Source of the DNA: Thermoproteota archaeon | Lineage (GTDB): Archaea > Korarchaeota > JAOZGF01 > JAOZFZ01 | Length of the DNA: 64,000 bases | Assembly: GCA_027492035.1 (NCBI GenBank) | Contig: JAOZFT010000035.1 | Coordinates: 1-64,000 of the forward strand | Direction of reading: 5' to 3' | Shown: piece after piece, positions 1 to 64,000 of the stretch | Numbering within the stretch: position 1 is the first letter of the stretch | How the letters are laid out: each line of letters starts with the position of its first letter | Program-made: the position numbers and the translations under genes | Notes under the pieces: model-generated | Seen by the model: only the letters and a program-made list of their open reading frames with translations | What the model was told of the DNA's origin: nothing | Databases searched by the model: none

Positions 1-390
1 GCATCAGCCTCTTCCAACCCCCCACCCTCTTTCCCTTTTTCAAGAAAAGGAAAAAGGGCAAATATACATAATGTAAATTAAACTATTTAAAAATTTTCCT
101 TTTCAAGTTGAAAAAAATATTTAAAACTTCTCCTTAAAATTTAATATTTTTAATTAATATCTTTTTTATTAAAAAAAAGAAAAAAATAAGCGGTAAAAAT
201 AAATTTTTTTCACCAAAGAAAATTACAAAAAATTGAAGATTTTCTGTTTTAAAAGTTATTGTCTACACAGGGTTAATGCATTGCAGAGTCTGAATTCCAG
301 TTTACCTTTTCCTTACTTAATAATTACCAGGTCAAAGATCATTTTTCGTTGCAACCCTAACAAATTTTTCATGCGCCTAAAAATTACAGG
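1..390. other. intergenic region, no gene seen
   Basis: AT-rich stretch downstream of the minus-strand ABC permease gene. I find no convincing reading frame or structured RNA. One inverted repeat is visible near its start (cccttttt, ten bases, aaaaaggg, at 33-58). It is a weak hairpin without a following T-run, so I do not call it a terminator. Confidence 0.5.
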
Positions 391-1644
391 TTAAACACGG
401 AAGATTACGTTTTCTTTTGAAAAAAGCTTAATTACAGCTGAAAGCATTAATAAGAGATAAATAATGTTTAGAAAGAGTGTGATTAAAGCCCTTTCTAAAT
501 TTAAAGATTTAAACACGATGTTTCGGATCACTGTAAGTGGTCCAAGAAACGGGAGATAAATTAAGTATTTAAGAGTAGCTGGTGGAAGATACATAAAAAC
601 CAGTAAAATCATAACTATCGCCATGGTTACGTATCCTGTATACTGCTGAGCTTCTTTAAAGCTTTTAGAGAACACGCCTGTCAACATGAGCAAGGCATTC
701 CCAATCATTCCCGTTAAAACTGCTGAAAAAACAATTAAAGAAATGTCTGTTACGGTTAAATTGAACTCCACAGCTTTAGAAACTCCCCCTATCCCTGTCA
801 AATTTGTCATGAAGAAAATAAATCCAGCTGCTAAGCCTATTATTTGGAAAACTATGCTTAAGAAAGATAAAATTGAGACACTCACATATTTCCCAATCAC
901 TATCTGAGCCCTAGTGACAGGCATTGTTAAGAAAGTTTCCAAAGTTCTCCTTTCTTTTTCGCCTGCAGTGGTATCTACTGCATAATGGCTTCCTGCAATA
1001 ACGGAAAATAAACCTATGAAATAGGGAATCAAAAACCCTATGAAACTGATTCCAGTAGGTACTGTTTTAACCGTAACCCTTACAACCCTCATAGGTTTAA
1101 TTATCTGCTCAGTTAAGTTTAATTTCTGTAGTCTTTCCTTTACGATTTTCTCAGAAACAGATGAAAAGAAACCGTTAATGATTTCAACTCCCATTTCTGA
1201 CCTCATATTGGAGGAATCGAAGAAAACCAGTAACTTAGCTGTCCCTCCTGAATCTAAAACTTTCGAGAAATTATTAGGTATTACTAAAACTAAGTCATAC
1301 ATGTTTTTGACAATTAATTCAGTTAAGTTTTCATTTCCAGTGAGTGTTGAAAGCTTAACAACCCCTATTCCACCCAACTCATCAACAAGTTTCTTCGCTT
1401 TAGTGTCTTGAACCAAAACTGCTACATGAGGTGGGTTACTTTTCGGTGACATGAAAAATATAGGTAAACCAAGTGATAAGGGCATTATGATGAAAGGAAG
1501 TAGTACAGCCGTAAAAATTGTTCTTTTATCCCTGAAGGCATCAAGTAACTCTTTCCAAACTATAACCAAAATTTTTGTTTGAGGTAGGTTTAAACCTATC
1601 TTTTCAGTAAGAGAAGTTTCCAAAGTTTGTTTCCTCTTTAACAA
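391..1644 (-). CDS. ABC-2 type transporter permease (NatB-like)
   Basis: Integral membrane subunit of an ABC exporter, probably forming the channel for the ATPase encoded just upstream. The protein has one N-terminal transmembrane segment (about residues 40-65), a long extracytoplasmic domain to about residue 200, and a C-terminal block of about five membrane segments. Between the halves lies the segment TAGEKERRTLETFLTMPV, which is typical of NatB/ABC-2 permeases (EKERRTLE is the hallmark). It is read from a TTG that overlaps the ATPase gene by 41 bases. A second TTG at about 1623, behind AAGAGGAAAC, would shorten the overlap. The gene order ATPase then permease supports one exporter. The substrate cannot be told; the NatAB family includes sodium and drug or peptide exporters. 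Confidence 0.85.
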   Translation of the reverse strand: MLKRKQTLETSLTEKIGLNLPQTKILVIVWKELLDAFRDKRTIFTAVLLPFIIMPLSLGLPIFFMSPKSNPPHVAVLVQDTKAKKLVDELGGIGVVKLSTLTGNENLTELIVKNMYDLVLVIPNNFSKVLDSGGTAKLLVFFDSSNMRSEMGVEIINGFFSSVSEKIVKERLQKLNLTEQIIKPMRVVRVTVKTVPTGISFIGFLIPYFIGLFSVIAGSHYAVDTTAGEKERRTLETFLTMPVTRAQIVIGKYVSVSILSFLSIVFQIIGLAAGFIFFMTNLTGIGGVSKAVEFNLTVTDISLIVFSAVLTGMIGNALLMLTGVFSKSFKEAQQYTGYVTMAIVMILLVFMYLPPATLKYLIYLPFLGPLTVIRNIVFKSLNLERALITLFLNIIYLLLMLSAVIKLFSKENVIFRV

Positions 1645-2356
1645 GTTTCACAAATACCTCTTCAAAATCTTTTTGTTTAGTTACTTTTTCAATTTCTTCT
1701 TTTTTACCCTCAATCAATATTTTACCTTTATGGATTATTGCAACATATTTACAGATTTTCTCCACTTCCCACATGTTGTGAGTTGAAATAACCACTGTTT
1801 TTCCCTGTGAAGCATTCTTAACTATTATATCCCTTATTTCTCTTGCACTCATTACATCTAAGCCAGAGGTGGGTTCATCTAAAAAAAGAATCTCGGGGTC
1901 GTGAAGTAAGGCCCTCATTAAAGCAACCTTTTGTTTCATACCCTTAGAAAACTTCCCAACCTTCATGTTCCTCTGTTCACGTAACCCCATGACTTCCAAC
2001 AATTCATTAATTCTTTCCTTTAATTTTTCACTAGATAAATTATAGAGTTTACCTTGGAAAATTAATGTTTCTACGGGTGTTAATCTATCATACACTCCCA
2101 CATCTTCAGGTAAAACTCCAATTATTTTCCTAACCTTTAAGTCATCCCTTACTACATCGTAACCTCCAACTTCAGCTGTTCCAACAGTGGGTTTTAACAC
2201 CGTAGATAGCATCCTTAAAGTGGTTGTTTTTCCTGCCCCATTAGGGCCTAAAAAGCCAAAAATTGTGCCTTTCTTAACTTTAAAATAAATATGATCCACT
2301 GCTACTAACCCATTAAACACTTTTGTTAATCCTTTTACCGCAATTGCTGTCCCCAA
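1604..2356 (-). CDS. ABC transporter ATP-binding protein (NatA/CcmA-like)
   Basis: Cytoplasmic ATPase that powers the adjacent ABC-2 permease. The 250 residues are one nucleotide-binding domain: Walker A GPNGAGKTT (37-45), signature region FSKGMKQK (about 136-143, a variant of LSGGQ usual in NatA-type exporters), Walker B EILFLDEPTSGLD (about 155-167) and the switch His in VISTHNMWE. The start is TTG behind GGTGG with good spacing. The permease gene follows and overlaps it. The family assignment is secure; the transported molecule is unknown. Confidence 0.93.
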   Translation of the reverse strand: MGTAIAVKGLTKVFNGLVAVDHIYFKVKKGTIFGFLGPNGAGKTTTLRMLSTVLKPTVGTAEVGGYDVVRDDLKVRKIIGVLPEDVGVYDRLTPVETLIFQGKLYNLSSEKLKERINELLEVMGLREQRNMKVGKFSKGMKQKVALMRALLHDPEILFLDEPTSGLDVMSAREIRDIIVKNASQGKTVVISTHNMWEVEKICKYVAIIHKGKILIEGKKEEIEKVTKQKDFEEVFVKLVKEETNFGNFSY

Positions 2357-2668
2357 TTGTTTTCCACCTTCAAAAACAAAGGTTTACATTTTTTTTTAAA
2401 CTGTTTCCCCTCTTAACATTTACTTTTCCGTACTATTACCTCTTTATTTAACTTTTTAGCGAATCTTAAAGAAATTATTTAAAAAACCCTTTTTCTTTTT
2501 TAAATCATTGAAATTCCTATCTTCAATTTTAAAGGGGAAGTTAAGTAAGGGAAAAGGGGAAAGATTAAATTTTGAAGTTTCTCTGTTGCAAGTTTAAAAG
2601 AAGTTTGTTTCTAAGCCTTATAAAGGTTATTTTGAAGTAACAAATGATTCTCTTGAACGGGGAGGATA
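2357..2668. promoter_or_regulatory. divergent intergenic region with promoter for the 2669 gene
   Basis: About 310 bases between the minus-strand ABC pair and the plus-strand permease. A TATA-like element cttataaag at 2617-2625 lies about 45 bases before the GTG start at 2669, which fits an archaeal promoter with a short leader. The rest is AT-rich with no gene seen. The promoter call is from motif and position only. Confidence 0.45.
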
Positions 2669-4303
2669 GTGGTCAGGTTTAGTTTTCTCTTGAGAATTTT
2701 TTTTCATGAAGGTAAACTTTTTTTTCGGCAGAGTAAATACGGGAAGAAGGGGGTTTTTGCTTCTTTATTCTTTGTTAACTTTGTTTCAGGTTCTCTTCTT
2801 TTCTTAACAAGTTTAAACATTGTGTACGCCTTGAATAAACTTTTCGTTCCAGAAGATGTGGTTTACAATGTTGTTTTGCTTTTCCTTAATTCTTTGTTTG
2901 TTTATTCCATTATTTTCGGAACTCTTGAATCAATAGCTCTTTTCTCTAGAGAATCTGACCAAAATTTCCTTACTTCTCTCCCTGTTTCAACCAGGGAAAT
3001 AGTTTGGGGTAAAACTTTCTGGATTTTTATTTCCTTGCTTTTCTACGTAATTTTTCCCTTTTTCTCCCTTTTCTATCCCTTAAGGACCCTTTTTTCAAGT
3101 CAACAATTGATTTTAATTTTCTCACTTAGCTTATTCTTAATTTTCATAGGTTCTTCTCTCTCAGTGCTTATCTGTTTCGCTTTGTTCACTCTTTCTTCCC
3201 CTTCCTCATTAAAAAGTAAATTTTCAATTATTGTGGGAGTTTTTCTTATTCTCAGCTTATTACTGTTCAACACTTACTTCGTGGCTTTTCCTGCTAATCC
3301 TCAAAGTTTTTACAAATTACTTCTTTTTAAATCTGAGAATCCGTTGTGGTATTTCTCACCGGCTTCCTGGAGTTTTTATTTAATTAAAGGTACAGTTGCC
3401 AATCCTTTATTGAAGCCTTTTTCCATCACATTCCTCTCTTTAACTTCATTTATGCTGTTTCTCTTCCTCAACAAATACTCAAATGCCTGGTTCGTCAGCC
3501 TCGGAAATAAATTTTCTGCTCCCCCTCACTCTACTCTCCAAAAAAGAAAGTACTTTAATGGTTACAATATAACTTATACTTTACTAAGCCGTTTAATTGG
3601 TGAAAAAATTTATTATGTGTTTTTGAATGAAACTCGTTTAACTTTTAGGGAAAACTTTCGTTTATTAAATATGGTTATTTTTGTTTTACTGCTTGTTCCT
3701 GTTCTTGCTCCCTTATATAAGGGTTCCTTTCTTCTTAAAGGAAAATTTTTTCCCCTCTTCCATTTATTAATCAACATCATACCCATTTATGTGGCTGTTT
3801 TCTGTTCCCAATCCATAGGATGGGAAGGAAAAAGTTTTATGTTAATTAAAAAATCACCCATAAAAAATTGGGAACTATTTCTAGGTAAATTTCTTTTCTA
3901 TTTATGTTCAGACTCTGCTTTAATCCTTATTTTTTCTTTTCTAATAATCCTTCAATTCCCTTTCAACTTATTTGAAAAACTAACTCTTATATTTTCACCT
4001 TTAATTGCTTCAGTAGGTGTTTTACTTTTCTCTATGTGGGTTGGTGTCACGTTTCCAAATTTTGAAGGTGAAGTTACTGGTTTACTGGGTTCAAGAAAAG
4101 AAGGAGTAAATCTTTTAGGGTCGTTAACACTTTCAACGAGTATTGTTCTCTTTTTCTTCGGGCCAGTTCTTTTCTTAACCCTAGCCTCAATAAATAATTA
4201 TATTCCACTGTTCTATTTTTCCATGCCTAGCCTTTTAACAATTTTTATGGGGCTGCTGACCTTGAGAATGTCCCTGCAAAAGATTGAAATATTAGAAGTT
4301 TAA
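2669..4303 (+). CDS. large polytopic membrane protein, ABC-2 permease-like
   Basis: 544 residues with roughly a dozen hydrophobic segments and short soluble loops. The layout (charged start, membrane block, then SRESDQNFLTSLPVSTREIVWGK) resembles the large ABC exporter permeases in which a 'xxLPVS/T..iv.gK' loop precedes the next span. The second half repeats the pattern (KSFMLIKKSPIKNWELFLGKFL), suggesting an internal duplication. It starts with GTG behind GGGGAGG. No ATPase gene lies next to it on the same strand; it might share the divergent NatA-like ATPase or use one elsewhere. The role is inferred from topology and loop motifs only. Confidence 0.7.
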   Translation: MVRFSFLLRIFFHEGKLFFRQSKYGKKGVFASLFFVNFVSGSLLFLTSLNIVYALNKLFVPEDVVYNVVLLFLNSLFVYSIIFGTLESIALFSRESDQNFLTSLPVSTREIVWGKTFWIFISLLFYVIFPFFSLFYPLRTLFSSQQLILIFSLSLFLIFIGSSLSVLICFALFTLSSPSSLKSKFSIIVGVFLILSLLLFNTYFVAFPANPQSFYKLLLFKSENPLWYFSPASWSFYLIKGTVANPLLKPFSITFLSLTSFMLFLFLNKYSNAWFVSLGNKFSAPPHSTLQKRKYFNGYNITYTLLSRLIGEKIYYVFLNETRLTFRENFRLLNMVIFVLLLVPVLAPLYKGSFLLKGKFFPLFHLLINIIPIYVAVFCSQSIGWEGKSFMLIKKSPIKNWELFLGKFLFYLCSDSALILIFSFLIILQFPFNLFEKLTLIFSPLIASVGVLLFSMWVGVTFPNFEGEVTGLLGSRKEGVNLLGSLTLSTSIVLFFFGPVLFLTLASINNYIPLFYFSMPSLLTIFMGLLTLRMSLQKIEILEV

Positions 4304-4331
4304 CCTTTAAAATGAAAGGTTAAGAAGCTTC

Positions 4332-4339
4332 TTTATAAA
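4332..4339 (+). promoter_or_regulatory. TATA box of the M48 protease gene
   Basis: tttataaa preceded by a purine-rich stretch (agaag), about 30 bases before the ATG at 4366. The spacing implies a nearly leaderless transcript, as is common in archaea. Motif and position only. Confidence 0.45.
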
Positions 4340-4365
4340 GGGAAAATTCGGACTGATGTGCGGAA

Positions 4366-5805
4366 ATGTATGGAATGCTTCTTGAGAAAAGAAAAATGAT
4401 TGAGGAGGAGTTGAAAGACTTCTTCCTAGCTAGTGAAGAAAGAGAAACATTTCTCAATTACTTCCTCCACTTTTTCGTAAAGCCGAGGATGAGAAATATT
4501 AAGGACTTGAAAATTGAAAGGAATAACGAAGAGGTTTTGGTTGGTTTAAAATATTTATTAATTAATGTAGCTACTGAAATTGAAATAAATATGCAGTTTT
4601 CTATCACTAACAAATTTAGGTACCGAGTAAGCGGCATAGCTCCTTCTCGTTACTTCGAAAAGCTTAAGAGAGAATTATATGCGCTAATTTACAACTATAG
4701 ATTCACTAGAGGTAAACGTTCTCTTTATCTTAGCTTGTTTGAAGGAAGCAAATCATCTCCTGAAACATCTAAACCCCCAGGGAGCTACGGGATGTATTCA
4801 AAAAATTTAGTTGGAATCTACATGACCATTTTTGGTTTATTCTTTTTCCTTTTCTATTTGTTAGGGTTTTATGCATTAGTCGCTCTTCTACTTATTCAGT
4901 TCTTTCTCTTCTACTCCTCTGACAAATCTTTGTTCAACTTGAGCACGTGGAAGGTCACGCAAGAAAATAAACGTCTATGGATTCTAAAAATAGCTGTTCC
5001 AATGGAAAAATTCAGGGATTTCTACCAACAAAACTTTCCCAAACTTAAAACTTTGAAAGAAGAAATCATCAACCGAGTATACACCCCAAAGGGGGAAATT
5101 TCAAAAGAAGATGTTTCAGAAATAATTAAAGAAAAAGAAATAAACTTATATGGTGGAGAAGTAGAAGTAAAACCTATAAATATCTTAGATGTTGTGAAGG
5201 GGGTTTCCTCTAAACTAAAAGTTAAAACTCCAAAAATAGGGTTAATCAACACTCCATTACCTAACGCAGCTGCTACAGGTCCTTCTCAGCACAAATCAAC
5301 TATTGTCATAACCACAGGTTTACTATCCTTTTCAGATGAAGAAGAACTAGAAAATATAGTCGCCCATGAACTAGGCCACATAAAAAACAAAGACCCCCTC
5401 TCCCTACTTCTTTTAAGCCTATTTGTTGAGTCGCTTAGACTAATTGTTTTCTTCACTTATTTCTCGATCATAGCCTTCATGTATTTCTTTTTAGGAGTAA
5501 CTCTTGTTTACTTTTTCGCTAAAATCTTTGAAATAAGAGCAGATTTAGAGGCGATAAAACATCTGAAACAACCGAAAACATTCGCAAATATTTTAAGAAA
5601 AATAATGTTCAGAACAGGTTTCCCTTACAGAAAATCCTTCTTAGCATGGTTTAATTGGGATCCTCACCCTCCAATCTACTTCAGAATAAAAATGATGGAA
5701 GAATTCGCTCGAAAAAAGGAAATAGAGGAAAAAAATTCAACAATTCAAGCCTTTAAAGAACTGTTTAAGGGTTTCTTTGCGGATTTATTTGACAAAACGT
5801 TCTAG
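4366..5805 (+). CDS. M48 family membrane metalloprotease (HtpX-like)
   Basis: Zinc-dependent membrane protease of the HtpX/Ste24 superfamily, likely in membrane protein quality control. The zinc motif HELGH is at residues 334-338, and the third ligand is in EIRAD (E389), followed by the usual downstream region ending in HPPIYFRIKMME. Two hydrophobic blocks flank the catalytic region (about 148-185 and 350-385). The N-terminal 145 residues are soluble and not recognised; typical HtpX is near 290 residues, so this is an extended form at 479. The start is ATG 4366, close behind a TATA box, giving a very short leader. Confidence 0.9.
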   Translation: MYGMLLEKRKMIEEELKDFFLASEERETFLNYFLHFFVKPRMRNIKDLKIERNNEEVLVGLKYLLINVATEIEINMQFSITNKFRYRVSGIAPSRYFEKLKRELYALIYNYRFTRGKRSLYLSLFEGSKSSPETSKPPGSYGMYSKNLVGIYMTIFGLFFFLFYLLGFYALVALLLIQFFLFYSSDKSLFNLSTWKVTQENKRLWILKIAVPMEKFRDFYQQNFPKLKTLKEEIINRVYTPKGEISKEDVSEIIKEKEINLYGGEVEVKPINILDVVKGVSSKLKVKTPKIGLINTPLPNAAATGPSQHKSTIVITTGLLSFSDEEELENIVAHELGHIKNKDPLSLLLLSLFVESLRLIVFFTYFSIIAFMYFFLGVTLVYFFAKIFEIRADLEAIKHLKQPKTFANILRKIMFRTGFPYRKSFLAWFNWDPHPPIYFRIKMMEEFARKKEIEEKNSTIQAFKELFKGFFADLFDKTF

Positions 5806-5976
5806 AAAAACAAACAACAAGTTTAAATACACCTCTAATATGTTTTTCCTCTCCTAAATTTGTTCATGAAAAACTAAAAAGGAATTTTTTTAAAACAATG
5901 TCTTTGAGAGGAAATTTTTCTGATTTTTCACAAGTTTCCAGAGGTGCAGAGATTGTAAGTTAGGAGGTAAGAACAA

Positions 5977-6576
5977 TTGGAAAAGGAAAAAGTTGCAGGT
6001 GTAATCTCAATTATTTTCTCTCCCCCAGTAATTGGCTTATTTATAACCCTAATTTTAACATTTAAGCCCCCTTATGGGCAACAAGTAAATCCTTTCTTAG
6101 CCTTTCTTTTCGGTTTATGTTTCATTGTCATCTTACCAATTCTTCCTGTCATCTATGCTTCAAAAAAAGGGAAAGTTGAGCTGGATGTTCCAAACAAAGA
6201 GAAAAGAGGGAAGTTCCTTTTAATTTCCATAATTACTTACTTTACAGGTTTCCTTTTAGCTAACTTGCTGAACATGAAAGGATTCTCCCTAATGGTTTTC
6301 TCCTACTTCTTAGTTACTTTTTTTGTTTTGTTCTTTAATTACTTCATAAAAATTAGTATCCATACAACTGGTGTTGCAGGACCTGCTACAGCTTTAGTTT
6401 TTTTCTATGGTTTAGAGGTTTACCCATTCTGGTTTATTCTTTTACCTGTTTTTTGGGCTAGGCTGGTTCTGAAAAAACATGATCTGTTTCAATTATTGCT
6501 TGGGGTAGTTACAGGTGTATCAGTTACCTTTTTAGCTTTCCACATTGTAGTTTTTCTAAAACCTTTCTTGAAATAA
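5977..6576 (+). CDS. PAP2-like integral membrane phosphatase family protein
   Basis: 199 residues with about six membrane spans. Spaced residues match the PAP2 superfamily pattern: NKEKRGKF (Lys/Arg motif), KISIHTTGVAG (central S-x-H motif) and ARLVLKKHDLFQLLLG (Arg...His motif). Such proteins usually remove phosphate from lipid phosphates or prenyl diphosphates at the membrane; the substrate here is not known. It starts with TTG behind a strong TAGGAGGT. The motifs are degenerate compared with classical KxxxxxxRP/PSGH, so activity is not certain. Confidence 0.65.
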   Translation: MEKEKVAGVISIIFSPPVIGLFITLILTFKPPYGQQVNPFLAFLFGLCFIVILPILPVIYASKKGKVELDVPNKEKRGKFLLISIITYFTGFLLANLLNMKGFSLMVFSYFLVTFFVLFFNYFIKISIHTTGVAGPATALVFFYGLEVYPFWFILLPVFWARLVLKKHDLFQLLLGVVTGVSVTFLAFHIVVFLKPFLK

Positions 6577-6635
6577 GTTGATTAGGCTTCCTCTCTTGTC
6601 TCTAATTCTCCTTTTTTAAAAATAAATTGAAAAAG

Positions 6636-7181
6636 TTAATGTGAATCAATTATCAAAGAACTCTCCCTTATTTTCTTCAGTATCTCTTTCTCTACTTTTC
6701 TAAGTGAGTCTTCGGGGTTCCTGTAATCCCATTCCAGGTAGATGGTTTCCATTCTCTTCTGCAGTTCTTCAATAAATATACCTTTCCCCTTAACCTCTAC
6801 ATATCCCCCGTTCTTGCTTCTATTGGTTTTGTTCACCCCACAACTGGGGGAGCCTGCTATACCGATGATCCCGAAAACCATTATCCCTGCATCTATTAAT
6901 TTTTGGTGATGTTTCTTAACTTCTTCCGCTAGTTTAGCACATAAACTTCTTAAACCCCTTTTTTCATATTCATCTTTTGACATAGGGTTTCTTTTCAAAC
7001 CTAAAAGTTCAAACTCGGGGCATGGAAGTACTTCTATTCCCAAATTGTATTTTTTAGCTAAATCAACAAGTTCTGGCACAAATGAAGAATATTTATATTT
7101 AACAAGCCAAGGAACAATGGTGTTCTGATTCATTAAACAATGTGCAAGAAACAAAACCTTAAAACTCCTGTTATCTACCAT
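6636..7181 (-). CDS. DUF523 / TudS-family [4Fe-4S] desulfidase-like protein
   Basis: 181 residues with the three spaced cysteines of the DUF523 family: HCLMNQN (C15), PCPEFELLG (C54) and SPSCG (C114). Characterised TudS members use three cysteines to hold a [4Fe-4S] cluster that takes sulfur from thiouracil-type bases. The archaeal version here may act on thiolated nucleobases or another thio compound. The C-terminal 60 residues are charged and helical. It stands alone on the minus strand, divergent from the aminopeptidase gene. The family is recognised from motif spacing; the substrate is inferred. Confidence 0.7.
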   Translation of the reverse strand: MVDNRSFKVLFLAHCLMNQNTIVPWLVKYKYSSFVPELVDLAKKYNLGIEVLPCPEFELLGLKRNPMSKDEYEKRGLRSLCAKLAEEVKKHHQKLIDAGIMVFGIIGIAGSPSCGVNKTNRSKNGGYVEVKGKGIFIEELQKRMETIYLEWDYRNPEDSLRKVEKEILKKIRESSLIIDSH

Positions 7182-7343
7182 TCACTTTTCACCAAAGCAC
7201 CTGTTTTCTTTTCAAAAGGTTTCTTTTCAAAACCATTTTCTTAGTTTAAAGAAGCAATCGTTTAAATATTTTATTTTCTTCTTTTCCTTTTTGTTAGAAA
7301 TCCTTTTTGCCGAATAAATTTCTCAAGGGATGAAGGTGGTTCC

Positions 7344-8579
7344 TTGTACCATTACAGTCTCCCTCTTTTAAGAAAGGTTTGTGACAGAATCCTAACTCAA
7401 AACCTAAACTTAGGTGAAGGGTCTGAACTTTTCATACTTCTTTCATTTACTGCAGAAGATGAAAAAGTAGCTTTAGAAACGTTTTTAATCTATGAAATAA
7501 TGACTGAGGAAGCAAAGAAATTAGGTATAGATGTTTCCTTGATGTTTTTTCCTTCGAGGCAAAGCAGTAGTTTTTCACCTGAAAGTTTCAATATTTTGAG
7601 GGGTTTTTGGGCATTGAAACAAGGAGTTAATGAATTCATGAAAGAGAAATTCTCTTCAGTAATAGATTTTCTTAAACATTACGGCTTACCTGATGTCATC
7701 TATATTGTAAAAGACAATAAAAGTTTGGGGAGGGATAAATACGGGCTTCATCATGGTTATTCTGTTATGGAAGGGCGGGAGAAAATTAGGGACGGTTTAA
7801 GCTTAATTTTAAGCTCTAAAGTTAATGTTGCATTCAGCTCCCCCTTACCTATAAACGTTTTCATTAAATCAAATACTGTAGACTTAGCGAAGCTTGTTGA
7901 GTACAATGAATCAGTTTATAACAAATTAATTAACTGTGAAAAGATGGGTATTGAATCGTCTCCGTTAGTAATGGAAGGTAAAGGCGTTTTTACAAGCTTA
8001 ACTGCAGAGGTAGAGGGAAAAAACATATTTACTGATAATGGATATTTTACAGAAGAGAACAGGAGAATAAATATTCCTCCAGGTGAAGTTTTTTTTACCC
8101 CAACTAACCTAAACGGCACCTTAATTGTTGATGGCTTAATTGAGATCAGTAAGTACTTCTTCCTTGAACATCCCCTGTTACTAAAAATTTCTGAAAGGGA
8201 ATTGGTTGTCGATGACATGAAAGGGAAAGGAGAAATTTTTGAGAATTTCAAAAAATATTTGTCTGAAATCGAGGAAAAACTTGAAAAATTTAGACTAAGG
8301 GTTCCTGGGCCTCAATTTAGAACGCTTCGCTCCAACTTGTTTAAATTTGGAGAAGTAGGTGTAGGAACTAATCCTTCAGCTTTAATAGGTGCTTGGCCTG
8401 TACAAATAGAAAAAAGGCTAGGCACCTTACACTTTGGTTTAGGATCAGGTTGGACAGAAGAAACAAGGACTATTCACCGTAAAAAGATGGTGATAGGTGT
8501 TAAGTCCAAATTAACTGTTTTCACAGAAAAGAACAGTAAAAAGGAGTTTATCCTTAGAGGAGGCAAATTCCTTAATTAA
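7344..8579 (+). CDS. M29-family aminopeptidase (AmpS/aminopeptidase T-like)
   Basis: 411-residue cytoplasmic metallopeptidase. The C-terminal half carries the M29 metal-site signatures: NIPPGEVFFTPTNLNGTLIVDG, KFGEVGVGTNP and TLHFGLGSGWT. M29 enzymes remove N-terminal residues and bind two metal ions through Glu, His and Asp in these motifs. The start is TTG 7344 behind GAAGGTGG; the nearby ATG at 7330 is in another frame. It is a single gene between divergent TudS and convergent Lrp. Confidence 0.85.
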   Translation: MYHYSLPLLRKVCDRILTQNLNLGEGSELFILLSFTAEDEKVALETFLIYEIMTEEAKKLGIDVSLMFFPSRQSSSFSPESFNILRGFWALKQGVNEFMKEKFSSVIDFLKHYGLPDVIYIVKDNKSLGRDKYGLHHGYSVMEGREKIRDGLSLILSSKVNVAFSSPLPINVFIKSNTVDLAKLVEYNESVYNKLINCEKMGIESSPLVMEGKGVFTSLTAEVEGKNIFTDNGYFTEENRRINIPPGEVFFTPTNLNGTLIVDGLIEISKYFFLEHPLLLKISERELVVDDMKGKGEIFENFKKYLSEIEEKLEKFRLRVPGPQFRTLRSNLFKFGEVGVGTNPSALIGAWPVQIEKRLGTLHFGLGSGWTEETRTIHRKKMVIGVKSKLTVFTEKNSKKEFILRGGKFLN

Positions 8580-8609
8580 CCTTAACTTGGTCGATGAAAA
8601 AGCCTAAGT

Positions 8610-9068
8610 CTAGGTTTGTTCCTCTTCTGGGATAGGTAACCTGAAGTCTTCTTTCAAAATACTTAACACCACACTTGTTGTTGTTTCTGAAGCTAAACCT
8701 AGATTCAATATCTTATTTATAAAATTGTTTAATCCCTCCCTTCCCTTAAACCTCCCTATTAACACTAAATCATAAACTCCAGTTATTGAGTAAGCTTGCA
8801 TTATTTCTTTAAACTTAAGGTATTCCTCCTTTAAATCTTCGGGAGGTTTTGGGGTTTTAACCATTATGACAGCTGTGAAATCCATACCTAGCATTTTAGG
8901 ATTGATTACCGGTATAAAATCAGTGATCACTCCATTTTCAACCATTTTCTTTATTCTGTTATGTACTGTACCTACAGATACTCCCACTTCTTTAGCTATT
9001 TCTCTGTAACTTATTCTTGTGTCCTTTTGAAGAATTTTTAAAATCGATAAATCTATTTCATCAACCAT
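8610..9068 (-). CDS. Lrp/AsnC family transcriptional regulator
   Basis: 152-residue DNA-binding regulator. The N-terminal winged HTH (IDLSILKILQKDTRISYREIAKEVGVSVGTVHNRIKKM, about 4-42) is followed by a RAM/ligand domain (about 65-145) with the usual TGVYDLVLIGRFKG strand. Lrp proteins oligomerise and respond to amino acids; the effector is unknown here. It lies downstream of dcd on the same strand, about 160 bases away, so it probably has its own promoter in the T-rich gap. Confidence 0.93.
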   Translation of the reverse strand: MVDEIDLSILKILQKDTRISYREIAKEVGVSVGTVHNRIKKMVENGVITDFIPVINPKMLGMDFTAVIMVKTPKPPEDLKEEYLKFKEIMQAYSITGVYDLVLIGRFKGREGLNNFINKILNLGLASETTTSVVLSILKEDFRLPIPEEEQT

Positions 9069-9230
9069 TTCCTAAACCGCTTCTTTCTTTTTTCCTTCTT
9101 TTAAAGGAGAAATGTATCTTTACTATTTTTAAAGATTTATTTTTAAATGTTTATTTTTGTTTATATTTCTCTCTATTTTTCTTTATAAATTTTATCCTAA
9201 AACCTTCCTTAAGTAACGTGAATTAAGTGT

Positions 9231-9782
9231 TTAACAATCAGATCCCCCAACTTCGTCCTTTAGGCTTTTAGGGAGTCTAACTCCTGTCTGCCCTTGGTAA
9301 AATCCTTTGTACGGTTTATCTACAAAATTTAAACATTTAATAAAAAGCACATGGAGAAACCTTATTCCCCTATACAGCCTTATTGAGTGAGGTTTAGCCC
9401 AGAAAGTTTCGATTGTTAATTCTCCTTCGAAGCCTGCATCTATGTAGGTGACAGGGGAAACGAAACCTAGCCTTGCAAAGGTGGATCTTAATCCGCAAAT
9501 TGCCACAGTATCCATGGGCATCTTCAAATATTCCTCTGTATGGAGAAGAATAGAAGTGAACTTAGGTATTTCTATTCCCTCCCTAGTTATTTCTTTTATT
9601 TCAAAAAAGTCTTCAGGCCTATTTTCAGCTAAATCTAAAACTCCATTCTTTTTAGGAAAGCCTATTTCTTTACCTATGTGAAGATCGACACCATTTTGCT
9701 GTATTGTATCTTCTTTTAAAGGTTTTATAATTAATCTACCTGCGGAAATGTAGGCCTTTAAATCAAAATCACTGAAAGACAT
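9231..9782 (-). CDS. dcd: dCTP deaminase (Dcd/DUT family)
   Basis: Makes dUTP (or dUMP if bifunctional) from dCTP for thymidylate synthesis. The 183 residues show the family motifs in order: GVDLHIG near residue 31, CGLRSTFARLGF (usual RSSLAR), then DAGFEGELTIE with the catalytic Glu, and YQGQTGVRLP at the C-terminus, which closes over the nucleotide. Archaeal enzymes of this size may be mono- or bifunctional deaminase-dUTPases; the sequence alone does not tell me which. The RSTFAR variant is seen in archaeal homologues. Confidence 0.9.
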   Translation of the reverse strand: MSFSDFDLKAYISAGRLIIKPLKEDTIQQNGVDLHIGKEIGFPKKNGVLDLAENRPEDFFEIKEITREGIEIPKFTSILLHTEEYLKMPMDTVAICGLRSTFARLGFVSPVTYIDAGFEGELTIETFWAKPHSIRLYRGIRFLHVLFIKCLNFVDKPYKGFYQGQTGVRLPKSLKDEVGGSDC

Positions 9783-9821
9783 TCCCTTATGTCCCTTCTC
9801 TCTAAAAAAGAGGGAAAGAAG

Positions 9822-10805
9822 TTAGATTTTTTGCATTATTTCTTGGTTTACAAGTCTCATGGAATTCTTTACTTTTGGCCCTACGGGGCTTCCTACAACT
9901 AATTGATCAACCCCTATCTCTATGATTTCACGTACCTTTTTTAAACAATCAGTAGGTGTGCCTGTGATCGAGAAAGCTTCAATCATTTCCGGTGTTACAC
10001 TTTTGAATGCATCCAAAATCTTTCCCTTCATTATTTTATTCTTTATATCTTCAGCTTTATCCAAAGGTATCTCATGTTTTTCTAACACTAGCGGCGGTGA
10101 ACCTGCTACTATAAAGGAAACCACTTCAGCTGCTTTTTCAGCTGCCTTTTCATAGTCTTCATCAATGCTGAAAGATGTGTAAACCACTACCTTAGCCTTC
10201 CCTTCCTCTCTTTCCTTTTCCCCTTCTCTGATCTTTTCAACAGCTTCCTTTATGTCCAAGGGGTTTGATGCATTGATTAAGACTCCATCCCCTAATTTGC
10301 CAGCTAGTTTCAACATTTTAGGCCCTTGAGCACCTATATAAATCGGGATGCTCCCTTTAACCTTGTAATTTAACCTTGCACCCTTCACTTTAAATATTTC
10401 ACCATCGTAATTAACTGTTTCACCTTGTAAAAGTTTTCTCATGATTTCCACTGCTTCTCTTATTGTTGTTAAGGGTTTATGGAACTTTATTCCTAAAGTT
10501 GACAGGGTTGCTTTATCACCAGCGCCTATGCCTAAGAAAACTCTTCCATTTGTTACTTCATTGAGGGTGGCTATTGCTGAAGCAGTCCATAAGGGGTGAA
10601 TAACGTAGGGATTAGTTACTCCCACTCCCAATTTTATTTTTTGTGTTTTGTAACCCATAGAAGCTAATGTTACATAGACGTTTCTGTTGTTGTAATGATC
10701 TGTAACCCAAACGTTTTCGAAATCAAGTTTTTCAGCTTCTACAACTGAGTTGACAAGTTTCTCTATTTTTTTAAAAGGTACAAATTCAATGCCGAAGGAC
10801 ACCAT
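9822..10805 (-). CDS. mer: 5,10-methylenetetrahydromethanopterin reductase (Mer)
   Basis: F420-dependent reduction of methylene-H4MPT to methyl-H4MPT in the archaeal C1 (Wood-Ljungdahl or methanogenic) pathway. The 327-residue bacterial-luciferase-like barrel carries Mer-specific segments: GIEFVPF at the start, WVTDHYNNRNVY, GVTNPYVIHPLWTASAIATL, FLGIGAGDKATL, PIYIGAQGPKML, DGVLINASNP and FIVAGSPPLV. The length equals that of known Mer. Several segments match Mer rather than the general F420 luciferase family, so I name it. It is a single gene with no other methanopterin genes in the window. Confidence 0.9.
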   Translation of the reverse strand: MVSFGIEFVPFKKIEKLVNSVVEAEKLDFENVWVTDHYNNRNVYVTLASMGYKTQKIKLGVGVTNPYVIHPLWTASAIATLNEVTNGRVFLGIGAGDKATLSTLGIKFHKPLTTIREAVEIMRKLLQGETVNYDGEIFKVKGARLNYKVKGSIPIYIGAQGPKMLKLAGKLGDGVLINASNPLDIKEAVEKIREGEKEREEGKAKVVVYTSFSIDEDYEKAAEKAAEVVSFIVAGSPPLVLEKHEIPLDKAEDIKNKIMKGKILDAFKSVTPEMIEAFSITGTPTDCLKKVREIIEIGVDQLVVGSPVGPKVKNSMRLVNQEIMQKI

Positions 10806-10961
10806 TTTTTATCAACTCTTTATAAAAGGATCTCCCTTTTCTTTAGGGAGGAGAAAAGTAAAAGTGTTTATTTCCTTAGTTCTTTAAAAATGTTTATTTC
10901 CTCTTTCCCTGAAACAAAATTTACTTCTTCCCTCTTTAATGTTTCTTAACTTTTAAAAACT

Positions 10962-11441
10962 CTAATAGTATTTTTTAGCTATTCTCCATATTTTATCGTT
11001 CAAATAATGGAGATTTTTTACAGCTTTTCCTTTCTTCATTTCCTTTAATTCAACTGAAGAAACTAAGGCTTGGCCTATAGCGATCTCTATTCCCCCCTTT
11101 TCAGCTACAACTTCCACAATTTCGTCAATTTGAAACTCATCGCTTGAAGTTATTCCAGGGGCCATAACGTCTGCCCCTTTCAATATATGAAGTATAGCTC
11201 CTTTATCAACTAAAACTTTAGGCAGCTCAATTTCGAAGTTTCTTAGGGTGTAAAGGTGAGGGAAGAAAATGTTTTCTTTTTTAACGAAAAGCAGATCTTC
11301 AACTTTATATATCCTAATTTCCCCTTCCTGTAAAACCTCTACTTGAGATTTCCTTTTAATTTTATCTCTTAAACCGAATTTTTTGGTGAGAAACTCATTT
11401 ATTTTCTTGGCTTCACTTGACCTTAGAAAGAAACGCTTCAA
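10962..11441 (-). CDS. PUA-domain RNA-binding protein (MCT-1/Tma20-like)
   Basis: 159-residue protein with an N-terminal DUF1947-like domain (1-70) and a C-terminal PUA domain (about 75-150; PKVLVDKGAILHILKGADVMAPGI, then GQALVSSVELKEMKKGKAV). This two-domain layout matches the archaeal relatives of eukaryotic MCT-1/Tma20, which bind the ribosome or tRNA in initiation and recycling. It sits one base downstream of the nitrilase-family gene on the same strand, so the two are likely cotranscribed. Confidence 0.85.
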   Translation of the reverse strand: MKRFFLRSSEAKKINEFLTKKFGLRDKIKRKSQVEVLQEGEIRIYKVEDLLFVKKENIFFPHLYTLRNFEIELPKVLVDKGAILHILKGADVMAPGITSSDEFQIDEIVEVVAEKGGIEIAIGQALVSSVELKEMKKGKAVKNLHYLNDKIWRIAKKYY

Positions 11442-11442
11442 T

Positions 11443-12255
11443 CTAGGTTTCCCTCTTTGTTAAATCTAGGTATAGTTCCGGCCGTCTATCTTTTAACAAA
11501 TCATTCATTTCAGTGATTTTCTTGTTTCTAGCTTCTTCAACATTTATATCTACTGTTCTAACTTCTTCTCTTTCTTGACTGGCTCTAACCAAAACTTTCA
11601 TTCTTGGAGAGGTTACTTGACTCATGCCTGTGAACTTGAAATCAAAAATGCCTCTTTTTTCTCTCCCCACTCTATTAGAAGTTATTATAAAAACCTTGTT
11701 TTCTATTGCTCTTGTTAACATTGCTTTTTGAGCATAGGGTAAAACTAAGTTTGCCGGGTGGCAAATTATTTCAGCACCTTTTAAAGCTAAAGAGCGTGAA
11801 GCCTCGGGAAAAATCCAGTCGAAACAAATAATTACTCCCACTTTCACCTTTAAATTTTTCAAATGGAAGATTTGGAAGCCTGTGTCACCTGGTTCAAACC
11901 ATTTCTTTTCGTAATAAAAGAGGTGACTTTTCCTGTATTTACCAATATACCCTTCAGGCCCTGTGACAACAGCTGAATTAAAAATTTTCCCTTCTTCCCT
12001 TTCAATCAACCCTGCAACAATGTACATACCTTTTTCAATTGAGTAATCAATTAATTCCTTCGTTGTTTTCCCATGTGGAATTTCTTCGGCTAATTTTAAA
12101 GCTTCCTCTTTTGATGTTAAAGTGTAACCCGTGTTGAAAAGTTCAGGTAGAACCAGTAAACCAGCATCTACATTTCTCATTAACTTTAGTGCTTCTTTTA
12201 CGTTTCTTTCTTTATCACCAAATTTTATATTTAATTGAACAAAACCCACCTTCAA
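11443..12255 (-). CDS. carbon-nitrogen hydrolase (nitrilase superfamily amidase)
   Basis: 270 residues with the full catalytic triad of the superfamily: E38 (LPELFNTGY), K109 (YRKSHLF) and C144 (VIICFDWIFPE). These enzymes cleave amides or ureido compounds by a thiol mechanism. The closest look is to the general omega-amidase/N-carbamoyl hydrolase branch, but the substrate cannot be fixed. It leads a two-gene unit with the PUA-domain gene. Confidence 0.9.
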   Translation of the reverse strand: MKVGFVQLNIKFGDKERNVKEALKLMRNVDAGLLVLPELFNTGYTLTSKEEALKLAEEIPHGKTTKELIDYSIEKGMYIVAGLIEREEGKIFNSAVVTGPEGYIGKYRKSHLFYYEKKWFEPGDTGFQIFHLKNLKVKVGVIICFDWIFPEASRSLALKGAEIICHPANLVLPYAQKAMLTRAIENKVFIITSNRVGREKRGIFDFKFTGMSQVTSPRMKVLVRASQEREEVRTVDINVEEARNKKITEMNDLLKDRRPELYLDLTKRET

Positions 12256-12350
12256 ATGTGCAACCTCCCTTTTTAAGTTAAGTCATCTATTGTATTTCCT
12301 TAACTTTACCTCAGGAACCCTAATCATTTAAAAATTTATTAAGATTATTA

Positions 12351-12368
12351 GTTATAGCGTAATATAAC
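12351..12368. repeat. inverted repeat GTTATA-N6-TATAAC
   Basis: Six-base arms separated by six bases, about 115 bases before the Yip1-like gene. Its GTTATA/TATAAC arms resemble the core (CTAGTTATAACTAG) of the perfect palindrome at 13181. It may be an operator, but in an AT-rich genome chance is a real alternative. Confidence 0.25.
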
Positions 12369-12482
12369 ATGCAGGGAAAAGGAACGGGTTCATAACTTTC
12401 GTGGGGTTAAATTGAGAAACTAAACATACTTATCCTTCCTCTACAAAAAGTTTTTGTTTATTAGGAAATCGGGGTCTTTTCG

Positions 12483-13154
12483 ATGAATTTTTTTAGAAAA
12501 GTTTTATGGATCTTTGTTCACCCATTTAAAGCATTATGTGAAATCAATGACTCTGAAGAAGTCTCTTTTAAAGGTCCACTTACCCTCCTTTTCATTTTAG
12601 CTCTTCTTTCAAGCATAAACACTTATCTGATTTTCAACAAAATTTCGGTGTCATTAAGTGCAGAAATTAGTCCTTTCTTAACTCTGGGAGGAATTTTTGG
12701 ATCAATTGGAAGTTTCATTTCGGTCTTTGTTGCATGGATTATATACTCCGCTTTTTTCCACGTTTTAGCATTACTTTTTAGGGGTGAAGGTAACTTCAAA
12801 AAACTTCTAGAAATGTTTGGCTGGAGTTACACACCTAAAATTATTTCAAGTGTTGTCAGCTTAGTAATTACCCTTTTCTTCTTTCCTGCACTGCCTGAAA
12901 TAAAAAGCTTTGTTGAAATCCCAAAAGTTTTTGAGGCAATGAGTAAAGCAAGTTGTTTTACATTTACAAGGGTCCTTGACAGATTAACTCTATTTTGGGT
13001 TCTTTTCCTTTTCGGAATAGCTCTCTGGAAAAATCATAAACTAAGAAAAATAGAAGTCCTTGTAATTATTTTGCTTCCAACTCTTCTCTACTTTGCTTTA
13101 ACTTACTTTTTCTTCCCTTCGATCTTTAGTTCGTTCCAAACTTTTCCACGGTAA
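12483..13154 (+). CDS. Yip1-like integral membrane protein
   Basis: 223 residues with about five membrane spans. An amphipathic start (FFRKVLWIFVHPFKALCEI) is followed by FKGPLTLLFILALLSS and a central IIYSAFFHVLALLFRGEGNFKKLLEMFGWSYTPKI, the pattern seen in prokaryotic YIP1-family proteins. Function is unknown in archaea. It lies just upstream of the MacB-type operon on the same strand, separated by a 26-base palindrome, so it may be controlled separately. Confidence 0.6.
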   Translation: MNFFRKVLWIFVHPFKALCEINDSEEVSFKGPLTLLFILALLSSINTYLIFNKISVSLSAEISPFLTLGGIFGSIGSFISVFVAWIIYSAFFHVLALLFRGEGNFKKLLEMFGWSYTPKIISSVVSLVITLFFFPALPEIKSFVEIPKVFEAMSKASCFTFTRVLDRLTLFWVLFLFGIALWKNHKLRKIEVLVIILLPTLLYFALTYFFFPSIFSSFQTFPR

Positions 13155-13180
13155 CATTCTCTGGAAAGGGATAAATTAAA

Positions 13181-13206
13181 ATATATCTAGTTATAACTAG
13201 ATATAT
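13181..13206. promoter_or_regulatory. perfect 26-bp palindrome, putative operator
   Basis: atatatctagttataactag followed by atatat reads the same on both strands without mismatch. It ends 22 bases before the ATG of the ABC ATPase gene, so it overlaps the expected TATA/start region of the export operon. A repressor dimer bound here would block transcription. No regulator gene is adjacent, so the protein is unknown. Confidence 0.6.
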
Positions 13207-13228
13207 CGCACCTGCAGAGGTCAAAAAC

Positions 13229-13918
13229 ATGGATGCTGTAACTCTTAAAGACGTAGTTAAAATTTATAAAATGGGTAAAGTGGAGGTTCCCGCGTTAAAA
13301 GGAGTCAGCTTCTCTGTTGAAAAGGGGGAAATGGTAAGTATAATCGGGCCTTCAGGTTCAGGAAAGTCAACCTTGCTTTACATGATGGGTACACTTGACA
13401 AACCAACTAAAGGGGAGGTCTACATCGATGAAGTAGAAGTTTCAAAACTTAAAGGAAATGAGTTGGCTGAGTTGAGAGCCAAAAAAATAGGGTTTGTTTT
13501 TCAATTCTTCAATTTAATACCTAGAATGAACGCTTTAAAAAACATAGCTCTGCCTATGACCTTCCTAGGCATTTCTAAAAAGGAAAGGGAGGAAAGAGCA
13601 TTGGAACTGCTTGAAATGGTTGGTTTAAAAGATAGATGGAACCATAGACCTTCAGAATTAAGCGGCGGGGAGCAACAAAGAGTAGCTATTGCAAGGGCTT
13701 TAGCGAATAACCCTTCTATAATTTTAGCTGATGAACCCACAGGAAATCTTGATACAAAAACAGGTAAAGAAATAATTGAGCTACTTGTTGCTTTAAACAA
13801 AGAAAAAAATCAAACCATTGTGATAGTTACACATGAACCCGGTATAGCTGAGAAATGCAGAAGAATTATTCATTTAAAGGATGGCTTAATCCAAAAAGAT
13901 GAGGTGAAACCAAGTTGA
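13229..13918 (+). CDS. ABC transporter ATP-binding protein (LolD/MacB-type)
   Basis: 229-residue ATPase of the MacB/LolD/FtsE class, which works with FtsX-type permeases in mechanotransmission or export. Motifs: Walker A GPSGSGKST (40-48), Q-loop FVFQFFNL, signature LSGGEQQRVAIARAL, Walker B ILADEPTGNLD and H-loop VTHEPG. It starts with ATG behind AGAGGTC. Its stop overlaps the start of the secreted-protein gene (TTGA), and the permease follows, giving a three-gene operon. Confidence 0.95.
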   Translation: MDAVTLKDVVKIYKMGKVEVPALKGVSFSVEKGEMVSIIGPSGSGKSTLLYMMGTLDKPTKGEVYIDEVEVSKLKGNELAELRAKKIGFVFQFFNLIPRMNALKNIALPMTFLGISKKEREERALELLEMVGLKDRWNHRPSELSGGEQQRVAIARALANNPSIILADEPTGNLDTKTGKEIIELLVALNKEKNQTIVIVTHEPGIAEKCRRIIHLKDGLIQKDEVKPS

Positions 13919-15513
13919 GGAAGAAAGTTTTTTTTACAGTTTTAACGGTTCAAATCCTGCTTGCTTTATTGTTCAATTCTAGTTTAACATTTTCTGAAAC
14001 AACTTATTTGGAAGTTGACGAAGCTTACTGGGGAAGCGGAAATTACATGTACCCTGTTTCACCTGGAGACAGAAATGTCGATTTAATAATAAGAGTGAAA
14101 AACGTTTACGAGAGTAACTTAAACTCTATAGAGGCAACTCTGCATGTAAAGCCACCTTTCACTTTGAAAAACGGACAAACAAACACTGTAACCAAGGATT
14201 ACATCAGTTTCCTACAACCAGGTGAAGAGAAAACTTTAAGGTACACTTTAAACATAAATCCTCAAGCAGGGAGAGGATACTACAACCTGCTGTTAAGTTT
14301 TAGTCTTGAATATGAATCAACTGTTTCAGGTGAAACCTTTCATTTTAAAGCGTCACAGAACGTCGAAGTGGAAGTTCCTGTATTAGGTAAACCAAATCTC
14401 AAAGTAACTCTTCAACCTGAGAAAATTGTTTCTGGGGAAATCAACCAAATGTTTTTAATGGTTTCTAATACAGGTGACAGTGTAATAAGTAACCTGTACG
14501 TGACAGCTGATGTAAGTCAAGTTTTTAAGACGCTATATACAGTCCACACCGACATTTCAAGAAATTACTACAGTAGGTTAAACCCGGGTGAAAGCTGCTC
14601 AATACCTTTCACACTTGCAGCTAAGGAATCTGACACTGAAGACATAGGTGTCTTAAATGTGCTCTTAAGTTATATTGATCAATACGGTGTGAACAGAACA
14701 AAAAGTGTTGATTTAGGTTTCTTGGTAGAGGCTGCAAAGAAACACAAACCACTAATTGTTGCCGAGACATTTACGAAACAAGAAATTGAAATTTACCCAG
14801 GTGAATCTTTCAATGTAAATTTCATCCTTAAAAATGAAGGAGAAAAAGATGCTAAAAACGTTTTCGTCCAACTTTCGACGAAAGACATGGAAGTAACTGG
14901 ATTGAACTCTCAATTTTTTAAAGAATTAAAAACTAACAGCCAGGTTCCAGTCCAATTTACAATCTCTACAGGCGGCAACATAAAACCGGGAATTTACAAG
15001 GAAGAATTAAATCTAAATTATGAAGATGAAGATGGAAACAAGTATGAAGAAACTTTTTCTTTCGGTTTAAGAATCAAAAGCCTAATAAATGTTAGGTTAA
15101 TAAACACTAAATACCCTGTATCCGTTTTTCCTGGTGAAACAATTAAGTTTGAAACTGAAGTTTTAGCCACAGGTACAAGTAATGCCCAATTTTTAGAAAT
15201 CGAAGTTAAAAAGGGAGGCCTATTTATTAAGGACACTTCATTTTATGTGGGAAGAGTGGATCTGGACAGCCCATTGCCTGTTGAAATCGAATTCACGCTA
15301 AAAAACTCGTTGAAACCGGGAAACTACAGTTTCCAAGTTAAACTAATTTACTTTGACGACTTCAATATGCAGCACGTAAAAACATTAAACTTCCCATTAA
15401 CCATTCAGCAACCAATTGTTTCAGAAACCCCTAAACCTACACATGAAACAAATCTTACGTTACTTGACCAAATAATTCTTTTCTTTGAAAAACTGGTGGG
15501 GATAAAGCCTTGA
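13915..15513 (+). CDS. secreted CARDB-like protein of a MacB-type ABC operon
   Basis: 532-residue exported protein. An N-terminal hydrophobic segment (VFFTVLTVQILLALLFN) precedes tandem beta-rich domains of about 120 residues, each with the 'PG...NV/F.I.V.N.G..' pattern of CARDB/S-layer-type domains (YPVSPGDRNVDLIIRVKN; IYPGESFNVNFILKNEGEKDAKNV; VFPGETIKFETEV). There is no clear C-terminal membrane anchor; the end (LLDQIILFFEKLVGI) is amphipathic. It lies between ATPase and FtsX-type permease with a four-base overlap, so it is probably an extracellular partner of the transporter. It starts with TTG behind GAGGTGA. Confidence 0.75.
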   Translation: MRKKVFFTVLTVQILLALLFNSSLTFSETTYLEVDEAYWGSGNYMYPVSPGDRNVDLIIRVKNVYESNLNSIEATLHVKPPFTLKNGQTNTVTKDYISFLQPGEEKTLRYTLNINPQAGRGYYNLLLSFSLEYESTVSGETFHFKASQNVEVEVPVLGKPNLKVTLQPEKIVSGEINQMFLMVSNTGDSVISNLYVTADVSQVFKTLYTVHTDISRNYYSRLNPGESCSIPFTLAAKESDTEDIGVLNVLLSYIDQYGVNRTKSVDLGFLVEAAKKHKPLIVAETFTKQEIEIYPGESFNVNFILKNEGEKDAKNVFVQLSTKDMEVTGLNSQFFKELKTNSQVPVQFTISTGGNIKPGIYKEELNLNYEDEDGNKYEETFSFGLRIKSLINVRLINTKYPVSVFPGETIKFETEVLATGTSNAQFLEIEVKKGGLFIKDTSFYVGRVDLDSPLPVEIEFTLKNSLKPGNYSFQVKLIYFDDFNMQHVKTLNFPLTIQQPIVSETPKPTHETNLTLLDQIILFFEKLVGIKP

Positions 15514-15528
15514 AAAAAGGGTGAGTTA

Positions 15529-16785
15529 ATGGATTTAATTGAAGCTTTCAGAATGGGTCTTGAAAGTATCAAACAACGGAAACTAAGATCCTTCCTTACA
15601 ACTTTAGGGATAGTGATAGGTATAATAGCCATAGTGGCTTTACTCTCCATTGGTGAAGGTTTCAAAGTCACGGTGAACAATGCATTTCAGTCAGTTGGAG
15701 TGAATGTTTTAACAGTAATCCCTTTCTCCTCGGAGAAAGAGGGAGGAATGTTCCCTACACGCTTCAAAGCAACCAACATAAAATTTACCTTGGATGACGT
15801 AAACAAAGTAAAAAAAGTAAAGGATGTTTCCTTAGCTGTCCCTGTTATAATGAATGCTGTAACTTTAGAGAAATCTGGTGAGGAAGTTTCAGCCACGGCT
15901 GTAGGTGTCGATATTCCTGAACTATTCAAAATGTATCCCGGACTAAAACTTGAAAAAGGGTCTATCCAAGCAAGCAAATCAGGCATGGCGTTGACACTTG
16001 GTCATTACATAGCTTACTCAGGGGAAGAAGAGTTTGTAAGAGTTGGGGAGAAAATAAAATTAAGATTTGTAGCTTTAGATAGAAACATGTACGATTACAG
16101 CTTCAGGGTTACAAGCGTGCTGAACAAGTCAGGGTTCAGTTCACTTATTGGTTCCTTCGACGAAAACATTTTCCTGCCGTTCACCACAGCCCAGAAAATT
16201 TTCAGGTCACATAGGAACATTTCAGCAATCCTTGTTTACGTAGAAGACACTAACAAAGTTGATTCGGTAGCTTCTCAAATAGAAGAAATGTATAACCACG
16301 ATGTAACTGCTTTCTCCTTCAAAACAATACTTGACGTTGTTTCGACAATGCTTAACACTTTAGAACTGGTTTTAGGCAGCATTGCTGCTATATCTTTATT
16401 CGTGGCAGGAATAGGTATAATGAATACAATGCTGATCGCTGTGATGGAAAGAACCAGAGAGATAGGTGTTATGAAGGCTATTGGAGCGAAAGATAGAGAT
16501 ATTTTAGTAATCTTCCTTTCAGAGGCTTTACTAATAGGTTTAATAGGTGGAATAACTGGTTCAGTTCTAGGCGTATTTGCGGCTGAAGTGCTAGGGAAAC
16601 TAGGCTTTGGTGGATTAGTTAGATCTATGAGAGGAGGTGCTCCTGCAGCTATTGAACCTGTTTTTTCGCCAATCCTTCTGAGTTTCGGTGTATTTTTTGC
16701 GGCTGTGGTTTCAGTGATTTTTGCTCTTTACCCTGCCTATAAAGCATCTAGGTTGCAACCTGTAGAGGCTTTAAGGTATGAGTAA
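15529..16785 (+). CDS. MacB/FtsX-type ABC permease
   Basis: 418-residue permease with the MacB topology: one N-terminal span (about 22-42, LRSFLTTLGIVIGIIAIVALLSIG), a large extracellular MacB-like core (about 45-275) and three C-terminal spans. The third cytoplasmic loop carries ERTREIGVMKAIGAKDRDI, a signature of FtsX-domain permeases, and the end has LYPAYKASRLQPVEALRYE, which is almost diagnostic. It pairs with the ATPase two genes upstream. ATG start behind GGGTGAG. Confidence 0.92.
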   Translation: MDLIEAFRMGLESIKQRKLRSFLTTLGIVIGIIAIVALLSIGEGFKVTVNNAFQSVGVNVLTVIPFSSEKEGGMFPTRFKATNIKFTLDDVNKVKKVKDVSLAVPVIMNAVTLEKSGEEVSATAVGVDIPELFKMYPGLKLEKGSIQASKSGMALTLGHYIAYSGEEEFVRVGEKIKLRFVALDRNMYDYSFRVTSVLNKSGFSSLIGSFDENIFLPFTTAQKIFRSHRNISAILVYVEDTNKVDSVASQIEEMYNHDVTAFSFKTILDVVSTMLNTLELVLGSIAAISLFVAGIGIMNTMLIAVMERTREIGVMKAIGAKDRDILVIFLSEALLIGLIGGITGSVLGVFAAEVLGKLGFGGLVRSMRGGAPAAIEPVFSPILLSFGVFFAAVVSVIFALYPAYKASRLQPVEALRYE

Positions 16786-16804
16786 CCCTTGCTTCAATTA
16801 TCAA

Positions 16805-18193
16805 TTATACTGGCTCACTCCAGCTTTTCACTTTCTTTAAGAACCTGCCTCTTTCTACAAGCGCCCATAAAGCTTTTGCAGCTCTTTCAGGTGTAGGGTA
16901 GTTCGGGATTTTGTTTTCCTCCAACAAAGGAAGGGCGTCTTTAACTAATTTGCCAGACATGAAACATGTCACTAAGGGTTTATCAATTCCTTTACAGACT
17001 TTAATTATTTTCTTTGCTACTTCAACAGAGTTAAGAAAGTATGTTGGAACACAAATAACTAACCCTGCATTGTAGTAATCCTCTGAAAACAATGCTTCCA
17101 AAGTTTTTGCGTATGTTTCCGGATCTCCACTCGCCGTTAAATCAACAGGGTTTCCTTTGCTGCAGTGTTCAGGGAGGAAACTTAGCTTATCCATTATCCT
17201 TGGTGGAGGCTCAGGGAGATTTAAACCCAGTTCTGTTAACTTGTCGGTGGCTATCACAGCTGGGCCACCTGAATTCGTCAAAATAACTATTTTATCTCCT
17301 TCGGAGCATCTATAAATGGAGAGAACCCTGGAAAAATCAAATAAATCGTAAAGGTCACGTGCTAAAATTACGCCTGACTGTTTAAAGGCTACTAAATAAA
17401 TTTTTTCCTTACCTGCTAATGAACCTGTATGTGAATGAACAGCTTCAGCTCCCTTCTCGGTTAACCCTCCCTTAAAACCCACTATTGGCTTCTTTAAAGA
17501 AACCTTTCTGGCTGTTTCAATGAATTTTCTTCCATTCTTTACTCCTTCTACGTAGAGAATTATTACTTTCGTGTATGGATCCTCCCTTAAATACTCCAAA
17601 ACATCAGTCTCCGTTACATCCACTGCATTTCCGTAGCTTACAAACTTGTTTATGCCTAAACCTTCACTTTCAGCCCAGGCAAGCATAGCTCCGCCTAAAG
17701 CGCCACTCTGAGTTACAAAACTAATATCTCCTTTTCCTACCCTTAACTCCATTGTAGGGTAGAAATTTTTTTCTGTGTTAATCAAACCAGCACAATTTGG
17801 ACCTATAACTCTCACATTTGCTTCCTTTATTTCCTTTTTAAGTTCCTTTTCCAGCCTAAAATTTCCCACTTCGCTGAAACCAGCAGATATGATTATAATT
17901 GCCTTCACTCCTTTTTCGCTGCATTTTTTCACTAGCCCAGGCACCGTAGGAGCAGGTGTTATAATCACAGCTAAGTCTACTTCCTTGTTTATTTCATTTA
18001 AGCTTTTGTAACATTTTAAGCCGAGAATTTCTTCAGCCTTCGGGTTTACGGGATAAATTTCACCTTTAAACCCTCCCTCAACAATGTTTTTAAGAATTTC
18101 AAACCCTATCTTCCCCCTTTTTGAAGAAGCCCCTATAACTGCTACAGAATCAGGTTCAAAAAACTTTGAGAAAGCTTCTTTGTCTAAAACCAT
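16805..18193 (-). CDS. acetyl-CoA synthetase (ADP-forming) alpha-type subunit
   Basis: 462-residue protein of the NDP-forming acyl-CoA synthetase family, which turns acyl-CoA plus ADP and phosphate into acid plus ATP. CoA-binding Rossmann domain at the start (DSVAVIGASSKRGKIGFEIL, GEIYPVNPKAEEILG), then the succinyl-CoA ligase-like domain with IGPNCAGLIN and the phosphohistidine motif HSHTGSLAG. The C-terminal part resembles domain 5. The ATP-grasp beta subunit is not fused and not encoded nearby. A paralogue lies at 38867. The acyl group used is unknown. Confidence 0.85.
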   Translation of the reverse strand: MVLDKEAFSKFFEPDSVAVIGASSKRGKIGFEILKNIVEGGFKGEIYPVNPKAEEILGLKCYKSLNEINKEVDLAVIITPAPTVPGLVKKCSEKGVKAIIIISAGFSEVGNFRLEKELKKEIKEANVRVIGPNCAGLINTEKNFYPTMELRVGKGDISFVTQSGALGGAMLAWAESEGLGINKFVSYGNAVDVTETDVLEYLREDPYTKVIILYVEGVKNGRKFIETARKVSLKKPIVGFKGGLTEKGAEAVHSHTGSLAGKEKIYLVAFKQSGVILARDLYDLFDFSRVLSIYRCSEGDKIVILTNSGGPAVIATDKLTELGLNLPEPPPRIMDKLSFLPEHCSKGNPVDLTASGDPETYAKTLEALFSEDYYNAGLVICVPTYFLNSVEVAKKIIKVCKGIDKPLVTCFMSGKLVKDALPLLEENKIPNYPTPERAAKALWALVERGRFLKKVKSWSEPV

Positions 18194-18287
18194 TTCTTCC
18201 TCAACTCTTCCATGCCTCCAAAATTTTGTTTTTTAAGAAAAGAACGTTTGGAAAGGAGAGAAGTAAACTTCTCTTCCTTTTTTTCCT

Positions 18288-18914
18288 TCATTGGGAGTAA
18301 TACTTGATAAAGTAATTGTTTCTCTTCTCTTTCTCAATTGTTGTTTCAGGCCCATGGCCAGGATAAACTTTTAAGTTCTCATTCAAGGATAAGATTTTCT
18401 TAACAGATTTTGCAAGATCCTTCAGTGAACCTCCTGGGAAGTCCCATCTCCCAACTGAACCCAGAAACAGGGTGTCACCTGTAAAAATTTTTTTAGCGTC
18501 GTAAAAACAGACACTACCTGGAGAGTGGCCTGGCGAATGCATAATTTTCAGCTTCACCTGCCCAAACCTCAAAATCTGTCCATCAATTAAATAATCATCT
18601 GGAGATGGAGGCAGACTAATACTTATTCCCCATTTCTTTGCTGAAGAAGCAGCCCTCTTTAAAATTCCCTCATCCAGTTTATGGATAAGGAAGTCGGCAG
18701 AGTACTCCCTCTTTACTTCTCCCACTGCACCTATGTGGTCAAAGTGGCAGTGGGTTGCCAAAATGTACTTAATTTGGAAATCCCCCCTTTCCAATTCTTT
18801 CTTGATTAAGGGGTAGTCTCCGCCAGGATCTATAATCACTGTTTCTTTTGTTTTGTCACAAGATAATATGTAACAGTTTGCAGCTAAGGCTCCAACCTCT
18901 ATTTTTTTCAGCAT
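18288..18914 (-). CDS. MBL-fold metallo-hydrolase (glyoxalase II-like)
   Basis: 208 residues with the dimetal motif THCHFDHIG (HxHxDH), then SPGHSPGSVCFYD, the bridging Asp in FTGDTLFLGSVGRWD, and PGHGPET. The spacing matches the YcbL/glyoxalase II-like group that cleaves thioesters such as hydroxyacylglutathione or related thiol conjugates. Archaea lack glutathione, so the real substrate is open. It is a single gene in the same direction as the ACD gene. Confidence 0.88.
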   Translation of the reverse strand: MLKKIEVGALAANCYILSCDKTKETVIIDPGGDYPLIKKELERGDFQIKYILATHCHFDHIGAVGEVKREYSADFLIHKLDEGILKRAASSAKKWGISISLPPSPDDYLIDGQILRFGQVKLKIMHSPGHSPGSVCFYDAKKIFTGDTLFLGSVGRWDFPGGSLKDLAKSVKKILSLNENLKVYPGHGPETTIEKEKRNNYFIKYYSQ

Positions 18915-19015
18915 TTGCCTCCCTCATTTAAGAAAAAGATTTATCTTTAAGTTTTTGATGTTTCGGGGTAATCTAAAAAATTTTTGGAGAAGGGGAGGTA
19001 AGTTTTCTCTTTTAT

Positions 19016-20146
19016 CTAGGTTACAGTTATCTCTTTCGTTTCTTCATCAAGTAAATGTTCTCTATAGTATAGTGAGAAATGTAAATTCCATCTACCTTTC
19101 ATTCTGGGGAACACAGGAAACTTTACTATTCTTTCTTCTCCAGGTTTTAAGTAAATTATTTGTGTTTGTTCAGGAGTTAATTCTTTACTTCCTTGAAGAA
19201 GTACTGTAAAGTCGCCGTCGATCTCTCCTATGTTTTTAACAGTTGCTGAAATAACAATCCTTACAGTTTGTTTAATAGTGGATGGGGTATTGAGTTTTTC
19301 AATTTCTCCCTTAACTTGTTTAAGAACGTAAGGGTATTCCCCGAACCTAGGTAGCTTCGCTTTAATGATGTAAGTGTCAGGGGCTTGAATGGAGTTGGAA
19401 TTCTCCCATAAAAGGAAACCTTGTGAAATAGTTGTTTTAGGCTTACTTGCTTCTTTAGGAATAACTGAGTAACCTAGAATTTCTGTTTCACCAGACCATG
19501 TGATGTTTACTAAATCTATCCATGAAGCAGGGTTTTGTTTAGTGTAGAAATCATCTATATATATTTCAAAGGTTTTGTTGCTGATTTCTTTAACGTTAGG
19601 CGACTCTGTAAAAATTACAGCTATTCTTGTAACCCATGCCCCTTTATACTCATCAAAAACTCCATCAGAATTTTTGTCATAAAACGTCTCAAGTGAATCA
19701 TCTGCATGGAAGGGTTCAAGTAAAACATAGTTTACGTTTTCTTTGGGGTTTACTGAAAAGAGTAGACACGACTCCTTTATTAAATCCCTATCTATTTCTC
19801 CTATCTCTCGAACTAAACTTTTTTGAACAGGCCATAGATCTCCACCATCCAAAGTTATTGGGTGCTGCCTCATTTCAATTACAGCAACTCCATCATCTTT
19901 AAGAGTAATGAGGACATTAAGTAATATAGCCCAGTTCTCAGGCACTCCTGTAGGATGTGTGGGACTAGGTGGAATTGTAGTAGGTGAAGGCGTTATGGTG
20001 GAAGGTGTTGTAGGTGAAGCTGTGGCGGGAGAGGGGGGAGTAGGTGAAGAAGTGGGTGTAGGTGGCAAATGAATTTGTTTGTAAAACCAAAGGAATCCCA
20101 CTACCACTGCAAGTATTATAAGTAATGCACTTATTTCTTTTTTCAT
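19016..20146 (-). CDS. membrane-anchored protein with Pro/Thr/Ser linker
   Basis: 376 residues, unknown family. An N-terminal span (ISALLIILAVVVGFLWFY) is followed by a linker of about 45 residues made almost only of Pro, Thr and Ser, then two extracellular beta-rich regions. The last 70 residues look like an Ig-type fold (ISATVKNIGEIDGDFTVLL...YLKPGEERIVKFPVFP). Such linkers are usually glycosylated in surface proteins. Its start overlaps the stop of the transglutaminase gene by four bases, so the two are cotranscribed and may act together at the cell surface. Confidence 0.7.
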   Translation of the reverse strand: MKKEISALLIILAVVVGFLWFYKQIHLPPTPTSSPTPPSPATASPTTPSTITPSPTTIPPSPTHPTGVPENWAILLNVLITLKDDGVAVIEMRQHPITLDGGDLWPVQKSLVREIGEIDRDLIKESCLLFSVNPKENVNYVLLEPFHADDSLETFYDKNSDGVFDEYKGAWVTRIAVIFTESPNVKEISNKTFEIYIDDFYTKQNPASWIDLVNITWSGETEILGYSVIPKEASKPKTTISQGFLLWENSNSIQAPDTYIIKAKLPRFGEYPYVLKQVKGEIEKLNTPSTIKQTVRIVISATVKNIGEIDGDFTVLLQGSKELTPEQTQIIYLKPGEERIVKFPVFPRMKGRWNLHFSLYYREHLLDEETKEITVT

Positions 20147-21198
20147 TTCTTTAATACCTCCAATTTGAACTTGACTCCTTCTACTTCACAAACAGTTGCT
20201 TGAGCAACTGCACCAACTCCTACAGGTCTAAGCTTCTTTCCTTCTATACCGAAAATTATGTGGTTGTTTTGGTAGTTTCCTATTCTAGGTGTAGGTGCAT
20301 AAACTAATAATTCAATGTCGAACCATCCTGTAGGATGAAGATATATTTGAGGCCAGGCGTGGCCAGTCCAGTTTTCATTGCTTGTAGAATTTTCGTAATA
20401 GGAAATAATGGGGTTTCCTATGTAAACTAAGCCTTGAACTGTTCTGGCAGGTATGCTTTGTATTCTGCATAAAGTTATAATTACGTCCGCGAATTCGTCA
20501 CAAACTCCGTATACAATTAACCCTCTATCAGTTTTTTTAATAGCTCTCCCAGCTCCTAACCTGTTGCTTGCGGTGATACTATTTAATTCATAGTCCCCAT
20601 GTTCATGAACCCACCAGGCTATGCTCTCTAAAATTTTGTAAGGATTATCTTTACCTCTTCCTAAATCTGAAGAAATCTGCCTCAATGTTTCGTTATGAAT
20701 AGGCCAGAATTGGGTTTCTTGAAGATATTTCCTAGCTATCGCTAACGGTGCATAGGCAGCATCCTCAACTGGAAAATTCATTTTGTAGCTTGAAACCTTT
20801 ACCCTATATCTTGCTTCTATACTGACCCTTTGTTTAGGTTCTATATTCTTCAAATTTACTACGGCATAAACATTACTATCTACGTCAGTAACTATACGTG
20901 TAGGTCTAGGGTTCATTGAAACAAAGTAGGACTTTTGGTAAAAGGAGTAGTTTAGTGGTAGATTAATGTATATGAAATCGTTTTCAACGGTTTCGTTTCC
21001 AGCGTTATAAACAGTATACGTTGCATCTATATTATACTCTACAGTCTCTCCTTCGCTGAAATAGCTCGTAACTCCTTCTAAGTCTACTTTTTCTTGAAAA
21101 GAAGAAAAAATAGAGTATGAAGAAATTAAGAGCAACAAAATAATTGGAAGAAGTAGCAACTTTTTCCCTAAAAATTTTCTCTTCAAAACGTTCCACAC
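20143..21198 (-). CDS. membrane-anchored transglutaminase-like protein
   Basis: 351 residues. An N-terminal signal or anchor (LLLLPIILLLLISSYSIF) precedes a beta domain (about 40-140), then a transglutaminase/protease-like core: Cys in VYGVCDEFADVIITLCR (C233), His in NWTGHAWPQIY, and Asp in GWFDIEL, forming the Cys-His-Asp triad. Extracellular members cut or crosslink proteins. It is the first gene of a pair with the Pro/Thr/Ser-linker protein. The family call is firm; the target is unknown. Confidence 0.88.
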   Translation of the reverse strand: MWNVLKRKFLGKKLLLLPIILLLLISSYSIFSSFQEKVDLEGVTSYFSEGETVEYNIDATYTVYNAGNETVENDFIYINLPLNYSFYQKSYFVSMNPRPTRIVTDVDSNVYAVVNLKNIEPKQRVSIEARYRVKVSSYKMNFPVEDAAYAPLAIARKYLQETQFWPIHNETLRQISSDLGRGKDNPYKILESIAWWVHEHGDYELNSITASNRLGAGRAIKKTDRGLIVYGVCDEFADVIITLCRIQSIPARTVQGLVYIGNPIISYYENSTSNENWTGHAWPQIYLHPTGWFDIELLVYAPTPRIGNYQNNHIIFGIEGKKLRPVGVGAVAQATVCEVEGVKFKLEVLKK

Positions 21199-21505
21199 CT
21201 TTACCTTTAGTTTCCATCATTTTTCTACAAAAAACTTTTACAAAAATAATCCTTTGAAAAATAAATGTTTAAAGCTTCTCCCTTTAAAAAAATTAATAAG
21301 TATCATTCTTCACTTATTCTTTTGGTGGAAATTCTTTAGGAACTTTTTTCAAGAAGAGTTTAGGAGGTTGCCGTATTTTTCAGCTTTTTAAGTTTTTGAG
21401 TATTTGTTGTATTCACAGTTACTCTAGGACTGTTAAAACCTTTATTTTGTAGGTTCACTTTTATCTTTCAAAAAAAGTTCTTTTAAATAATTAGTGAGTG
21501 GTGTA
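21199..21505. other. divergent intergenic region
   Basis: About 300 AT-rich bases between the minus-strand transglutaminase gene and the plus-strand DUF72 gene. It must hold promoters for both directions. TATA-like runs are plentiful (for example aaaaattaataag), but none stands out enough to call. No ORF or RNA gene seen. Confidence 0.4.
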
Positions 21506-22246
21506 ATGTTGGAAATAAGGGTTGGATGTTGCGGTTTTTGTTTGCCTCAAGAGAAGTTTTTCCGTAAATTTAAACTTGTTGAGGTGCAGAAAACTTTTTA
21601 TAAACCTCCTAAGGAGGAAACTGCTAAGAAATGGAGAAATTTGGCTCCTGACAGTTTTGAGTTCACTCTTAAAGCTTGGCAGCTGATAACTCACCCAAGT
21701 AGCAGCCCAACTTGGAGAAAAGCTAAACTAAAAATTCCTGTTGAGGAAGAAAAATTTTATGGCCTCTTCAAACCAACTGTTCAAGTGTTTAATGCATGGA
21801 AGAAAACCTTAGCTATAGCTAAAATTTTGAAAACTAAAGTAGTAGTTTTTCAAACACCCCCAAGTTTCACTCCTTCAGAGGAAAACATAAAAAATTTAGA
21901 TGATTTCTTTAAAAAAATAGATAGGAACGGGTTGATTTTAGGTTTTGAGCCTCGAGGAAAATGGGTTAAAGAACCTGACTTAATAAGGGAAGTTTGTTCA
22001 AGAAATAAATTACTTCATGTAACTGACTTGTTTTTCTCAATGCCCGTAACTAAGGCAGATACTGTCTATACAAGGCTTCACGGTTTAGGGAAAAGGAAAT
22101 ATTATTATGACTACACTACTGCAGACTTGAAAAAACTTCTAGAAATAATAGAGAGCATTGAAGCAAAGAGGTTCTATATTCTGTTTAATAATGTTCAAAT
22201 GTGTAGTTCAGCTAAAAAGTTCTTGGATCTATTGTTTAAACAATAA
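21506..22246 (+). CDS. DUF72 family protein (YecE-like)
   Basis: TIM-barrel-like DUF72 protein of unknown function. Recognised from the start IRVGCCGFCL, VEVQKTFYKPP, KWRNLAPDSFEFTLKAWQLITH, the segment FEPRGKW and the late YTRLHGLGKRKYYYDYT, all in family order; related proteins have the same size, about 250 residues. The ORF opens at GTG 21494, but I prefer ATG 21506, which puts the conserved VG.CGF near the N-terminus and leaves GAGTGGTG as ribosome site. Confidence 0.85.
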   Translation: MLEIRVGCCGFCLPQEKFFRKFKLVEVQKTFYKPPKEETAKKWRNLAPDSFEFTLKAWQLITHPSSSPTWRKAKLKIPVEEEKFYGLFKPTVQVFNAWKKTLAIAKILKTKVVVFQTPPSFTPSEENIKNLDDFFKKIDRNGLILGFEPRGKWVKEPDLIREVCSRNKLLHVTDLFFSMPVTKADTVYTRLHGLGKRKYYYDYTTADLKKLLEIIESIEAKRFYILFNNVQMCSSAKKFLDLLFKQ

Positions 22247-22387
22247 CCCTAAATTCTTCTCTCAAAATCTTTCCCTTCAATTTCCTTTAAGATTAAAGAG
22301 AAAGATTAGATGCTGAATTCTTAATGTAAAGAAGTAGGATTTTATTTATCTACCTCTTCACACTATTTACCCTTTTTCAAAAAGGTT

Positions 22388-23299
22388 TTATTTTGCAAAA
22401 ACTAGGTTTATAACATCTAAAATATTTGACACTTCCACTACTTCTATGTTGTAGCCTTTTTCTTTTAGGTAGTCTTGTAAATTAACAGTTACTACTTTGT
22501 ACTTGATAATTTTTAACCCAGGAATTATTTCTGTTTCATGAGGGACAAGTTTACGTATTTTTCCTTGGCCTTCAGGTACAAGGAACAATTTTCCTCCTCT
22601 CTCAGCTGCAGCTACAGCTTTTTCAGTTACTCCACCAACTTGACCAATTGAGCCGTCTTTTTCAATTGTACCTGTGCAAAAAACATCTTTTCTCATCTCT
22701 TTATTTTCAACTGTTGCAATTATTGCTGCTGTTAAAATTGCTCCTGCACTTGGCCCATCTACAACCTCTATTTTTTCATTTGAAGAAATAGAAACCACTA
22801 TGTCTATGTTACTGAATTTCCTACCTGTCACTTTCTCAGCTACTTCTTTTGCTGCTTCTAAACTGTTTTGTAAGTCTATGCCAACCTTTGGCTGAATATT
22901 AGTTAGAATTCTTCCTTCGCCATTTATGATTTCGATTTCAGCTTGCAACACATGCCCCACGTATTTATACTCGAAAAAACCTGCAGGCTCCATTGAAACA
23001 GCTACAAGGTTTACTGTTTTAGAGCCTAAAACATTTCCGTGAGTTGAAACATTTACTGTGTTATATTTCTTTCTGTAATACTCCAAAGATTTCTTTGTCA
23101 ACTGTAAAGTTTCATTAAGTACCTCAACTTGCTTTTTTAATAAGTTATTTTCCTTTGACAACCTGTTTAATTCATTTTTCAATGTTTCAATCTGAATTTC
23201 TGAAGCAGGATTTGCTTGAGTTGATTTGTAAAGTTCTACAGAAAGGAAAATGTTAAGTATCAAACTTAGTGTAAGTATTAAATAAGCAACTTTTTTCAA
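22388..23299 (-). CDS. membrane-anchored S16 (Lon-like) serine protease
   Basis: 303 residues, matching the archaeal COG1750 proteases. An N-terminal span (VAYLILTLSLILNIFLSVELY) is followed by a short coiled coil (about 35-75, leucine-rich) and a Lon-type proteolytic domain. The catalytic Ser is in DGPSAGAIL and the Lys in GGVTEKAVAAAERGG, giving the Ser-Lys dyad. There is no AAA+ domain, so it does not unfold substrates by itself. It probably acts outside or at the membrane surface. Single gene downstream of the phosphatase gene. Confidence 0.9.
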   Translation of the reverse strand: MKKVAYLILTLSLILNIFLSVELYKSTQANPASEIQIETLKNELNRLSKENNLLKKQVEVLNETLQLTKKSLEYYRKKYNTVNVSTHGNVLGSKTVNLVAVSMEPAGFFEYKYVGHVLQAEIEIINGEGRILTNIQPKVGIDLQNSLEAAKEVAEKVTGRKFSNIDIVVSISSNEKIEVVDGPSAGAILTAAIIATVENKEMRKDVFCTGTIEKDGSIGQVGGVTEKAVAAAERGGKLFLVPEGQGKIRKLVPHETEIIPGLKIIKYKVVTVNLQDYLKEKGYNIEVVEVSNILDVINLVFAK

Positions 23300-23389
23300 T
23301 GAGATCCCCCTGTTAAATTAAAAAATTAAGAAGAACCTTTTTAAGATTTAATATCTAAACTGCGCCATTGAAACATGAAGGGAAGTTTT

Positions 23390-24298
23390 TCAAATATTTA
23401 ATTCAAGCACTTCTTCAATTTTTTCTTTCCTGAAAACCAGCATTTTTGGTTTGCATTCAGGGTAAAACCTACAGGAGAAAATACTTACTAACTTCCCGTC
23501 AAAAAAATATTTTATGCAGGGTGGGAAGTATTCATGGGCCCTAATTAAAAAGCTTAACTTATTTTTTTCCATGAATCTTTTAAACGTTTCACGGCCAAAA
23601 TACATTATTCCAGGCCCTCTTATGCTTGGTGAAAATGTTCCAACGTATTCTTTAGGGTCGTTCCATAAAATCTGAAGGGCTTTCTTGTTGGAAGGCATTA
23701 AATCTCCTTTACTGAACGAGTTTATTTCTTCTACTTCTTTCAGGTTTTCAGGGATCCCTCCATGTAAACCTAAAACTTTATCATTTAAAAGAACAACGTA
23801 TGGCATAAATGAAAATGTTTCATTGTACTCCTTGTAAGTTTCAGCGTCGTATTGCCTCAAGATTTCCTTAAAGAACCCGTAATATTTGTTTGCTAAGGGA
23901 CTTTCATGGTTTCCTCTCAAAAGAATTATTTTTTTGGGAGCTAAAATTTTGGCAGCTAACAATAAATTAATGTTTTCTATTTGTTCAGGTCCTCTATCTA
24001 CATAGTCTCCCAGAAAAACAATTTTTCCTTTGTCAGTTGCAAAAATTTTCTTCAAAGCCCATTTCGAAGTTTGGAAGTCCCCATGAGTGTCTCCTATGAA
24101 GAAAGTTTTTTCTGATTTAATTTCGAGGAGCTGTTTCTCGTGTTGAAAGATTTTTTTAGAGAGCTTTAATAGCTCCAACAAGTCCTTTCTCTTCAGAAAT
24201 TCACCCTTCCATGCTTTAATGAACATTTCTTTGTTAATTACTACATTTCCAGTTTCTGCAACATTTTTCTCCCAAATTTCTTCTGCTTCCTTACTCAT
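23390..24298 (-). CDS. PPP-family serine/threonine protein phosphatase
   Basis: 302-residue metallophosphatase of the eukaryote-like PP1/PP2A family. Signature motifs: GDTHG (69-73), GDYVDRG (97-103), RGNHE (128-132), then LGLHGGIP and a late RAHEYFPP. These bind two metal ions and remove phosphate from proteins. The short N-terminal extension before the domain is helical. A TrmB gene lies upstream on the same strand, about 60 bases away. Confidence 0.92.
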   Translation of the reverse strand: MSKEAEEIWEKNVAETGNVVINKEMFIKAWKGEFLKRKDLLELLKLSKKIFQHEKQLLEIKSEKTFFIGDTHGDFQTSKWALKKIFATDKGKIVFLGDYVDRGPEQIENINLLLAAKILAPKKIILLRGNHESPLANKYYGFFKEILRQYDAETYKEYNETFSFMPYVVLLNDKVLGLHGGIPENLKEVEEINSFSKGDLMPSNKKALQILWNDPKEYVGTFSPSIRGPGIMYFGRETFKRFMEKNKLSFLIRAHEYFPPCIKYFFDGKLVSIFSCRFYPECKPKMLVFRKEKIEEVLELNI

Positions 24299-24361
24299 TT
24301 CTCAAACTTCTCCTCACAAAACCTGTACAACCGCAAGAACTTAACTTTTCTGCCTAAATTA

Positions 24362-25120
24362 TTATTCAAATAAGGAAGAACTATTTCCCCAGAGGTAGTT
24401 AAAGTACTGTTTGGCTATTGTAGTTAAACCTATATGTTTAGACCAAACTGCCAAGTATCCCTCTTTTCCTTTTCTTCCAAGTAAGAGGATAACTTCTTTA
24501 TTGTCTGAAATTAAGCCTCCACCGAAAATGACTTCGACGTATTTTGTTTCAATAGTTTTTAATTGGTTTGTTACTTCCTTTATGTTCTTTTTTATCGTCA
24601 TTAGTTTCACTTTAACCTTATTTTTTTCTGAGGTTTTTAATGCTTCAATTATTGGTTCAACCATTTCTTTGGTGGAGTAAGGCAGGGCTAAAAGTATTTC
24701 TTCCTTTGAGTTTAGAATTATTTCTTGAGTTTTAGCCAATATGTTATGTTTCCCTCTCAATATCCATATTTCAGGTTTCTCCTTTGATTCAACCCTTTGA
24801 AAAATCGGTTGCAGCTCTTTAACCACAATTTCTCCTGCTTCTCTAAGTTCATCTTTCACTTTAAGCAATTGTACCCTTGCAGCTTCAGATGGAGGTTTTG
24901 GGAAGTAATTTGAAGGCCGTGATTCGTCACAATTAACCCAGCCCTTTTTTTCCAGTCTACCTAACACTTCATAAACTTTAGAGTATGGAATACCTGCTTT
25001 TTCACTTATTTCTTTAGCTGTTAAAGGTCTATTTTTAAGCAATGAAACATAGGCCTTCTGTTCATAACTTGTTAATCCAAGCTTTGAAAGAGCCCATTCT
25101 AATCCTTTGTTCCTCTTCAT
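24362..25120 (-). CDS. TrmB-family transcriptional regulator
   Basis: 252 residues with an N-terminal winged HTH (LGLTSYEQKAYVSLLKNRPLTAKEISEKAGIPYSKVYEVLGRLEKKGWV), typical of TrmB, then a coiled linker and a C-terminal domain (about 115-250) like the effector domain of short TrmB proteins. It is divergent from the tes gene with only 87 bases between the starts, so it may regulate tes, itself, or both. The effector is unknown; TrmB members are often sugar responsive. Confidence 0.9.
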   Translation of the reverse strand: MKRNKGLEWALSKLGLTSYEQKAYVSLLKNRPLTAKEISEKAGIPYSKVYEVLGRLEKKGWVNCDESRPSNYFPKPPSEAARVQLLKVKDELREAGEIVVKELQPIFQRVESKEKPEIWILRGKHNILAKTQEIILNSKEEILLALPYSTKEMVEPIIEALKTSEKNKVKVKLMTIKKNIKEVTNQLKTIETKYVEVIFGGGLISDNKEVILLLGRKGKEGYLAVWSKHIGLTTIAKQYFNYLWGNSSSLFE

Positions 25121-25162
25121 TATTTTCCACCTTTTTCACCTTATTTTTTGTTTGGAAATTTT

Positions 25163-25172
25163 TTTATATAAA
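25163..25172 (+). promoter_or_regulatory. TATA box of the tes gene
   Basis: tttatataaa about 40 bases before the ATG at 25208. It lies in the 87-base gap shared with the divergent TrmB gene, so regulator and polymerase could compete here. A GGGGG ribosome site follows at 25196. Confidence 0.5.
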
Positions 25173-25207
25173 TGAATTCCTTTGTTACCACTTTAAGGGG
25201 GAAATAA

Positions 25208-26740
25208 ATGAAACTTGAAGAAGAATTAATTAAACCCGGCGACCAATTCATCAAAAAAACAGTGAGCCTCTGCCCAGTTTGTTCAGCCAGAATAGAAGCA
25301 GTTATCTTCCACAGAGACAACAAAGTTTACATGAGGAAGAAATGCCCTGAACATGGTGTTTTCGAAGAAATCTACTGGGCTGACTACAAACTATGGAAGG
25401 AGTACTTAAAATACGATTATGTCGGAGACGGGTTAAGTAACCCCCGCACTAAAACAATTAAGGGATGCCCCTTTGACTGCGGCATATGTCCTGAACATAA
25501 GTCCCACACCGTACTTGGAATAATAGACATAACTAATAGATGTAACATGAAATGCCCTATATGCTTCGCAAATGCAGCTAGGGCTGGTTACGTTTATGAA
25601 CCTAGCCTGGAAGAAATAGAAGAAATGATTAAGAACCTAAGAAAGAACTCTCCTGTCTCAACAACTGCTTTACAACTTAGCGGAGGAGAACCTACGGTTA
25701 GGGATGACTTGCCAGAAATAATCAGGACAGCTAAAAAACACGGGCTCAGTCACGTGGAAGTAAACACTAACGGTATAAGATTTGCTAAAGACATTGCTTT
25801 CTACCATGAATGTTTCAAAGCAGGAATGTCAACTGTTTATTTACAGTTTGATTCCTTGAAACCTGAAGTCTATGAAAAACTTCGAGGTTTTAACGTTCTT
25901 CCCTACAAACTAAAACTTTTAGAAAACGCTAGGAAAATAAAGCATGGAAGCATTGTTTTAGTTGTAACCTTAGCTAAGGGAGTTAATGACGAAGAAATTG
26001 GAGAAATTATTCGTTTCGCTGCTGAAAACAAAGATGTTATAAGGGCAATTAATGTCCAGCCTATTTCTTTTTCAGGGGCTGCTAAAAAAGAAGAAATGAA
26101 GAAAATGAGGATCACTATACCTGAATTTCTTAAATTAGTTGAGAAGGAGACAAATGGCAAAATAAAGGTTTCAGATTTCCGAGCTATACCTTGGACTTTA
26201 CCCGTGTCTAAATCGGTGGGGGCTTTAAAAAACAGGAAATATCCTGAATTCACAAACCATCCTCACTGTGGTGCAGCCACCTTCATAGTTGTTGAAGACA
26301 ATGGCGAAATAAATCCCATCACAAAGTATGTGGACGTAGATAAATTCTACGATATACTTTGGGACGTTTATAACTTGGCAATCGAGGGTAAGAAATTTAA
26401 GGCCAAGCTCAATATGTTAAAAATTGTAAAGACGGTTAAGGGAGGGCTGTTCCGCAGATTCCTATTGGATATATTGACATCAGGAACCTATGAGGCGTTG
26501 GCTAAACTAATGAATAAATTGATCATGATCGGTTGCATGCATTTTATGGATGCTTGGAACTTCGATTTAGAAAGGGTGCAACGCTGCACAATACATTATG
26601 CTACTGTAGATGGGAGAATAATTCCCTTCTGTACAATGAATACTTTACATCGTGAACCTTACGAAAAAATGTACAGTGTGAAACCTGAAATCTGGCTGGA
26701 AAGAAACAGGGAAAAGGAATTAACTCCTTCCATTACCTAA
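25208..26740 (+). CDS. tes: Tes-type radical SAM enzyme (tetraether lipid synthase)
   Basis: 510 residues, the size of MJ0619, the founding tetraether synthase. The radical SAM motif is CNMKCPIC (C112, C116, C119). Extra cysteines flank it, as in Tes: CPVC and KKCPEHG near the start, and CPFDCGICPEHKSHT just before the core, likely holding further Fe-S clusters. Other SAM-fold motifs are present: LQLSGGEPTVR and HVEVNTNGIR. Tes couples the phytanyl tails of archaeol into membrane-spanning tetraethers. Divergent from a TrmB gene. Related methylases of this subfamily exist, so the exact lipid product is an inference. Confidence 0.8.
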   Translation: MKLEEELIKPGDQFIKKTVSLCPVCSARIEAVIFHRDNKVYMRKKCPEHGVFEEIYWADYKLWKEYLKYDYVGDGLSNPRTKTIKGCPFDCGICPEHKSHTVLGIIDITNRCNMKCPICFANAARAGYVYEPSLEEIEEMIKNLRKNSPVSTTALQLSGGEPTVRDDLPEIIRTAKKHGLSHVEVNTNGIRFAKDIAFYHECFKAGMSTVYLQFDSLKPEVYEKLRGFNVLPYKLKLLENARKIKHGSIVLVVTLAKGVNDEEIGEIIRFAAENKDVIRAINVQPISFSGAAKKEEMKKMRITIPEFLKLVEKETNGKIKVSDFRAIPWTLPVSKSVGALKNRKYPEFTNHPHCGAATFIVVEDNGEINPITKYVDVDKFYDILWDVYNLAIEGKKFKAKLNMLKIVKTVKGGLFRRFLLDILTSGTYEALAKLMNKLIMIGCMHFMDAWNFDLERVQRCTIHYATVDGRIIPFCTMNTLHREPYEKMYSVKPEIWLERNREKELTPSIT

Positions 26741-26793
26741 CTTAATTTCCTTTCTTTTTTCTTGTTTCAAGAAATAGGTTCCATGAAATTTGT

Positions 26794-26994
26794 TCATTGA
26801 GAAACAATTTTTGCAACTTCAATCTTCAATCCTTCAATAAAATTTTTAAAGGAGGAAAACAACTTGCTCAATAATGACTTAACACTTTGAAAAACAGTTT
26901 TTACAGGTTCCTCCACTGCTGAAAAGAAAAAAATTAAGAAAACCAGAAAAACGAAGAGAGTTAAGAGCATTTTCTCCATACTTCTAGAAAACAA
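26794..26994 (-). CDS. possible small membrane protein, 66 residues
   Basis: Short minus-strand frame between tes and the secretion ATPase gene. It has one strong membrane span (MLLTLFVFLVFLIFFFSAV) followed by an amphipathic tail, which is a coherent small-protein design. It starts at TTG 26994 or, as likely, ATG 26979. No family recognised. An AT-rich gap can yield such frames by chance, so this is tentative. Confidence 0.4.
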   Translation of the reverse strand: MFSRSMEKMLLTLFVFLVFLIFFFSAVEEPVKTVFQSVKSLLSKLFSSFKNFIEGLKIEVAKIVSQ

Positions 26995-27117
26995 TTCCCT
27001 TTCCTTTAAAAGTTTTACTTCAAAAAAATCCTTTGAAGTAAAAATTAAGGGTTCTTTATTTCCTTTACAACAACAAAAACACTGTCTTCACCTTGTTTTG
27101 AGGAAAGGATTCAGGAA

Positions 27118-29010
27118 ATGATTACTCTAAATTGCCGTTGCAAGGAAATAGCTGACCCAGCTAAATGTGTGAAATGCATCATCCAAGAATTTCTTTTGCA
27201 CCCCAACAAGTTTAATTCGTCACAGATATTGTTAAAAGGTGAAAATTTTGCCTTTACAGTAAACATAAGCTACTTAACTGATTTCTTAAATAAAACAAGT
27301 AAAGAAATACTTAAAATAAAGGGGAAAGACAGAGAATTAGTTAAACCTATTTATGAACTAATTAAGGGAAATCCTTTAAAAGGGGTTCAGGCGCTTCAAT
27401 ACTTTTCAAAAAGGTACAAAATCTACAAAAAACTACTTAAGAAAGCAAAAAAAACAATTCTCTACAAGAAATTCTTTAAAAAATATGAAGAGAAGGGAGT
27501 AATCATTTATGAAGAAGTGCTCCAAAGAAGAATTCTGGAAAGAAACAATGAACCTCAACCTTTAACCAAACCAAACGGTTTAAATTTTCTTGAAACAAGG
27601 AAGAAAGGGCCATACATCTACAATTTTTACCTCACTGAAAACCAAGGAATTCACTTGCAGATAAAAAAGTTAACTGAAGTTTTGGGTTTAGACAAAGAGA
27701 AAATAAATAAGGTGAAAGAAGAACTAGAAAACTGTGAATTAGATTATTTAAACATGGATTTCAACCAAGTAATCGAGGCAAGAAAAGACCTCGCTAAGTC
27801 GCTTCTGCGTTTCTATTTCCCCCTTTTAAAAGAAGAGGAATTGGAAAATCTTTCGCTTGAATTAGCTGTTTCAAACACTAAAGTTGAAGAAATCTTCCCG
27901 CTTATCTTGAAAGGGAATGGAATAACCGAAATCTACGGTGTAAAAGGAAGAAACCTTTACATTGACCACGTAGACTTTGGAAGATGTCAACTTAATACAC
28001 TCTTGACTCAAGAATTAATAAATAAAATAGAGACTCTTATTCTGACTGAAAACTACAGCTTAATCAGTTTTAGACATCCAAGCATAAAAACAGACATTGA
28101 AAGCAAGTATTACCACTCTAGAATAAGCTATGATATCCCTCCCCTATCCAATTATGCACTAGACATAAGAAATTTGCATCTACAAGATTTAACAATTCCG
28201 AAACTTATAAATTTGGAAATGCTCACCTTGGAAGCAGCTGTTTTTCTTGTTTGGCTTGTTTGGAGCGGAACCTCAATTTTGATCACTGGACCGACAGGAG
28301 CTGGTAAAACAACACTAGCTAACTCATTGCTCCCTTTTCTGGGTTTCAAAAAAAGATTGATTTCTATTGAGGACTTAAGAGAAATAATGGATTTGAGCAG
28401 ATTCGGTGTCTTACATACCGCCTACGAAATCCCTCCTTTTGAAACTTTAAATGAAAAAGACAAATCTAAAGTTCTAGAAATATATAAAACCTTGTGGAGA
28501 AACCCTGATGTGGTTTACATAGGTGAGATACGTAGACCTGAAGAAATGGAAGCATTCCTTTTAAGTTTAGATAGCGGGATTCAAACCATAGCAACTGTCC
28601 ATTCATCAAATTTGGAGGAATTGGAGAGAAAAGTTAAGAGATGGGGGTATTATTTAACATTCCCTGAAAGCATAGTCGTGCTTTCTAAATTGAAAAGTGG
28701 GCACAAGGTACTTAGAAGAGTTTCTTCGATATACCACCCCACACAAGAAAAAATTCTCTGTAGTTTCAGGTGGGATAACAAACTACTGCAAACAGTTAAA
28801 ACAGAAGTAAACCTCTACGAAACAGCACCTTTGAAAAAAGTCAGGAAAAAAAGCTATTTATCAATTTTTGCCTTTAAAAAGGCGTTAACAACTATAAGGA
28901 ACTCTTTAATGGAGATGTCCCAGAAAAACCCAACTCCTGAAGAAATTTTAGTGAAAGTTAATGAGTGGGAGGGAAGAGTTTTTGAAAGGAGTTCAGTTTA
29001 TGCTAAGTAA
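27118..29010 (+). CDS. type II/IV secretion ATPase (ArlI/TadA-like)
   Basis: 630-residue cytoplasmic hexameric ATPase that would power the secretion or pilus machine encoded downstream. The C-terminal ATPase domain has every family motif: Walker A GPTGAGKTT (from G391), Asp box SIEDLREIM, Walker B VVYIGEIRRPEE and His box TIATVHSSNLEEL. The middle region (about 190-370) matches the N-terminal domain of archaeal GspE/ArlI proteins (ISYDIPPLSNYALDIRN). Odd feature: four cysteines at the start (CRCKEIADPAKCVKC) that could bind zinc. It is longer than ArlI (about 550) and ends inside the next ORF. Confidence 0.92.
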   Translation: MITLNCRCKEIADPAKCVKCIIQEFLLHPNKFNSSQILLKGENFAFTVNISYLTDFLNKTSKEILKIKGKDRELVKPIYELIKGNPLKGVQALQYFSKRYKIYKKLLKKAKKTILYKKFFKKYEEKGVIIYEEVLQRRILERNNEPQPLTKPNGLNFLETRKKGPYIYNFYLTENQGIHLQIKKLTEVLGLDKEKINKVKEELENCELDYLNMDFNQVIEARKDLAKSLLRFYFPLLKEEELENLSLELAVSNTKVEEIFPLILKGNGITEIYGVKGRNLYIDHVDFGRCQLNTLLTQELINKIETLILTENYSLISFRHPSIKTDIESKYYHSRISYDIPPLSNYALDIRNLHLQDLTIPKLINLEMLTLEAAVFLVWLVWSGTSILITGPTGAGKTTLANSLLPFLGFKKRLISIEDLREIMDLSRFGVLHTAYEIPPFETLNEKDKSKVLEIYKTLWRNPDVVYIGEIRRPEEMEAFLLSLDSGIQTIATVHSSNLEELERKVKRWGYYLTFPESIVVLSKLKSGHKVLRRVSSIYHPTQEKILCSFRWDNKLLQTVKTEVNLYETAPLKKVRKKSYLSIFAFKKALTTIRNSLMEMSQKNPTPEEILVKVNEWEGRVFERSSVYAK

Positions 29011-29794
29011 CTTGGCGAAAATAAGTTTTAAAGCATTAGGAAGTAAAGTGAAGCCTCCCCCTAAGTTGAAATACGTGCTTAAAAAAAGAAACTCTAAATT
29101 ATCCCCTCTACAATTAACCTCCCTAATTCTATTTATTAATCTACTGCTTTCTTTTTTCTTAATTATTTCTGTGGTTCTCTTTTTTCAAGATTTATTTTTA
29201 GCCTCAATTATTCCCCTTATAACTTATCTAAACTATAAAGTATTATATCCCAGTATGGTAAATTTTTACTTTAACGAATTAATTGCTGAATATGAGTCAG
29301 GTTCTCCAGAATTTCTCGAGTTTTTTTCGGCTGGAATAACTAGTACCGGGAACTTACCCTACAGCATCAAAAAAGTTGCTGGAGCAAATATTAAAAAATA
29401 TAGCTCTGACATGAAAAAAATCTATAAAAGAATTAAATTGTATGGAAATCTTCCTAAAGAGGAGTTGCTAAAGTATATTGAAAATGAACCGTTACCTGTA
29501 AAAGAAGAAATAAAAAGTCTTATCTCATGTTTAGATGAAGAAGATTTTGAAAATTCATTAAAAACAGCTGTTTCAAGTGCGAGAAATAAGATAAGACAGA
29601 AATACATATTACACAGTAAAAACTTAGCTTTCAAAATCAATTTTTTCACCACCCTAAATTTCATTTTAGCTATTTCCCTCCTCCTTATGTTTTCACTCTA
29701 CAACTTTCCACCTGAAACTTTGTTGTTAACTGCTTTAGTTTGGCTTTTCTTTTCATTTAAGGTTTTGGGTGTGAAAAACTTTGAAGAATCCTAA
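29000..29794 (+). CDS. TadB/ArlJ-like secretion platform membrane protein, first half
   Basis: 264 residues with two hydrophobic pairs (about 45-90 and 215-260) around a soluble helical domain, the layout of a single T2SSF platform unit. The helical core has a typical T2SSF pattern (FLEFFSAGITSTGNLPYSIKKVA). The ORF begins at 28961, but ATG 29000 has AAAGGAG about 10 bases upstream and leaves an 11-base overlap with the ATPase gene. In archaella the platform ArlJ is one protein of about 550 residues; here it appears split between this gene and the next. Confidence 0.75.
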   Translation: MLSNLAKISFKALGSKVKPPPKLKYVLKKRNSKLSPLQLTSLILFINLLLSFFLIISVVLFFQDLFLASIIPLITYLNYKVLYPSMVNFYFNELIAEYESGSPEFLEFFSAGITSTGNLPYSIKKVAGANIKKYSSDMKKIYKRIKLYGNLPKEELLKYIENEPLPVKEEIKSLISCLDEEDFENSLKTAVSSARNKIRQKYILHSKNLAFKINFFTTLNFILAISLLLMFSLYNFPPETLLLTALVWLFFSFKVLGVKNFEES

Positions 29795-30467
29795 TTTTTT
29801 AACTGTGAAACTTAAGAAGTTGTGGAGAGAAAAAGAAACAGATATAGAAAAAGAGAAAGAACTTATCTACTTCCTTAAAAACATTGGCTTGAAATTTCAA
29901 CAAAAGAAAAGTTTGGAAACAGCTTTAATTGAAGCTTTAAAAGAAAACAAAGCTATTAAAGTGAATGGAAAAACACTTCAAGCTTTAATTACTGGTAAAA
30001 GCACTGTTAAAGAGATTTTGAATATTTTAAAAGAAAAATTCAAAAGCTACAGAATATTTACGCAGCTCTTAGGTTTAATTGAGCTTCATAGACTGGACAC
30101 TGAATACATTGGTAAAAGACTAGTTTTCACTTGCGAACAAATAATTCCCTTCCTAGACCTTAAGAAGGAAAGAGAAGAAATATTCACCAGTAAAAGGTTA
30201 CAGTTCCGTTTCCTAAACGGAATTTACTCTTTTACATTGGGTGGGTTAACTACCCTCTACACAGCCTTCACTTTACTTCCAAATGGGGCTGTTTCCTTTT
30301 TCGAAAAACAAATCAACAAAAAATTGTTAGTAATCGAAATAACTATTTTACTTATTATTCAGTCGGTTCTCGGTTCAAAAATAGTTAAAGATAACTTAGC
30401 TTTCATTCCTCTTTATGTCTTAATCTTCCTTCTCTCCCTAAAATACTTTTGGTTGCTGTTTATCTGA
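29781..30467 (+). CDS. TadC-like secretion platform membrane protein, second half
   Basis: 228 residues. A soluble helical N-terminal part (about 1-145) with a T2SSF-like organisation (LIYFLKNIGLKFQQKKSLETALIEAL) is followed by three membrane spans (about 145-228). It starts at TTG 29781, overlapping the previous gene by 14 bases. The order ATPase, platform half, platform half copies the TadA-TadB-TadC order of Tad systems. Assignment rests on order, topology and the helical pattern; sequence similarity by eye is weak. Confidence 0.65.
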   Translation: MKNPNFLTVKLKKLWREKETDIEKEKELIYFLKNIGLKFQQKKSLETALIEALKENKAIKVNGKTLQALITGKSTVKEILNILKEKFKSYRIFTQLLGLIELHRLDTEYIGKRLVFTCEQIIPFLDLKKEREEIFTSKRLQFRFLNGIYSFTLGGLTTLYTAFTLLPNGAVSFFEKQINKKLLVIEITILLIIQSVLGSKIVKDNLAFIPLYVLIFLLSLKYFWLLFI

Positions 30468-30484
30468 AAAAGGAGGTAAGTAAA

Positions 30485-30877
30485 TTGGAGGAGACAATAA
30501 GCACTTCTTTAATTTTAGCTTTGAGTTTTACACTTTTCCTAGTTACGCTTTCATTCTTCTCTGAATTTTCGGTTCAGTCAAGGAAGAAATCACTGCAAAA
30601 TCTTCTAGAAAGAATGGCTACCGATTTTGATGGAGTGATTTATTCAGTGGTAGGTGGAGGTGCTGAGTATCAAACGTTCTACTTGCCAAAAAACTTGGAA
30701 ATTCATTCGCTTACAAGTAAAGGTTCCTCAACCTTAATTTACTGCGTAAATGACGTTTACGTTGAAAGAGTTTACCCCTTCACTGTTTCAGGGTTTATTC
30801 ACATAAATGAGTCAAACTACTACTTTATCCGCTTCAGAAGCAACTCTTCAGCTGTCACTATAGAGTTGGTGAATTGA
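30485..30877 (+). CDS. small bitopic pseudopilin-like protein 1
   Basis: 130 residues, unknown family. A strong AGGAGGT at 30471 points to TTG 30485 rather than the ORF start at 30449. The protein then begins with a short acidic stretch and one span (ISTSLILALSFTLFLVTLSFF), followed by an extracellular beta-rich domain of about 95 residues. This is the layout of TadE/pilin-like subunits, but I see no standard class III cleavage site. Its stop overlaps the next start by four bases. Confidence 0.65.
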   Translation: MEETISTSLILALSFTLFLVTLSFFSEFSVQSRKKSLQNLLERMATDFDGVIYSVVGGGAEYQTFYLPKNLEIHSLTSKGSSTLIYCVNDVYVERVYPFTVSGFIHINESNYYFIRFRSNSSAVTIELVN

Positions 30878-31314
30878 AAATGTTTAGAAATGTGCTTTCA
30901 ATAAATTTTTATTATCTATTGGGGTTAATGCTTATCTTTTTCAGTTTAATATTCTCAATCAACCTTTACTTATGGTCTAAAAAATGTGCAGCTGAGTTTC
31001 TTGTAAGTGACTTAGCTGAAGTAGTTAAGTATTCCACAAAACCCCAATATAGAGAAGTTTCAATAATTTACAAAACCCCTAATCTTCCCTTCAACTACAC
31101 CTTAATAATTTGTAATGGCACAATATATGTCAAATCAAATTTTCTTTTCGATCTTAAAAGTTCACCCTCATTCCTCAGGCCTGGTTACATTCAGAAAAGT
31201 TCAAACGCGAAAGTTAGAAGAGTTTTATTTCTACATAAAGGCTCCATTTTACTAATTAAGGGGGGATGGATAGATAAAGGAGGAACACAGTTAACAGCTC
31301 TAAAAGGAAGGTGA
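30874..31314 (+). CDS. small bitopic pseudopilin-like protein 2
   Basis: 146 residues with one N-terminal span (YYLLGLMLIFFSLIFSINLYLW) and a beta-rich C-terminal domain. Starts at TTG 30874, overlapping the previous stop as TTGA. No family recognised. It shares size, topology and operon position with its neighbours, so a role as a minor pilin or assembly factor of the secretion machine is likely but inferred. Confidence 0.65.
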   Translation: MKMFRNVLSINFYYLLGLMLIFFSLIFSINLYLWSKKCAAEFLVSDLAEVVKYSTKPQYREVSIIYKTPNLPFNYTLIICNGTIYVKSNFLFDLKSSPSFLRPGYIQKSSNAKVRRVLFLHKGSILLIKGGWIDKGGTQLTALKGR

Positions 31315-31321
31315 TTTTCCA

Positions 31322-31531
31322 ATGATTGAAGGGATAGAGCTAAGTTTAACATTCACTGTATTCTTAATGCTTCTTCTCTTACTTCTTTCATTAACATTTC
31401 AAATGGAAGTTGTTGATGTGAAGATTGTGGAAAAAGTCAACTTTACGAACACTTCTAAAAATTTAACTCAGCCTATACCTGTCATTGAAAACCATAAATG
31501 TTTTTTCAAAGCTTGGAGGAGAATTAAATGA
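31322..31531 (+). CDS. small bitopic protein 3 of secretion locus
   Basis: 69 residues. One N-terminal span (SLTFTVFLMLLLLLLSLTF) and a short tail. ATG start eight bases after the previous stop, behind GGAAGGTGATTTTCCA. Its stop overlaps the next ATG by four bases (ATGA). It is very small for a pilin; it may be a minor subunit. Function unknown. Confidence 0.6.
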   Translation: MIEGIELSLTFTVFLMLLLLLLSLTFQMEVVDVKIVEKVNFTNTSKNLTQPIPVIENHKCFFKAWRRIK

Positions 31532-31914
31532 GAAACCTCTTCCTTTGGGACATAATAGCTATGGTTCTAATTACCTCTTTCTTTCTTTCCAACCACTACT
31601 TCTCACCAAAAACCGCTTCATCAAAGAAGATACTTTCCTTCACTGAAGGCTCTTTCAAGGAAATGAAGAGGGTCTATTTCTCAGGTGAAGTCCTAAGAAT
31701 CCTTTGGGGGAACGTAACCATGGAAGACCTAGACAAAACATTCTGTCAAAATTCCATAAACAGCTGCCGTTGGATTGTTCAGCTTAAAGGTGGAAAAGGT
31801 TTTAGAATTGAAAAAGGGCCTGTTCTAAATTTTTACTCTTCCTCAATCGAGAAAATAAACTTGTACAATGAATCTCTTCTTTTAATCGTAGAAAAAGGGG
31901 TTGGAAAACCTTGA
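31528..31914 (+). CDS. small bitopic protein 4 of secretion locus
   Basis: 128 residues with one N-terminal span (LFLWDIIAMVLITSFFLSNHYF) and a beta-rich extracellular part containing two cysteines close together (CQNSINSC), which could form a disulfide. Overlaps both neighbours by four bases, so translation is coupled. No family recognised. Confidence 0.65.
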   Translation: MRNLFLWDIIAMVLITSFFLSNHYFSPKTASSKKILSFTEGSFKEMKRVYFSGEVLRILWGNVTMEDLDKTFCQNSINSCRWIVQLKGGKGFRIEKGPVLNFYSSSIEKINLYNESLLLIVEKGVGKP

Positions 31915-32852
31915 AAGGGATACCCTTAATTTTCACTCTTTGTTTATTGATTATTGGAACAACTTTAACTTTTAAAATAGTTCACCCTGACAGAACAGAG
32001 TACTTGAAAAGTTTGAAAAGCATGGAGAGAACAGCTTACGAAAGAGACATAATGTTGGCCCGTGTAACCCTGAAACTAAGGGGGCTTCTTGACAAAAAAA
32101 TTTGGGAAACATCTAAAACTAAATCAAATCCTTACACGAGCTTAACATTAAAAAATTCTGAAATAACGAAAATAACTCAGGAAGAAACAGATAAAGCTAA
32201 GGAGAAGGGGTTTCAGTTAAAACTTGCACTGAAGGTTTATCTTAAAGAACTGAAAAATTACTGCCCTGTTGATATAGAATTTAATAGAGTGATCTTAAGC
32301 GCCACAACAGGTGAGAAGGAAGAAGATAAAGGAGCTGTACAAACAATCATACACACAAATTATTTATTGACTGATTCCTTGGGTAACACCTTTATAAAGG
32401 AGAAGAGGGAAATTGACATAGTTCACCCCGTAAGAATTTACCTACTTTACAAAGTCAGCGAAGCACTTGAAAAAATAAATTTCACCCAACACCTCAATAA
32501 ATCCTTCTTCATAAACAAAAACGGAACACTTACGCCGAAAGAAACAATTGTTGCAAATTTGGAAAAACAAATGGACGAAGAAATTTCCAATTGCCTCTTC
32601 AAACTGCTCGGCTACAGGGAACTAGACGTCATTAAGTCTCAACTTAAACTAGAAATAAAAGTAAACAAGGAAGTTATAGTTGAAGTAAAGCCTCAGCCAA
32701 GTAACCAATCAAAAAAATTATTTTCTATAACCCTTTACTTGGAAGGTTACGTTAAAGATGTAAAAACTGACTCCCTAATTTATATCAGAAACCGCCTGGA
32801 AAAAGTCAAATACAGGTTTGAAAACCTAGAAAAGGTTTCATTTATTTTATAA
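31911..32852 (+). CDS. bitopic protein 5 of secretion locus, 313 residues
   Basis: Largest of the five bitopic proteins. N-terminal span (IPLIFTLCLLIIGTTLTFKI), then about 290 extracellular residues with mixed helix and strand, including a long charged region. Starts at TTG 31911 overlapping the previous stop (TTGA). No family recognised. Size and position recall a larger minor pilin or tip protein, but this is speculation. Confidence 0.65.
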   Translation: MKGIPLIFTLCLLIIGTTLTFKIVHPDRTEYLKSLKSMERTAYERDIMLARVTLKLRGLLDKKIWETSKTKSNPYTSLTLKNSEITKITQEETDKAKEKGFQLKLALKVYLKELKNYCPVDIEFNRVILSATTGEKEEDKGAVQTIIHTNYLLTDSLGNTFIKEKREIDIVHPVRIYLLYKVSEALEKINFTQHLNKSFFINKNGTLTPKETIVANLEKQMDEEISNCLFKLLGYRELDVIKSQLKLEIKVNKEVIVEVKPQPSNQSKKLFSITLYLEGYVKDVKTDSLIYIRNRLEKVKYRFENLEKVSFIL

Positions 32853-33050
32853 AAGAGAAAAATTACTTATTTTTTGTCAGAAACACGTCTTAAACTTTCT
32901 TTTAATAATTAAAATTTATTAAATTACCTTTTACTAAACTCTCCCCCCTCCCCCCTTTTTCTTGACTTATGAAACTAAAAAAGTAGAAGCAAAGCTTTTT
33001 TCCGCAACCAACTCTACTTTACTTTAATTGATGGTAAGAGGGGACTAGAA

Positions 33051-34757
33051 TTGTTAAGAAGGCCTCAAAAAATAATTCTTTTCTTGCTTGTACTTCTCCT
33101 TTCGTTCACCTCTTTTACGTTGTTAACAGCTTCCAAAACTGAACGATTTAAGACTCATGAATCTGTCGGCGGCCTTTCGTGGAGCGGTAGAACAGTTTAC
33201 GCCTACTGCAGAACTGGACCCCATAAAATAACCTTTTCACAACCTGTTTCAAAAAACACAGCGTATTCCAAGGCTTGCAGTTACTGCACAGGAACATTAA
33301 CAGTGAACATCCACGGCCAAAACTGTTGGTGGGACAATCAACAAAACAAGTATGTTTGTTCAGGAGCTTCCTGTGGAGAAGGAAGCGCACCTTTAAAACC
33401 TGCAACTGTACAGTACAGCTTCAACAATGAAGGTAAAGTTACAGAGGTAACTTTCTACTGTTTAGCAAACCTATACGTTACCGCAAGCAGTCATTGCTGC
33501 GGAAGCTTAACAGCAACGGCAACTTCACCATGTGGACACATGCAAAAAACAACATACATAAGCTGTCCAAAACCACCAAGCAGCGGCTCAAGTAACTCAG
33601 GCAGTTCAGGAAACTCTGCATCCAGTAACAATAATGAAGGCAGTTCAGGTAACTCAGGCAGTTCAGAAAATACTGGTTCCAGCAACCAAGGATCCAATGG
33701 GCAAGGTACTGCCTCAGGAAATTCCTCCATCAATTCAGGCAGTAGTTCAAGGTCCAAATCTTCACCTCACGCCTCTCTTGAAATTTCCAGCATTCCTCCT
33801 CTGAATTTAAGAGTTGGTGAAACTTTAAATTTTGAAGTTAAGGTTTCAAATACAGGAAATGACTACGCGACAAGTATTAGAGTTGTCTCTGAAGTTAATG
33901 GCGGTTTCAAACCTTCACATATGGAGAAAAAAATAAATTTGTTAGCTCCTAAGCAAATTAAATTGCTTAAGTTTTCCACACTAGCCATTAAAAATGGAAC
34001 CTACCGGTTTAAAATTATAGCTACTGCAAACAATGGTTTAAGTGCATGGACAGGTTTTACCGTGATTGTTGAAGGTGAAGAAACCAATTTAAGCCGTGAA
34101 AGAAATCAGTTAAATCCCTCCAATGAAAACTGCTGCCAAGAAACAGTTAACTTCCTTTTACCTGAAATTAAGGCTTGGTTAAGTAAGTCAATAGTTAAAC
34201 CTAAAGAATTAATTTATTGTTTCGCTGAAGTTAAGCCTGGAAGCTATCCAATAAGAAAGGTTACTTTTAACGATAAACAAATGACTGCTTTGCCAAGCAA
34301 CTTATGGAGAACCTTTATTTACGCCCCAGATAAACCTGGAATCTACAACTACTTAATTGAAGCATTCGACTCTAAAAACAATAAAGTAACAGCTGAAGTA
34401 GTTTTGAAAGTTACAGAAATAAAATCAAAAAAATTAACTAATACCTCTAATGTTGCATCTAGAGGTAATGAAACTTACCTAAAAATAAAGGTAAGTATCC
34501 AAGAGATAAAAGTTTTTCAACCAATTTTAACAAATTCCACATCTCGCTATGAAAAAAATTTAAACAGTGGAATGAAGCCTGAAGATGGTGTTGTTAACAG
34601 CTTTATTTACTTTCTACCCTTAGTGGTTGTTCCACTTCTGCTTATAATTCTTGCAAACAGAGAAAAAGCTGAGAAACACACTAAAATTAAACCAGCGTTC
34701 ATAAGGGAATATTTAACGATAGAAAAAAAGAAATCTAAAATAAAGAAAGCGTTTTAA
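33051..34757 (+). CDS. large Cys-rich surface protein with Gly/Ser/Asn linker
   Basis: 568 residues, membrane anchored. Signal-like start (IILFLLVLLLSFTSFTLLTA); a Cys-rich domain (about 45-175) with 14 or so cysteines including CSYC, CC and CGxx pairs, unknown family; a linker of about 60 residues almost only Gly, Ser and Asn (about 178-238); a CARDB-like beta domain (about 240-345, LNLRVGETLNFEVKVSNTGNDYATSI); another beta domain (about 365-460); then a C-terminal span (FIYFLPLVVVPLLLIILA) and basic tail. TTG start behind AGAGGGG. Likely the surface effector or scaffold of the secretion locus. Confidence 0.75.
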   Translation: MLRRPQKIILFLLVLLLSFTSFTLLTASKTERFKTHESVGGLSWSGRTVYAYCRTGPHKITFSQPVSKNTAYSKACSYCTGTLTVNIHGQNCWWDNQQNKYVCSGASCGEGSAPLKPATVQYSFNNEGKVTEVTFYCLANLYVTASSHCCGSLTATATSPCGHMQKTTYISCPKPPSSGSSNSGSSGNSASSNNNEGSSGNSGSSENTGSSNQGSNGQGTASGNSSINSGSSSRSKSSPHASLEISSIPPLNLRVGETLNFEVKVSNTGNDYATSIRVVSEVNGGFKPSHMEKKINLLAPKQIKLLKFSTLAIKNGTYRFKIIATANNGLSAWTGFTVIVEGEETNLSRERNQLNPSNENCCQETVNFLLPEIKAWLSKSIVKPKELIYCFAEVKPGSYPIRKVTFNDKQMTALPSNLWRTFIYAPDKPGIYNYLIEAFDSKNNKVTAEVVLKVTEIKSKKLTNTSNVASRGNETYLKIKVSIQEIKVFQPILTNSTSRYEKNLNSGMKPEDGVVNSFIYFLPLVVVPLLLIILANREKAEKHTKIKPAFIREYLTIEKKKSKIKKAF

Positions 34758-34791
34758 CAAACTTACTACTTCCATTTTTAAAAAAGGGTGC

Positions 34792-35760
34792 ATGGGAATG
34801 ATGAGTATAGGATTCGCTAATTTCCGTGGAGGAGTGGGTAAAACAACAATCGCTTTCTCTACAATTCTTTCAATGGCTCAGCTAAAACCAGCTGAGAAGG
34901 AGAAAAAATACATTTTTGTTGAAGCTGATTTCGGAAGCAACGCTGCAACACGGATATGGGACCCAAATTTTGAAATGGAAAAATTCCGGACGTTAAGCGA
35001 TTACTTAAAAGGTAAGTGTGAAGTTGACGAAATAGCCTATGTAAGTGATAGATACCCTATTTACAGAGAAATAGCCTTCATACCTTCAGGCAAACTAAAT
35101 ATTGAAGAAACAAGTTCAATCAAAGAAACAAATAACCTCTTAAACAAGATGAGAGAATTAAAAGAGTTTCTTGCCTCCAGAGCTGAAAAAGTAGTAATTG
35201 ACTACCCTGGCGGGGGAGGTTTAAACCATTTAGAGAACTACTTCCTTTTGTTCACTGTCACAGATGAAATAGTGCCTGTGATTCAACCTGATCCCCCAAG
35301 TATAGAAGCAGCAGATAAACTCATAAATTTCGCCCTCCTCAGCGGAGTTAAATACAGAATGGTTGTTGTTAACAAATACAGTAAAAAATTTAAGAAATTA
35401 CTTAAAGTATCTGAAGAAAAACTGGCTGTAAATGGGCAAGAAATCAAAATATTTACGGTAAACAAAGATGAGCAGGTGCCGCTTCATTGGAGTAAATTAA
35501 AACCAGTAGTTGTTAAGAAAAACCGCGTCAGAAAAGACATTGAAAAAATAGCGGCCTTTCTTCTAGATTTAGAAAATGGAACTGAAACAAAAAGCCAAGA
35601 GCAAACTGTTGAGTCTTCCCTTAAGCTAAAAACTAACAAGTTGAAAAAGATTTTTTATATCCTGAAAAACAAAGCAATTTTCTTAGGTAGGGAAAAAAGA
35701 AGTAAAGAAGAAATTTTCAAGGAATTAGAGGCTTGGCTTGAAGAAAACGAAACTGCATGA
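34792..35760 (+). CDS. ParA/MinD-like ATPase with atypical Walker A
   Basis: 322 residues. Deviant Walker A is FRGGVGKTT where the family has KGGxGKT: the signature Lys is replaced by Arg, while the second Lys is kept. Walker A' is FVEADFGSNAAT and Walker B VVIDYPGGGG. In Tad systems a ParA-like protein (TadZ/CpaE) places the pilus, often with a changed signature Lys, so this could be its counterpart. A charged C-terminal tail (about 255-322) is extra. Starts with ATG behind AAAAGGGTGC, 34 bases after the surface protein gene. Confidence 0.85.
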   Translation: MGMMSIGFANFRGGVGKTTIAFSTILSMAQLKPAEKEKKYIFVEADFGSNAATRIWDPNFEMEKFRTLSDYLKGKCEVDEIAYVSDRYPIYREIAFIPSGKLNIEETSSIKETNNLLNKMRELKEFLASRAEKVVIDYPGGGGLNHLENYFLLFTVTDEIVPVIQPDPPSIEAADKLINFALLSGVKYRMVVVNKYSKKFKKLLKVSEEKLAVNGQEIKIFTVNKDEQVPLHWSKLKPVVVKKNRVRKDIEKIAAFLLDLENGTETKSQEQTVESSLKLKTNKLKKIFYILKNKAIFLGREKRSKEEIFKELEAWLEENETA

Positions 35761-35803
35761 AAAATACTTTGTTTTCACAAAAGGCTAAAGGCTTGAGGTA
35801 GAA

Positions 35804-36523
35804 ATGAATAAAACATTTATTTTTTTTCAGCCTTTAGCCTTCTTCGTGGGTGTTGCGGCGAATTTATTTATTGAAAACATATCTTTTAACCACTTCTATT
35901 TCTACCTCACAGGAACAGGGGCAGTTACATCGTTACTACTTTCCTCTTTCTTAAACGCATCCCTTTTCCTTTTACTAGGGTACTTAAACCTGGCTGCACC
36001 CACCACATTTACTGTGTTCATTAATGGGCTTTACTTCGGGGAAACCCTAAGAAAAATAGGCAACCCTACCTTACTTTTAGTTTTCATCCCTACAAAGGAG
36101 TTAGTTAAGGAGGTAATCCCTGGTTTAACTGCTTTCCTAAATGTTTTTGCAGGGCTTCAAATTTTTAAACTGGGAAGCGAAATAAGAAAAAGAAATTCCT
36201 CTTTGGCCTTAAACACTGTAAAATTTTCAGTTCTACAATTTATTTCCTTAATTCCATTCATTACCCTAAGTTTTTTAGAAAATAATGGCATTCCAGCCTT
36301 TGAATGGGTTTTTGAATTAAAAACCAGCATCTCCAACCCATACTTCACCCTCCTTTTCTTTCTTTCAGGTTTCGAGTTCCTATTAAAACGATTGATTAAC
36401 TGGAGGACAAGGAAGTTTCAAGTTTATGTAGGGGAGAGTGTGAAGGATATAAAAACAGTAAAGGATAGAGAAAAAGAAGCTGTAAAAGAAATACTTTTCC
36501 TTCTAGAGGAAGAAAAAAATTAA
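35804..36523 (+). CDS. polytopic membrane protein at end of secretion locus
   Basis: 239 residues with about six membrane spans and a charged cytoplasmic tail (about 205-239). The central part (TFTVFINGLYFGETLRKIGNPTLLLVFIP) weakly recalls the SpoIIM/YtrH-type membrane family, but key residues are absent, so I leave it unnamed. Follows the ParA-like gene by 43 bases with GAGGT before the ATG. Converges on and overlaps the JAMM gene by four bases. Confidence 0.65.
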   Translation: MNKTFIFFQPLAFFVGVAANLFIENISFNHFYFYLTGTGAVTSLLLSSFLNASLFLLLGYLNLAAPTTFTVFINGLYFGETLRKIGNPTLLLVFIPTKELVKEVIPGLTAFLNVFAGLQIFKLGSEIRKRNSSLALNTVKFSVLQFISLIPFITLSFLENNGIPAFEWVFELKTSISNPYFTLLFFLSGFEFLLKRLINWRTRKFQVYVGESVKDIKTVKDREKEAVKEILFLLEEEKN

Positions 36524-36897
36524 ACAGTCTCTTTAATTAACTTTTCACCTTTCCTGTCGTAAACATGGACGTCTTCAACTGAAAGAAAGGGGTAAGTTAA
36601 GATGACTATGACAAAGCCGTATGCATTGTTTAAATCAGCCACTGAGGGGTTAGGGTTGCCTGAAGGATGGGAATGTACAGAACCAATAATTGACGCATCC
36701 ATTGGGATAAGGTAAGGGTTAAAACCTGCTGAAGCAAAACCTTGAAAAAACATGGGAGGAACAACGAATTCGTTCACAAAAATTTCTTTCTTCTTAACTT
36801 TACCCCTAAGTAAAAGAATCATCTCTTTTGGGAAAGATTTCCTTGCAGCTTCTAAAAGCTCTTTCAACAACTTCTTATCAAATAATACCTTTTTCAC
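36520..36897 (-). CDS. JAMM/MPN-domain metalloprotease (JAB)
   Basis: 125-residue zinc protease domain. The JAMM residues are complete: E25 (FPKEMILLL), H75 and H77 (VHSHPSG), S85 and D88 (NPNPSVADL). Archaeal JAMM proteins can remove ubiquitin-like SAMP modifiers from proteins or process sulfur carriers. Starts at GTG. No SAMP or E1-like gene nearby. The catalytic family is firm; the substrate is inferred. Confidence 0.9.
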   Translation of the reverse strand: MKKVLFDKKLLKELLEAARKSFPKEMILLLRGKVKKKEIFVNEFVVPPMFFQGFASAGFNPYLIPMDASIIGSVHSHPSGNPNPSVADLNNAYGFVIVILTYPFLSVEDVHVYDRKGEKLIKETV

Positions 36898-37036
36898 GGC
36901 TACCTACCCTTCTCTCTTAATCTTACAACGAAAAAAGAGAGTTTAAGGGAATTGAAGGAGAAATAAAGAAAAAAACCTTTAAAAACAATACAGAATGATG
37001 AAAAATAAAAAGAACCAATTTTAAAAAGGTAAAGAA

Positions 37037-37735
37037 ATGAACCCCTACAATTTAACTTTAACACAAATCCTTTTAACCTTAACAGGCTTATTTATAGGTT
37101 TAACTTCCTGGTGGAGCCTAACCAAAAAATATAAAGAAACCTGGATTACACCACGCTACCACCTCCTCTCCCCCTTAATAATTGCCATCTCCTTTCCCTC
37201 AATAATCCTTTCAGGTTCCCAACGCAGCATATTAGGTACGTACATCTTCTACTCTCTAATGTTAATAACTCCATTCGTTGACAAAATAATTACGAAAAGA
37301 AACTGGAAAGAGTACGGGTTCAAAAAAGACAGCCTCCCTTCAGACCTCTTGTTAGGCCTGGGGTTCGGATTAGCGGGGTTAGTAGGTGCTCTATTTAAAG
37401 AACCCTCCTGGACAATAACAAAGGAATTTATCCTTTACAACATGTTCTTCTTTATTCCAGCTGAAGAAATATACTTCAGAGGATTTATTCAACCAGTCAC
37501 CCAATCTAAACTCAATAAAAACTTGTCAAACCTAATCCAAGCAACACTTTTCTCTTTAGCATTCTATGCCTGGGGCTACAACTTGAAAAAAACATTCTTG
37601 GTTTTTGCGGCAGGGGTAATTGAAGGTGAAATATATAACAAAACACACTCCGTTTTCTGCACCTATGTTACACAAACAGCAGGTGATATTTTGCCCTCCG
37701 TAATAATTTATAACATCTTGAAAGTAAACCTTTAA
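37037..37735 (+). CDS. CPBP-family intramembrane protein (motif 2 altered)
   Basis: 232 residues, about seven spans. Motif 1 is present: IPAEEIYFRGFI (EExxxR). The second motif, normally FxxxH, reads ATLFSLAFYAWGYN and lacks the His. The third region has THSVFCTYVTQTAGD where HxxxN/D is expected. Intact members are CAAX-type membrane proteases; with the His missing, this one may be inactive or act differently. SD AAAGGTAAAGAA before the ATG. Confidence 0.7.
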   Translation: MNPYNLTLTQILLTLTGLFIGLTSWWSLTKKYKETWITPRYHLLSPLIIAISFPSIILSGSQRSILGTYIFYSLMLITPFVDKIITKRNWKEYGFKKDSLPSDLLLGLGFGLAGLVGALFKEPSWTITKEFILYNMFFFIPAEEIYFRGFIQPVTQSKLNKNLSNLIQATLFSLAFYAWGYNLKKTFLVFAAGVIEGEIYNKTHSVFCTYVTQTAGDILPSVIIYNILKVNL

Positions 37736-37887
37736 CCACTCCCTCTCTTAAAAACTAGAAATTAAAATAAAAACTAAAGAGATTTACACCGAGTTCTCTC
37801 TTATTCGAAAATTGTTCTTCAAATAAACAAAAGTTAAAAAAATAAATTTTAAACCAAAATATAAGAACCCTTTTAAAGGAGGTTTCT

Positions 37888-38820
37888 ATGAAAGAAGTAA
37901 TTGAAGCCCTAGAGAAAATAGGTATTCCAGGCAAGGACTTATATGAACTCCCAACATCCAAAAAAAAATTTCCAGATGGTTGCAACTGGAGAATTGAAAT
38001 CTCAGGTGTTGAAAGGCCATCAGTGCTAGAAACAGTTGTTAAAGAAGCAGAGGAAAGAAACATCCCAGTTCATAGGTTGATAAGTACCGTAATGGGTTCA
38101 ACCCTACTTTCCAAGGAAGAACTTAAAAAATTTGCGGAAAAAGCTGCTGAAGCAGAGGTTGAAGTCATATTGACACCTGGTCCAAGAACTTCTTGGGATA
38201 TTGGGAGACAATTAGTCACCCCTGAAGGCGCATACTCCGGTTTAAGATACCGGGGATCTGATCAATTAACCTACGTGGTAGCTGACATAAAAAGGGGTAT
38301 AGAGATAGGCTTCAGAGGATTCCTCATAGTGGATGAAGGCTTACTCTGGGTTGTTAATGAACTTAGAAAAACCGGGGAAATACCGAAAGACACAAAGTTT
38401 AAAGTTTCAATTTATGCTGGTCATGCTAATCCTGCAGGTGCTAAAGTACTCGAAAAACTTGGTGCAGACACATTTAACCCGGTGGGAGACCTAACATTAC
38501 CAATGATTGCCGCTATAAGAAAAGCAGTAGACATACCCTTAGATCTACACGTTTACCTTTTTGACTCCTTCGGCGGATTCAACAGATTCTATGAATGCCC
38601 AGAATTCGCAAGAATAGCATCTCCATGCTACTTTAAAATAGAGCCAGGAAGCTCAGTTACAAACCTCTACAAACCATGGACAGACCCAAAACTTCTAAAC
38701 TTTCTTGCAAAAGAAAAAGTGAAATACGCAGAAATAATTAAGGAATTAGTAGAGACACATTACCCAGAAGCTAAACTTTCTAAGCAAGGGGCGAAAGATC
38801 TAGCTATACCACAACCATAA
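37888..38820 (+). CDS. U32-like TIM-barrel protein, role unknown
   Basis: 310-residue soluble protein. Beta-alpha repeat pattern with TFNPVGDLTLPMIAAIRKAVDIPLDLHVY and an upstream ...GFRGFLIVDEGLLWV, resembling the U32 peptidase-like barrel family. Classic U32 collagenase motifs are not obvious, so enzymatic activity is open. It begins with ATG behind AAAGGAGGT. An ACD alpha gene follows 46 bases later, hinting at a shared metabolic role, possibly in acid or amino acid degradation. Confidence 0.55.
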   Translation: MKEVIEALEKIGIPGKDLYELPTSKKKFPDGCNWRIEISGVERPSVLETVVKEAEERNIPVHRLISTVMGSTLLSKEELKKFAEKAAEAEVEVILTPGPRTSWDIGRQLVTPEGAYSGLRYRGSDQLTYVVADIKRGIEIGFRGFLIVDEGLLWVVNELRKTGEIPKDTKFKVSIYAGHANPAGAKVLEKLGADTFNPVGDLTLPMIAAIRKAVDIPLDLHVYLFDSFGGFNRFYECPEFARIASPCYFKIEPGSSVTNLYKPWTDPKLLNFLAKEKVKYAEIIKELVETHYPEAKLSKQGAKDLAIPQP

Positions 38821-38866
38821 CCCCTCCCTATTTTTCTTTTAAAAAAGGAAACTTTGGCGGTAAAAA

Positions 38867-40282
38867 GTGGCGAAAACAAAATACACTCTTCAAGACATAC
38901 TTTTTCCAAAAACAGTTGCGGTAATAGGTGCTTCAAGAAACCTTTCAAAAGCAGGCACAATTATTCTAAAAAACCTTTTGAATCACGGTTTTAAAGGTAA
39001 AATCTACCCTGTTAATCCTAAAGCAGAAGAAATACTTGGGTTAAAAACTTACAAAGAAATCGGGGAGATACCCGAAAAAGTTGATGTGGCAGTTGTGGCT
39101 GTTAAAGCTGAAAAAGTGCCCAAAATAATGGAGGAATGTGTCAAAAAAGGTGTTAAGGGCACAGTAATAATTTCTTCAGGTTTCGCTGAAGAAGGAAGAA
39201 AAGATTTAGAAGAAGAAATACTGAAGATAGCTAAAAGGAAAGGGTTAAGGATAATAGGGCCCAACACAACAGGGGTCTATAACACAGAAAATAACTTCAT
39301 AACCTCTTTTGTACAGTTAATCAAGTCTGGAAAAGGAGACATAGCGTTCATTGCTCAAACAGGTCTGTTCCTAGGTTTTCAACTGGAACACTTATTAACC
39401 CATGAAAAACTAAAACTAAGCAAAGTAATTGGTTTAGGAAATAAATGCGACATAGATGATGCTGAAGCCTTAAATTACTTAAGAAAAGATAAACAAACAA
39501 AGGTTGTGGCAATTTACTTAGAAGGATTAAAAGACGGCAGAAAATTTCTTGAAGAAGCAAAAAAAACCTCAGCTTCAAAACCAATCATAATACTTAAATC
39601 AGGAATTACTCCAGAAGGTTCAAAAGTAGCTCTTTCACATACAGGGTCACTTACAGGTAAAAAGGAAGTATTTAATGCTGCTTGCAAACAAGCTGGTTTA
39701 ATTCAAGTAAAAACATTCACAGAAATGACAACTTTATTGAAATCCTTTTCAAAACTTCCGCTTCCGAAAGGAAACAAACTTGCGGTCATGAGTGTAACAG
39801 GTGCGGGGTGTGTGTTAGCCGCAGATTATGTCTCCTCAACAAACCTAAAAATAACTCCTCTATCCAAAAAAACAGTTACTCACCTACAATCCAAATCACC
39901 TAATTGGCACAAAGTAAAAAATCCTGTTGACATGTGGCCGATCCTGGAAAAAATAGGCATAGAAGAGGGATACAAGGAAATTCTATACTCTCTCTACAGA
40001 GATAAAAAAGTAGATAACATACTCATCGTCTTTGGGGACATGAAAAAACTAGAAGCCTCAATAAGTAATGTTAAGCCCCCATGGAAAAACAAACCAAAGA
40101 AACCTATAGTGGCTACATTAACAGGTTACAGAAGCAAAGTCGAAAGAACTAAAGAAGAACTTGAGAAACAAGGGATACCGGTTTACCATGACATAAGGGA
40201 CTCTGTTTTCGCCCTCTCCAAACTTTATCAATACAAGAAATATAAAGAAAAAAATAAAGAATCAGCAAAGAGGGAAAAGTAA
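38867..40282 (+). CDS. acetyl-CoA synthetase (ADP-forming) alpha-type subunit, second copy
   Basis: 471 residues, same architecture as the gene at 16805: Rossmann CoA-binding start (VAVIGASRNLSKAGTIIL, GKIYPVNPKAEEILG), a ligase core with IIGPNTTGVYN (Thr-Thr where 16805 has Cys-Ala) and the phosphohistidine motif SHTGSLTG. GTG start at 38867. No beta subunit nearby. The two copies differ enough to act on different acyl groups. Pairs with the U32-like gene upstream. Confidence 0.8.
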   Translation: MAKTKYTLQDILFPKTVAVIGASRNLSKAGTIILKNLLNHGFKGKIYPVNPKAEEILGLKTYKEIGEIPEKVDVAVVAVKAEKVPKIMEECVKKGVKGTVIISSGFAEEGRKDLEEEILKIAKRKGLRIIGPNTTGVYNTENNFITSFVQLIKSGKGDIAFIAQTGLFLGFQLEHLLTHEKLKLSKVIGLGNKCDIDDAEALNYLRKDKQTKVVAIYLEGLKDGRKFLEEAKKTSASKPIIILKSGITPEGSKVALSHTGSLTGKKEVFNAACKQAGLIQVKTFTEMTTLLKSFSKLPLPKGNKLAVMSVTGAGCVLAADYVSSTNLKITPLSKKTVTHLQSKSPNWHKVKNPVDMWPILEKIGIEEGYKEILYSLYRDKKVDNILIVFGDMKKLEASISNVKPPWKNKPKKPIVATLTGYRSKVERTKEELEKQGIPVYHDIRDSVFALSKLYQYKKYKEKNKESAKREK

Positions 40283-40463
40283 AATTCGCATCTCTAACGA
40301 ATTATAATTTTTCCCAAAGAAATCACTTTATTTTTAGTAAAAAATACCTATTTAAACATTACAGTCATAATACATAAATAAATTTATAAATGCGAAAAGT
40401 ATTTTATTTCTTAAATTTCCCCAGTTTTCAACTGTTCAATTCCTGGAAAGGGAAGGATCTCTA

Positions 40464-42917
40464 ATGGTTGCCCACTACGGTGTTCAGCAAGTAAAAAATA
40501 GAAATAAATCATTGGAGAAAGAGTTTATAAGCATGATCATAAAGAAAGGAATAAGTAAGTTAGAGGAAGAATATCCACTACCTCGCCACACGGAGAAAAA
40601 TGCTTTCATATTAACTGACTCATCCGGTAAAATATTGGCTGCAAACGAAAACATTGAAAAAATTCTGAAATACAATGAAACTGAATTGTTAGGAAGAAGT
40701 TTCCTCTCCCTTTTCACTCCACAAATTCAAGGGCATTTATTAGCTGTTTTTAACTCCTTATCAGCTATATCAACAAAAACAGGTAGAGAATTTTCAGTAC
40801 TTCTTTCTTCTTTCGAATTAATGGATAAAAATGGTTCAAAGATCCCAATTAAAACATATCTTGCTCAGCTAAATCTTAACAACAAGAAATATTTTCTTTT
40901 CCTTTTTAAAAAGGATTCAAAAAAACAAGAAAAAATTGAAAAAACAAAGAAAATCACGGAAAGAATAAGTAGCTATGCATATAACATACTTGACTTCTTC
41001 CCAGAAGCCACAATACTCTTTGATGCAGAAGGGAAAATAATCTACTGTAACAATGCAGCTAAAGAAATTTTGGGGTACGAAAAAAATGAATTGATAGGTA
41101 AGAAAATAACTTCACTTTTCTCAAAAAAATACCGAAAATGGTTTGAAGAAAAACATCTCCCCTTTCTTAGAAGCCTGAAATTTTTTAAACCTCATTATCA
41201 TTTAGAAAAGGAGGTTGTTACAAAAGATGGAGAAACTATCAAAATGGAAACACGGGTTTCAATTCCCAAACACACAGACAAAAAAGACTTTTTAGGCATC
41301 GTCACACTTAAACCCATTTTCTCAATTAAGACGGGCAAAATTCTTTTGCCAAGTGGAAAAGAATTGAAGGAAACATCAGAAGCATTCAAAGAACTGCTGT
41401 TGACAAGCTTGGATCATGCAAACTACGGCCTAATAATTTTAAACCCTAAAATGAAAATTGTTTGGGTAAACAAATGGATTGAAAGATTTTATGGTTTGAA
41501 AAAGGAAGAAACGATAGGGAGAGGCAAAAAAGAAATCATTAAAGAGAAAATTAAATGGTTTTTTGAAAACCCAGACGAATTTGAACGTAGAATACTGGAA
41601 ACCTACGAAAAAAACCTTTACTTAAGCAAAGCAATATTCCATGTTTTACCTGGGGAGAAAAGGATGGATAAGTACGTAGAATACTCTAGCTATCCAATAA
41701 CTGCAGGAGATTTCCAAGGTGGAAGAATAGAAATTTACTATGATGTAACAGAAAGAGTGGAAAAGGAGAGGGAACTTGAGCAACTTAAAGAATTTAATGA
41801 GAGAATAGTTGAGAGTTTGAATGAAGGGTTATTGTTGGAAAATGAGAAGGGGAAAATAATTTTTGTTAACTCAAAACTCTGTGAAATGCTTGGGTACAAT
41901 GAGAAAGAATTAATAAATCATCACTGGTCAAAAATAGTCCCTGAAAAATACTTGAAAATTGTCCAGGAGGAAACTGATAAGAGGCCCTATGGCGTGGCTA
42001 GCACATATGAAACTTTCCTCTTAACTAAGGAAGGAAAAGAAATCCCGGTAATTGTTTCAGCCACTCCTTTATTTGAAAATGGAGTATATAAAGGCGTGAT
42101 ATCTTCACTTATAGAAATAAAGGAGAGGAAAGAACTGGAGGAGAAGTTAAGGAAAAGTTATGAGGAATTGTCCAGCTTTGCTCACCATGTTTCCCATGAA
42201 TTGAAAGAACCCTTAAGGAGCATGACTCTTTTTTCAATCTGTTTAAAGGAAAAACTTGAAAAAATAGACGTGGATCAAGTTTTGCGCAAAGAAATGGATG
42301 ACTACCTTTCAAGGGTAATTAAAGCTGGTAAAAGATTAAATGCAATGGTTAATGAGACCCTGAAACTAGCTTCTGTAGAAGCTGAAACTGAACCTCCTGA
42401 ACCAATTGACTTAAATGAATTATTAAATGATGTTCTTTTCGACCTTGAAGCGTTAATAAGGGAAAAAAATGCTAAAATAGTTGTGGAAAAACCATTACCT
42501 AAAATAATGGGTAGGAAAACACAAATATGTGAAGTTTTCCAAAACCTGGTCAGCAACGCTTTAAAATTCAATGATAAACCAAACCCCAGAGTTGAAATAG
42601 GTTATAGAAAAGAAAACATGCACAGCGTGTTCTATGTAAAAGATAATGGGATAGGAATGAAGGAAGAGGACATAACCAAAATATTCATTCCTTTTCTAAG
42701 GTTAAAAAATAGTAGAGAGTATCCGGGGACAGGTCTTGGTTTATCTGTAGTTAAGAAAATAATTGAGAGGCATAACGGTAAAATATGGGTTGAAAGCCAA
42801 CCCGGGAAGGGAAGCACGTTCTTTTTTACACTTCCATCCGCCCTACTCAAAAAGTCCTCGTCCCCCGCCTCTCCGCTCGGGGGGGGGGGTGGTTCTACGC
42901 AAGATAAAAAAAAGTAA
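40464..42917 (+). CDS. soluble sensor histidine kinase with four PAS domains
   Basis: 817 residues with no membrane span, so a cytoplasmic sensor. PAS domains at about 38-160, 175-295, 310-430 and 440-560, each with the ILxxN-type start (for example IIYCNNAAKEILGYEKNELIG). HisKA carries H578 in VSHELKEPL. HATPase_c has N-box FQNLVSNALKFN, G1 DNGIGM and G2 GTGLGLSVVKKI. The last 20 residues (SPASPLGGGGGSTQDKKK) are low complexity and include an 11-G run in the DNA. No response regulator gene is adjacent. ATG behind GGGAAGGA. Confidence 0.93.
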   Translation: MVAHYGVQQVKNRNKSLEKEFISMIIKKGISKLEEEYPLPRHTEKNAFILTDSSGKILAANENIEKILKYNETELLGRSFLSLFTPQIQGHLLAVFNSLSAISTKTGREFSVLLSSFELMDKNGSKIPIKTYLAQLNLNNKKYFLFLFKKDSKKQEKIEKTKKITERISSYAYNILDFFPEATILFDAEGKIIYCNNAAKEILGYEKNELIGKKITSLFSKKYRKWFEEKHLPFLRSLKFFKPHYHLEKEVVTKDGETIKMETRVSIPKHTDKKDFLGIVTLKPIFSIKTGKILLPSGKELKETSEAFKELLLTSLDHANYGLIILNPKMKIVWVNKWIERFYGLKKEETIGRGKKEIIKEKIKWFFENPDEFERRILETYEKNLYLSKAIFHVLPGEKRMDKYVEYSSYPITAGDFQGGRIEIYYDVTERVEKERELEQLKEFNERIVESLNEGLLLENEKGKIIFVNSKLCEMLGYNEKELINHHWSKIVPEKYLKIVQEETDKRPYGVASTYETFLLTKEGKEIPVIVSATPLFENGVYKGVISSLIEIKERKELEEKLRKSYEELSSFAHHVSHELKEPLRSMTLFSICLKEKLEKIDVDQVLRKEMDDYLSRVIKAGKRLNAMVNETLKLASVEAETEPPEPIDLNELLNDVLFDLEALIREKNAKIVVEKPLPKIMGRKTQICEVFQNLVSNALKFNDKPNPRVEIGYRKENMHSVFYVKDNGIGMKEEDITKIFIPFLRLKNSREYPGTGLGLSVVKKIIERHNGKIWVESQPGKGSTFFFTLPSALLKKSSSPASPLGGGGGSTQDKKK
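42879..42889. repeat. G11 homopolymer in 3' end of kinase gene
   Basis: Eleven consecutive G within an otherwise AT-rich gene, next to a short C-rich stretch (tcccccgcct). It encodes the poly-Gly of the kinase tail. Such runs slip in replication and in sequencing, so the true frame of the last 10 residues or so is uncertain. Confidence 0.8.
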
Positions 42918-43012
42918 CATTTAAAACTACAACACACCTTTACCCTAAAAGCCCACAAAGAAGTATGTTAACAACTTTTTAAAAATGCAGTTAAGGTTTT
43001 AGAGGCAAAAAG

Positions 43013-43348
43013 ATGTTTTATTTTCTTTCTTTCAGCTTGTCCTCCAGAATAGCCAATTTATTGATTTCTTGGTTCATTTTAGCAATCGCTGTCTGGTTAA
43101 GTCAAAAACTTGTATTAATTAAAGAAAAAGAAAAGGGGTTTTTATCCTGCCTATTTTTATCTCTTGCAGGGAATCTAGTAGGTTCTGTGTTGATTTGGAT
43201 TCATCCATTGGGAACAGTATTGGTTGCTTTTATCTGGGTTTTACTTATAAAAGTTTGGTTTGAAACTGGATGGCTTCAAGCAATAGTTATAGCTGCTGTA
43301 GCTTGGGTAGTGGAAATAGTGATAAGCCGCCTAAAGATTCATTTTTAA
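43013..43348 (+). CDS. small polytopic membrane protein
   Basis: 111 residues with four hydrophobic stretches and little else. ATG behind AGAGG. No family recognised. It converges with the prenyl synthase gene, the stops overlapping by four bases. Coding potential is supported by clean topology and the ribosome site. Confidence 0.6.
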   Translation: MFYFLSFSLSSRIANLLISWFILAIAVWLSQKLVLIKEKEKGFLSCLFLSLAGNLVGSVLIWIHPLGTVLVAFIWVLLIKVWFETGWLQAIVIAAVAWVVEIVISRLKIHF

Positions 43349-44238
43349 ATCATTCTTTCAATGTTAAACTCTGCAAGTTTAATGAGTTTCTCTTTAGCTT
43401 GGCAATTCGTAAACGTGTTCAATGAATTCAAAGCCTTTCTTGTGTACTCCAAAGTTTTTTCTGAAGCCCTCTTCAAAGCTTCCTCTAAACTAAGCCCCTT
43501 TCTTTTGAGCAGTAAAGGGTAGGAGGGTCTACCTAAAACCAAATCCCTCAATGAGTCCTTTCCTGTCTGAAGAGAATTGTTTGAAAAATCTAGAATGTCA
43601 TCCTTTATTTGGAAAGCTACTCCTAAATTTAGACCGTAACTTCTTAAAGCCTGAAGTTCCTTTTGGCTACCTCCACCTAGAATTCCTCCTGAAACAGCTG
43701 AGGCTTTAAAAAGTTCAGCTGTTTTTTTAAAAGCTACTCTCAAGTAATCTTCTTCATTGAAACCGTTTCCCACTGTAGAAATAGAATCCAAATATTCACC
43801 TTCACACAATATCTTCGTGGCATGGCTTAATATAGCAAACACCTTTCTCATTTTCTTCAAGTCAGGGATGTTAAGGATTGATCTCACCACCTCTGAAAGC
43901 ACAAAGTCAGCAAGCAAAATAGCTGTAGTTAACCCATACCTTTTGTGAAAAGCAATTTTTCCTCTTCTGAAAGCAGCCATATCTATTATGTCATCGTGTA
44001 TCAAGGAAGATGCATGAATCAATTCCACAGCCAAAGCAGCAGGTAAAGCTGATTTAGCCTCTCCACCAACTATCTCAGCTGAAGCCAGCGCAATCGACGG
44101 CCGCATCCTTTTCCCAGTGGACAAAAAGAAATCCTTAAAAAGGGAACCTAAGGCATGTTTAGACCAACTGCGTACCTTTTCTTCTGCATACCTTTGAAAC
44201 ATTTTAATTTCTTCAGAAAAGATTTCTTGCAGCATCAT
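43345..44238 (-). CDS. idsA: polyprenyl synthetase, likely GGPP synthase
   Basis: Makes C15-C20 isoprenyl diphosphates for archaeal lipids. 297 residues with both aspartate-rich motifs: first DDIID (SSLIHDDIIDMA) and second DDILD (FQIKDDILDFS), plus GKRMRP for substrate diphosphate binding near residue 42. Most archaeal relatives give geranylgeranyl diphosphate; chain length is not proved by sequence. Functionally linked to tes, though encoded 18 kb away. Single gene. Confidence 0.88.
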   Translation of the reverse strand: MMLQEIFSEEIKMFQRYAEEKVRSWSKHALGSLFKDFFLSTGKRMRPSIALASAEIVGGEAKSALPAALAVELIHASSLIHDDIIDMAAFRRGKIAFHKRYGLTTAILLADFVLSEVVRSILNIPDLKKMRKVFAILSHATKILCEGEYLDSISTVGNGFNEEDYLRVAFKKTAELFKASAVSGGILGGGSQKELQALRSYGLNLGVAFQIKDDILDFSNNSLQTGKDSLRDLVLGRPSYPLLLKRKGLSLEEALKRASEKTLEYTRKALNSLNTFTNCQAKEKLIKLAEFNIERMI

Positions 44239-44658
44239 TTGTTAGCATCTTCCTTTTCATTTCTTCCTAACTTTAACATACTTTAAAATACTTCTTTAAA
44301 GAGAAATCTATCATAGAGATTCCTTCAAGAAACCAACTTTTTAAATTTTTACTTTCTTAAAAACAAAAGGTTTTGTGTAGAGTTAAATTCCATATTTTTA
44401 TGGAAAAGGAAAGAGTAGTAACGTTTCTAAAATGAAAATTTGAAGACTCGTTAACAGTTAATTGTGTTTCTGATCAAGGGACTACTCCCTTTTAAAAGAG
44501 AACAATTGATCACTTAAAATTTAAAGAAAGATTCTGAAAAAGAAAAATATTCCCTTGTTTAATAAATTGCTCTCCTAAATTTAGTCGATAACTTTATTTA
44601 ATGAAAAAATCATAATGTAATTTATAACATAAAAAATTTCCCTTAAAAACAAAATTTA
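44239..44658. other. intergenic region of 420 bases
   Basis: AT-rich divergent region between the GGPP synthase and the HTH gene. No ORF or RNA gene seen. It contains the ATGT-N8-ACAT element described separately and a T-rich run near 44340. Promoters for both genes are expected here. Confidence 0.4.
44615..44630. promoter_or_regulatory. ATGT-N8-ACAT inverted repeat before HTH gene
   Basis: atgtaatttataacat, arms ATGT and ACAT with eight bases between, 28 bases before the GTG start of the HTH regulator. It overlaps a TATA-like ttataa. The ATGT/ACAT pattern is typical of small winged-HTH operators, so autoregulation is a fair guess. Confidence 0.35.
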
Positions 44659-44970
44659 GTGGTTGAATTGGTTCAAAAATTAATTCAAAACACGGAGTTA
44701 AAAAAACTGGCTTTTTTCTTGAAAGCTTTAGGGAACCCCACTAGACTAAAAATTCTTTTTCTAGTAGCTAACTCTGAAAAGCCTTTACATATTAAAGCGG
44801 TTGTTAAGAAGTTGGGAATGGACTACGCAGCGACCTATAGACACATTAAAATGCTTGAAAAGGCACAAATAATAAAAATATTTGAAGTTGGAAGGTCTCG
44901 GGTTCTGGCTGTAAATAAATCAAGAGAAATATTCCAAGTCTTAGATTACGTTAAAAAATGTGTATCTTAA
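44659..44970 (+). CDS. ArsR-like winged-helix transcriptional regulator
   Basis: 103 residues forming a single winged HTH: LKKLAFFLKALGNPTRLKILFLVANSEKPLHIKAVVKKLGMDYAATYRHIKMLEKAQII. This is the ArsR pattern (ALGNPTRLKIL). No cysteine metal site is visible, so it is unlikely to be a metal sensor. Starts at GTG 44659. Confidence 0.88.
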   Translation: MVELVQKLIQNTELKKLAFFLKALGNPTRLKILFLVANSEKPLHIKAVVKKLGMDYAATYRHIKMLEKAQIIKIFEVGRSRVLAVNKSREIFQVLDYVKKCVS

Positions 44971-45227
44971 CATTATTTACTTTTCCTTGGGTAACATGAA
45001 TTCACTCTTCTAAATCACTTTATTAACTTCAACATAGAACTAGAAGGTTTCTTCTTGGGAACAAGGGTCCCTTAACATTCAGTTGCTACTCTTAAACCGC
45101 ACCTATTGTTTCTGTGTTTTTCAACGGAATTATGACTTTTATTTTAAATTTTTCATGCGTAAAATTTAAATAATATATGCCTTTGTGAATAATTATTTTG
45201 CCATAAATTGTAAATTGGGGTTTGATA

Positions 45228-45779
45228 ATGGCTAGGAACAGTAAAGAATTAAAAGGCTCTGAAGTGAAAAAGTTGACTTTAATTTCTGTGTTAGCTGCCC
45301 TTTCGGTTGTTTTGAAATTTTCCCCCTTAAAAATCCCGTTTCCTTTGCTTCCATATATAAAATTCGACTTAATTGAGCTTCCGCTGCTATTTGCTTTCTT
45401 TGTTTTAGGTTTACGTCTAAGCTTAGTCGGAGGAGTTGTCATGGGCTTCTCAATAGCTGTTTTCAATCCTGGAAGTGCTTTCATGAAATTCTTAGCTTTT
45501 ACTTCTACAATGCTTCCGCTCACCTTTTTCTGGAGAAACAATAAATGGTTAAGAAATAAATACCTTGGTTATCTCTCCTCTGTCCTTTCTAGAGTAGCAA
45601 TTATGGCAGTAGCAAATCTTTTAATAACCCCCCTTATCCATAATATACCTGTAGAATTTGTCCTAAAAATATTGCCTTTTATTTGCTTGTTTAATTTAGT
45701 AGCTGCAAGTTACAATGTTTTAGGTGGATACTGGATTTACTTAGCTGTGGAAAAACGCATAGGCCGAATTTCTTTCTGA
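45228..45779 (+). CDS. ECF transporter S component (RibU-like)
   Basis: 183 residues with about six spans. The signature FPLLPYIKFDLIELPLLFAFFVLGLRLSLVGGVVMG closely follows the RibU riboflavin-binding S component. ECF systems also need A and T subunits, absent here. I start at ATG 45228 rather than the TTG at 45222 because GGGG lies seven bases before it. Riboflavin is the best guess for substrate, but S components are hard to tell apart by eye. Confidence 0.75.
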   Translation: MARNSKELKGSEVKKLTLISVLAALSVVLKFSPLKIPFPLLPYIKFDLIELPLLFAFFVLGLRLSLVGGVVMGFSIAVFNPGSAFMKFLAFTSTMLPLTFFWRNNKWLRNKYLGYLSSVLSRVAIMAVANLLITPLIHNIPVEFVLKILPFICLFNLVAASYNVLGGYWIYLAVEKRIGRISF

Positions 45780-45813
45780 ATGAAAATCCTCATGTAACCA
45801 GCTTCCTGAACTA

Positions 45814-47061
45814 TTAAGTTAATTTTTCTATTTGTTTAAGAACTTCTATAAATTTATCTATTTCATCTTTCGTGTTGTAAAGGTAAAAACTTGCTCTCGT
45901 AGATCCTGAAACAGCCTTTACTTCCTTTAATTCATGCAGAGGCTGTGCGCAATGGAAGCCGCTTCTAACAGCTATTCCCTGTTCATCAAGTAATAAAGCT
46001 GTTTCGTGAGGGCTTAAACCTTCAATATTAAACGATATTATCCCCCCTCTCTCTTCAACGTTTCTGGGTCCATAAATTACTGTTTTTTCAAGTTCCTCCT
46101 CCATCCTTTCCAAGGCATAGGAAGTAAGTTCCTTTTCATGTTTCCTTACATTATCCATTCCTATCTTTTCAAGGTAATCTATTGCTGCACTTAACCCTAC
46201 CCCTCCTGCAATGTTAGGGGTTCCTGCCTCGAATTTCCAAGGCAATTCGTTCCAGTTTATTTTGAACTCTTCTTTTTCGTAATGGACAGAACTTATCATA
46301 TCTCCCCCTCCTAGGAATGGATTCATTTCATCTAAAACATCCCTCCTTCCGTAAAGCACTCCTATACCAGTCGGTCCAAGCATTTTATGTCCACTGAATA
46401 CCAAAAAGTCACAATTCATGTCTTTAACATTTATTTCCATATGAGGAACTGACTGGGCGGCATCAATTAAGGCTAAGGCTCCATGTTCATGAGCTATTTC
46501 ACAAATTTCCTTTACATCATTTATTGTACCTAAAAAATTTGAAACATGAGTTACTGCAACAATTCTTGTCCTATTATTTATTTTTTGTTCAAGTTCATCC
46601 TTTTTAAGTTTCCCTTCACTTGTTACCCCCACTACCTTCACTTTTAGCTTCCTTATTTTTGAAATAAGGTACCAAGGCACAATGTTGCTATGGTGCTCCA
46701 TAACAGTAGTAATTATCTCATCTCCCTCTTTTAGTTTCCATAAACCAAGGGAATAAGCTACTAAATTTATTGCTTCCGTGGTATTCCTTACAAAAATTAT
46801 TTCTCTCCACTTATCAGCCTTTATGAACTTAGCTACTTTTATATGGGCTTCTTCATAAAGTTCAGAAGCTTCTTGGCTCAACAAATGGACTCCTCGGTGG
46901 ATATTAGCATTTTTTTCCCTGTAAAAGTTATTTATTGCTTCAATTACTTGTTTAGGCTTTTGTGAAGTTGCTGTGTTGTCAAAATAAATCAAAGGTTTAC
47001 CTTGAATTTTCCTTTTCAAAATAGGGAAGTCCTCCCTTATTTTCTCAACGTTGCACCCCAT
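45814..47061 (-). CDS. sufS: cysteine desulfurase (SufS/CsdA-type)
   Basis: PLP enzyme that frees sulfur from cysteine for Fe-S clusters. 415 residues. PLP Lys in FSGHKMLGPTGIGVLYG, active Cys in RSGFHCAQPLH on the short SufS-type loop, and VMEHHSNIVPW and DAAQSVPH motifs. The group II (SufS) branch is clear from the RSGxHCxQP pattern. No sufBCD nearby. Lies 35 bases after trxB on the same strand, so cotranscription is plausible. Confidence 0.93.
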   Translation of the reverse strand: MGCNVEKIREDFPILKRKIQGKPLIYFDNTATSQKPKQVIEAINNFYREKNANIHRGVHLLSQEASELYEEAHIKVAKFIKADKWREIIFVRNTTEAINLVAYSLGLWKLKEGDEIITTVMEHHSNIVPWYLISKIRKLKVKVVGVTSEGKLKKDELEQKINNRTRIVAVTHVSNFLGTINDVKEICEIAHEHGALALIDAAQSVPHMEINVKDMNCDFLVFSGHKMLGPTGIGVLYGRRDVLDEMNPFLGGGDMISSVHYEKEEFKINWNELPWKFEAGTPNIAGGVGLSAAIDYLEKIGMDNVRKHEKELTSYALERMEEELEKTVIYGPRNVEERGGIISFNIEGLSPHETALLLDEQGIAVRSGFHCAQPLHELKEVKAVSGSTRASFYLYNTKDEIDKFIEVLKQIEKLT

Positions 47062-47095
47062 AAACTGCCTCTCCTTTCAAACTTTTTGGAAAAGA

Positions 47096-48061
47096 TTAAA
47101 GAAAGCAGTCAGCCATTGCTTTGCAAGAAACGTAAGGCATTTCCTTATCAATTCCTTCAAGGCATGACTGGACAGAAAAAGCCGCTAGTGCTCCATCACC
47201 TACAGCTGATGATATTTGACCAGCTGAAGCTGATCTACAATCACCAGCAGCGAAAATACCAGGTTCTGAAGTCCTCAAATACTTATCAGTCAAAATAAAC
47301 CCCTTTTCATCCTTCTTTACATCTATAAAACCTGTGTTAGGTACTCTCCCAATATAAATGAACAAGGCATCAACTCCAATTATTTTTTCAACATTGTTTT
47401 TTAAATTTTTAACCACTATCCCCCTAACTTCTCCATTTCCAATTATTTCCTTTACTGCTGTGTTCCAAATGAATTGTATCTTTTTATTTTGTAAAGCTTT
47501 TTCGCGCAAAACTTTCTGGGCTTTAAGTTCGTTTCTTCTGTGGATCAGCAAAACCTTCTTAGCTATTTTAGTTAGGAACAATGCTTCAGTGACAGCTGCA
47601 TCACCGCCACCCACTACTGCAACTTCTTTATTCTTGAAGAAGGGTCCATCACAAGTTGCACAGTAAGAAACTCCCCTACCTAAAAATTCCTTTTCTCCCT
47701 TAACTCCAAGTTTTTTCGGCTCTGAACCAGAAGCAACAATTACTGTTAACCCCTTTACTTCACCCATGTTTGTTTCAATCACTTTTTCATTTCGTTGAGT
47801 AAGTTTCACTTTCGTGACTTCAGCTGTAACTATTTTTAACCCAAGCTTTTTCGCTTGAACTTCCATTTTTTTAGCTAATTCAGGTCCTGAAATAGATAAA
47901 TACCCGGGATAATTCTCTATTTTTTCAGTTAAATTCATTTGTCCACCCAAGACAGGTGACCTATCAACTAGAACTGCATCAAAACCAGCTCTGCATAAAT
48001 ATATTCCAGCAGTTAACCCTGCAGGTCCTCCACCAATAATAACTGCGTCATGTAAAAACAT
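47096..48061 (-). CDS. trxB: thioredoxin reductase
   Basis: 321-residue flavoprotein. FAD motif GGGPAGLTAG (10-19), redox pair CATC (YCATCDGPFF), NAD(P)H motif VGGGDAAVTEA and late AAGDCRSASAGQI. Reduces thioredoxin or a related protein disulfide. Next to the cysteine desulfurase gene, suggesting a sulfur/redox unit. No thioredoxin gene in the window. Confidence 0.95.
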   Translation of the reverse strand: MFLHDAVIIGGGPAGLTAGIYLCRAGFDAVLVDRSPVLGGQMNLTEKIENYPGYLSISGPELAKKMEVQAKKLGLKIVTAEVTKVKLTQRNEKVIETNMGEVKGLTVIVASGSEPKKLGVKGEKEFLGRGVSYCATCDGPFFKNKEVAVVGGGDAAVTEALFLTKIAKKVLLIHRRNELKAQKVLREKALQNKKIQFIWNTAVKEIIGNGEVRGIVVKNLKNNVEKIIGVDALFIYIGRVPNTGFIDVKKDEKGFILTDKYLRTSEPGIFAAGDCRSASAGQISSAVGDGALAAFSVQSCLEGIDKEMPYVSCKAMADCFL

Positions 48062-48173
48062 ATTATCACCCCTTCCAAGTTAAAAAGAGTGAAAATGTAG
48101 TTTTGCTAATTTTTAATTATTCCTCCCTGAAACTAAAAACTTGTTTTCTGGGCAGGTTTCTTTATAAAAGTGT

Positions 48174-49016
48174 TTAATTCCTTCTTAAGGTTGGAATTTT
48201 CTCTCTGTTTAAGTAGTTGTAATCTCTTGGCTCAAAATAAACTTTTATTTTTCCTTTTAGCCAGTCTCTGATCACTATTTTTGCCACTTCGCCAAGTTTT
48301 ACTTCTCCCCTTCCTGAAACTAACCCTCTTATTTTCCCAATCCCTTTCAGTATTTTTAAAGGTTCTTTCTCCTTTACTCCATACACCTCCTCGAACACCT
48401 TGCCTTTTTTCTTCATCAATTTTTTAATTAATTCAATAGCTGAAACAACGGGGTCAGTTATTTTTTCAGGTTCTATGCATCCTTTAAACACAGCTTCAAC
48501 TTCATTTTTCTCCCTATAAACTCCTGGTGTATCTAGAACCTTTAGCCAAGTAGAGGCTTTGATCAATGTGGATTTTTTTGTGAAACCAGGTTTAGGGGAG
48601 GTGCCAACTGAATGCTTCCCTTTTAAAATATTTATTATTGCTGATTTGCCTGTGTTGGGGTAACCTACAACTGCTGCTTTAACTGGTTTATTGCTGATTT
48701 TCTCTTTAGCTACTTTTTTAATTATGAACCATAGCTTCTTTGTTCCAAGTCTTTCTCTTGCACTGATGTAAACAGTTAGAAACTCTTTAGAAAAAACTCT
48801 TCTCCATTGTTCCAAAACGCTCCTTGGAACCAAATCCGATTTATTTATCACTATGACTATATTTTTACCTGATTTTAGAGCATATTTTTCGATTTCTTTG
48901 TTCCTTGTTCCTTCAGGGTTCCTTGCATCCACTACCTCCAAAACCAAGTCAGCTTCAGAAATAAGTTTCTTAACCTGTACCCATTTCCTTCTCTCAAAAA
49001 ACAAGGGAATTAACAC
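48174..49016 (-). CDS. circularly permuted GTPase (YlqF/Nog2-like)
   Basis: 280 residues with the motifs in permuted order: G4 INKSD (about 57-61), G5 SAR (about 84-86), G1 GYPNTGKS (about 118-125), then G3 DTPG. This order defines the YlqF/YawG group, which assists large-subunit ribosome assembly. The C-terminal part is helical and basic. A single archaeal-type gene; the ribosome role is from the family. Confidence 0.9.
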   Translation of the reverse strand: MLIPLFFERRKWVQVKKLISEADLVLEVVDARNPEGTRNKEIEKYALKSGKNIVIVINKSDLVPRSVLEQWRRVFSKEFLTVYISARERLGTKKLWFIIKKVAKEKISNKPVKAAVVGYPNTGKSAIINILKGKHSVGTSPKPGFTKKSTLIKASTWLKVLDTPGVYREKNEVEAVFKGCIEPEKITDPVVSAIELIKKLMKKKGKVFEEVYGVKEKEPLKILKGIGKIRGLVSGRGEVKLGEVAKIVIRDWLKGKIKVYFEPRDYNYLNREKIPTLRRN

Positions 49017-49167
49017 CTTCTAAAATTGAACTTGCTGGGAAAGGAATATATTTAAAAATTTTCCCGGTTTTTTATAGAATCTAGAAAATGTAACCTAAAA
49101 ATTTCTCCCTTTTCCCGGAAATAACTCGGGGAAAATTGGTAGTTTTTGGTAGGTGAGTGGGTTAGGA

Positions 49168-49917
49168 ATGAAATGTCCTAATTGCGGTTTTGAAAACGCT
49201 GATAGCGCTAAGTTCTGTGGAAAATGTGGGTACCCTTTAACAAGTGGAGGAAAAGAACCTCCTACTCCTGAAACATCTGTTGTCTCAGCACCTACTTCTG
49301 CTTCACAGCCTCCCACTCTAACCCTTCCACAGACACAGCCTCAACTATCTACCTCTACGGCTCAAGCTATTCCTTCCTCATCTACGCATTTCGGTTTCAA
49401 AACATGCCCTAACTGTGGCTATATACTTCCACCGGAAGCTTTTTATTGTAGCGTATGTGGGACAGCACTCGAAAAAACCACTGAAAAAGTTGAAGAAGGA
49501 AAGGTTATTCCTGCCGGTGTGGAAAAATCAACTCTTTCGGATGAAGTTGGTAAACTGATTACTGAAAGAGAGAAGCTCATTGAGAAAAGGAAGAAATTAA
49601 GGGAACTTTTTGAAAAGAAAGAGGTTGATGAAGAACTTTATCTTAAACTCGACTCAGAATACTCTCAAAAACTAAACTCAGTTGTAAGTGAGCTGGACAG
49701 TAAAAAAGTTGCTGTGGACGTTAGGTTGGAGGAAGTGGAAAACATAATCCTTCAAAAGAAAAAAGAGATAGAAGAATTAAGGGTACGGATGAAACTTGGT
49801 GAAGTGCCTCAAGATGAATTCCTTAAAAAGAAAGAAGAAACTGAGAAATTGCTTAACACTTTAGAAAAGGAAAAATCAGTCCTTGAAAAATCAAGGGAAA
49901 TAATAAAAATAAGTTAA
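49168..49917 (+). CDS. double zinc-ribbon protein with coiled coil
   Basis: 249 residues. Two Cys4 zinc ribbons: CPNCGFENADSAKFCGKCG at the start and CPNCGYILPPEAFYCSVCG at about 80-98, split by a Thr/Pro/Ser/Gln linker of about 55 residues. Then a long charged coiled coil (about 125-249). The ORF opens at GTG 49153; I prefer ATG 49168 since the first ribbon begins there. Function unknown; it is the first of three neighbouring zinc-ribbon genes. Confidence 0.8.
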   Translation: MKCPNCGFENADSAKFCGKCGYPLTSGGKEPPTPETSVVSAPTSASQPPTLTLPQTQPQLSTSTAQAIPSSSTHFGFKTCPNCGYILPPEAFYCSVCGTALEKTTEKVEEGKVIPAGVEKSTLSDEVGKLITEREKLIEKRKKLRELFEKKEVDEELYLKLDSEYSQKLNSVVSELDSKKVAVDVRLEEVENIILQKKKEIEELRVRMKLGEVPQDEFLKKKEETEKLLNTLEKEKSVLEKSREIIKIS

Positions 49918-50020
49918 AAAATTAAAAATTTTTAATCGAAGAAAAGAATAGGAAGGGGTAATTGTGTGTCCCTCTTTATTTTTAAAAAAGTCGAGGAAGG
50001 TTTTAGAGGTTTGAAATGAA

Positions 50021-50545
50021 ATGAGTGAAAATAGGCCTTTAGGAGTAACAATATTGGCTATATTGATGGCTATAGGTGGAATACTTGGCATAATAGGAGC
50101 TATCCAAATCCTAACTAATCCCTGGATAAGAATTGCTGCTGCACTAAGGGCAGTAAATATTGGGTTAATTTACTTTTCCCTTCTACTTTCTATAGTTGCT
50201 TTACCTATAGCTTACGGCTTCTGGACAGGCTTAACTTGGTCATGGTATGCAGGTTTAGCTGTGAGTGGTTTATCAGCAATTACAAACCTCCTACAATTAC
50301 CAGGTGGTATACTTGGGTTAATAATTGATGCAGTAGTAATTTACTATTTGCTTCAACCAAATGTTAAAGAATGGTTTAAGGTTATGGGTGGCCCTACGCT
50401 CCCGGAAATAAGTTTACAAGCTAAACCTTCAACTTCAGAACCGTCCTCAACCCCCCCTCCTGGAATGAAGTTCTGCGTAACTTGTAGAAGAGCTATCCCA
50501 TCCTCTAACGTGTACTGCCCATATTGTGGAGCCAAGCAACCTTAA
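50021..50545 (+). CDS. membrane protein with C-terminal zinc ribbon
   Basis: 174 residues with four hydrophobic segments (about 8-115), a short polar linker (KPSTSEPSSTPPPG) and a C-terminal ribbon CVTCRRAIPSSNVYCPYCG. The ribbon faces the cytoplasm if the topology is even. ATG 50021 behind GAGGT. Followed directly by another zinc-ribbon gene, so probably an operon. Function unknown. Confidence 0.8.
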   Translation: MSENRPLGVTILAILMAIGGILGIIGAIQILTNPWIRIAAALRAVNIGLIYFSLLLSIVALPIAYGFWTGLTWSWYAGLAVSGLSAITNLLQLPGGILGLIIDAVVIYYLLQPNVKEWFKVMGGPTLPEISLQAKPSTSEPSSTPPPGMKFCVTCRRAIPSSNVYCPYCGAKQP

Positions 50546-50563
50546 ATGAGAGGTGTTCAGCAA

Positions 50564-50923
50564 ATGTCCCAGGTAAGTTTTCCCGTTGTGACAAAAAACA
50601 TCAATTATATGCTTATGAGGCTTGAGAAAAATTTAAGGTCTATGCCAGGCCTCCAAGTTATTAGGCAAGGAAACAGTGCGGTAGAGGTAACTGCAAGCGC
50701 ACTGGGTGGCTTGCTTAAATCAAAAGCAACAGTCACGCTGAACTTATCAGGAAACTACTATTTTGTTTCGATAACCAGTACTCCCTCTCCCTTGGGGGGT
50801 AATGAAGCCTTAAACTATGCAAATGTAGCTGTTCAAAGAGCATTTTCAACTAAGCAATGCAACAACTGCAAAAAATTCATTTTCTTAGACGATAAATACT
50901 GCATGTTCTGCGGCCAAAAATAA
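50564..50923 (+). CDS. small protein with C-terminal zinc ribbon
   Basis: 119 residues from ATG 50564, which has GAGGTG eight bases upstream (the ORF start at 50546 lies on top of this site). An N-terminal mixed alpha/beta domain of about 90 residues, with no membrane span, ends in CNNCKKFIFLDDKYCMFCG. No family recognised. Immediately downstream of the membrane zinc-ribbon gene. Confidence 0.75.
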   Translation: MSQVSFPVVTKNINYMLMRLEKNLRSMPGLQVIRQGNSAVEVTASALGGLLKSKATVTLNLSGNYYFVSITSTPSPLGGNEALNYANVAVQRAFSTKQCNNCKKFIFLDDKYCMFCGQK

Positions 50924-50956
50924 CCCTTTTCTTTTCTCCCTTTCTTTAGAAAGGTT

Positions 50957-52702
50957 TTAAATTTTGAGGTGGGTTACCCACTTTATTTCTCTAAGATATT
51001 CTTTCGGTGCTTTAGTAGGTGAGTTAGTTAATAAATCTATTCCATCTTTGTTTTTTGGGAAAGCAATAACCTCTCTTATACTGTTTAAACCTAGTAACAC
51101 AGAAACCAACCTTTCTAAGCCTAAAGCTATTCCTCCATGTGGAGGAGCTCCGTATCTGAAAGATTCTAAGAGAAAGCCGTATCTTTCCATGTACTCATCC
51201 CTTTTTAAGCCGAGTAACTTAAATATTTTCTCTTGAATCTCTGCTTTATTGTTTCTTATGCTTCCTCCCCCAACCTCCCACCCATTCAAAACTAGGTCGT
51301 AAGCATCAGCTTCAACCTTTAAAGGGTTCTCTTCAAGTAATGCTTCCTCCCCCCTCTTCGGCGCCGTGAAAGGATGATGTGTTGGTTTAAGTTTTCCATC
51401 CTCTTGGCTCAATTCGAAAAGAGGGGGATTTATAATCCAGACAAACCTGTATTTTTCTTCATCCAACAAATCTAGGCTGTAGGCTATCACTCTCCTGGCT
51501 TCATTTAATGCTTTCAAAACGTTCTCTCTCTCCCCAAGTGCAAGGATGGATGTTGAATTTTCCATTTCTTTCCTTGGCGAACTGTCATTTTTACTTGTTC
51601 CAATAAATTCTTTTCTTTTCTCCCCTTCCTTGAATAAGTAAAGGTTTACTCTGTTTCTTTCAGCTATTTCCTTCAGTTTTTGATTCATTTTTCCAGTTTC
51701 TCTGTTTAATAATTCGTTAATTGTTTCTTTTTCTAGAACAATTTTTCCTCCTTCAACTGGTTCTTTAAATCTAACTATCTCTAGCCCTTTTATTCTCAAA
51801 TCAGGCTTGTCTGTTCCATACTTGTTTACTGATAAACTGTAACGTATTTTCTTGAAAGGTGTTTCAATTTTTACTTGCAAAGTTTCTTCAACCAATTGTT
51901 TCATCATCTCTTCCACTATTTCCATTAAATCCTGTGCTTCAATGAATGACATTTCTATGTCTAACTGTGTAAACTCGGGTTGCCTATCAGCTCTTAAATC
52001 TTCATCTCTGAAACATCTTGCAAATTGGTAGTATCTGTCGAATCCTGAAACCATCAAGAGCTGCTTATACAGTTGAGGACTTTGCGCTAAAGCATAAAAT
52101 TTTTTTGGGTGAAGTCTACTTGGTACAAGGAAGTCTCTGCTCCCCTCCGGTGTTGATTTAGCTAGGTAGGGGGTTTCAACTTCTACAAAACCTTTTAAAT
52201 CAAGATATTTCCTTAAAACCTTAACCACTTCGTTTTTAAACAAAATATTTCTTTGCATGAAAGGGGTTCTTAGGTCTAAGTACCTGTACCTAAGCCTTGT
52301 TTCTTCATGTGGATAAACCTCCTTTTTGAAACTCACGGGGAGTTTTTCAGCTTTGTTTAGAATTTTTAGTTCCAATATTTCTACTTCCACTTCACCTGTT
52401 TTCATTTCGGGATTTATTTGTGTTTCAGGTCTTTCTTTAACTTTCCCCTTTAATTGAATAACTGTTTCCTGAGTTATGTTCTTTAATTCTTTAAAGAAAG
52501 GATTCTTGTGATTCATCACTGCTTGGACAATCCCTGCTCTATCTCTTAAATTAATAAAAGCTAACTTGCCATGAACCCTTACACTGTCAACCCAGCCGCA
52601 AAGAACCACTTCTTTTCCAACTTCTTCCCTACTTAAATCTCCACACATGTGAGTGCGGTAACTTGTTCGGTAAACATGCTTTATTTCTACTTCAGGTTTC
52701 AT
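50957..52702 (-). CDS. aspS: aspartyl-tRNA synthetase, bacterial type
   Basis: Charges tRNA-Asp (possibly also tRNA-Asn). 581 residues, the length of bacterial AspRS, whereas archaeal enzymes are near 430. OB fold at the start (YRTHMCGDLSREEVGKEVVLCGWVDSVR); class II motif 2 is FARCFRDEDLRADRQPEFTQLDIEMSF, a bacterial hallmark; an insertion domain of about 150 residues lies between YGTDKPDLRI and HHPFTAPK; motif 3 is GIALGLERLV. Archaeal enzymes read differently here. Downstream of purA by four bases. Likely acquired from bacteria. Confidence 0.95.
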   Translation of the reverse strand: MKPEVEIKHVYRTSYRTHMCGDLSREEVGKEVVLCGWVDSVRVHGKLAFINLRDRAGIVQAVMNHKNPFFKELKNITQETVIQLKGKVKERPETQINPEMKTGEVEVEILELKILNKAEKLPVSFKKEVYPHEETRLRYRYLDLRTPFMQRNILFKNEVVKVLRKYLDLKGFVEVETPYLAKSTPEGSRDFLVPSRLHPKKFYALAQSPQLYKQLLMVSGFDRYYQFARCFRDEDLRADRQPEFTQLDIEMSFIEAQDLMEIVEEMMKQLVEETLQVKIETPFKKIRYSLSVNKYGTDKPDLRIKGLEIVRFKEPVEGGKIVLEKETINELLNRETGKMNQKLKEIAERNRVNLYLFKEGEKRKEFIGTSKNDSSPRKEMENSTSILALGERENVLKALNEARRVIAYSLDLLDEEKYRFVWIINPPLFELSQEDGKLKPTHHPFTAPKRGEEALLEENPLKVEADAYDLVLNGWEVGGGSIRNNKAEIQEKIFKLLGLKRDEYMERYGFLLESFRYGAPPHGGIALGLERLVSVLLGLNSIREVIAFPKNKDGIDLLTNSPTKAPKEYLREIKWVTHLKI

Positions 52703-52706
52703 TTCT

Positions 52707-54038
52707 CTAAATCCCTTCTCTCTTACTTTTCAGTTCTTTTTTGATCTCTATTGTTTCTTCTCTTCCGGGTCCCACAGAAATTATTTTTATTGGTAGATTC
52801 ACTCTTCTCTCTATTTCCTCGACATAGTTTTTAGCCTCTTGAGGCAAGGCATCGTAGCCCTTTTTAGCTATTTCTCTCCATTCCTCCCTACCTAAATCAC
52901 TCCACCCCTCTAACTCAACATATTTTGGTTTACACTTTTCTACCAGTTCAGTTGAAACAGGGAAGTTTTTAAGCTTTTTTCCGTTTAAATTATATGCCAC
53001 ACAAATTTTTAAGGGAGTTATGCCGCTTAAAACATCAAGCTTGGTTAAAGCTAACTCAGTTAATCCATTTACTCTTTTGGCATAGTTTAGGATCAAAATA
53101 TCAAGCCATCCACATCTTCTGGGTCTGCCTGTGGTTGTCCCATACTCCCCTCCTTTCTCCCTTATCAAATCCCCTGTTTCCTCCTTGAGTTCAGTTGGGA
53201 AAGGACCCCTCCCCACCCTCGTCGTGTAAGCCTTAGCTACACCTATAATCCTTTTTATTTTGTTGGGGCCAACCCCTGCTCCTGTACATGCTCCACCTGC
53301 TACTGCATTTGAAGAAGTAACATAAGGATATGTTCCGTGGTCAACGTCAAGTAAAGTCCCTTGTGCGCCTTCAAACAAAACCTTCTTACCTTGATCAAGT
53401 GCTTCGTTAATGATTAAGGAGTCATCTCCAACATACTTCTTCAATTTTTCACCATAATTAGTATATTCATTTAAGATTACGTTTTTGTATTTCTCTATTT
53501 CGTTTTTGTCCTTTATTGCTCCATACTCTATTAACCATTTCTTTTTAGCTTCCAGAACCTTAGAAATTTTTTCCTTGAATTTATTACTGACCAAATCCTC
53601 GATTCTAATGGCTTCAACTCTTTTCATTTTGTCTGAGTAAGTTGGCCCTATCCCCTTCCCTGTGGTGCCGATTTTTTCTTCCCCCTTCCTTTTTTCACTT
53701 GCTCTGTCAAAAACAGGGTGGTAAGGGAGTGTTACATGGGCTCTTAAACTCACTACTAAATCAGGTTCTATTCCCCTCCTCTCTAAAAACCTTATTTCCT
53801 CAATTAATTCCTGCGGGTTTATAACCATTCCTCCACTGCAAACAACTTTTTTACCTCTAACAGCGCCTGAGGGAATTAAGTGAAACTTAAAAACTTTGTT
53901 TTCAACTTTTACAGTGTGTCCAGCATTGCTTCCCCCGTTATATCTCACAACCATGTCAACTTTTTCAGCTAAAAAATCAACAATCTTCCCTTTACCTTCA
54001 TCTCCGAACTGTGCACCTACTACCACTATTCCAGGCAA
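52707..54038 (-). CDS. purA: adenylosuccinate synthetase
   Basis: Joins IMP and aspartate in AMP synthesis. 443 residues: GAQFGDEGKGKIVD (catalytic Asp), NAGHTV (catalytic His), GTTGKGIGPTYSDK and TTGRPRRCGWLD. Many archaeal PurA proteins lack about 100 residues and are near 340 long; this one is full length, as in bacteria and some archaea. It shares an operon with the bacterial-type aspS, which hints at a joint origin. Start ATG 54038. Confidence 0.95.
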   Translation of the reverse strand: MPGIVVVGAQFGDEGKGKIVDFLAEKVDMVVRYNGGSNAGHTVKVENKVFKFHLIPSGAVRGKKVVCSGGMVINPQELIEEIRFLERRGIEPDLVVSLRAHVTLPYHPVFDRASEKRKGEEKIGTTGKGIGPTYSDKMKRVEAIRIEDLVSNKFKEKISKVLEAKKKWLIEYGAIKDKNEIEKYKNVILNEYTNYGEKLKKYVGDDSLIINEALDQGKKVLFEGAQGTLLDVDHGTYPYVTSSNAVAGGACTGAGVGPNKIKRIIGVAKAYTTRVGRGPFPTELKEETGDLIREKGGEYGTTTGRPRRCGWLDILILNYAKRVNGLTELALTKLDVLSGITPLKICVAYNLNGKKLKNFPVSTELVEKCKPKYVELEGWSDLGREEWREIAKKGYDALPQEAKNYVEEIERRVNLPIKIISVGPGREETIEIKKELKSKREGI

Positions 54039-54179
54039 AGAATCACCCCATGAAAAAGAAGACTGCTAAATTTTTTAAATATCCCCTTCACACTTTCTAC
54101 TTTTTAAAAAAGGAACAATAATTTTAAAAATAAAGAAAGCGCTCAATCAAATGAAATTTTTCCAAGGAAAGGGAAGATA

Positions 54180-54572
54180 ATGTCGGAACAACTTTTACAA
54201 ATTGAAAATATTTTGAAGAAACTCACTTCAGCAGGAACAAAAATAACAAGTTCTTTACTGGTTACTTCAGAAGGGCTACCTATGGCTGGAGCCATCCCTG
54301 GAGAATATGAACAGGAATCTTTAGGGGCTATGGCGGCATTAATGCTTTCCATGAGTGATGAAGTAGCAGAGGAGCTGCTTAAAAGCAAAAGCGAACTAAG
54401 TATTGTTATGAATAATAAAGGATATGTAGTTTCTTCCAGGATAAATGATGACTTATCCTTGTTAGTGACAGCTAAACCTGAAGCTAAGTTAGGTTTACTA
54501 ATTTACTTTCTTAAAAAAGCATCTAAAGAAATAAAGGAAGCACTTGAAACAAAATCTTTAACTCTAACTTAA
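54180..54572 (+). CDS. roadblock/LC7 domain protein
   Basis: 130 residues forming one roadblock/LC7 fold: VTSEGLPMAGAIPGEYEQESLGAMAALMLSMSDEVAEEL then MNNKGYVVSSRINDDLSLLVTAKPEAKLGLLIYFLKKA. Such proteins dimerise and regulate small GTPases as MglB does. It converges on an MglA-like GTPase gene (54599), with a second roadblock gene beyond. Partner relation is inferred. Confidence 0.88.
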   Translation: MSEQLLQIENILKKLTSAGTKITSSLLVTSEGLPMAGAIPGEYEQESLGAMAALMLSMSDEVAEELLKSKSELSIVMNNKGYVVSSRINDDLSLLVTAKPEAKLGLLIYFLKKASKEIKEALETKSLTLT

Positions 54573-54598
54573 AAGGGTTTTTGAGAGTTTAAGGATCT

Positions 54599-55285
54599 CT
54601 AGGAAAAAGTGGACTGTATAGCTAGTAGGACAGATGCTAGAAAGGCTTCAATGGTTCCCTTCGCCTGAGTAGCAACTGTTTCATAAACTAAATAATTTTC
54701 TAAACGAAGATTCTTTATTAGAAAATCTGATGGGTAAATATTCCATAAATCCCTTTTGTTTAACTGAACTACAACCGGTATTTTTTTGTTCAGTTTTTCA
54801 CCGAAAAACCTTTTTAATTCCTCTAAACTTCTTTTGTTTTCAATAAATTTTTCTCTTTGGCTGTCAATCACAAAAACAATTGTATCTGCCCCCTTCACAA
54901 CAGGTGCTCTTAAAGGAGCGTAGAAATCCTGTCCAGTAGCTGCCCAACCATGAACTCCTAAATTGAAATCTCCTAACCAAGTCAAGTCCAATTGTATGCC
55001 AAATTTTTCAAGTACAGAACTAAGAATTTCTCTATTTAATGAAAAGAACTGGTAATCATAATACAGTGTCCTGCCTCCAGAAGTAGATATACTTATTGTT
55101 TTCGTAGATGTACAGTTCCGGTTTATAGTTTGTAAGTACCTTTTCACTGCATATAAACTGGTTGTTTTCCCTGATTCTCCACACCCGTAATAAACTAGTT
55201 TTAAATGGATTTCATGCTTCTTTACGTCTATTTGAACCAAGTGTTCCACCGAGATGTTTAAGAGCTGACTGTAGATCCTTTCCAA
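54599..55285 (-). CDS. MglA-like small GTPase
   Basis: 228 residues, a Ras-superfamily GTPase of the prokaryotic MglA group. P-loop YYGCGESGKTTSL (G34-T41), switch region STSGGRTLYYDYQF, AATGQDFY where MglA has TVPGQVFY, GADTIVFVIDSQ, and base motif NKRD (176-179). MglA with a roadblock GAP sets cell polarity or motility in bacteria. The ORF start overlaps the roadblock gene by 74 bases; TTG 55240 behind GGTGG may be the true start. Probably translationally coupled to it. Confidence 0.88.
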   Translation of the reverse strand: MERIYSQLLNISVEHLVQIDVKKHEIHLKLVYYGCGESGKTTSLYAVKRYLQTINRNCTSTKTISISTSGGRTLYYDYQFFSLNREILSSVLEKFGIQLDLTWLGDFNLGVHGWAATGQDFYAPLRAPVVKGADTIVFVIDSQREKFIENKRSLEELKRFFGEKLNKKIPVVVQLNKRDLWNIYPSDFLIKNLRLENYLVYETVATQAKGTIEAFLASVLLAIQSTFS

Positions 55286-55730
55286 TCCCGAATTTTTCCT
55301 TTAAAAGCATCTCGGTCTCTTCGATTTTTTCTCTTCTTTCAATAAGTAACTTTCTAATTTGAGGCAAGCTGTTTTTAACAGTTAACCTTAATAAACCCAA
55401 ATTAACTTTAGGTAGGGTCTTTATGACTAAAAGGGAGCTTTCCTCTACATCATAAATAAAAATCTTGGATGTTTCAGTTTCAGCAAGTATCTGTTCAGGA
55501 TCAGGTTCATTCATTATTTCATGTTGAGCTATGTGAGCACCGAAAATACCTGCACATGCAGATGAGAAATTAGCTAAAAAATCTTCTCCTAAATTAAAAG
55601 GAGTTATAGCAGGCAGAACACCATCTTTCCTAATAATTACAGCGAAAACAATGCCTGGAATATCATTTAACTTACTTAGCAGCGCCTTTAACTTGTTTTC
55701 ATTTTCAATTAATTCTCTACCAAACTCCAA
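55212..55730 (-). CDS. roadblock/LC7 domain protein (MglB-like)
   Basis: 172 residues. A roadblock domain (about 12-120; ITPFNLGEDFLANFSSACAGIFGAH and SSLLVIKTLPKVNLGLLRLTV) plus a helical, charged C-terminal extension of about 50 residues. Directly upstream of and overlapping the MglA-like GTPase gene, the usual order for a GTPase and its regulator. The extension is unusual and could mediate docking. Confidence 0.85.
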   Translation of the reverse strand: MEFGRELIENENKLKALLSKLNDIPGIVFAVIIRKDGVLPAITPFNLGEDFLANFSSACAGIFGAHIAQHEIMNEPDPEQILAETETSKIFIYDVEESSLLVIKTLPKVNLGLLRLTVKNSLPQIRKLLIERREKIEETEMLLKEKFGIGKDLQSALKHLGGTLGSNRRKEA

Positions 55731-56214
55731 GAAGGAAACACCTCACACCCATATTCCCTAAAAACTTTTCAGAAAACTTCAACATTAAATTTATTGATTT
55801 TTAACCAAACAGTTTTCAAGCATTACTTTTGTTTCTTCTATTATATAAATTTTAAGGTTTCAATTCCGAAAATTTCAATTCAAAAATTGGCAAACCTGTT
55901 TTTTCTATAACTTTTCTTGTTTCCACTGTCTTCTTTTTTCTTTTTTAATGTGAAAAACTAGAAAATAAGTAAAGAATTCTTCTTTCTCCAGAATCTATGG
56001 TTATCTTCCCTGAAAAACATATTTTTAGGGGTAAAGGTGGAAAAGGAAATAAAAAAGGCTTTAACTCTTTTCTTCCAATGGAAAAGTTTGAAAGAGTAAT
56101 CATTTAAAAGAGGAATGTTTAAATATTTTTTAAACAAAGATTCTATTACCTTTCACATTCTTACTTCACCTTTTTTTAACGTTTTCCTTCCTTATTTGGG
56201 GACGGTGAAAGCAC
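55731..56214. other. divergent intergenic region of 480 bases
   Basis: Between the MglB-like and arrestin-like genes. Very AT-rich, no ORF or RNA gene seen. Candidate promoters: ttatataaatttt near 55842 (minus direction when complemented) and the symmetric gtttaaatattttttaaac at 56117-56135 about 80 bases before the arrestin-like gene. Motif-based only. Confidence 0.4.
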
Positions 56215-56649
56215 GTGGATAGAAAAGTGAATTTGCAAATAAAATTGTCGAGTCCTTTCTTTTATGTAGGAAAAAACTTAAAAGGAGAGGTAGAAGTTGA
56301 ATGTGTTGGGGATATAGAGTTTGAGGAAATCAGATTAGAGTTTGAAGGCACCGAAAAAATCAATTTTCCATGTAGAGACTCTAATGTCTGTCCCTCCCCC
56401 ACTATCTTTTTGGCTTCCCAAATTTTTGAAACAAAGAGAAGAATAAAGGAGGGTAATAGAATAGTTTGTCCCTCCCAGATCAAAATACCTTTTGAACTTT
56501 TTATCCCCCCCTGGACTCCTCCAACTTATAGAGGAAAATACGTCCAAACAAATTATGTTTTGAGGGTTAAACTGATGAGGGAAGGGGTAACCTTATTTTC
56601 TAAAGAATTACCCATTAAAATTTTCCTTGCTCCCCCTGCAATAAGGTAA
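56215..56649 (+). CDS. arrestin-fold domain protein
   Basis: 144 residues built as one arrestin-like beta sandwich: FYVGKNLKGEVEVECVGDIEFEEIRLEFEGTEKI, then IPFELFIPPWTPPTYRGKYVQTNYVLRVKL. This is the N-terminal arrestin/Vps26/Spo0M pattern (P..PPTY.G.Y....Y.L.V). It has a single domain where eukaryotic arrestins have two. GTG start behind GGTGA. Lies next to the roadblock/GTPase genes on the other strand, so a trafficking- or signalling-like link is possible but unproved. Confidence 0.7.
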   Translation: MDRKVNLQIKLSSPFFYVGKNLKGEVEVECVGDIEFEEIRLEFEGTEKINFPCRDSNVCPSPTIFLASQIFETKRRIKEGNRIVCPSQIKIPFELFIPPWTPPTYRGKYVQTNYVLRVKLMREGVTLFSKELPIKIFLAPPAIR

Positions 56650-56736
56650 TAAAGGGTTTAAAAATTAAAAATAAAACTAAGTGGAGTCCGAAAACATATT
56701 CCCTATTATTAACTTTTTTAAGAGAGGCCTAAAAAA

Positions 56737-58005
56737 TTGCAAGAAATGAAAGGCAAAGTTTGTTTAGTTCCTTTTGTGTCACCTTTCCATAAGAAGGAAG
56801 CCTACATCGGAAAACTAAATTTTTTCAAAAAATTTCCTTGGCTGAGCTTCTACAGTCCAGTGTCAGGGGAAGATGAAGTCCTGGACGTTATTGAATGGGT
56901 TGAACAGTTTAAACTAGCCTTACTTTACCCCTTGACAGGCGGAACTTCTCAGTTGTTGGTGTCAACAATTATTTCCACTTCTACACCGACTGTGTTGTTA
57001 ACGGATGGAAGAAACAACTCCTTGCCTTCAGCGTTAACTTGTAAAAGGAAAATTGGCAAATTTAATGGAAATACCCTGATCAAGTTAATTTTCTTGGACG
57101 AAAAAAGTCTCTTCTCATTTGAAGAAACAGTTTCAGAAATTCTAAAAGTGGCTGAAGCCTTCCAAGAATTTATAGGCATGAAAATACATTTCTTGGGTTA
57201 TTTAAGCAACAAAAAGAAGTCATTCTATGACCCCTACACATTAAAAGAAAAATTCAACATCAACATTATACAAGAAAACATGGATTTTAAGAAGTACTTA
57301 AGAATTAAACTTGAACCTCAATGGCTAGAAACCTTCAAAGGCTACGAAATAATTGAGCCTTCTCAACAAGAGCTAGAGAAGGCATTTAAATTTTACCTTC
57401 TACTAAAAAAATTCCTTGAAGGAAAGGAAGCAGAAGTTTTGACGCTTGACTGTTTCCAATTAATAAACCAGGTAGGGTTTCCTCCATGCTTTGCAGCGGC
57501 AAAACTGCTTGAAAAAGGAGTGATTTTTGGTTGCGAAGCCGACTTGGCCTCAACAGTCACTATGTTTATCTTAAAAAAACTAACAGGTTCCCAGCCTTTC
57601 ATAATGAACCTATCAGCAATTTATCCAGAAAAAAATGAAGTGCTCCTTTCCCACTGCACAGCCCCCTTGAACTTAAGTGCCGGAAAGAAAAAATTACGCT
57701 CCCATTTCGAGTCAGGGTTAGGTGTCTCTGTTGAACTCACCTTTAAAAAAGGGCCTGTAACTCTTGTTCAATTTATTAACCCCGACTACGAAAAAATGTA
57801 TATTGCAGAAGGAGAAATTGTGGATGGAAATCCTAAAATTGAAAGCAATTGTAGAAGCCAAATAAAAGTGAAACCGAAATTTTCAGTTAAAAAGTTCTTG
57901 GAAGAAAATTTTGGAAATCATTTCACAGTTGTTTACGGTAAACACTCTGAAAAAATAAACAATTTCTGCAAACTAGCTGGTATTGCAACAAAAATTTACA
58001 ATTGA
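56737..58005 (+). CDS. L-fucose isomerase-like protein (COG2407)
   Basis: 422-residue protein with the C-terminal signature of the fucose/arabinose isomerase fold: LTLDCFQLINQVGFPPCFAAAKLLEKGVIFGCEADLASTVTMFILKKLTGSQPF and late LSHCTAPLNL. Members interconvert ketoses and aldoses or are uncharacterised archaeal homologues. The metal ligands Glu (CEAD) and His (SHC) are present. Substrate unknown. TTG start at 56737. Confidence 0.75.
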   Translation: MQEMKGKVCLVPFVSPFHKKEAYIGKLNFFKKFPWLSFYSPVSGEDEVLDVIEWVEQFKLALLYPLTGGTSQLLVSTIISTSTPTVLLTDGRNNSLPSALTCKRKIGKFNGNTLIKLIFLDEKSLFSFEETVSEILKVAEAFQEFIGMKIHFLGYLSNKKKSFYDPYTLKEKFNINIIQENMDFKKYLRIKLEPQWLETFKGYEIIEPSQQELEKAFKFYLLLKKFLEGKEAEVLTLDCFQLINQVGFPPCFAAAKLLEKGVIFGCEADLASTVTMFILKKLTGSQPFIMNLSAIYPEKNEVLLSHCTAPLNLSAGKKKLRSHFESGLGVSVELTFKKGPVTLVQFINPDYEKMYIAEGEIVDGNPKIESNCRSQIKVKPKFSVKKFLEENFGNHFTVVYGKHSEKINNFCKLAGIATKIYN

Positions 58006-58019
58006 AAACTGAGGAAATA

Positions 58020-58382
58020 CTAAAATTTCTTTTTAAGGGTAAGGATCAATTCGTTAATTAATTCATCCACATTATTTAGTAACTCTTTTATTTCTTGTTT
58101 TTCAGCCTTTTCTATGTGTATTCCGGCTATAACCACAGTTTTAACACCCACCTTACCAGTAATTTCCTTAGCTGCCTTACTTGCCACCTTTCCCTCTTTA
58201 TGTCTATGTGAAACCAGGGTTTTCACTGAAACACTTTCTCCCTCTTTTTCAGCTAAAGATACAGCACCGACATGAGGTTTCTCTCCACCACCAATCAAAA
58301 CAACCAAGTCATTCCCTAAAGTTAAAAGTTTCAGAAAAACATGAAGCCTACCTTCCCCAGCTTCAAAGCTAAACCCTTCCAT
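58020..58382 (-). CDS. LpdD-like (proteasome-chaperone-fold) protein
   Basis: 120 residues with LGNDLVVLIGGGEKPHVGAVSLAE, SHRHKEGKVAS and VVIAGIHIEKAEKQEI. This is the pattern of the small LpdD family, which supports prenylated-FMN decarboxylases and has a fold like proteasome assembly chaperones. No UbiD or UbiX gene is in the window. It overlaps nothing and converges on the fucose-isomerase-like gene. Confidence 0.6.
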   Translation of the reverse strand: MEGFSFEAGEGRLHVFLKLLTLGNDLVVLIGGGEKPHVGAVSLAEKEGESVSVKTLVSHRHKEGKVASKAAKEITGKVGVKTVVIAGIHIEKAEKQEIKELLNNVDELINELILTLKKKF

Positions 58383-58517
58383 TTCATTTCCTCTACTTCA
58401 AAGGACTTAACGTGTTCAATGAAATTGTACCATTATTCAAAAAAATAGATTTAAAGATTCCATTATAAAGTTGAAGTAGTAAAACTTCTCTCCCTAAATT
58501 AAGAAGAGGTGCCTAAT

Positions 58518-59420
58518 TTGAACATCGTCCATAACTTGTTTAATAAAAGAAAAATACTTTATTTAACAATTTTTGCAGTCTCTGTAATAGTTACAGGGTT
58601 CCTATTTTCATTTTTCCTGTCCCCTATACAAAAAAGCTTTTACCCTAACCGAGAAAAACTTCCTTTAAAGGCTCCTCTTCCGTTACCAACACCTGCACCT
58701 ACAATAAACAGAGAGGAAGGTGTACTTCCACACCAAACCTTTCAAAGTGAAACTTCACTCCTGGAAACAACTAACCGATTAATGATTTACACTGCAACTG
58801 TGTCTTTAAAGGTAAAAAACGTAACAACAGCCATAAACAAAATAACTTCGTTAACAGAGGAATTCGGTGGGTTTATTCAAGAAATAAACATTTACGGGAC
58901 AGAAAGAAAAGAGGGATATATAACAGTGAGAATTCCTCAAACAAACTTCCAAGAATTCCTTAAAAAAATTGCTTCAATTGGAAAACTAGAAAACAAAAAA
59001 GTTGAAGGGCAAGATGTAACTGAGAAATTCATTGATTTACAAGCCAGGTTAAACAACAGTAAAAAAGAGGAGCAAAGGCTTCTACAAATACTTGAAAAAG
59101 CAGAAACAGTAGATGAAATCCTTAAAGTTGAAAAAGAAATAAAAACAGTAAGAACGGAAATAGACACCTTGACAGGGCAAATAAAATTCCTACAAAGAAG
59201 AATAACTTACTCAACAATAAAAATATCACTTGAAGAACCAGCTCCTCAACCGCCCTGGCTTCAACTCCCAGAAACAGATTGGAGTTACCCTCTAGAATTG
59301 GGGTTAACTATACTTTTAGATTTAATTCAAGCAATCATTACTTTAACCATAGCCCTCAGCCCAATAGCTATCCCAGGTTTCCTAATATATAAACTTTACA
59401 GGAGAAAGAAGAAATCTTGA
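58518..59420 (+). CDS. DUF4349 membrane-anchored protein
   Basis: 300 residues. N-terminal span (LTIFAVSVIVTGFLFSFFLS), a Pro-rich linker, the DUF4349 domain (about 90-245; RLMIYTATVSLKVKNV, GGFIQEINIYG, VRIPQTNFQEFLKKI, coiled coil around 165-220), and a C-terminal span with basic end. The ORF begins at GTG 58509, but TTG 58518 has GAGGTG six bases upstream and is more likely. Function of the family is unknown; it sits at the cell surface. Confidence 0.8.
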   Translation: MNIVHNLFNKRKILYLTIFAVSVIVTGFLFSFFLSPIQKSFYPNREKLPLKAPLPLPTPAPTINREEGVLPHQTFQSETSLLETTNRLMIYTATVSLKVKNVTTAINKITSLTEEFGGFIQEINIYGTERKEGYITVRIPQTNFQEFLKKIASIGKLENKKVEGQDVTEKFIDLQARLNNSKKEEQRLLQILEKAETVDEILKVEKEIKTVRTEIDTLTGQIKFLQRRITYSTIKISLEEPAPQPPWLQLPETDWSYPLELGLTILLDLIQAIITLTIALSPIAIPGFLIYKLYRRKKKS

Positions 59421-59579
59421 AACCTTTTTTCTTAATTCCGCACTAAAATAAACTTTTTTTAAATGAATCAAGTTCAAAACTTCTTTTTTTATACTAATTC
59501 CCTTTTAAAAATATTTAAAATTTTTAGAAAGAAAAAGAATGAAAATAAATATTATAAGCATTAATTAAAAATGTTTAAA

Positions 59580-60791
59580 CTAGATTTCCTCCTCTTCTAA
59601 AGAACTTAAATAATCCTTAATTGCTCTAAAATAAATCTCAGCAACCTTAAATATGGATTTAATATTAACCCATTCATTTTTACTGTGAGCTCCCTCTCCA
59701 TCAGGCCCAAAACCACATATACACGGTACACCGTGAGTTATAAACATCCATCCGTCATTCCAAGGTCCACACCCCTCAACTTTAGGTTTAAACCCTAAAA
59801 CATCAAAAAAAACTTTAACTAAAACATTAACAATTTCTTCATCCGGAGAAATTTCAACTGGAGGTACGTAAAGCAAATCCTCTAAAACATAATCAACACC
59901 CAAACCCTCCAACCTACTCCTAATTAAGTTTTTCACTTGCTCTTTATTATTGCTAGGAAGTAATCTAACATCTCCATAAGCTACACATTCATCAGGGACC
60001 ATGTTAACACCTTTACCGCCTTCAATCAACGTTGGAAAAGTAAAAACAGGTTTCCTACCTGGAAAAGTTTTACTTGGAACAAAAGGAACCTCCAAACCTT
60101 TCAAAGCATTAATTACTTTAAACATATCTAAAACAGCGTTTCTTCCTCTCCACCTCCTCTCCCACTCCAGTAAACCGGTGTGAACAGCTTCACCGAAAAC
60201 TTTAATCCTAAACCTGTAACCTCCACGATGGCCAATGGTCACCCTTTCACAACCAGGTTCCCCAATAATTGCAGCGTCTCCCTTTAAACCATGTTTTAAA
60301 AGAAAAAGGGTTCCGTAACTGGAACAAGCACAAGGTTCCTCGTCAACAACAAAAGTTAAAATTAACTTGCCCTGTAAGTCGTCTTCAAAATTAAGCAGCC
60401 TCTTAGTTACGTAAACAAAAATCCCTAAAGAAGCCTTCATATCCAAAGAACCTAAACCATACAATTTACCATTCTTCACTTCACCAGAAAAAGGGTTAAA
60501 GCTGTAGCCTGCAGCCGGTGGAACAGTGTCCATGTGACCATTTAAGACCAAAGTTTTACCTTTACCAAACTTAACTTCAGCTACAACGTTGGGTCTGAAA
60601 AGGGAAACTCCTTTAAACACAGGGGATAAACCAAATTTCTCCAATTCATCAAAAACAGCTCTAGCAACATTTAACTCAACAGGTTCATCAGCTAAACTTC
60701 CACCAGGCTTAAAAAAATTAACACTTTTAATCCTAACAATTTTCCGAATAAACTTCAACATTTCAAAATTTAACTGCTGCAATGGCTCCAA
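59580..60791 (-). CDS. M20-family peptidase/deacylase (ArgE/DapE-like)
   Basis: 403 residues with the zinc-site motifs NGHMDTVPP, YGLGSLDMKAS, VDEEPCAC, IGEPG and GAHSKNEWV, in family order. M20 members free amino acids or deacylate acyl-amino acids. Substrate unknown. Start at 60791; the ORF is alone on the minus strand between DUF4349 and the large surface protein. Confidence 0.92.
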   Translation of the reverse strand: MEPLQQLNFEMLKFIRKIVRIKSVNFFKPGGSLADEPVELNVARAVFDELEKFGLSPVFKGVSLFRPNVVAEVKFGKGKTLVLNGHMDTVPPAAGYSFNPFSGEVKNGKLYGLGSLDMKASLGIFVYVTKRLLNFEDDLQGKLILTFVVDEEPCACSSYGTLFLLKHGLKGDAAIIGEPGCERVTIGHRGGYRFRIKVFGEAVHTGLLEWERRWRGRNAVLDMFKVINALKGLEVPFVPSKTFPGRKPVFTFPTLIEGGKGVNMVPDECVAYGDVRLLPSNNKEQVKNLIRSRLEGLGVDYVLEDLLYVPPVEISPDEEIVNVLVKVFFDVLGFKPKVEGCGPWNDGWMFITHGVPCICGFGPDGEGAHSKNEWVNIKSIFKVAEIYFRAIKDYLSSLEEEEI

Positions 60792-60966
60792 AAAACAACT
60801 CCCCCAAGATTCCTTTAAACAAAATTTCTTTAAAAAAATAAAAAGCTAAGAAGTTTTATTAAGTTTATTAAAAACGTTAATTTTAAATAAAAGCATAAAC
60901 ATTTCCAGCATCGAATCCCTTCCATCAATAAATATTTATTTAAACAGTGAAAAGGTGAAGTAAAAC

Positions 60967-63564
60967 TTGAAACACGCATTAAGGAAGAGAGTAAACCCTA
61001 GAAAGAAGTCTTCCCTAATATTCACCTTAATACTTATAACAACCCTCCTTTTAATTGCTCAAATACCTTACCAAACTGCAGCAGTAAAAATTAACAAGAA
61101 AAACTCTGAAATAGCCTCCGTAACTTTAGAACCAGTAAAGGATAACTATCTCACTGACCACTACCCAACTAGTTCATTCGGAGGATTGACCTTTCTAGTA
61201 ATTGGAGCGTATGTTCCGGCAGGAACCACTTACCGGTACCGACCCATTTTGCAATTCGATCTTAGCAGCATCCCTTCAGGTTCCACAATAACAAGTGCAA
61301 AGTTAAGGTTAACAAAATGTTGCGCGACAGGGGGGCCAGGTGGTAACTTTTATGTCTATGTTTATAGGTTAACAACTAACTGGGATGAAACTCACTCTTC
61401 TTGGAATTATAAAGAAACCGGGGTCTTGTGGGCGCATCCTGGAGGAGATTATTCAGGGTACTATGGTTCTTTTTATGTCACATCTGGTGTTGCTTACGGA
61501 ACCCATTTTGAAGTTGACGTAACAAATCTGGTTAAGAAATGGGTGGATGGCACTTACCCAAACTACGGGATATTGCTTAGATCATCTGTTGAGAGCAGTG
61601 CTACTACGAACTGGATTAAATTTGCTTCAAAAGAATATAGTGATTCAGACTGGAGGCCTAAACTAATTATTGAGTATACTCCCCCAGTTACTCCCACTAT
61701 CACTTTAACACCTACTCCTGTTTCTAGAAGTGTTGAGCAGGGAAGTTCAACTAGTTACTTAGTTTCTGTTACAGCTACCGCTGTTTCCGGTGATATTGGT
61801 TTAACTGTTTCTGGTCTGCCTTCCGGTGCAACCTACAGTTTCACCAGCAACAACCAACCTGCCCCTTACACTTCAACTTTAACAATTTCAACCAGCGGCA
61901 CAACACCAACTGGAACCTACACTTTAACCATTACCGGCGCCGGTGGAGGTGTAACAGGTACTGCTCATGTTACTTTAGAAGTTACTGCCCCAGCTGTTAC
62001 ACCTGACTTTTCTATCGATGTTTCCCCGAATTCTCAAACAGTTTCTCCTGGCAACAGTGTCGATTACAGTGTTTCTGTTAATCCTTCACCGATTTTTTCA
62101 AACCCTGTTTCTTTAACTGTTTCTGGTCTGCCTTCCGGTGCAACCTACAGTTTCACCAGCAACAACCAAGTTCCAGGTTTCACTTCAACTCTGAGCATTT
62201 CCACTTCAAGCTCTACTCCAACTGGAACCTACACTTTAACCGTTACAGGTTCAAGTGGGAGCTTAACTCACAGTGAAACAGTAACTTTGGTTGTTAGTCC
62301 TGCTGCTGATTTCTCAATAAGTGTCACTCCACCTAACTTAGCTGTTAAGGCTGGTGAAAGAGCTAACTTTGCAGTTACAATAACCCATATAGGAGGGTTT
62401 AGTTCCTCTACCCAAATTTTAATTTCTGTTGAAGGGTTACCCTCAGATGCTTCCCCCTCCTTGTCTTCATTCACAACTACAAGTACAGGGAGACATGGGT
62501 ATTTACGTATAGCTACAGGCTCAACTACTGGCACATTTCCTTTGACGATTATAGCCACTGGAGGAGGAAAAACTCACACTGCAGCTGTGACTTTAACCAT
62601 TACTCCAGGAGGTGCTACCCCCACAGCTTCACCTACTGCTTCCCCTTCGGCTCCACCCACAGCTTCACCTACTCCTTCCCCTTCACCTACTCCTTCCCCT
62701 GGAGCCTTTGATTTCACTTTAACTCTTTCTCCTTCAAGCAGTGAAATTTTCCAAGGTGAAGTTGCTACGTTTGTTGTTCAAGCTAGTCTTGTTTCAGGCA
62801 CTGCTCAACCTTTAACATTAACTGTTTCTGGTCTGCCAAGCGATGCTACTTACACATTTAACCCACCTACTGTAACTCCTACAGGTACTTCAACCTTAAC
62901 TGTTACGGCTGGTTCATCAACTGGTTCATTCACCTTCGTCATTACTGCCAGTGGTGGGGGCTTAACTAAAACAGTGACTGGTTCCTTAAAAATTTCAACT
63001 AAGAAATGCATAATTGCTACTGCTACATATGGTTCTGAGCTTTCAAGTGAAGTAATGTTCCTAAGAAAATTCAGAAACAATTTAATACTGAAAACTTACA
63101 GTGGTAAACAGTTCTATAAAGTTTTTGATGCATTCTATTACTCTTTCAGTCCCCAGGTTGCTCAATTTATTTTGGAACATCCACAAATTAAACCTTTAAT
63201 GAAAGCTCTACTTTACCCGTTAATGGCTTCTCTGCATGTTTCTGCTTTAACTCAGCCCTTGTTCAGTTTAAACCCTGAACTTGGAACAATTACTGCCGGT
63301 TTAATTGCTAGTGCTTTAATAGGATTGCTTTACTTAACACCTTTACTTATAGCTTTAAGTTTCATAGTTAGAGGGTGGAATTGGAAAACTAGAAAATTAG
63401 TTCTTGTTTTCGCAACTGCTTCCTTAACTTCCTTTGTTACACTGGTCAGTGGAACAATTCTCTCTATAGATTACTTAACAATGCTTTCCTCTGCAGTGTT
63501 TGTAGTTTCTACAATGTTACTTACTCCGTCAACTTTTCTTATTGGTTTACTTAAAAATAAATAA
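60967..63564 (+). CDS. large surface protein: DNRLRE, Ig-like repeats, CFI-box
   Basis: 865 residues. Signal (SLIFTLILITTLLLIAQIPYQ); a DNRLRE/CBM96-like domain (about 50-235, ending in GILLRSSVESSATTNWIKFASKEYSDSDWRPKLIIEY); four Ig-like repeats (about 245-335, 345-440, 450-545 and 580-675), two of which share exact DNA; a Pro/Thr/Ser linker (about 550-580); and a C-terminal CFI-box (CIIATATYGSELSSEVMFLRKFRNNLILKT) followed by three membrane spans. Probably a large adhesin or cell-wall protein. TTG start behind AAAGGTGAAG. Confidence 0.88.
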   Translation: MKHALRKRVNPRKKSSLIFTLILITTLLLIAQIPYQTAAVKINKKNSEIASVTLEPVKDNYLTDHYPTSSFGGLTFLVIGAYVPAGTTYRYRPILQFDLSSIPSGSTITSAKLRLTKCCATGGPGGNFYVYVYRLTTNWDETHSSWNYKETGVLWAHPGGDYSGYYGSFYVTSGVAYGTHFEVDVTNLVKKWVDGTYPNYGILLRSSVESSATTNWIKFASKEYSDSDWRPKLIIEYTPPVTPTITLTPTPVSRSVEQGSSTSYLVSVTATAVSGDIGLTVSGLPSGATYSFTSNNQPAPYTSTLTISTSGTTPTGTYTLTITGAGGGVTGTAHVTLEVTAPAVTPDFSIDVSPNSQTVSPGNSVDYSVSVNPSPIFSNPVSLTVSGLPSGATYSFTSNNQVPGFTSTLSISTSSSTPTGTYTLTVTGSSGSLTHSETVTLVVSPAADFSISVTPPNLAVKAGERANFAVTITHIGGFSSSTQILISVEGLPSDASPSLSSFTTTSTGRHGYLRIATGSTTGTFPLTIIATGGGKTHTAAVTLTITPGGATPTASPTASPSAPPTASPTPSPSPTPSPGAFDFTLTLSPSSSEIFQGEVATFVVQASLVSGTAQPLTLTVSGLPSDATYTFNPPTVTPTGTSTLTVTAGSSTGSFTFVITASGGGLTKTVTGSLKISTKKCIIATATYGSELSSEVMFLRKFRNNLILKTYSGKQFYKVFDAFYYSFSPQVAQFILEHPQIKPLMKALLYPLMASLHVSALTQPLFSLNPELGTITAGLIASALIGLLYLTPLLIALSFIVRGWNWKTRKLVLVFATASLTSFVTLVSGTILSIDYLTMLSSAVFVVSTMLLTPSTFLIGLLKNK
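61801..61856 (+). repeat. 56-bp direct repeat, copy 1, in surface protein gene
   Basis: ttaactgtttctggtctgcc and the following 36 bases recur without mismatch at 62113-62168, encoding LTVSGLPSGATYSFTSNNQ in two Ig-like repeats. A shorter third match starts at 62819. Such identity suggests recent duplication or gene conversion. Confidence 0.9.
62113..62168 (+). repeat. 56-bp direct repeat, copy 2
   Basis: Exact second copy of 61801-61856, 312 bases downstream, in frame. Recombination between copies would remove one 104-residue repeat unit cleanly. Confidence 0.9.
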
Positions 63565-63620
63565 TAAAGTAAGGAACCTTTAATTCACCTTTTTTTTCTT
63601 TTTTAATTCTTTTCTGAATA

Positions 63621-64000
63621 TTAGTTGCCTATTGTTACTGTTTCATGGATGTGCTCCATTATATCTCTAACTTGAACTCTTACTTTCCATTCTATCTGGT
63701 TTAATTGTTTCTGAAGTGTTTCTTCACAGGTTGGGCAAGCTGAAACAATTACTTCAGGTTTAGTTGAAAGAAGGTCTTTAAGTCTTTTTTTTGCTATTTC
63801 CTCAGCTATTTTGGGATTTGAAAACCTAAGTAAGCCTCCACTTCCGCAACAAAATGTTTCCTTGCCTTTATGTGGAGGACTCAATATTTTCACTCCTGTT
63901 TTTCTTAAAAGAAACCTAGGTTCATTTACTATGTTTAGCTGTCTAGCTAGTATGCAAGGGTCATGATAAACTACCCTTTCTTTCTCCCTGTACTTTCCAA
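63621..64000 (-). CDS. CCG-domain Fe-S protein (HdrB/HdrD/GlcF-like), 5' end outside window
   Basis: The listed 90-residue ORF is only the tail. Reading on past its GTG, the frame stays open to the window end and adds YHDPCILARQLNIVNEPRFLL before CCGSGG, so the gene continues beyond 64000. The CCG motifs HDPC...CCGSGG and ACPTCEETL mark the domain used by heterodisulfide reductase HdrB/HdrD, GlpC and GlcF to hold a special [4Fe-4S] cluster. The exact enzyme cannot be told without the rest. Confidence 0.85.
   Translation of the reverse strand, partial: GKYREKERVVYHDPCILARQLNIVNEPRFLLRKTGVKILSPPHKGKETFCCGSGGLLRFSNPKIAEEIAKKRLKDLLSTKPEVIVSACPTCEETLQKQLNQIEWKVRVQVRDIMEHIHETVTIGN

Follow-up and report, generated by a model that had tools for sequence, protein, structure and literature searches.

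Which kind of machine is encoded by a compact run of plus-strand genes in a korarchaeotal genome, in which a secretion ATPase is followed by platform-like, pilin-like and ParA-like proteins in an order that resembles the Tad systems of bacteria? The genes lie at positions 27118-36523 of the window, i.e. the whole stretch of 64,000 nucleotides that was analysed (contig C38), which belongs to a genome of 1.87 Mb with a completeness of 93%. A sequence-only reading had counted ten genes here and had seen in them the best candidate of the window for an undescribed kind of system. All of these ORFs are present, on the plus strand and within these limits, while their number is eleven (g1-g11). The analysis presented here points to a divergent type IV pilus instead of an undescribed kind of system.

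Among the pili already described, those of archaeal Clade 1 combine an ATPase with two TadC-like proteins, five or more minor pilins and a MinD/FleN ATPase; adhesins, EppA and stand-alone major pilins of ~70 aa also belong to the set (Makarova et al. 2016, PMC4858521). Bacterial Tad systems have been traced back to archaeal systems of the Epd-like kind, whose platforms are split, in a study whose main text names neither Korarchaeota nor Asgard (Denise et al. 2019, PMC6668835). In the open-access literature that we searched, we found no description of an Asgard or korarchaeotal Flp/Tad-type pilus, nor of the ATPase branch to which g1 belongs.

Results

Locus layout

The genes g1 to g8 form a single tight run with overlaps or short gaps throughout. 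Between g8 and g9 there is a gap of 198 bases containing a pyrimidine/T-rich tract (32940-32963, no strand assigned), which reads as a possible terminator, and the genes g9-g11 behind this gap may constitute a second transcription unit. The four-base overlaps that had been described for the small genes are found between g6 and g7 (ATGA) and between g7 and g8 (TTGA); the one between g4 and g5 exists only if g5 starts at TTG 30874, for which an ATG at 30880 is the alternative. The start codon of g4 is very probably TTG 30485, located behind AGGAGGT, and not 30449.

The motor ATPase and its clade

As had been proposed, g1 (27118-29010, plus strand; 630 aa) is by its sequence a secretion ATPase of the T2SSE/VirB11 family, an assignment based on Pfam T2SSE (PF00437; E = 6.4e-19, above the cut-off) and on an ATPase tree. 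The NCBIfam profiles for TadA-type ATPases (E ~6e-14) and FlaI (E ~9e-14) score nearly equally, both being weak and far under their cut-offs. In a tree of 66 rows, with which an earlier tree of 54 rows agrees, g1 falls into a clade of 13 rows from its own phylum, which is sister to a group of 21 Asgard-grouped rows (support 98/79), nearly all of them from the phylum of genome G038. The combined clade is supported with 100/100, and bacterial Tad (100/97), the Thermococcus-type split-platform (Epd-like) systems (99/88) and the archaellum (100/99) form groups apart from it. A locus from Lokiarchaeota (L067) is nested in the second of the two subgroups, next to G132, and the phylum of G038 is therefore very probably Asgard/Promethearchaeota. 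Hereby, the ATPase profile matches with E < 1e-60 in 152 of the 196 genomes sampled from that phylum, and the branch is common to nearly all sampled genomes of the small phylum of the window, the Korarchaeota (29 genomes sampled).

When E. coli GspE, HofB and YggR are included as outgroup, the combined clade branches first, with weak support (84/70). Of the three placements compared by AU tests, in which the clade is sister to Tad (p = 0.39), to the Thermococcus type (p = 0.23) or to the remaining archaeal systems as a whole (p = 0.13), none is rejected. Thus, the clade of g1 is real, its nearest sister among these systems is not separated by the AU tests, and the assignment of a firm sister group was dropped.

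The platform halves

The two genes behind g1 had been read as two platform halves, which is borne out by iterated profiles that match known platforms of archaeal pilus loci with E-values of 1e-8 to 1e-10. The product of g2 (28961-29794, plus strand; 277 aa, four predicted spans) is TadB-like and that of g3 (29781-30467, plus strand; 228 aa) TadC-like, both remaining below the Pfam thresholds. Hereby, the g2 profile recovers platform half-proteins from further archaeal pilus loci (E = 1.6e-10 to 1e-8), and the iterated g3 profile recovers 20 platform genes adjoining ATPases, together with weak matches in other archaeal loci.

Five small proteins with an N-terminal span

The genes g4 (30485-30877; 130 aa from the TTG start), g5 (30880-31314), g6 (31322-31531; 69 aa), g7 (31528-31914) and g8 (31911-32852; 313 aa), all on the plus strand, encode proteins with a single N-terminal span. 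In agreement with the sequence-only reading, which saw no known family among them, Pfam and NCBIfam give no family match for any of the five, and Pfam likewise yields nothing above threshold for g2, g3 and g11. When profiles were built from relatives with the window excluded, each of the five proteins ranked first among the 825 ORFs of the window (E = 3.5e-17 for g4, 5e-16 for g5, 2.6e-3 for g6, 3.5e-3 for g7 and 1.3e-28 for g8), and their coding status is therefore beyond chance. The iterated profiles find g4 in 12 loci and g8, the most conserved of the small set, in 11.

The g4 protein starts with M-E-E-T-I, without a leader, and the g4 proteins of G001 (M-N-E-V-I) and G002 (M-N-E-T-I) start in a similar way. 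The AlphaFold2 (AF2) model of g4, built from an alignment of three sequences, has a pLDDT of 88 and the shape of a lollipop, with an N-terminal helix of 54 residues (2-55) followed by eight strands; as modelled, the protein is built like a type IV pilin. A comparison of the model with PDB folds gave no significant match to any solved structure, known pilins included (best E = 0.065), and the top rows were set aside as chance. By hhalign, the g4 family aligns with the Flp pilins (probability 57% over 29 columns) and with g6 (55%), both modest values that stem mainly from the hydrophobic helix; the positive control, FlaF against FlaG, reaches 43%. Membership of the small proteins in archaellum families, which would have spoken against the earlier proposal, is not seen, as none of the g4-g8 families exceeds 20% against FlaF or FlaG. 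A structure model of g8 was poor (pLDDT 56) and was set aside. Minor pilins or pseudopilins are thus the best assignment for g4-g8, firm in architecture for g4 only; g5, which occupies the same place in G001, G002 and G024, g7, which is colinear in three relatives, and g6 are probable minor pilins.

Recurrence in relatives

Scattering of these genes in related genomes had been named as the outcome that would count against a system, and the opposite is found. In G001, the nearest genome compared and a member of the same family, g1-g8 are colinear, and g11 and g10 are located next door on the opposite strand. The same gene order is kept in G002, a genome of the same taxonomic order, in which the ATPase, TadB and TadC genes are followed by an A24-like peptidase (Pfam E = 7e-5), a membrane protein of 160 aa and then g4-g8. 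It is also kept in G024, where the platform is fused and where a weak match to A24 lies with the ATPase, the platform and g4-g8. Korarchaeum-type genomes retain it in part: besides the ATPase and a shortened platform they have g4, a pair of small single-span proteins and g8, and a surface protein of the Ig/PKD type is encoded close to the ATPase. This ordered recurrence, along with the first ranks of the leave-one-out profiles, indicates that the locus is a system and not a chance run of genes. In Asgard loci, an ATPase of the same clade adjoins platform genes and a leadered Flp prepilin (K[GA]SPLVEEGLL); the g5 and g8 profiles gave no match in the 19 Asgard loci examined.

A prepilin and a peptidase encoded elsewhere

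The gene order had been said to copy that of Tad systems. This is true of the ATPase, the split platform, the pilin-like proteins and the ParA-like ATPase, while an A24 prepilin peptidase and a Flp prepilin are absent from 27118-36523. Both are encoded elsewhere in the genome, on contig C9. An Flp-like prepilin of 87 aa (MLQLIVSFLKKYLKSNKG before and VSEVIGEALLIAASISLF behind the cleavage site) is encoded at C9:271714-271887; its leader and cleavage site are of class III type, with KSNKG preceding and VSEVIGEALLIA following the cut (K-G/VSEVIGEALLIA). It is matched with E = 1.1e-8 by an Flp-like profile that contains no sequence from the window or G001, and a profile of Flp-like prepilins of the kind carried by the Asgard relatives finds homologues in 27 of the 29 genomes of the phylum, usually one per genome. 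The A24 family has a single match in the genome, C9:583875 (E = 3e-11). The genes for the machine are thus spread over the C38 locus and no fewer than two further sites of the genome. The proposed pairing of the C9 pilin with the locus relies on the co-occurrence of the families and on the linked state in relatives, i.e. on Asgard loci and several relatives in which an Flp-like pilin lies beside the ATPase. The same genome carries a second, canonical archaeal pilus locus (L157) with an ATPase, a fused platform of 639 aa and several proteins with an N-terminal span, and the peptidase may serve both machines. Homology of a 2-TM gene beside the C9 pilin to the 2-TM gene that follows g8 in Korarchaeum loci was considered and is not supported.

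A small divergent ORF upstream of g1 (26797-26979, minus strand), with an ORF of similar size at the same place in G001, is matched by the g4 profile at rank 2 (E = 0.024) and is, on this weak match, a possible leaderless pilin paralogue. As major pilin it was rejected: An Flp profile built without it gives E = 1.7, which is noise level, and the real candidate for the major pilin is therefore the one on C9.

Genes downstream of the gap

The surface protein g9 (33051-34757, plus strand), a candidate adhesin, had been regarded as being of unknown type, which no longer holds since it contains a CARDB domain with an Ig fold (Pfam E = 7e-7). This domain is preceded by a signal-like N-terminus and a Ser/Asn/Gly-rich linker and followed by a C-terminal span. 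Surface proteins of the CARDB, PKD or Ig-like kind likewise adjoin the related loci L041, L047 and L051 as well as the Asgard locus L227.

The ParA-like ATPase recognised by the earlier reading is g10 (34792-35760, plus strand), which has the AAA_31/ParA fold (Pfam E = 2e-7), a Walker A motif RGGVGKTT and archaeal MinD as its best NCBIfam match (TIGR01969, E = 2.8e-12); a sequence match in the PDB was sought and none was obtained. Since the Walker A motif begins at residue 12, there is no room for an N-terminal domain of the TadZ type. Homologues of g10 adjoin the locus in G001, lie within ~1 kb of the pilin gene in G024 and occur in a second pilus-type locus of G016, G020 and G022, and these pilus-linked contexts support a link of g10 to the pilus. 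The polytopic membrane protein g11 (35804-36523, plus strand) belongs to no known family, and a resemblance to SpoIIM seen by eye was dropped since Pfam found nothing; its homologue outside the window is found in G001 only, next to the g10 of that genome. The genes g9-g11 are tied to the system mainly via G001 in the case of g10 and g11, and via the kind of protein in the case of g9.

Discussion

The locus probably encodes a type IV pilus machine which polymerises an Flp-like pilin encoded elsewhere into a thin filament, most likely for attachment. The parts that characterise the type IV filament superfamily are all found in this genome, namely a T2SSE ATPase and a T2SSF-type platform within the locus and, in trans, a prepilin of class III type and an A24 peptidase. 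In such a machine, a hexameric cytoplasmic ATPase (g1) would drive a membrane platform made of the two half-proteins g2 and g3. The leadered prepilin from C9:271714-271887 would be cut by the A24 peptidase (C9:583875) and then be added at the base of the filament, which could be nucleated or capped by g4-g8 as minor pilins or pseudopilins whose sequences open with the membrane helix. The Ig-fold protein g9 might act as adhesin or envelope anchor, g10 as a FleN/TadZ-like ATPase responsible for the placement or the regulation of the machine, and g11 as an accessory membrane protein. From the gene set we infer that the parts cooperate, that they produce a pilus and that this pilus is adhesive.

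The best reading of the system is a divergent Flp-type type IV pilus which in parts is Tad- or Epd-like and which, on the tests made, is a member of neither group. With the EppA-dependent Clade 1/Epd-like pili of Methanococcus and Thermococcus (PMC4858521, PMC6668835) it has in common the split platform, many small minor pilins with an N-terminal span, a MinD/FleN-type ATPase (g10), a surface adhesin and a short stand-alone major pilin. However, g1 falls outside the Clade 1 ATPases, even though a sister relation is not rejected, the surface protein is a CARDB protein and not a DUF2341 adhesin, and the peptidase lies outside the locus. Bacterial Tad/Flp (type IVc) systems likewise place TadB-like and TadC-like halves behind a TadA-like ATPase, and they have an Flp-like prepilin and a ParA-like ATPase. 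In contrast to these, g1 is not part of the TadA/CpaF clade, though here, too, a sister relation is not rejected, and g10 lacks the N-terminal receiver-like domain of bacterial TadZ. No secretin RcpA, outer-membrane partner or TadD/E/G-like gene was recognised within the locus. Further close counterparts are Asgard loci with ATPase, TadB, TadC and Flp genes (e.g. L219, L222, L229 and L054), which share the ATPase clade and the platform families and in several cases a g4-like protein, whereas their Flp prepilin is encoded in cis and not in trans.

Three other functions have to be weighed against an attachment pilus. The locus could encode a pseudopilus secretion system, in which g4-g8 form short filaments that expel a protein such as g9, without a long pilus being built. 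It is in line with this that the motor is accompanied by several pseudopilin-like genes but not by the Flp pilin, and that g9 is an exported protein adjoining the gene set. We nevertheless consider such a system unlikely, as an Flp-like pilin is present in nearly every genome of the phylum and lies beside the ATPase in Asgard loci and several relatives, and as g9, with its signal-like N-terminus and C-terminal membrane span, needs no machine for its export. An equally low likelihood is assigned to a pilus for motility or DNA uptake. It would be built from the same set of proteins, and its ATPase would serve for extension as well as retraction of the filament. Bacterial Tad ATPases are reported to power movement in both directions (PMC11300603, PMC12019362), and no separate PilT-like gene is seen in the locus; on the other hand, neither DNA-uptake genes nor archaellum-type parts were recognised in it, and adhesion is suggested by the Ig-fold surface proteins that neighbour the loci.

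The similar scores of g1 against the FlaI and TadA profiles could also be taken to indicate an archaellum-like rotary motor. The motor ATPases are homologous, and FlaF and FlaG are, like g4, leaderless proteins with an N-terminal span. Against this, g1 lies outside the FlaI clade, the platform is split and not fused, there is no FlaH, no similarity to FlaF or FlaG is detectable by hhalign, and no archaellin-type gene is found in the locus, which makes a rotary motor highly improbable. The attachment pilus is thus the reading that we prefer.

As to the origin of this pilus, we tentatively propose a scenario which, taken jointly, we rate somewhat below an even chance: It may represent a separate, undescribed major lineage within the type IV filament machines, distinguished by families of ATPase, platform, Flp-like pilin and g4-type leaderless pilins of its own, which would go back to the common ancestor of Asgard archaea and Korarchaeota. 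The g5-g8 set would then have been gained in the Korarchaeota, and the leader of the major pilin would have been lost in the Korarchaeum sub-group.

Little is known about the surface machinery of Asgard archaea and their neighbours, which bears on their contact with partner cells. The present pilus family, which occurs in some three quarters of the genomes sampled from the Asgard-containing phylum, provides concrete genes to test in this respect. Beside bacterial Tad and the Epd-like pili, it would moreover offer a third lineage in which to ask how Flp-type pili arose.

Two relatives of the window genome (G016 and G022) possess a second, very divergent pilus-type locus (L276 and L277), which comprises its own ATPase, platform, proteins resembling the leaderless minor-pilin-like g4 and a ParA of the g10 (MinD/ParA-like ATPase) type. 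The ATPase of this second locus is placed among other archaeal pili, outside the window clade, i.e. the ATPase clade formed by the window phylum and Asgard archaea. The g10-type ParA of a further relative, G024 (481 aa; L275:8527-9969(+)), carries an insert in the Walker A motif, which begins with the residues CVDGDSTIL immediately past GKIGGG and which, judged by eye, appears to be an intein.

The close upstream neighbour of the pilus locus in the window is a radical SAM gene (25208-26740(+)), whose product contains an HMPTM-type zinc ribbon (Pfam E-values of 2.3e-25 and 1.4e-20). Two genes lie immediately past g11, the last gene of the locus: 36523-36897(-) encodes a JAB-domain protein (E = 3e-9), and 37037-37735(+) a membrane protease of the CAAX type (E = 1e-10). 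Inspection of further window translations by eye revealed an N-terminal membrane span followed by a Lon-type (S16) protease-like domain, with no recognisable ATPase domain, at 22388-23299(-), as well as a large PAS-type sensor histidine kinase at 40464-42917(+).

The Flp-like candidate major pilin of four Korarchaeum-type genomes (G003-G006) starts at its mature N-terminus or a few residues off (MQQTIETILL...). These apparently leaderless copies are located at L051:10826-11086(+), at L047:7169-7402(-) and in L253 and L255, whereas other phylum members retain a short basic leader (RRKGVTGTLEQALL). If true, a major pilin without a leader would be unusual.

Follow-up and report, generated by a model that had tools for sequence, protein, structure and literature searches.

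Arrangement of the Three Genes

At positions 54180-55730 of the window, by which we mean the whole 64,000-nucleotide stretch of DNA analyzed here, three small genes lie side by side: a roadblock gene on the forward strand, an MglA-like GTPase gene that faces it on the reverse strand, and a second roadblock gene, also on the reverse strand, that overlaps the start of the GTPase gene (Table 1). A preliminary description had seen here a compact module of an MglA-like GTPase, with P-loop, NKRD and AATGQ instead of TVPGQ, overlapping an MglB-like gene with a C-terminal extension, on which a second roadblock gene converges. All of these features are present in the sequence, both roadblock proteins score above the Pfam Robl_LC7 cut-off of 23 bits, and the module itself is supported by sequence, by predicted fold, by gene order in a related genome and by the joint copying of the roadblock pair. 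The longest frame of the GTPase gene begins at TTG 55285. The start at TTG 55240 is preferred because of the aligned GTG at which the homologue in the related genome starts and of GGTGGA just upstream, and with this start the gene shares 29 bases (55212-55240) with the MglB-like gene. The stop codons of the two convergent genes are 26 bases apart.

Table 1. Genes and sequence features of the GTPase-roadblock locus (window coordinates).
Feature	Position	Strand	Basis
Convergent roadblock/LC7 protein, single-domain, generic roadblock type, 130 aa	54180..54572	+	Pfam Robl_LC7 26.8 bits; G001 orthologue, 40% identity, equal place and orientation
MglA-family small GTPase, 213 aa, TTG start	54599..55240	-	phmmer to MglA; AlphaFold2/Foldseek; G001 orthologue, 55% identity
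G4, NKRD	54749..54760	-	sequence
G3, AATGQ	54929..54943	-	sequence/alignment
Interswitch (beta2-beta3 loop) insert of 20 residues, for the most part helix (residues 70-79)	54974..55033	-	alignment and AlphaFold2 model
G2, RTLYYD (in GRTLYYD), with intrinsic Arg R57 and putative Mg-binding T58 and D62 (counterparts of MglA R53/T54/D58)	55055..55072	-	alignment with 51 relatives; roles from PMC6785124
G1/P-loop, GCGESGKT	55163..55186	-	sequence
Long, MglB-like roadblock protein (172 aa) extended at its C-terminus; gene overlaps that of the GTPase and is translated immediately before it	55212..55730	-	Robl_LC7 28.9 bits (residues 15-104); G001 orthologue, 55% identity
C-terminal extension of the long roadblock protein beyond the core, about 48 residues, 8 acidic and 12 basic	55212..55358	-	sequence

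Of the roughly 2,000 genes in the host genome (G000; 1.87 Mb in 42 contigs, 93% complete), five are roadblock genes, from which the chance that two of them flank one GTPase gene is about 5e-6. The closest genome with the trio, here called G001 (Thermoproteota archaeon isolate Flange_M5_B4, NCBI JAOZFL010000106.1), belongs to another genus of the host's family and keeps the three genes in identical order and with the identical overlap; the phylum sample around it is small and mostly from one family, which includes a single-contig genome of 1.6 Mb, and these are perhaps Korarchaeota-like archaea. Thus, given the low flanking probability and the recurrence of the whole trio in another genus, the grouping is more than chance, and the identical order in that genus argues that the arrangement is selected.

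Two other genes of the surroundings may be mentioned. A protein of 144 amino acids resembling Arrestin-N, Vps26 and Spo0M is encoded at 56215-56649, divergent from the roadblock-GTPase pair, and at 49153-49917 lies the gene for a double zinc-ribbon protein, which weakly matches a CdvA-like coiled coil. A role in anti-phage defense was considered and rejected, since PADLOC gave no match. A scan for sigma-70 promoters scored below the shuffle mean, and the sigma-70 model is not meaningful for archaea.

The GTPase and the MglA Family

Among solved structures, the best sequence match of the GTPase is MglA (phmmer, E 6e-22). Its AlphaFold2 model, built with 51 relatives, has a mean pLDDT of 94.1 and a pTM of 0.91, and the 14 best PDB matches retrieved with this model by Foldseek are all MglA, the top one being the MglA:GTPgammaS:MglB complex 6izw (TM 0.82 when normalized by the query and 0.91 by the target). 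Judged by homology and predicted fold, the protein is a member of the MglA family. Pfam Arf also matches it at 35.9 bits; an identity as an Arf or Rag GTPase was rejected because MglA is far closer by sequence and fold and because the G3 Asp is absent.

In M. xanthus MglA, Arg53 and Gln82 are active-site residues, and Mg is held by Thr54 and Asp58 (PMC6785124). Their counterparts in the window GTPase are R57, Q104, T58, and D62, respectively; T58, D62, and Q104 are invariant in the alignment of 51 sequences and R57 is nearly so. Ala replaces the G3 Asp, and the motif varies between this protein (AATGQ) and its relative in G001 (TASGQ), which might suggest a degenerate, non-cycling scaffold that binds GTP. 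Such a protein is very improbable: MglA also has no G3 Asp and yet hydrolyzes GTP, so that loss of this residue alone does not indicate an inactive protein, and the window GTPase retains the Gln, Arg, Thr, Asp, P-loop, and NKxD.

How does this GTPase fit into the known groups of MglA? Group 1 is defined by features including an intrinsic Arg that adjoins the Thr of G2 and TVPGQ in G3, while Groups 2-5 have GTPGQ in G3 and Thr replacing the Arg; in the survey of 2014, MglA proteins with the arginine finger (Group 1) were found solely in bacterial lineages (PMC4316618). The window GTPase carries the Arg beside the G2 Thr, in GRTLYYD, as Group 1 does. Its G3 is not TVPGQ, and neither is that of the G001 protein; nor does it have the GTPGQ and Thr of Groups 2-5. 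Because G3 departs from Group 1, and the Arg together with G3 from Groups 2-5, it is a member of neither as they were defined in 2014. In the bacterial MglA sample G3 reads TVPGQ or SVPGQ, and in most Asgard relatives SATGQD or a near form.

A further difference is the interswitch insert, shared by the G001 protein but by none of the Asgard or bacterial sequences in the alignment with 51 relatives. Among 394 archaeal genomes, only two have the full-length type with the insert, both of the host's family; the other strong matches come from Odinarchaeia and from genomes of 2.3-3.9 Mb, which are probably Asgard as well. The insert adjoins the face on which MglB docks. In M. xanthus, the Ct-helix of MglB binds a pocket made of alpha5, beta2, and the beta2-beta3 loop (PMC6785124), and by analogy the insert may remodel the docking site for a roadblock protein.

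In the phylogenetic tree, the GTPases of the window and G001 form their own branch (100/98), which lies outside both the clade of the bacterial MglA sample (99/97) and that of the Asgard SATGQ GTPases (97/93). They appear to represent a lineage separate from both, although the AU test does not reject joining the pair with either (p 0.33 each).

The Two Roadblock Proteins

The long roadblock protein answers to the description of an MglB as a roadblock/LC7 domain encoded beside an MglA, while its score with the NCBIfam MglB equivalog model is 14.9 bits against a cut-off of 200. MglB of the exchange type in M. xanthus is recognized by an extension of more than 15 residues, a D/E-rich Ct-helix, and a basic alpha5 in MglA. 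This acidic-basic signature is absent here: the extension is of mixed charge, and alpha5 has no Lys or Arg within the helix. The residues through which MglB makes its GAP contacts are Asn37 and Arg98, and by eye neither has a clear counterpart in either window roadblock protein.

A comparison with Asgard archaea is instructive. In 57 of the 63 Asgard SATGQ loci, a protein in which two roadblock domains are fused is encoded one or two genes upstream of the GTPase. Such a fusion is not found in the window, where the two roadblock proteins come from separate genes. With a model built for the N-terminal Asgard domain (RB-N), the long roadblock protein scores 42.9 bits, its G001 orthologue 36.8 and the host's other roadblock proteins at most 13.4. 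The model of the C-terminal one (RB-C) gives the convergent protein 29.7 bits, which is about the score of unrelated roadblock proteins. A one-to-one mapping of the two proteins on the two Asgard domains therefore works only for the long one, and the convergent one is generic.

Is the convergent roadblock protein then a partner of this GTPase at all? The overlapping pair alone might be the functional unit, a homodimeric MglB with its MglA, while the convergent protein serves another GTPase. Overlap and co-direction join just these two genes, and the convergent protein has more in common with the host's roadblock proteins C21a (58.9 bits) and C9 (42.6 bits) than with the long one (5 bits), besides its unspecific match to RB-C. 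We regard this as unlikely, because the convergent gene occupies the equal place in another genus and has been copied there together with the long type: contig C59 of G001 has a second set, in which one roadblock gene of each type, convergent and long, is accompanied by a wHTH gene but by no GTPase gene. The strongest argument for pairing of the two roadblock proteins is this co-copying. The wHTH gene also stands upstream of the G001 trio, and it is absent from the host genome.

In 49 of the 63 Asgard loci, one gene, for a conserved protein of about 300 amino acids, separates the double-roadblock and GTPase genes. This protein (L049:1905-2801, alignment A7) has no confident Pfam family and is a candidate third component; it is found in the Odinarchaeia control genome and has no match in G000 or G001. 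The AlphaFold2 model of the Odinarchaeia double-roadblock protein (pLDDT 84, pTM 0.80) consists of two roadblock folds and resembles homodimers of MglB and of archaeal roadblock proteins, and more loosely Mon1-Ccz1; LAMTOR folds are also among its likenesses. Close to a SATGQ operon in Lokiarchaeia, a second MglA-like GTPase is encoded (L049:3902-4588), with TVAGQ and with Ser replacing the Arg finger.

Comparison with Known Systems

With MglA/MglB of M. xanthus and Thermus thermophilus (Group 1), the locus shares the fold, the Arg finger with its Thr and Asp neighbors, the catalytic Gln, and an adjoining gene for a roadblock partner with a C-terminal extension. It differs from them in having AATGQ rather than TVPGQ, the interswitch insert, a second roadblock gene and an archaeal host, in lacking the pairing of an acidic Ct-helix with a basic alpha5, and in the position of its GTPase outside the bacterial clade. 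The Asgard SATGQ operons are similar to it in the xATGQD-type G3, in the GRTL(F/Y) Arg finger, in two roadblock domains per GTPase and in the likeness of the long roadblock protein to their N-terminal domain, whereas separate convergent roadblock genes, the insert, the want of the 300-residue protein and a GTPase outside the Asgard clade set the window locus apart. From its sequence, the locus would work like MglA/MglB but is not an operon of the Asgard type; an earlier description may exist outside the open-licence literature.

Other systems are similar in part. Prometheoarchaeum MK-D1 has MglA-like GTPases and roadblock proteins in its genome, and its survey distinguishes a small MglA-like group by predicted structure; the available part of that survey describes no trio of the window kind (PMC10933270). 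In the bipartite GAP of MglB and RomY, a second protein likewise joins MglB in acting on MglA, but MglB alone is named there as a roadblock protein (PMC9481161), while both partners in the window are roadblock proteins. A Rup-type GTPase gene on contig C9 of the host also overlaps a roadblock gene; this GTPase is of another family, with GTPGQ in G3 and no Arg finger.

A Possible Switch on a Two-Roadblock Platform

We consider that the trio encodes a GTPase switch of the MglA/MglB kind that acts on an asymmetric platform of two roadblock proteins, with a probability of about 0.62. The GTPase would cycle between GDP and GTP as a Ras-like switch and, in the GTP state, would dock by its beta2 face on a roadblock dimer. 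As in MglA, docking would order the switches so that its own Arg57 and Gln104 can hydrolyze GTP. The long roadblock protein, from the overlapping gene, would be the MglB-like partner for GAP or exchange action, and its C-terminal extension probably reaches the remodeled interswitch pocket that bears the insert. The convergent protein is probably a second partner that the system cannot do without. Most likely it would pair with the long protein in an asymmetric heterodimer; alternatively, it would form a second dimer of the platform. Binding among the three proteins, the GAP or exchange action and the heterodimer are what we infer from homology and gene conservation.

It is to be noted that the two protomers of the M. 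xanthus MglB homodimer differ in their roles, the Ct-helix of one serving exchange and the other contributing to hydrolysis (PMC11016934). By analogy, two different roadblock genes could fix an asymmetry of this type. A more specific version would see here a third, archaeal branch of Arg-finger MglA, in which an armed roadblock protein for exchange and an armless one for hydrolysis dock via the interswitch helix and control type IV pili; taken as a whole, this is quite doubtful.

The two roadblock proteins might instead be a membrane or enzyme platform as in Ragulator, which recruits the GTPase for nutrient or membrane signaling without any GAP role. Roadblock heterodimers do act as such a platform in Ragulator. 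The fold of the Asgard two-domain protein has likenesses to LAMTOR and Mon1-Ccz1 as well, and a genome of the host's order (G002) has the arrangement roadblock-GTPase-roadblock with another GTPase. What makes this scaffold improbable is the GTPase, which is MglA-like and not Rag-like, and whose self-sufficient catalytic residues fit hydrolysis triggered by roadblock proteins. The locus in G002 (contig C264, L162:1504-2749) has its three genes co-directional, with TPGH in G3, His standing for Gln, and is a second arrangement of one GTPase with two roadblock proteins.

One form of the Arg-finger type of MglA is found in this archaeon from outside the Asgard group, and another is spread among Asgard archaea; both forms have two roadblock domains for every GTPase. 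This type therefore offers a simple test system for a possible origin of two-roadblock regulators like Ragulator or TRAPP-like platforms from a one-GTPase switch, and also for whether archaea place surface filaments with such switches.

Possible Outputs and Neighboring Loci

The preliminary description took the trio for a module of polarity or motility. Of this, a link to surface structures retains indirect support: the gene just upstream of the G001 trio, on one contig, is for a homologue of the type IV pilin UpsA, archaeal type IV pilus loci often encode roadblock proteins (PMC4858521), and M. xanthus MglA stimulates type IV pili (PMC9481161). An archaellum as the output was rejected, since no archaellin was found in G000 or G001. 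The window trio has no adjacent pilin gene. Our best guess for the output, and a tentative one, is that the switch locally controls type IV pili or some other surface structure. The relation once suggested to the secretion locus of the window finds no support, because that locus, at 27-33 kb, is separated from the trio by over 20 kb in which unrelated genes lie.

Relatives of the UpsA-like pilin in the host lie at C9:585-607 kb, and the first two of them adjoin a FlaK-like prepilin peptidase gene and have a type IV filament locus at no more than about 20 kb. The Rup-like GTPase of C9 overlaps a roadblock protein with a long acidic tail (L160:7084-8338), and this pair is also found in G001 (L163). 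On C9 there is also an SMC-type ATPase (L157:14995-17850) whose P-loop, by eye, is apparently split by an intein-like insert (GPNGSGKCVKGDTLI ... HNS).
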